In this document: piece after piece, positions 1-14,528 of the stretch
Position numbering within the stretch: position 1 is the stretch's first letter
Layout of the letters: every line of letters starts with the position of its first letter
Assembly (NCBI GenBank): GCA_004357015.1
Contig: SMXE01000180.1
Coordinates: 1-14,528, forward strand
From: Caldithrix sp.
GTDB taxonomy: Bacteria; Zhuqueibacterota; Zhuqueibacteria; Oceanimicrobiales; Oceanimicrobiaceae
Length of the DNA stretch: 14,528 bases
Direction: 5' to 3'
The notes under the pieces: generated by a model
Database searches by the model: none
Told to the model about the DNA's origin: nothing
The model's input: the letters and a program-made list of their open reading frames with translations, nothing else
Translations under genes and position numbers: made by a program

Positions 1-3000
1 CTTTCACGTTCTGATGTGACGTTTGGGAACGACCCTTTTTCCGTTGCTGTTGGTGATCTCGATGGCGATCTGGATGCTGACCTGGTTGTGACGGACAATA
101 AGGATGACAAGATTCTGGTACTGCTTAATGACGGCGCCGGCGCGTTTCAAATAGATTCTACTTATGCAGCCGACATTGCGCCCAGAGGCGTAAGCACGGG
201 CGACTTTGATGGCGATGGTGCACTGGATTTCGGGGTAGCAAACTGGAACAATGCTGCTCAGACGTTGCAAATTTTTGTGAACGCAGCTCCCCCAAACGCT
301 TCGCCGGGAGCGCCGACACTGAACACACCGGCGAACCTGACACATTTAAATCCATCACTTTCCGCCATCGTTCTAAACTGGAACGTGCCGACCGATACGG
401 ATGGCGACTCTTTGCACTTCCTGGTGGAGATTTCCCAGGCTTCAGATTTCAGCGCTACCGTTGTGAGCGCCGACTCCCGCGTCGATGCCACCGGCTTCAG
501 TCCGGCGCCGCCCGTCGCGCAGAGCGTAACCGACGTCTCGTACACCGTCTCGACCTCGTTGGCAGATGGCGAGTATTGGTGGCGGATCACCGCACACGAC
601 GGTACGACGTTTGGTAGCATTTCGCCGGCGAGGCGGTTCACCGTAGACACGGTTTCTCCGGTGATCGATTCGACGACGTTTACAAGCCCGAATCCGAGCT
701 TTCTGCCCAACTGGTACAATCAGAACAACGTGTCGTCGGTAGATTGGACAGTTCACTATGACGAAACGAATGCCGACCGGGCGCTATTCATTCTCGGCAG
801 TCTGGGCAGTCCGCAAACAGTGGAACCCATTCCCGGTGGCGCGGACCAGACAGCACTGGTGCAGATAAGCATCGGTGGCGCATCGGATGGCAACTACCCG
901 CTGTCCGTCTCCGTGTTTGACAGCGCGGGCAATCAGGCCGCCCAAAATACCAGTATTGCGCTTGACGGCACCGCGCCTACGGGAGCGGTGGCGACTTCTC
1001 CGGCCGAGAGCCAGCAAGAGAGCTTTACCGTCAGTTGGAGCAGCGGATCGGATGGCTCCGGCTCCGGGATTTCCGGCTTGTATGACGTTCAGGTGCAGGT
1101 CAACGGCGGCGCGTGGACGCCCTGGAAGACGAACTTCCCGGGCACCTCTGATACCTACCCCGGGCAGGACGACAGCACCTATGCTTTCGAGGCGGCGGCG
1201 CACGACAAGGTCGGGAATGTGGAAGCGTTCCAGGATTTTGTCGAAACCACAACTGTGGTGGATACGACTACGGATTCGACGCCACCCGGACAGCCAGTGA
1301 ATCTCACAGCCAACGGCAGCAACCCGAGTCCGTGGCAGAATGTCACCGATTTCACTATTTCCTGGCAGAACCCGGCAGACGCAAGTGGCATCGCGCGGGC
1401 GCTGTACAACCGTGACGCCGCCCCGATATCGAATTTCGATACCACCGGCTCAGTAACGGGAGCAACCTCTTTTGTGAGTTCGGCGACGCAGGAAGACGGC
1501 CAGGACCTGTATCTCTGGTTTGTTGACGGCGCCGGCAACGTCAATTTTCAAAACAATGACGCCGTTACTTTACGCTACGATGCCACGGCGCCAACCGGGA
1601 CACTGGCGTCCTCGCCGAGTGTCAGCGTCACAGAAACTTTCACAGTTAGCTGGGCTGGCTCGGGATCGGATGGCAGCGGCTCAGGTCTTTCGGGCGTTTA
1701 CGACGTCAGGGTACGGGAAGACGGTGGTGTGTGGCAGAATTGGCTCACGAATTTTTCGGGGACAACCGATGACTACCTTGGCGTGCACGGCAGAACTTAC
1801 GAGTTTGAGGTCGCTGCGCACGACGGCGCCGGTAACGTTGAGGCTTTCACGCTAGTCGCTGAAACGACCACCGAAGTGGATACCACCGCCAACGACGTGC
1901 AAGCGCCAGGTCCGCCGACGACGCTACTGGCAGGCGGCTCGAGTCCGAGTCCCTGGCAGAACGATCCCCAATTCGAAGTCGCGTGGCAGGAGCCCAGCGA
2001 CCCAAGTGGCATCGCGGCGGCCTACTACAAGCGCGGCAGCATGCCCACAGCCAATTTTGACACCACAGGCTCTGTTGTCAGTGGCACGACTCTGACAATC
2101 GACGCCACAGTGGAAGAAGGACAGGATTTATTCATCTGGTTTGCTGACCAGAGGGGCAACATTGATTTCCGCAACTACGGCACGGTTGAGCTGCGGTATG
2201 ATGGCACCCTGCCGGCTATCTTCGAAATGGATTTTCTCAATGCAGATTTTCTGCCGAACTGGTACCGGCAGAGCACCACCGGCACGGCGCAACTCGCATT
2301 TGAGTACACCGAGTTTCACACCAACAGCCTGCTTATGACATCTGCCGACTTGGGCACGAGTATCGATGTTCCGAACCCTGAGAGCGGCGAAGATGTGCAA
2401 GTGATTTTCAACCTGGCTATTTCAGGCAAGCCTGATGGTTTTTACCAAATCAACTTCACCCTGGCAGACAGCGCCGGCAACGTAGCGACAGACTCTACCA
2501 TCCTGGCGCTTGATTCCGCCGCGCCCACGGGCACGCAAGCCTCTTCGCCCGATACGAGCAGGGACTTAACCTTCACCGTCACCTGGAGCGGGGGCGCGGA
2601 CGGTAGCGGCTCAGGTCTCTCCGACGTTTACGACGTCAGGGTGCAGCAAGATGGCGGCGCCTGGCAGGACTGGCTGACCAACTTCAGCGGTACTTCCAGC
2701 GACTACACCGGCATCAATGGCTCAACCTACGGTTTCGAAGCCGCGGCGCACGACAATACCGGCAACGTCGAGGCTTTTCTGAACATAGCGGAAACAGAAA
2801 CGGTTATCGATATGGGCTTTACCGATGTTCTCGCGCCTACCATTCAGCACACGCCAATTCTGGTGGTGGATGAGGGGCAGGATGTGACCATCCAGGCTGA
2901 AGTGGCGGACAACGTTCTGGTCACGGAAGTGCTCCTGTTCTACAAACAGAGCGGCGTCGTCGCTTTCCAATCCATGCCGATGGTGAGTACCGCCGGCAGC

Positions 3001-4494
3001 ACATATTCGGCAACATTGACCGCATCGCAAATCTCTGTGCTCGGCGTCAATTACTTCATCCGGGCGTCAGACGGCGCAAATGAGGCGTTCGATCCGGCAG
3101 ACGATTATGATGTTTTGCCCTACAATATTTCGGTGAGAATTACCGGCACTGATAACAGCGGCCTTGTGAAAGACACGCCCCCGCCGGGCGGGAGCAGCGT
3201 CAATTTCTACAGAATGATTTCAGTGCCGCTGATTCTCGCCGATAGCGATCCAATCGCCGTACTGGCAGATGATCTGGGTCCTTACGATTCCAAGAAGTGG
3301 CGTTTGTTTGAGTACATCACCAGCTCTGACAGCTACCGTGAGTATCCAAACGTGTCCCCCTTTTCGCCAAACCAGGCATTTTGGCTGCTCGTGCGCGAGT
3401 CGAACCGCGACTTAGATTCAGGTCCGGGTACTTCAGTCACCACCAGCAAAGGCTTTGAGATCACACTGAATCAGGGCTGGACCGATATCGGCATGCCGTT
3501 CAGTTTTCCGGTCGATGCAGATAACATCGAAATTGTGGCAGGCGATCCCACTGGCGTCATCGGCCCCTACACCTATCGCGACGGCTGGCTCCTGCCCAAT
3601 CAAGTGCCAACGCTGGAGCCGTGGGAAGGATACACGTTCTTCAGTCCCGCAGCCGGCGTGAAAATCGCCATTCACCCTGTTGCGCAAAGCACGGCTGCGA
3701 GCCGCACACGCGCTAACAAAATCATGCTTGATTCCGGCTCCGGACCTGAGTGGTCCGTGCGAATCAAGGCGTCATCGGGCGAGATCACGGATGCCAACAA
3801 TTTTCTGGGTGTTGCTGCAAATGCCGCGGCGGCGTGGGACCGGCTCGACTACCTGGAGCCGCCTTTCATCAGCGATTATGTTTCTGTAAGATTCCCGCAC
3901 CCGGACTGGGAAATTGTCAGCGGCAACTTCAAGAGTGATGTACGTCCGCCGTTTGAGGAGGGACAAGTTTGGAGCTTTGAAGTTGCCACCAGCTTAAAAA
4001 ACAGCAGGATTCGACTGACGTTCGAGAATCTGGAATCGCTGCCGCGCGATTTCACCGCTGTCTTGCTGGACAAGAAGACCTACCAGATCATCGACCTGCA
4101 CGAGCGCCGTGAATACGGGTTCTTGCCGGACCAAGAGGATCTGACCCGCAGGTTCGACCTGGTGATCGGGACCGAGTCTTATGTTGAAAATTCAGAGGCG
4201 CTGGATGTGGTTCCGGAGATATTCTCGTTGAGCCAGAACTTTCCGAATCCGTTCAACGCAGGCACTACGATGCTCTACAATATCGCGGAAGCCAGCGAAG
4301 TGACAGTCAAGGTGCTCAACATTCTGGGCCAGGAAGTGCGCCAACTTGTTCGCGACAGAAAAGAGCCGGGCGTCTACCGCGTACACTGGGACGGGAAAGC
4401 GGACAACGGTCTGGAGTTGAGCTCCGGGGTTTACTTCATCAGAATGCAAGCTGGAAAATTTCAACAAATTCGTAAAGTGCTGTTTGTGCGTTGA
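1..4494 (+). CDS. Giant modular secreted surface protein with FG-GAP repeats and C-terminal T9SS-like sorting domain (5' end missing)
   Basis: The frame is open from base 1, so the true start lies upstream; the GTG at 16 is only the first start-like codon and about 1,495 codons are visible. Domains in order: two FG-GAP/VCBS-type repeats with acidic loops DLDGDLDAD (from about 58) and DFDGDGALD (from about 202), typical Ca-binding beta-propeller blades; an FN3-like sandwich (about 295-650); a seven-module mosaic (655-2814, separate entry); an Ig-like domain (about 2827-3140, EGQDVTIQAEV); a beta-rich region with paired W..LFEY and GWTDIGMPF motifs (about 3199-3690); another beta-rich region; and a FlgD-like Ig domain (4222-4491) with NFPNPFN, LNILGQEV and SSGVYFIRM. 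In Bacteroidota and relatives this ending is the type IX secretion type-A sorting signal. Likely exported and cell-surface bound or released; adhesin or matrix role inferred. No catalytic domain recognised. A gene follows 40 bases downstream, probably in the same operon. Confidence 0.93.
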   Translation, partial: LSRSDVTFGNDPFSVAVGDLDGDLDADLVVTDNKDDKILVLLNDGAGAFQIDSTYAADIAPRGVSTGDFDGDGALDFGVANWNNAAQTLQIFVNAAPPNASPGAPTLNTPANLTHLNPSLSAIVLNWNVPTDTDGDSLHFLVEISQASDFSATVVSADSRVDATGFSPAPPVAQSVTDVSYTVSTSLADGEYWWRITAHDGTTFGSISPARRFTVDTVSPVIDSTTFTSPNPSFLPNWYNQNNVSSVDWTVHYDETNADRALFILGSLGSPQTVEPIPGGADQTALVQISIGGASDGNYPLSVSVFDSAGNQAAQNTSIALDGTAPTGAVATSPAESQQESFTVSWSSGSDGSGSGISGLYDVQVQVNGGAWTPWKTNFPGTSDTYPGQDDSTYAFEAAAHDKVGNVEAFQDFVETTTVVDTTTDSTPPGQPVNLTANGSNPSPWQNVTDFTISWQNPADASGIARALYNRDAAPISNFDTTGSVTGATSFVSSATQEDGQDLYLWFVDGAGNVNFQNNDAVTLRYDATAPTGTLASSPSVSVTETFTVSWAGSGSDGSGSGLSGVYDVRVREDGGVWQNWLTNFSGTTDDYLGVHGRTYEFEVAAHDGAGNVEAFTLVAETTTEVDTTANDVQAPGPPTTLLAGGSSPSPWQNDPQFEVAWQEPSDPSGIAAAYYKRGSMPTANFDTTGSVVSGTTLTIDATVEEGQDLFIWFADQRGNIDFRNYGTVELRYDGTLPAIFEMDFLNADFLPNWYRQSTTGTAQLAFEYTEFHTNSLLMTSADLGTSIDVPNPESGEDVQVIFNLAISGKPDGFYQINFTLADSAGNVATDSTILALDSAAPTGTQASSPDTSRDLTFTVTWSGGADGSGSGLSDVYDVRVQQDGGAWQDWLTNFSGTSSDYTGINGSTYGFEAAAHDNTGNVEAFLNIAETETVIDMGFTDVLAPTIQHTPILVVDEGQDVTIQAEVADNVLVTEVLLFYKQSGVVAFQSMPMVSTAGSTYSATLTASQISVLGVNYFIRASDGANEAFDPADDYDVLPYNISVRITGTDNSGLVKDTPPPGGSSVNFYRMISVPLILADSDPIAVLADDLGPYDSKKWRLFEYITSSDSYREYPNVSPFSPNQAFWLLVRESNRDLDSGPGTSVTTSKGFEITLNQGWTDIGMPFSFPVDADNIEIVAGDPTGVIGPYTYRDGWLLPNQVPTLEPWEGYTFFSPAAGVKIAIHPVAQSTAASRTRANKIMLDSGSGPEWSVRIKASSGEITDANNFLGVAANAAAAWDRLDYLEPPFISDYVSVRFPHPDWEIVSGNFKSDVRPPFEEGQVWSFEVATSLKNSRIRLTFENLESLPRDFTAVLLDKKTYQIIDLHERREYGFLPDQEDLTRRFDLVIGTESYVENSEALDVVPEIFSLSQNFPNPFNAGTTMLYNIAEASEVTVKVLNILGQEVRQLVRDRKEPGVYRVHWDGKADNGLELSSGVYFIRMQAGKFQQIRKVLFVR
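655..2814 (+). repeat. Coding repeat array: three beta-sandwich module types in order C-A-B-A-B-C-A
   Basis: Seven domain-sized modules of about 98-107 codons lie in phase inside the giant secreted protein. C modules are at 655-969 and 2209-2520 (shared FLPNWY near the start, DSAGN near the end). A modules are at 970-1269, 1585-1887 and 2521-2814 (shared APTG, DGSGSG, YDV.V, GGAW..W, FE.AAHD, GNVEAF). B modules are at 1276-1584 and 1888-2208 (shared SPWQN, ASGI or PSGI, DTTGSV, GQDL..WF.D, LRYD). A2 and A3 also match at DNA level, for example an identical 17-base stretch encoding YDVRV (in A2 from about 1697, in A3 from about 2627). This points to relatively recent duplication or gene conversion between A2 and A3, with A1 more diverged. 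Confidence 0.85.
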
Positions 4495-4534
4495 GCGCAG
4501 ACGCAAAAGATTTGAATTTTTCTGAGGAATTGAA

Positions 4535-5275
4535 ATGAATAGAATGAAGAGACTTTTCGGCGCCACGCTTGTAGCGAGTCTGTTTCTGGCCGGGTCCGCC
4601 GTTGCGCAGGATCAGGCGCTGCAGAAACTGATTCACGGCAAGAAGTTTTTCTGGGAGGCAAAATTCGATCAGGCCCTGACCTCCTTGAAACAGGTCACGG
4701 AGATAAAGGATGCCAAGCGCGAGTATCTGTTTGAGGCGTATCTCTACACAGGGTTTGTCCTCCTGCGCCAGAATGCGCCCGGTTCAGAAGTGGAGTCGGT
4801 CTTCTCTCAAGCGATTCGCCTCGAGCCACGCAGAAAGCTCGACGAGATGGTTATCCCACCGGACTTAATCGAGCCATTCTATGACGCCAGAAACAAACTC
4901 GTAGGCTGCCTGTACATCGTAACGGAGCCGGAAGAGGTAGACATCATCGGCGTCAAAGGGGATAGCGTTCTTTTCGATGAAACCACACCCCTGCAGGTTT
5001 GCGACCTCGTGGATAACGATTACCAACTCCTGCTTTCCGAAGAAGGCTACGACCAGCAGTTTATTCCCCTCAAACTCAATCCGGGCAAGACCGACACGCT
5101 GCATATTGCGTTGGATCGAATTTACGCACAGGGTGGAGGGAAAACAGGTTTGAAATGGGCGCTTCGGGGTGGAATCCTCGTGGCAGCAGGCGCGGTGCTC
5201 TACAAGACGGTTATCGCCGGTGGGGATGATGCGGTGGAAGATTTGCCCGGTCCGCCCGCCAGACCAGACCGTTAA
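4535..5275 (+). CDS. Exported TPR-like / PEGA-domain protein with C-terminal membrane helix
   Basis: 246 aa. The start is supported by GAGGA at 4524-4528, six bases before the ATG. Residues 1-24 form a signal peptide (basic start, hydrophobic core, AVA before Q25). Residues about 26-105 look like TPR-type helical repeats (KKFFWEAKFDQAL, FSQAIRLEP), followed by the linker pattern MVIPPDLIEPFYDAR, a form I associate with envelope TPR/PEGA proteins. Residues about 121-193 form a PEGA-like beta domain (TTPLQVCDLVDNDYQLLL, EEGY). Residues about 207-227 are a hydrophobic helix, and the tail is acidic and proline-rich. It lies 40 bases after the giant secreted protein and probably shares its transcript, so an accessory or assembly role for that protein is a reasonable inference. 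No enzymatic motif is visible; the specific function is unknown. Confidence 0.85.
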   Translation: MNRMKRLFGATLVASLFLAGSAVAQDQALQKLIHGKKFFWEAKFDQALTSLKQVTEIKDAKREYLFEAYLYTGFVLLRQNAPGSEVESVFSQAIRLEPRRKLDEMVIPPDLIEPFYDARNKLVGCLYIVTEPEEVDIIGVKGDSVLFDETTPLQVCDLVDNDYQLLLSEEGYDQQFIPLKLNPGKTDTLHIALDRIYAQGGGKTGLKWALRGGILVAAGAVLYKTVIAGGDDAVEDLPGPPARPDR

Positions 5276-5350
5276 GGAGAGACACTTGCAAACTTGCCGT
5301 GGACTTACCTGGCGCGGCGGAACCGCAAGATGTTCTTATCAGGGATCCCA

Positions 5351-5362
5351 ATTTGGCCAAAT
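5351..5362. repeat. Perfect 12-bp palindrome
   Basis: ATTTGGCCAAAT is its own reverse complement. It is nested in a second pairing, GGGAT (5342-5346) with ATCCC (5361-5365). It lies about 75 bases after the TPR/PEGA stop. It could be a weak hairpin or a protein-binding site; there is no T-run, so it is not called a terminator. Confidence 0.45.
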
Positions 5363-5376
5363 CCCACACCAAAAAT

Positions 5377-5412
5377 GCGAGAAGCGCAGAGGGAGGCGAG
5401 AAGAGCGTAGAG
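5377..5412. repeat. Degenerate GCG(A/C)(A)GAAG-type intergenic repeat
   Basis: The stretch is an imperfect tandem of units such as GCGAGAA, GCGCAGAGGGA, GGCGAGAA and GAGCGTAGAG. From memory, sequences of the form GCGCAGAGGCGCAGAG recur in intergenic DNA of many environmental bacterial genomes; I could not search to confirm that here. A related tract lies at 10868-10890. Confidence 0.5.
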
Positions 5413-5523
5413 TGAAAAAATGCAAGGAAGGAATACACAAGTCTTCTCTTTCGCCCCACAACCTTGGGATTTTTTCTGCGAAGGGCAAGGGTTCAAGACC
5501 AGTACTATATTATGAGTCCATTT

Positions 5524-5545
5524 ATCCGCGTTCATCCGTGGCTAA
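5524..5545. repeat. ATCCGCGTTC/ATCCGTGGCT short tandem motif
   Basis: Two imperfect ten-base copies, ATCCGCGTTC and ATCCGTGGCT, followed by AA, lie just past the 3' end of the kinase-like gene (its stop codon begins the coding strand at 5558-5560). This motif resembles a short intergenic repeat I recall from many unrelated bacterial genomes; its function is unknown to me. Confidence 0.45.
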
Positions 5546-5557
5546 GAAAACACAATG

Positions 5558-7735
5558 TTAATTGTCCTGCTTTATCCGGGTGAAAGTAAAAGAAACGTAC
5601 TTCGTCTGACCCTTCTCGACCTTTATGATCACATCCTTCGGAATAGCATTAAATCCGGGTCGTTTGAGCTCAATCGTATGTGAGCCGACCGTGAGTTTCA
5701 ACTCGAGGGGCGTGGTGTTATGCCCCTTTTCCCATCGCCTGCCATCGACGTAAACATACCCGAAGCCAAATTGAGCAGCGTTCTTCAAAGAGACTGCGAT
5801 GATGCCCTTGTCTGCTTTCGTGAAGTCATGTTTGACTCGTAAAATCTGGCCGATCTTGAGGTCCACCTTTTGCTCCCAGGTGGCATTCAACTGGGAACTG
5901 ACGAGTTTGATGGTGTGCTGGCCGTGTTTCAGTGAAACCTTGGTTGGCGTCCGGCCTTTGTGCAAAACACCGTCAATGTAGATTTCGTCGGCACGCGGGA
6001 TGGCGTCCAGAATGATGGTGCCGAATACATCAGTGCGCGCTTTGAGGTCAAATGCCTGTTGCGGCATGTTCGCGGCCACCAGAAGCTTTTGAGTCGTCGA
6101 GGTGTAGCCTTCCTTGGAGACACGCACGTAGTACGATTTGTTGACCAGCAGACCGTTGACTTCCAGCTTGCCGATCTGGTCAGTCTTACCCACGAAACTG
6201 TTGTCCAGAAAGACGTTTGCTTGCAGCGGCCGGCCGCCCGACTTGACGTAGAAACTGACGGTGGTCGAGCGCACGGCAGTGTTGGCGGCGGGCATCGGTC
6301 TTGCAGGTTCCGGCTTTTTAGCGACTGGTTTTGGGTTGGTAGAAACCGGCGCTTCTTTCTTCGTTATCTTAGCGGGCGGCGGACTGCTCTTTTTCGGTTC
6401 GGGCTTTGCCGCTGCTGGTGAATCGATGTCTGCGTCGTTCGTCGGTTGGGTATTTTCTGCGGCGAGCAGATTCTCAGTTTCAAACGCGTTGGTTTCGGAT
6501 GCTGGCTTATTGCCGTTGTTCATATTGCCAGGAATGTCGCCGTCTTCGCCGAAGTCCTCGCCGAGGTAGGCGGGATCCAGGTCGGTGAGCTCACCGTACT
6601 TTGACGTGTCACTGCCCCAGAACGGAAGCGAAACATAATCGGTGGCCAGAAAGATCAAAAGGAGGAGCGCAACCGCTGCCAGCGCTGAAAACACGACTTT
6701 CTTGCTCATGAATGACCAGCCCGGGCGTTTTATCTCAAATCCAGAATCGACCGTATCTGCCCCGGCAGGGGTGTCGTCAAAATACTTCTCGTTCTGGGCC
6801 GGACCAAATGTCAGATCGATGTTTTCGTTGTGAACCTCTTCTACTTCAGATTCATCCAGCGCGCTCTTTTTTAGCGACTCAAGCGCCTGCACATACTCTT
6901 TCAGGTTTTGATAACGTGCTTCCACATTTCTGGCGGTGCTGGTTTTGACAATACTTTCCAGTTCAATGGGTAGATTGCTTTTCGACAAATCAAGCTCGAT
7001 GATTCTGCCGTCAAGATGTTGCGTCCTTATGGCGGAAACGGTTTCGCTTTGAACCGGGTGCTTGCCCGTCAATAATTCGTGCAAAATCAGACCGAGCGAA
7101 TAGATGTCTCCGCGGCCATCAATTTTTTCGATGTCAATAAAACATTCTGGCGCCATATACCTGGCAAACTGACGGGACTCTTCGGTGTTCTCTTGCACCA
7201 GATTTGGGATATGCCAGCTAAACCCGAAATCCTCGATTTTGACTGCACCATCCGGCTTGACATAAATGCAGTCAGGATTCAAAAAGCCGTGCACCAGGCC
7301 GTGCAGGTGCGCATAGCGTAGTGCCTTGCCGATGACTGAGAAGATTTCCACCAGGTCTGAGATGGATAGAGAGAACTCCTCGAGGATGAGGGCTCTGAGC
7401 GTTTCCTGAGCAAGCGTTTCGGTAGCGATGTAGTAGTGCCCTTCCCGGGCGTCGCTGCCGAGGTCGAACACACGGCAAATGTTTGGATGGTTCAGATGCT
7501 TGATAATGCGGGCGCCGTTCAGGAAGTTCATCACCTGATGCTCGTGGTTCTTGAATTTCGGATCGAGCACCTTGAGGGAGACGTGTTTTTCCGTACGACG
7601 ATCTATGGCGTCATAAAGGGTAAAGCAAAGCCGCTGTATTACCTTTTGCTTGATCTCAAATTTTTGAAACTCTGGGAAATCCATTTCAGACCTGCTTTGT
7701 TGCTCGTGTAGATCGACGGTGACGGGATTTTTCAT
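5558..7735 (-). CDS. Membrane-anchored Ser/Thr kinase-like protein (probable pseudokinase) with three PEGA-like domains
   Basis: 725 aa. Kinase fold at residues about 22-288: K55 (VSLK), DFG at 169-171, MAPE at 194-197, and a well-kept helical lobe (GDIYSLGLILHELLTG). Key catalytic features are missing. The glycine loop has become KVIQRLCFTLYDA with no glycine. The alphaC Glu (FLREAR in typical relatives) is Gly74 in FLNGAR. The catalytic loop HRDLKPEN reads HGFLNPDC (149-156), losing Asp, Lys and Asn. One hydrophobic helix at about 346-365 follows a basic RPGWSFMSKK, then an acidic and a Pro/Lys/Ala-rich linker (to about 485), then three beta domains: PEGA/carboxypeptidase-regulatory-like (492-565), PEGA-like (570-637) and PEGA-like (642-718). 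Inferred topology: cytoplasmic kinase fold, external PEGA domains. No clear SD precedes the ATG at 7735; the alternative ATG at 7684 has a weak AGG and still includes the fold. It may act as a scaffold or ATP-regulated switch rather than a phosphotransferase. Confidence 0.92.
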   Translation of the reverse strand: MKNPVTVDLHEQQSRSEMDFPEFQKFEIKQKVIQRLCFTLYDAIDRRTEKHVSLKVLDPKFKNHEHQVMNFLNGARIIKHLNHPNICRVFDLGSDAREGHYYIATETLAQETLRALILEEFSLSISDLVEIFSVIGKALRYAHLHGLVHGFLNPDCIYVKPDGAVKIEDFGFSWHIPNLVQENTEESRQFARYMAPECFIDIEKIDGRGDIYSLGLILHELLTGKHPVQSETVSAIRTQHLDGRIIELDLSKSNLPIELESIVKTSTARNVEARYQNLKEYVQALESLKKSALDESEVEEVHNENIDLTFGPAQNEKYFDDTPAGADTVDSGFEIKRPGWSFMSKKVVFSALAAVALLLLIFLATDYVSLPFWGSDTSKYGELTDLDPAYLGEDFGEDGDIPGNMNNGNKPASETNAFETENLLAAENTQPTNDADIDSPAAAKPEPKKSSPPPAKITKKEAPVSTNPKPVAKKPEPARPMPAANTAVRSTTVSFYVKSGGRPLQANVFLDNSFVGKTDQIGKLEVNGLLVNKSYYVRVSKEGYTSTTQKLLVAANMPQQAFDLKARTDVFGTIILDAIPRADEIYIDGVLHKGRTPTKVSLKHGQHTIKLVSSQLNATWEQKVDLKIGQILRVKHDFTKADKGIIAVSLKNAAQFGFGYVYVDGRRWEKGHNTTPLELKLTVGSHTIELKRPGFNAIPKDVIIKVEKGQTKYVSFTFTRIKQDN

Positions 7736-7761
7736 AGCAATTTATTCACAATAATGGTGAA

Positions 7762-7828
7762 ATGCAATTCTTTTTCTAAACAAAAAATACGGCTGAGATG
7801 AATCTTTTGCAGAAATTGACAATTGCAT
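7762..7828. repeat. 8-bp inverted repeat, possible operator pair
   Basis: ATGCAATT (7762-7769) and AATTGCAT (7821-7828) are exact reverse complements 51 bases apart. The right arm overlaps a second small inverted repeat, AATTG-A-CAATT (7814-7824). They lie 27-93 bases upstream of the kinase-like gene. The DNA is AT-rich, so chance is a real alternative. Confidence 0.25.
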
Positions 7829-7841
7829 ATTTTACATTGAA

Positions 7842-8009
7842 TTAAGCAGCAATCCTCTCAGGTCCGGCAGCGACGATTTTGACTCGGGGAGCGCGACTTC
7901 GTTGGCAGCCAACCTGTTCTTCATAGTATCGGATGGCACGGCTCAGATGTGAAACTAAAATCAGCAACCAGCGTAAATTATTGAACTGTCCGTTTCCTGG
8001 GCCCAGCAC
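7842..8009 (-). CDS. Doubtful small ORF, 55 codons
   Basis: A frame from GTG (8007-8009) to TAA (7842-7844) encodes a plausible short protein with a hydrophobic stretch NNLRWLLILVSHLSR, then AIRYYEEQVGCQ, and an Arg-rich end. GAGAG lies about eight bases upstream of the GTG. It runs on the same strand as the kinase-like gene, ending 106 bases before it. I do not recognise a family. It could be a real small gene, a decayed remnant of a longer gene, or chance; a second short open frame overlaps it, which weakens the case. Confidence 0.22.
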   Translation of the reverse strand: MLGPGNGQFNNLRWLLILVSHLSRAIRYYEEQVGCQRSRAPRVKIVAAGPERIAA

Positions 8010-8078
8010 GTTTTATCTCTCAACGGCTATTTTATTTTCATGTTATCTTATCTACGAAACGTTCATTTCAAACTGTTT

Positions 8079-8085
8079 AAGGAGG
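8079..8085 (+). promoter_or_regulatory. Strong ribosome binding site deciding the M16 peptidase start
   Basis: AAGGAGG lies five bases before the ATG at 8091. The in-frame ATG at 8040 lacks such a site and would bury the signal peptide behind 17 extra residues, so 8091 is preferred. Confidence 0.9.
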
Positions 8086-8090
8086 AAAAA

Positions 8091-10853
8091 ATGATCGGTC
8101 TGAAAGTAGTTTCTGGTTTAGTGCTTCTGTTTGTTGTTTTCGGAGCAGGTGTCTTGAACGCCAAATCCAAAGCCGACACCAACAAGTCGGGTGAAATCGA
8201 TATTCCGTACCAAAAGTTCATTCTGGACAATGGGCTGACGCTCATCGTTCACGAAGACCACAAAGCACCCATCGTAGCGGTCAATGTCTGGTACCATGTT
8301 GGCTCAAAGAACGAAAAGCCCGGCAAGACGGGTTTTGCGCATCTGTTTGAACACCTGATGTTCAACGGCAGTGAAAATTTCAACGATGACTATTTTCAGG
8401 CCATGGAGCGGGTTGGCGCCACCGATCTAAACGGTACTACCAACCGCGACCGCACCAACTATTTCCAGAACGTACCGACTTCTGCCCTGGACGTGGTGCT
8501 CTGGATGGAATCAGATCGGATGGGACATCTGCTGGGCGCCATCGATCAGGCCAGACTCGACGAGCAGCGCGGCGTGGTGCAGAACGAAAAACGCCAGGGT
8601 GAAAACCAGCCGTACGGCCGCGTCTTCGGGTTGATTACGGAGAATTCTTTTCCCAATGGTCATCCCTACTCATGGACAACCATCGGTTCCATGGAAGATC
8701 TGGATGCGGCTTCCCTCGAGGATGTGCACGAATGGTTCAAAAGCTACTACGGCGCTGCAAACGCCATTCTGGTCATCGCCGGTGATGTCGAAGCGGAAGA
8801 CATTAAGAAAAGGGTTGAAAAATATTTCGGGGACATTCCTTCGGGCCCGCCAGTGACAAGGTACGATTCCTGGACCGCCGGCAGAAGTGAAACGCGCCTG
8901 GTCGTAACCCAGGACCGCGTGCCGCAGGCGCGGCTGTATCGCTCCTGGAATGTGCCGCAGTGGGGCTCGGCCGATCATGATTATCTGGAAATGGTCGCTG
9001 CCGTGCTCGCATCGGGGAAAACATCCCGGCTTTACAAACGGCTTGTTTACGATGATCAGATTGCGACGGATGTTTCGGCGTTCATCTGGTCTGGCGAAAT
9101 CGCCTCAAATTTTGTCATCCAGGCCACGGCGCGGCCGGGTGAGGATTTGGCTGAGATCGAGAAAGCAGTGGAGGAGGAACTGCAACGTTTTCTGAAGGGC
9201 GGACCGACGGAGAAAGAGCTCAAGCGGGTACAAACGCAATTTCAGGCGAACTTTGTACGCGGCATAGAACGCATCGGCGGCTTTGGCGGCAAGTCGGATA
9301 TCCTGGCCATGAACGAAGTCTATGGCGGCGGCCCGGATTTCTACAAGACAACGCTCACACGTACACAGAAAGCCACTGCGACGAACTTGCTCACAAGCGC
9401 TCAGGCCTGGCTTGCAAAAGGCGACCTGATTCTGGAGGTCCACCCCTTCCCGGAATTCAACACTGTGGAAACCGACGTGGACCGCTCGAAACTGCCGGAG
9501 CCCGCGAAACCGCCCAAAGCCAAATTTCCCGAGCTGCAGCGGGCAACGCTCTCCAACGGCCTGAAGATCGTACTTGCGGAGCGGCACACGGTGCCCCTGG
9601 TAAATTTTAACCTGCAGCTCGATGCCGGTTATGCATCCGACCAATTTGGCACGCCCGGCACAGCAAGCCTGGCGATGAACATGCTGGATGAAGGCACAAA
9701 GACGAGAAACGCGCTGCAGATCAGCGATGAGTTGCAGATGCTGGGGGCACGGCTGAGTTCCGGTTCCAATCTTGATATGTCGTTCATAAGTTTATCCGCG
9801 CTGAAGACAAACCTTAAGAAATCGCTCGAGCTTTTCGCAGACGTTATTTTAAATCCCGCGTTCCCGGAGGCAGATTTTGAGCGGCTGCAGAAACAGCAGC
9901 TCGCCCGGATTCTGAGAGAGAAAGCCACGCCTGTGCAAATGGCGCTCAGGGTGTTTCCCAAACTGATCTATGGCGAGAATCATGCTTACAGTTTGCCCTT
10001 CACCGGTTCCGGCTTCGAGAGCACGGTGACTCAGTTGACCCGCGCTGACCTCCGCAACTTTCACCAGACCTGGTTTAAGCCGAACAATGCAACGCTGGTG
10101 ATCGTCGGGGCCACAACTCTCGCCGAGATCACCCCGAAACTCGAAAAGCTGTTCGGCGATTGGCAACCCGGCGATGTGCCTGAAAAGAACATCAGCACTG
10201 TTGGGCAGGTTTTGGAACCAGTGGTTTACCTGCTCGATCGGCCTGGTTCGCAGCAGTCGATCATCTTTACCGGCCACGTTGCATTACCCAAAGCAAATCC
10301 CGATGAGGTGGCCATCGAAACCTTTATCGACATTTTGGGCGGGACGTTCACATCGCGCATCAACATGAATCTTCGGGAAGACAAGCACTGGTCTTACGGT
10401 GCATTCTGCTTCATGGTGGGGGCGCGTGGCCAGCGGCCGCTTATCGTTTACGCCCCGGTACAAACCGACAAGACCAAAGAGTCAATGCAGGAGGTATTAC
10501 ACGAGTTGGAAGGCATCGTCGGAGAACATCCGCCCACAGAGGAGGAACTGGTCAAGAACAAGAAAAACCGCACGTTGAGTCTGCCGGGTTCCTGGGAAAC
10601 CATCGCGGCCGTCGGCAACTCCGTGAACGAGATCGTGCGGTACGATCTGGGGGACGATTACTTCGAGACGCTGGCGGACAAAATTCAAAGTCTCTCGTTG
10701 GCGGAAGTTGCAAGTTCAGGCAAGAAGTTGGTGCACCCGAAAAACCTCATTTGGGTTGTGGTGGGCGATCGCGAAAAGATCGAAGCGGGTGTGCGTGAAC
10801 TTGGCTTTGGGGAGATTCGGTTTATCGATTCTGACGGCAACCAGATCGAGTAA
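8091..10853 (+). CDS. M16 family zinc metallopeptidase, two-domain, exported
   Basis: 920 aa. Residues 1-24 form a signal peptide (hydrophobic VVSGLVLLFVVFGAGVLNA), so the enzyme is placed in the periplasm or envelope. The N-terminal half is the active M16 domain: HLFEH at 84-88 is the HxxEH motif (H84 and H88 bind zinc, E87 is catalytic). E166 in QNEKRQ is the probable third ligand, 78 residues after H88, and E158 matches the second conserved Glu. The C-terminal half (from about residue 475) is a second M16 fold without HxxEH (SLAMNMLDEGT at that place) but with the conserved LRE...WSYG motif, as in inactive partner halves. The two halves together form the clam-shell peptidase in one chain, as in pitrilysin-like enzymes and PqqL. 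Expected substrates are oligopeptides; the natural one is unknown. It stands alone, convergent with the DUF819 gene and divergent from the kinase-like gene. Confidence 0.95.
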   Translation: MIGLKVVSGLVLLFVVFGAGVLNAKSKADTNKSGEIDIPYQKFILDNGLTLIVHEDHKAPIVAVNVWYHVGSKNEKPGKTGFAHLFEHLMFNGSENFNDDYFQAMERVGATDLNGTTNRDRTNYFQNVPTSALDVVLWMESDRMGHLLGAIDQARLDEQRGVVQNEKRQGENQPYGRVFGLITENSFPNGHPYSWTTIGSMEDLDAASLEDVHEWFKSYYGAANAILVIAGDVEAEDIKKRVEKYFGDIPSGPPVTRYDSWTAGRSETRLVVTQDRVPQARLYRSWNVPQWGSADHDYLEMVAAVLASGKTSRLYKRLVYDDQIATDVSAFIWSGEIASNFVIQATARPGEDLAEIEKAVEEELQRFLKGGPTEKELKRVQTQFQANFVRGIERIGGFGGKSDILAMNEVYGGGPDFYKTTLTRTQKATATNLLTSAQAWLAKGDLILEVHPFPEFNTVETDVDRSKLPEPAKPPKAKFPELQRATLSNGLKIVLAERHTVPLVNFNLQLDAGYASDQFGTPGTASLAMNMLDEGTKTRNALQISDELQMLGARLSSGSNLDMSFISLSALKTNLKKSLELFADVILNPAFPEADFERLQKQQLARILREKATPVQMALRVFPKLIYGENHAYSLPFTGSGFESTVTQLTRADLRNFHQTWFKPNNATLVIVGATTLAEITPKLEKLFGDWQPGDVPEKNISTVGQVLEPVVYLLDRPGSQQSIIFTGHVALPKANPDEVAIETFIDILGGTFTSRINMNLREDKHWSYGAFCFMVGARGQRPLIVYAPVQTDKTKESMQEVLHELEGIVGEHPPTEEELVKNKKNRTLSLPGSWETIAAVGNSVNEIVRYDLGDDYFETLADKIQSLSLAEVASSGKKLVHPKNLIWVVVGDREKIEAGVRELGFGEIRFIDSDGNQIE

Positions 10854-10867
10854 GCACAAATAAATTG

Positions 10868-10890
10868 CCACAGAGTCGCGGAGGACACGG
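10868..10890. repeat. CCACAGAG..CGGAGGACACGG-type intergenic repeat
   Basis: This GAG-rich tract just after the M16 stop resembles the degenerate repeat at 5377-5412 and a common intergenic motif remembered from other bacterial genomes. Its last bases (10886-10890) form part of the outer stem of the adjoining inverted repeat. Confidence 0.45.
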
Positions 10891-10999
10891 TGCGATTTGG
10901 AAATAGCATCCCGAGTAGTCCCGCAGGACGTATCGAGGCAGCGTCCTGAGCATGACGAGGGGAGCGAAGTTTTGAAATTTGAGGCTTCGCCGCACCGTG
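10886..10999. repeat. Nested inverted-repeat element, possible structured RNA or miniature repeat element
   Basis: The outer arms CACGGTGCG (10886-10894) and CGCACCGTG (10991-10999) are exact reverse complements. Inside are two further hairpins: CAGGACG (10924-10930) with CGTCCTG (10942-10948), and GCGAAG (10964-10969) with CTTCGC (10985-10990). The last abuts the outer arm directly, giving a multibranch fold of about 114 bases. It fills the gap between the convergent M16 and DUF819 genes. It could be a transcription-end structure, a REP/MITE-like repeat or a small structured RNA. No T-run follows on either strand. Confidence 0.55.
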
Positions 11000-11017
11000 G
11001 TCTTCTTAAAAAAAAGT

Positions 11018-12229
11018 CTATTCAGCCACCAGCTTGAGCAGCAATGCACACAACAATGCTGCATAATTTCCCAGCAAGTAGCCCATCATGCCCATGAGCA
11101 GGCCCACCGGCGCCATGGATTCATAGTAGGCTGCCGCCACGATGGGTGCGGTTGCAGCGCCGCCAATGTTGGCCTGACTGCCGATGGCTACTAAAAACAT
11201 GGGCGCCTTCACAATTCTTGCCCCGAGAAACAAGCATGCCACGTGGATGAGTATCCAAACCACGCCCACCAGAACCAGGACCGGCGCCTCCAGGATGCCC
11301 CGCAGATCCGCTTTGGCCCCGATGGAGGTGAGAAAAAGGAACAGACCGGCGTACCCCAATTTTGATGCGCCGCCCGACTCGATTCCGCGCATACGTGTAA
11401 ACGAGAGCAGAATTCCTACCGTTGACACCAGGATCACCATCCAGGTGAATCCGCTGAAGATGGCAGCCACTCGCGGCATATTGGCGGACAAGATCGGGTC
11501 GGTCAACTCGTAGATGCCGTACCCGGCGACCCGGCACGCATAGGCGCCAATGAACCCGATGGCGATGACGACTGTAGTGTCGGTCAGCGTGATGGGCCTG
11601 GCCTGGCTTTCTTCGAGACTCTTGAGCCGGCGGTTGATGTCTGCGAGAACGTCGGAATCTGCGTGGTTCCAGCGGTCGATAACTCTCTGGTAGTTGGCCA
11701 GGAAGAGTAGAACCCCCATCCAGGTGTAGCCTACCGCCGTGTCCACAATGATGATTGGACCGATGATACTGTCCGGCGCGCCGACCGACTCCTTTATGGC
11801 TGCGAAGTTTGCGCCGCCACCGATCCAGCTTCCGGACAATGCCGCAAGCCCCTTCCACGTATCCGGCGGTAGCCATTTTGAGAAAATGACATAGGCGATT
11901 GGACCGCCGATGACGACTCCAAAGGTGCCCACCAGCATCATGATCAGGGCTTTGGGCCCGATTTTCATGATAGTCGGGATGTCGGCGGTGACCATCAGAA
12001 TGAACAAACTGAAAGGCAGTAAATAATCCCGCATCCAGTCGTAAAGTGGCGAAGAGGTTGGCAGAATGCCGAATGTGCTGGCAAATGTCGGGATATAGTA
12101 AATCAGGACCACGGAAGGCACTATGCGGTAGAACTTTGTCATCCAGCTTTGCGACGTTGACCAGAATACGAAGGCACACACGCCGGCACAAAATGCGAAA
12201 ACAGCCATGGGTTCCTGCAAAGGTGTCAT
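11018..12229 (-). CDS. DUF819 family integral membrane protein
   Basis: 403 aa, very hydrophobic, with about ten or more membrane helices, matching the usual length of DUF819 proteins. The start is set by GGAGG (plus-strand 12236-12240) six bases before the ATG. Two related glycine-rich motifs occur, GSWIGGGANFAAIKE (133-147) and GSQANIGGAATAPIVA (350-365), one in each half, which suggests an internally duplicated transporter fold. A cytoplasm-like loop around residues 180-215 is charged (RWNHADSD..., NRRLKSLEE). No experimentally proven substrate is known to me; transport of a small organic molecule or ion is inferred only from the fold. The gene stands alone with its own promoter, convergent with the M16 gene. 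Confidence 0.88.
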   Translation of the reverse strand: MTPLQEPMAVFAFCAGVCAFVFWSTSQSWMTKFYRIVPSVVLIYYIPTFASTFGILPTSSPLYDWMRDYLLPFSLFILMVTADIPTIMKIGPKALIMMLVGTFGVVIGGPIAYVIFSKWLPPDTWKGLAALSGSWIGGGANFAAIKESVGAPDSIIGPIIIVDTAVGYTWMGVLLFLANYQRVIDRWNHADSDVLADINRRLKSLEESQARPITLTDTTVVIAIGFIGAYACRVAGYGIYELTDPILSANMPRVAAIFSGFTWMVILVSTVGILLSFTRMRGIESGGASKLGYAGLFLFLTSIGAKADLRGILEAPVLVLVGVVWILIHVACLFLGARIVKAPMFLVAIGSQANIGGAATAPIVAAAYYESMAPVGLLMGMMGYLLGNYAALLCALLLKLVAE

Positions 12230-12255
12230 GTGAGGCCTCCAGGTAAATGGGTGTG

Positions 12256-12269
12256 ACTCAGAATTGAGT
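12256..12269. repeat. Short inverted repeat at the predicted DUF819 transcription start
   Basis: ACTCA-GAAT-TGAGT is placed four bases downstream of the minus-strand -10 box, over the expected start site. It may be a repressor operator or a small 5' hairpin. It is short, so chance cannot be excluded. Confidence 0.3.
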
Positions 12270-12272
12270 GGC

Positions 12273-12301
12273 AGTATATGAAAAACGCTTCACTTTGTCA
12301 A
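12273..12301 (-). promoter_or_regulatory. Sigma70-type promoter of the DUF819 gene
   Basis: On the minus strand, a perfect -35 TTGACA (12296-12301) and TATACT as -10 (12273-12278) are separated by exactly 17 bases. Transcription should start near 12266, giving a leader of about 37 bases that contains the GGAGG ribosome site. Confidence 0.85.
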
Positions 12302-12322
12302 GGCGGACGTGTTGGTGTGAGT

Positions 12323-12352
12323 TTGTTCTTGCTTTTTAGTGATGAGTATTCT
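12323..12352 (+). promoter_or_regulatory. Weak candidate promoter of the TerB-like gene
   Basis: TTGTTC (12323-12328) and TATTCT (12347-12352) are 18 bases apart. A transcript would begin only about eight bases before the ATG at 12367, consistent with the absence of a ribosome binding site there (near-leaderless). Confidence 0.35.
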
Positions 12353-12366
12353 AAGTTTCAGATCGT

Positions 12367-12825
12367 ATGCTGAACATTATAAAGAAATTCTTTTCCTCTC
12401 CTGAAGAAGGAGCTTCCGGAAACAAAAGGGAAATCGATGTCCGTGATCTTCGCGTTGCCACATGTGCGCTCTTTCTGGAAATGGCAAGCATCGATGGCGA
12501 GTTCAGCGAAGTAGAGCGCAAAACAATATTTTCCATTCTGAACAAAGAATTTGGCCTGCCGCAAGAAGTCGCAGAAGAACTGGCGGCCGCAGCCGAAAAC
12601 GAACTTGGGAAAAGCATCGACCTTTGGAAATTTACCAATCTGATAAACGAACACTACGCTCAGGCAGACAAGTTGAAAATTATCGAGATGATCTGGAAGG
12701 TCATTTACTCGGACGGCAAGTTGAGCATGCATGAGGACTATCTGATTCACAAGCTGGCGAGTCTGCTCAATATTGAGCACCGGCAACTGATTACAATGAA
12801 AGTAAAGGTTTTGCACGAGAAGTAG
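12367..12825 (+). CDS. TerB-like (tellurite resistance protein B family) protein
   Basis: 152 aa, soluble and all-helical. The TerB fold spans about residues 25-145, with the paired acidic motifs ASIDGEFSEVE in the first half and SDGKLSMHED in the second, the usual metal-binding positions of the family. The first residues (MLNIIKKFF) are a typical basic amphipathic start for stand-alone TerB proteins. Stand-alone TerB proteins are widespread and mostly uncharacterised, and links to tellurite exist only for some operons. No ter-operon partners (TerC, TerD) are nearby, so a tellurite role is not supported here. It has no Shine-Dalgarno sequence and is divergent from the DUF819 gene. Confidence 0.85.
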   Translation: MLNIIKKFFSSPEEGASGNKREIDVRDLRVATCALFLEMASIDGEFSEVERKTIFSILNKEFGLPQEVAEELAAAAENELGKSIDLWKFTNLINEHYAQADKLKIIEMIWKVIYSDGKLSMHEDYLIHKLASLLNIEHRQLITMKVKVLHEK

Positions 12826-12828
12826 CGT

Positions 12829-12858
12829 TTGCCGGATGCTTGTTGACATCCCCGGCAA
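12829..12858 (+). terminator. Possible transcription-end hairpin after the TerB-like gene
   Basis: TTGCCGGATG (12829-12838) pairs with CATCCCCGGCAA (12847-12858) with a two-base bulge, starting four bases after the stop codon. No T-run follows, so an intrinsic terminator is uncertain. Confidence 0.35.
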
Positions 12859-12901
12859 TCTGCCTGCCAGACAGAATAGCACGCCTGCAGTCTCCCACCT
12901 G

Positions 12902-12929
12902 TTGACTTTCCCGAACAAATTGCTAATTT
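12902..12929 (+). promoter_or_regulatory. Candidate promoter of the UMF1-like transporter gene
   Basis: TTGACT (12902-12907) and TAATTT (12924-12929) are 16 bases apart in the 206-base gap after the TerB-like gene. Transcription would start near 12936, leaving a leader of about 95 bases. Apart from this and the hairpin at 12829-12858 I see nothing else in the gap. Confidence 0.45.
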
Positions 12930-13031
12930 CTCCCTAAACCCGCCCGCCAATGACGGCGAAGACAGATGACGAATGACATCACTTGTTCCGCCCAAAGCCA
13001 CTGAAAATGTAACGGACAGATTGGGGTAGCC

Positions 13032-14315
13032 ATGGCACAATCCTACGACTACGACAGGCGCGCCGTCTTCGCCTGGGCAATGTTTGATTTTGGTAATTCC
13101 GCTTTTTCAGGCCTTGTGCTCACTTTTATTTTTTCAACCTACTTCACGCAGGCCATTGCGCCGGACAAGATTATCGGTACTGCTTTGTGGTCGAGGGCGT
13201 TGGCGGTTTCCGGATTGACTGTTGCATTCCTGTCTCCCTTTGCAGGCGCGCTGGCGGATCGTGGCGGTTTCCGAAAACGGTTCCTGTTTGTCCTGACTGT
13301 CATCGCTGTGGCCGCAACAGCCAGTCTTTACACTGTGCTGCCCGGGCAGGTGATGAAAGGGCTGGTTCTGTTTGTGGTAGCGAATATCGGCATGGAAATG
13401 GGCATGGTGTTCTACAACTCCTTCCTGCCGGATATTGCACCACCGGACAAGATCGGCAGGATTTCCGGGTATGGCTGGTCTTTCGGCTACGTCGGGGGGC
13501 TGCTGGCCATGTCCATTGCCCTGTTGGGATTTGTGCAGCCGGAGTCGCCCTGGTTTGGGCTTTCAAAAGAGACCGGCGAGAACATTCGCGCCACCAATCT
13601 GTTGGTGGCCTGCTGGGTCGGCCTATTCAGCATGCCACTTTTTTTGTGGGTGAAAGAGAAAAGAGCTAATGAAAGTGTGAAAATCAAAGGGCTGTTCCCC
13701 GCCACTGCCAGGCAGTTGATTCTGACCTTTCGCGAGGTAAGAAACTATCGTCAGATCGTTCGGCTGCTGGTCGCCCGGATTTTCTACAATGATGCCATCC
13801 TCACTATATTTTCGTTCGGCGGAATCTATGCTGCCGGCGTGTTTGGCTTTTCCATGAATGAAATCATGCTCTTCGGCATCGTCCTGAATATCACTGCCGG
13901 CATCGGCGCGTTTGCCTTCGGCTTTCTGGACGATGCCATCGGTGGCAAGAATACAATCCAAATTACCAATATTGCTTTTGTTGCGGCGGTGCTCGTAGCC
14001 GTCTTCGCACCCACTAAATTTTGGTTTTGGGTGGCGGGCATAATGATCGGTTTGTTTGCGGGACCCAATCAGGCTGCAAGCCGCTCTCTGATGGGACGTT
14101 TTGTGCCGCCGGATAAGGAAAGTGAGTTTTTTGGATTTTACGCATTTTCCGGGAAAGCCACGGCGTTCATGGGACCGCTATTATTGGGGCTCCTTACCCA
14201 AGTTTTTGACTCCCAGAGGGTGGGCATCAGCATTGTCATCGTGTTGTTTGCCATCGGAGCATTTATTTTGCGCAAGTTGGACGAAGAAGAGGGGAAGAGG
14301 CTTTCCGGCCGATAA
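13032..14315 (+). CDS. UMF1 / Atg22-like major facilitator superfamily transporter
   Basis: 427 aa, about 12 membrane helices. The start FAWAMFDFGNSAFSG (residues 13-27) is the family's WxMxDxxNSAF signature. The MFS loop 2-3 motif appears as GALADRGGFRKR (about 73-84). The late signature NQAASRSLMGRFVPP and EFFGFY (about 345-370) is also typical of UMF1 proteins. Bacterial members are mostly annotated as general permeases; yeast Atg22 exports amino acids from the vacuole. The substrate here is unknown. GGGGT five to nine bases before the ATG is a weak ribosome site. It is probably transcribed alone, convergent with the response-regulator fragment. Confidence 0.92.
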   Translation: MAQSYDYDRRAVFAWAMFDFGNSAFSGLVLTFIFSTYFTQAIAPDKIIGTALWSRALAVSGLTVAFLSPFAGALADRGGFRKRFLFVLTVIAVAATASLYTVLPGQVMKGLVLFVVANIGMEMGMVFYNSFLPDIAPPDKIGRISGYGWSFGYVGGLLAMSIALLGFVQPESPWFGLSKETGENIRATNLLVACWVGLFSMPLFLWVKEKRANESVKIKGLFPATARQLILTFREVRNYRQIVRLLVARIFYNDAILTIFSFGGIYAAGVFGFSMNEIMLFGIVLNITAGIGAFAFGFLDDAIGGKNTIQITNIAFVAAVLVAVFAPTKFWFWVAGIMIGLFAGPNQAASRSLMGRFVPPDKESEFFGFYAFSGKATAFMGPLLLGLLTQVFDSQRVGISIVIVLFAIGAFILRKLDEEEGKRLSGR

Positions 14316-14343
14316 CTGCTCCGTTGTCGGCAGGCAGAGTTAT
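14312..14343. repeat. Inverted repeat at the end of the transporter gene
   Basis: ATAACT (14312-14317, overlapping the stop codon) pairs with AGTTAT (14338-14343), and the adjoining GC bases extend the stem with a bulge. It lies between two convergent genes and may help end transcription. There is no clean T-run on the plus strand. Confidence 0.25.
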
Positions 14344-14379
14344 GCGTTCGGAAGTTTTAAGATTGCGCTTGGGAGCTGG

Positions 14380-14528
14380 TTAATTCGAGTGCTCGGTGAA
14401 AGGTTGCACAAATTTTTGGATCTCAGCAAAGAGAAACTTTTTTCTAATCGGTTTTGTCAAGGTTTCGTCGCAACCTGCATCGCGACATTTCTTCATTGCC
14501 TTGCCGCCGGTGTGTGCAGTAAGTGCGA
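14380..14528 (-). CDS. Response-regulator receiver (REC) domain, C-terminal fragment cut by window edge
   Basis: The minus-strand frame is open from the window end to TAA at 14380-14382, giving 48 visible residues. It begins ALTAHTGG, the beta4 strand carrying the conserved Thr of receiver domains, and continues with AGCDETLTKPI, carrying the conserved Lys-Pro pair of beta5, then a helix (KKFLFAEIQKFV) and a short tail. ALTAH is frequent in receivers fused to hybrid histidine kinases, so the complete gene may be either a stand-alone regulator or a hybrid kinase. The phospho-acceptor Asp lies outside the window. No output domain follows, so the receiver is the last domain. Confidence 0.85.
   Translation of the reverse strand, partial: ALTAHTGGKAMKKCRDAGCDETLTKPIRKKFLFAEIQKFVQPFTEHSN

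Follow-up and report, generated by a model that had tools for sequence, protein, structure and literature searches.

The window (the whole stretch of 14,528 nucleotides analyzed here, from a 2.2 Mb draft genome that is 70% complete) contains a gene for a protein kinase domain joined to PEGA domains, in which most catalytic motifs appear to be missing. Is this a pseudokinase rather than the product of sequencing error or decay, when was catalysis lost, and what may a dead kinase do in the envelope of this uncultivated bacterium?

Open reading frames were chosen by length and overlap, without a gene finder. The frame of interest is uninterrupted over 725 codons, and its product matches the Pfam Pkinase family at 107.5 bits (cut-off 31.7). 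The initial annotation had read HGFLNPDC in place of HRDLKPEN, Gly at the alphaC Glu position and a glycine loop lacking Gly, next to intact K55, DFG and APE, and alignment bears out these motifs (Table 1). The interval it gave, 7230..7735, holds the motif region but ends inside the first codon of DFG and omits APE. A promoter and terminator scan gave counts close to those in shuffled controls.

Table 1. Features of the pseudokinase locus, in positions of the window
Feature	Positions	Strand	Basis
C1, giant protein with FG-GAP, Ig-like, fn3 and T9SS type A sorting domains; 5' end off the contig	1..4494	+	
C5, TPR and PEGA-like protein, convergent with the pseudokinase gene	4535..5275	+	homologues
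Pseudokinase-TM-PEGA protein gene, 725 aa, stop included	5558..7735	-	ORF and Pfam
PEGA domain 3	5576..5809	-	model, for the coordinates
PEGA domain 2	5816..6025	-	Pfam
First beta domain, PEGA/CarboxypepD_reg-like, residues 490-563	6047..6268	-	sub-threshold Pfam and model strands
Pro/Ala-rich linker, low model confidence	6272..6640	-	model
Single transmembrane helix, residues 347-365; four Lys or Arg before, one after	6641..6697	-	hydropathy scan
Pseudokinase domain, residues 18-290	6866..7684	-	
APE, residues 195-197, present	7145..7153	-	
DFG, residues 169-171, kept	7223..7231	-	alignment
HGFLNPDC replacing HRDLKPEN, residues 149-156	7268..7291	-	alignment
Gly74 at the alphaC Glu position	7514..7516	-	alignment
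K55, the beta3 (VAIK-type) Lys, kept	7571..7573	-	alignment
Gly-loop region, residues 29-41, zero Gly	7613..7651	-	

The hydropathy scan agrees with the proposed membrane anchor, a single helix that the predicted model places at residues 348-364. The model also contains three beta-rich domains (residues 490-563, 571-637 and 643-720), in keeping with the three PEGA domains first proposed, but only two stretches pass the Pfam threshold for PEGA; a CarboxypepD_reg match at residues 503-556 falls below threshold. Pfam finds no PASTA and no ATPase domain in the protein. PEGA domain 3 carries 7 of the 13 invariant columns of a class-wide alignment. The whole-protein model is weak overall (pLDDT 63.6), so the kinase domain was refolded alone. 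It is predicted to keep a kinase-like fold, as first claimed, in a model that may be biased towards a normal kinase shape by the 11 rows of other Hanks-type kinases among the 36 in its alignment. All 18 of the kinase-bearing long proteins that were scanned have a hydrophobic segment separating the kinase from the PEGA part, and the Lys/Arg bias across it, which would set the topology, is weak, absent or reversed in five of the 18.

A protein search returned 11 full-length homologues (P0001-P0011). One is the window's own 99% identical cluster of 23 member sequences and the remaining 10 share 39-49% identity with the window protein; in all 11 the catalytic loop reads HG[FM]L[NS]P and the alphaC Glu is missing. 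Residues were counted over 34 family members: 15 long proteins, seven short paralogues (described below) and 12 outer-class proteins from other families of the same class. The counts omit P0001, P0003 and P0006, which are copies of included rows, and two L205 pieces; L203, in which the kinase domain gave no match, and L204 are likewise absent. The HRD Asp is kept in 0/34, as against 25/27 kinases of the window's and related genomes and 108/109 reference kinases (other matches of the protein search). The exceptions among the 27, L110 and L122, lie outside the family clade. Thirty-three members have Gly at the HRD Arg position and the other has Ser. The HRDLK Lys is absent from all 34, and the alphaC Glu from all 33 with a residue at that position. 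The Gly-loop column has Gly in 0/32 members versus 100/109 reference kinases, a count taken from the third glycine column, since the other two are not glycine in the reference kinases and were unused. Other residues are kept unevenly: the beta3 Lys in 15/15 long, 5/6 short (with a residue there) and 4/12 outer-class proteins, the DFG Asp in 14/15, 6/7 and 2/12, and the loop Asn in 6/15, 0/7 and 1/12 (7/34 in total). The selective loss of catalysis first described needs qualifying: the loss is old and spans seven families, and in the outer ones the Lys and DFG Asp are mostly gone as well.

We searched the 82 genomes of the phylum with a profile of the PEGA end at E 1e-20 and found matches in 20. 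These are seven of the eight genomes of the window's bacterial family and 13 genomes of other families in the same class; a piece in G007:C250 (L204), among the 21 profile matches, was counted as a general PEGA fragment. Twelve of the 13 genomes, from six families, have a kinase-type domain. The other, G031, has only the transmembrane helix, linker and last PEGA domain. The dead state is found in seven (f1, f2, f5, f7, f10, f12 and f13) of the 13 families in the class, with the remnant in f9. No match to the PEGA-end profile was found at E 1e-20 in f3, f4, f6, f8 or f11, so we do not claim that the dead state predates the whole class. A second profile search, of a protein database, was dominated by PASTA kinases, and a protein-database search with the PEGA end of L192 gave three proteins, one being the query's own cluster. 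In a named-genome scan, the matches listed beyond the first two loci are ordinary kinases.

A tree of 82 rows (81 different) was built after masking of 11 trait columns, with every fifth reference kinase (22 of 109) and without the partial L127; it places 33 pseudokinases on one side of a branch with support 100/100. Long plus short proteins form a group (100/100), as do the long (96/95) and the short (100/99); the outer-class group, which contains the long branches L200 and L202, is weakly supported (83/46). No HRD kinase falls inside the pseudokinase clade of this tree. Read from an unrooted tree that also allows for horizontal transfer, the loss of catalysis apparently happened a single time and preceded the divergence of the seven families. 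A recent loss in a single species is ruled out by the motif counts and the one-clade tree.

The dead kinase domain of the long protein is maintained by purifying selection. In three genus pairs (G001/G007, G018/G013 and G067/G068), dN/dS by the Nei-Gojobori method is 0.121, 0.107 and 0.114 for the kinase domain, 0.138, 0.126 and 0.087 for the PEGA part, and 0.302, 0.537 and 0.314 for the transmembrane helix plus linker. For the first pair the values are 0.283 for the short paralogue, 0.122 for C5 and 0.072 for a neighboring DUF819 gene. Sequencing error and decay are ruled out by the homologues with the same motifs, by the HRD Asp counts set against both comparator sets, and by the low dN/dS. 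The initial annotation had argued against decay from the open frame and had asked for orthologues: the frame is open, the kinase domain evolves at 0.11-0.12, and none of the 34 family members has a normal HRD motif. Its call of a pseudokinase is upheld, and we predict, with high confidence from sequence comparison, that the domain is catalytically dead.

The bacterial family of the window contains a second dead kinase. This paralogue consists of the kinase domain only and is present in seven of the eight genomes (all but G004). It is about 290 aa where complete, has HG[LV]LNP (HSVLNP in G005) at the catalytic loop, and is cut by a contig end in the window's genome. In G004 there is a relative with HGSLHP, which is split and partly masked. 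A gene for an ECF sigma factor lies just downstream of the short paralogue in 4/7 loci, as called by Pfam in the three loci scanned and by clustering in the fourth. Next comes a gene for a HEAT-repeat protein; of the three such proteins scanned, one has a zf-HC2 anti-sigma motif. The window's genome has five other kinase matches. Three have HRD (HRDIKPANV, HRDIKPANI and HRDVKPSNI), one has HQDISPGNI, and one is a partial gene with HGLLNPGSI.

The long pseudokinase gene has recurrent neighbors. C1 adjoins it in 16 of the 20 genomes with a profile match, and C5 is in the same locus in 14 and anywhere in the genome in 18; a contig end falls inside C1 in four (G035, G059, G062 and G066). C5 occurs in 18/20 genomes with the pseudokinase versus 7/62 without (Fisher p 1.3e-10, too optimistic a value because the genomes are related and kinship is uncorrected). 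FG-GAP, Ig-like repeats and a T9SS sorting domain are present in all three C1 proteins scanned (window, L135 and L192), with TIGR04183 matches in those of the window and L135, the only C1 proteins tried against that library. With the L135 protein as query, the window's C1 scores 1849 bits, a contig-end piece (C156) matching its front 448 and the next protein 261, and orthology of C1 within the window's bacterial family is firm. In the outer families C1 was identified by single-linkage clustering and position only; the loose cluster also drew in two proteins of short-paralogue loci (L128 and L132), which are uncounted. The window's C5 has no Pfam match, and a homologue in L192 has PEGA above cut-off.

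The arrangement of these genes differs between families. In f5, f7, f10, f12 and f13 the pseudokinase gene is followed by C1 on the same strand, and C5 follows in six of these 10 loci, which are all those whose sequence reaches it. The kinase-less remnant of G031 also adjoins C1 and C5, with C5 again following on the same strand. The f2 arrangement lacks C1: C5 immediately adjoins the pseudokinase gene, with a gap of 16 bases, stop codon included. Within the window's bacterial family the pseudokinase gene is oriented against C1 and C5, and in G003 and G004 the C1-C5 pair is elsewhere in the genome, away from the pseudokinase gene. G005 (98% complete) has C1-C5 and the short paralogue, and a long pseudokinase was not found there at the thresholds used; C1-C5 is therefore independent of it in places. 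Flanking genes vary, with a ComEC-like gene in f5, f7, f10 and f12, and M16, DUF819, TerB and MFS genes in f1.

SprA, a marker of the T9SS translocon, is found in 79 of the 82 genomes, including all 20 with the pseudokinase (that of G000 scores below the family's cut-off), so the link to T9SS is non-discriminating. A role as a general T9SS component is unsupported, as SprA is in 79/82 genomes and the pseudokinase protein in 20/82. No T7SS genes were noticed near the pseudokinase gene by ORF reading of its neighbors.

Compared with PknA and PknB of M. tuberculosis, StkP and Stk1, the window protein is without the HRD Asp, the alphaC Glu and the Gly-loop, and has PEGA in place of PASTA. Both general marks of a bacterial pseudokinase are present, loss of the HRD Asp (0/34) and a kinase fold in the predicted model. 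An active kinase of G003 (L134:4348-6186) shares the kinase and, as judged by eye, the transmembrane helix and PEGA-like end, but its HRDVKPANV is intact and it lies outside the pseudokinase clade.

A 2025 review names seven bacterial pseudokinase families, and the word PEGA is nowhere in its main text (PMC12599244). By the descriptions given there, our family appears to match none of the seven. GLW has GLW for HRD and Leu or Trp for the beta3 Lys, unlike the HGF and Lys of the window protein; CP1 has no transmembrane helix and a COG3899 domain, whereas the window protein has one helix, PEGA and no ATPase domain. In ActPs2 the beta3 Lys is Arg and the HRD Asp is Asn, but here K55 is kept and Phe replaces the Asp. 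ActPs1 has all three catalytic residues substituted and DYD the beta3 Lys, unlike the window protein, which keeps K55 and the DFG Asp. DLHK keeps the HRD Asp and has degraded ATP and DFG motifs, the reverse pattern (PMC12599244).

Two systems in the review are closer in kind. MviN (ActPs3) is a transmembrane protein needed for peptidoglycan synthesis, in which a dead kinase domain is likewise part of an envelope protein and has a described role as scaffold (PMC12599244). The comparison with MviN in the initial annotation is no more than an analogy: the catalytic-loop sequences differ, as MviN is described with VALT, Lsidhpsr and no DFG (Y--), whereas the window protein has SLK, HGFLNPDC, DFG and fused PEGA domains, with no fused flippase by Pfam. 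EssB/YukC of T7SSb, which is linked to export, also has a dead kinase domain that is anchored to the membrane and faces the cytoplasm (PMC12599244, PMC9600267, PMC3694306, PMC13037476). The window protein shares its pseudokinase-TM architecture, by hydropathy and model, but the C-terminal segment described for EssB is helical whereas the window protein has beta PEGA domains, and the window gene is beside that of a T9SS-sorted protein. MviN and EssB are absent among the 50 matches listed, which excludes neither. The review ascribes scaffold roles to both MviN and EssB/YukC and raises the possibility that secretion involves further membrane pseudokinases (PMC12599244). No description of a PEGA-linked pseudokinase family was found among the literature matches listed, which cover titles and abstract starts, with subscription journals and preprints mostly outside.

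Because the catalytic residues are lost, and this state is kept by relatives beside a giant-protein gene, the protein is probably a scaffold and not an enzyme. We propose that it is a scaffold of the inner membrane, without catalysis, and that its PEGA domains serve C1 and C5, with a probability of about 0.5; the role, the partners and the step served are our reading of the genomes. The dead Hanks-type kinase domain would be in the cytoplasm and the three PEGA-type beta domains would be periplasmic, with the one transmembrane helix and the Pro-rich linker between them. The kinase fold would dock a cytoplasmic partner without phosphorylation. The PEGA end would work with C5 (TPR-PEGA) and with C1, which is probably exported by T9SS, and the C1 surface protein would be helped to be deployed, anchored or monitored. 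The last PEGA, the best conserved domain, may be the periplasmic working end, and C5 carries the same kind of domain. We infer the inactivity in vitro, the topology and the binding partners of the pseudokinase.

Some observations run against the scaffold reading: the gene points against C1-C5 in the window's family, C1-C5 is elsewhere in G003 and G004, three C1 proteins were scanned for domains, and the charge bias at the membrane is inconsistent in 5/18. The kept Lys and DFG Asp in the window's family, also on that side, are compatible with nucleotide binding.

Other explanations can be set beside this one. The neighborhood may be a conserved chromosome stretch without function, with the pseudokinase and short paralogue acting in general envelope or stress signaling; genes that by ORF reading resemble housekeeping genes (ComEC, CoaE and RNase HII) do occur in the same blocks in other families, and the ECF sigma gene beside the short paralogue in 4/7 loci fits this. 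We consider it unlikely, since the association with C1 and C5 persists despite different flanks (f1, f2, f5, f7, f10 and f12). A serious rival, if a rather doubtful one, takes MviN as its described precedent (PMC12599244): by analogy, phosphorylation of the activation or juxtamembrane segment by an active kinase of the same cell would go with recruitment of an FHA protein, making the pseudokinase a regulated landing pad in envelope synthesis. FHA domains are encoded in 8/8 genomes of the window's bacterial family and ordinary HRD kinases in the same genome, but no FHA or active-kinase gene recurs beside the pseudokinase gene by ORF reading of the loci; the exceptions are one active kinase-PEGA gene near it in G003 and, in G007, an FHA frame that shares its contig at a distance of about 10 kb.

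Could K55 and the DFG Asp still allow the protein to bind a nucleotide, either as a switch that senses ATP or for another transfer like that of SelO? SelO AMP transferases have a beta3 Lys-alphaC Glu pair and a metal-binding loop Asn. The Lys and Asp are kept in 15/15 and 14/15 long members, and the HG..N of the catalytic loop resembles SelO, which in E. coli has Hgvmntdn at the same place (PMC12599244). The family differs from SelO in the alphaC Glu (0/33) and loop Asn (7/34), which makes SelO-like chemistry unlikely, and the missing Gly-loop glycine (0/32 versus 100/109) and the low outer-class counts of Lys (4/12) and DFG Asp (2/12) also speak against nucleotide binding, a reading that we regard as quite improbable. 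Least probable is a reading in which the kinase domain persists as a tolerated leftover and function resides in the TM-PEGA part alone. G031 keeps just that part, and the last PEGA has the 7/13 invariant columns across the class, but purifying selection on the kinase domain is about as strong as on the PEGA part, and the kinase fold is kept in the predicted model.

A bolder form of the scaffold reading seems to us doubtful. A dead kinase would have been recruited, independently of EssB/YukC, as a dedicated inner-membrane export or anchoring factor for a giant T9SS protein, and the soluble dead paralogue beside the ECF sigma/anti-sigma pair would report the same process. If so, the two pseudokinases would form a non-catalytic envelope-signaling circuit in the window's bacterial family.

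Few experiments have addressed bacterial pseudokinases (PMC12599244). The kind of protein described here is known, and the family seems to be new, as are the dead state across seven families, the kinase-only dead paralogue and the recurrent C1 and C5 neighbors. The strongest clues to function are the broad conservation of the surface-protein neighbors and the second, kinase-only dead paralogue. Together, the well-supported single clade, strong purifying selection and conserved gene partners yield concrete candidate partners. The family also forms a graded series, from Lys and DFG Asp kept (the window's family) through mostly lost (outer families) to the kinase domain gone (G031), which offers a way to ask why a kinase fold is retained once catalysis is gone. 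The PEGA domains and T9SS neighbors suggest a further link, after EssB/YukC, between a dead kinase and protein export.

The right-hand part of the window encodes an M16 peptidase, a DUF819 protein, a TerB-type protein and an ATG22-like MFS transporter; within the window's family, each of these is found again next to the pseudokinase gene in some or most of the genomes. Elsewhere in the window's own genome, a piece at a contig end matches C1, the giant protein, over its front part; the remainder of C1 is the start of the window. One relative (G031) has a remnant of the pseudokinase gene that lacks the kinase domain and retains the transmembrane segment, linker and last PEGA domain; C1 and the TPR and PEGA-like gene C5 still adjoin it. 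In G062 the gene is split between two ORFs, either because its frame is broken or because the assembly is faulty there.

A short paralogue contains only the kinase domain, likewise dead, with the loop HG[LV]LNP except at one locus. Genes for an ECF sigma factor and a HEAT-repeat/anti-sigma-like protein adjoin it at four of seven loci.

Feature coordinates (L, locus; C, contig; G, genome)
Feature	Position	Remark
M16 peptidase, DUF819, TerB-type, ATG22-like MFS	window 8040-14315	
TerB-type protein	window 12367-12825	
C1 front piece	C156:8-1291	
Kinase-less remnant	L203:6935-7642	G031
Two-ORF gene	L201:1765-3684	G062
Short paralogue	L127:5493-6041	window's own genome, C175
Short paralogue	L128:6457-7338	
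Short paralogue	L129:6839-7723	HSVLNP
Short paralogue	L130:3092-3952	
Short paralogue	L131:5584-6408	
Short paralogue	L132:6344-7237	
Short paralogue	L133:6862-7740	
Kinase, PEGA-like end	L134:4348-6186	G003, HRDVKPANV
Kinase-PEGA frame (L004)	C240:5730-6503	window's own genome, HQDISPGNI

In G003 an apparently active kinase with a PEGA-like end (loop HRDVKPANV) lies ~1.2 kb from the pseudokinase gene. The window's own genome encodes a kinase (L004, loop HQDISPGNI) with PEGA domains in the same frame, followed on that contig by an FHA-domain frame. Two kinases from related genomes, L110 (G037) and L122 (G034), have degenerate catalytic loops (HARLNPNN, HGKLKPTN). Both are placed outside the pseudokinase family's clade, so the HRD Asp was lost in them separately from its loss in that family.
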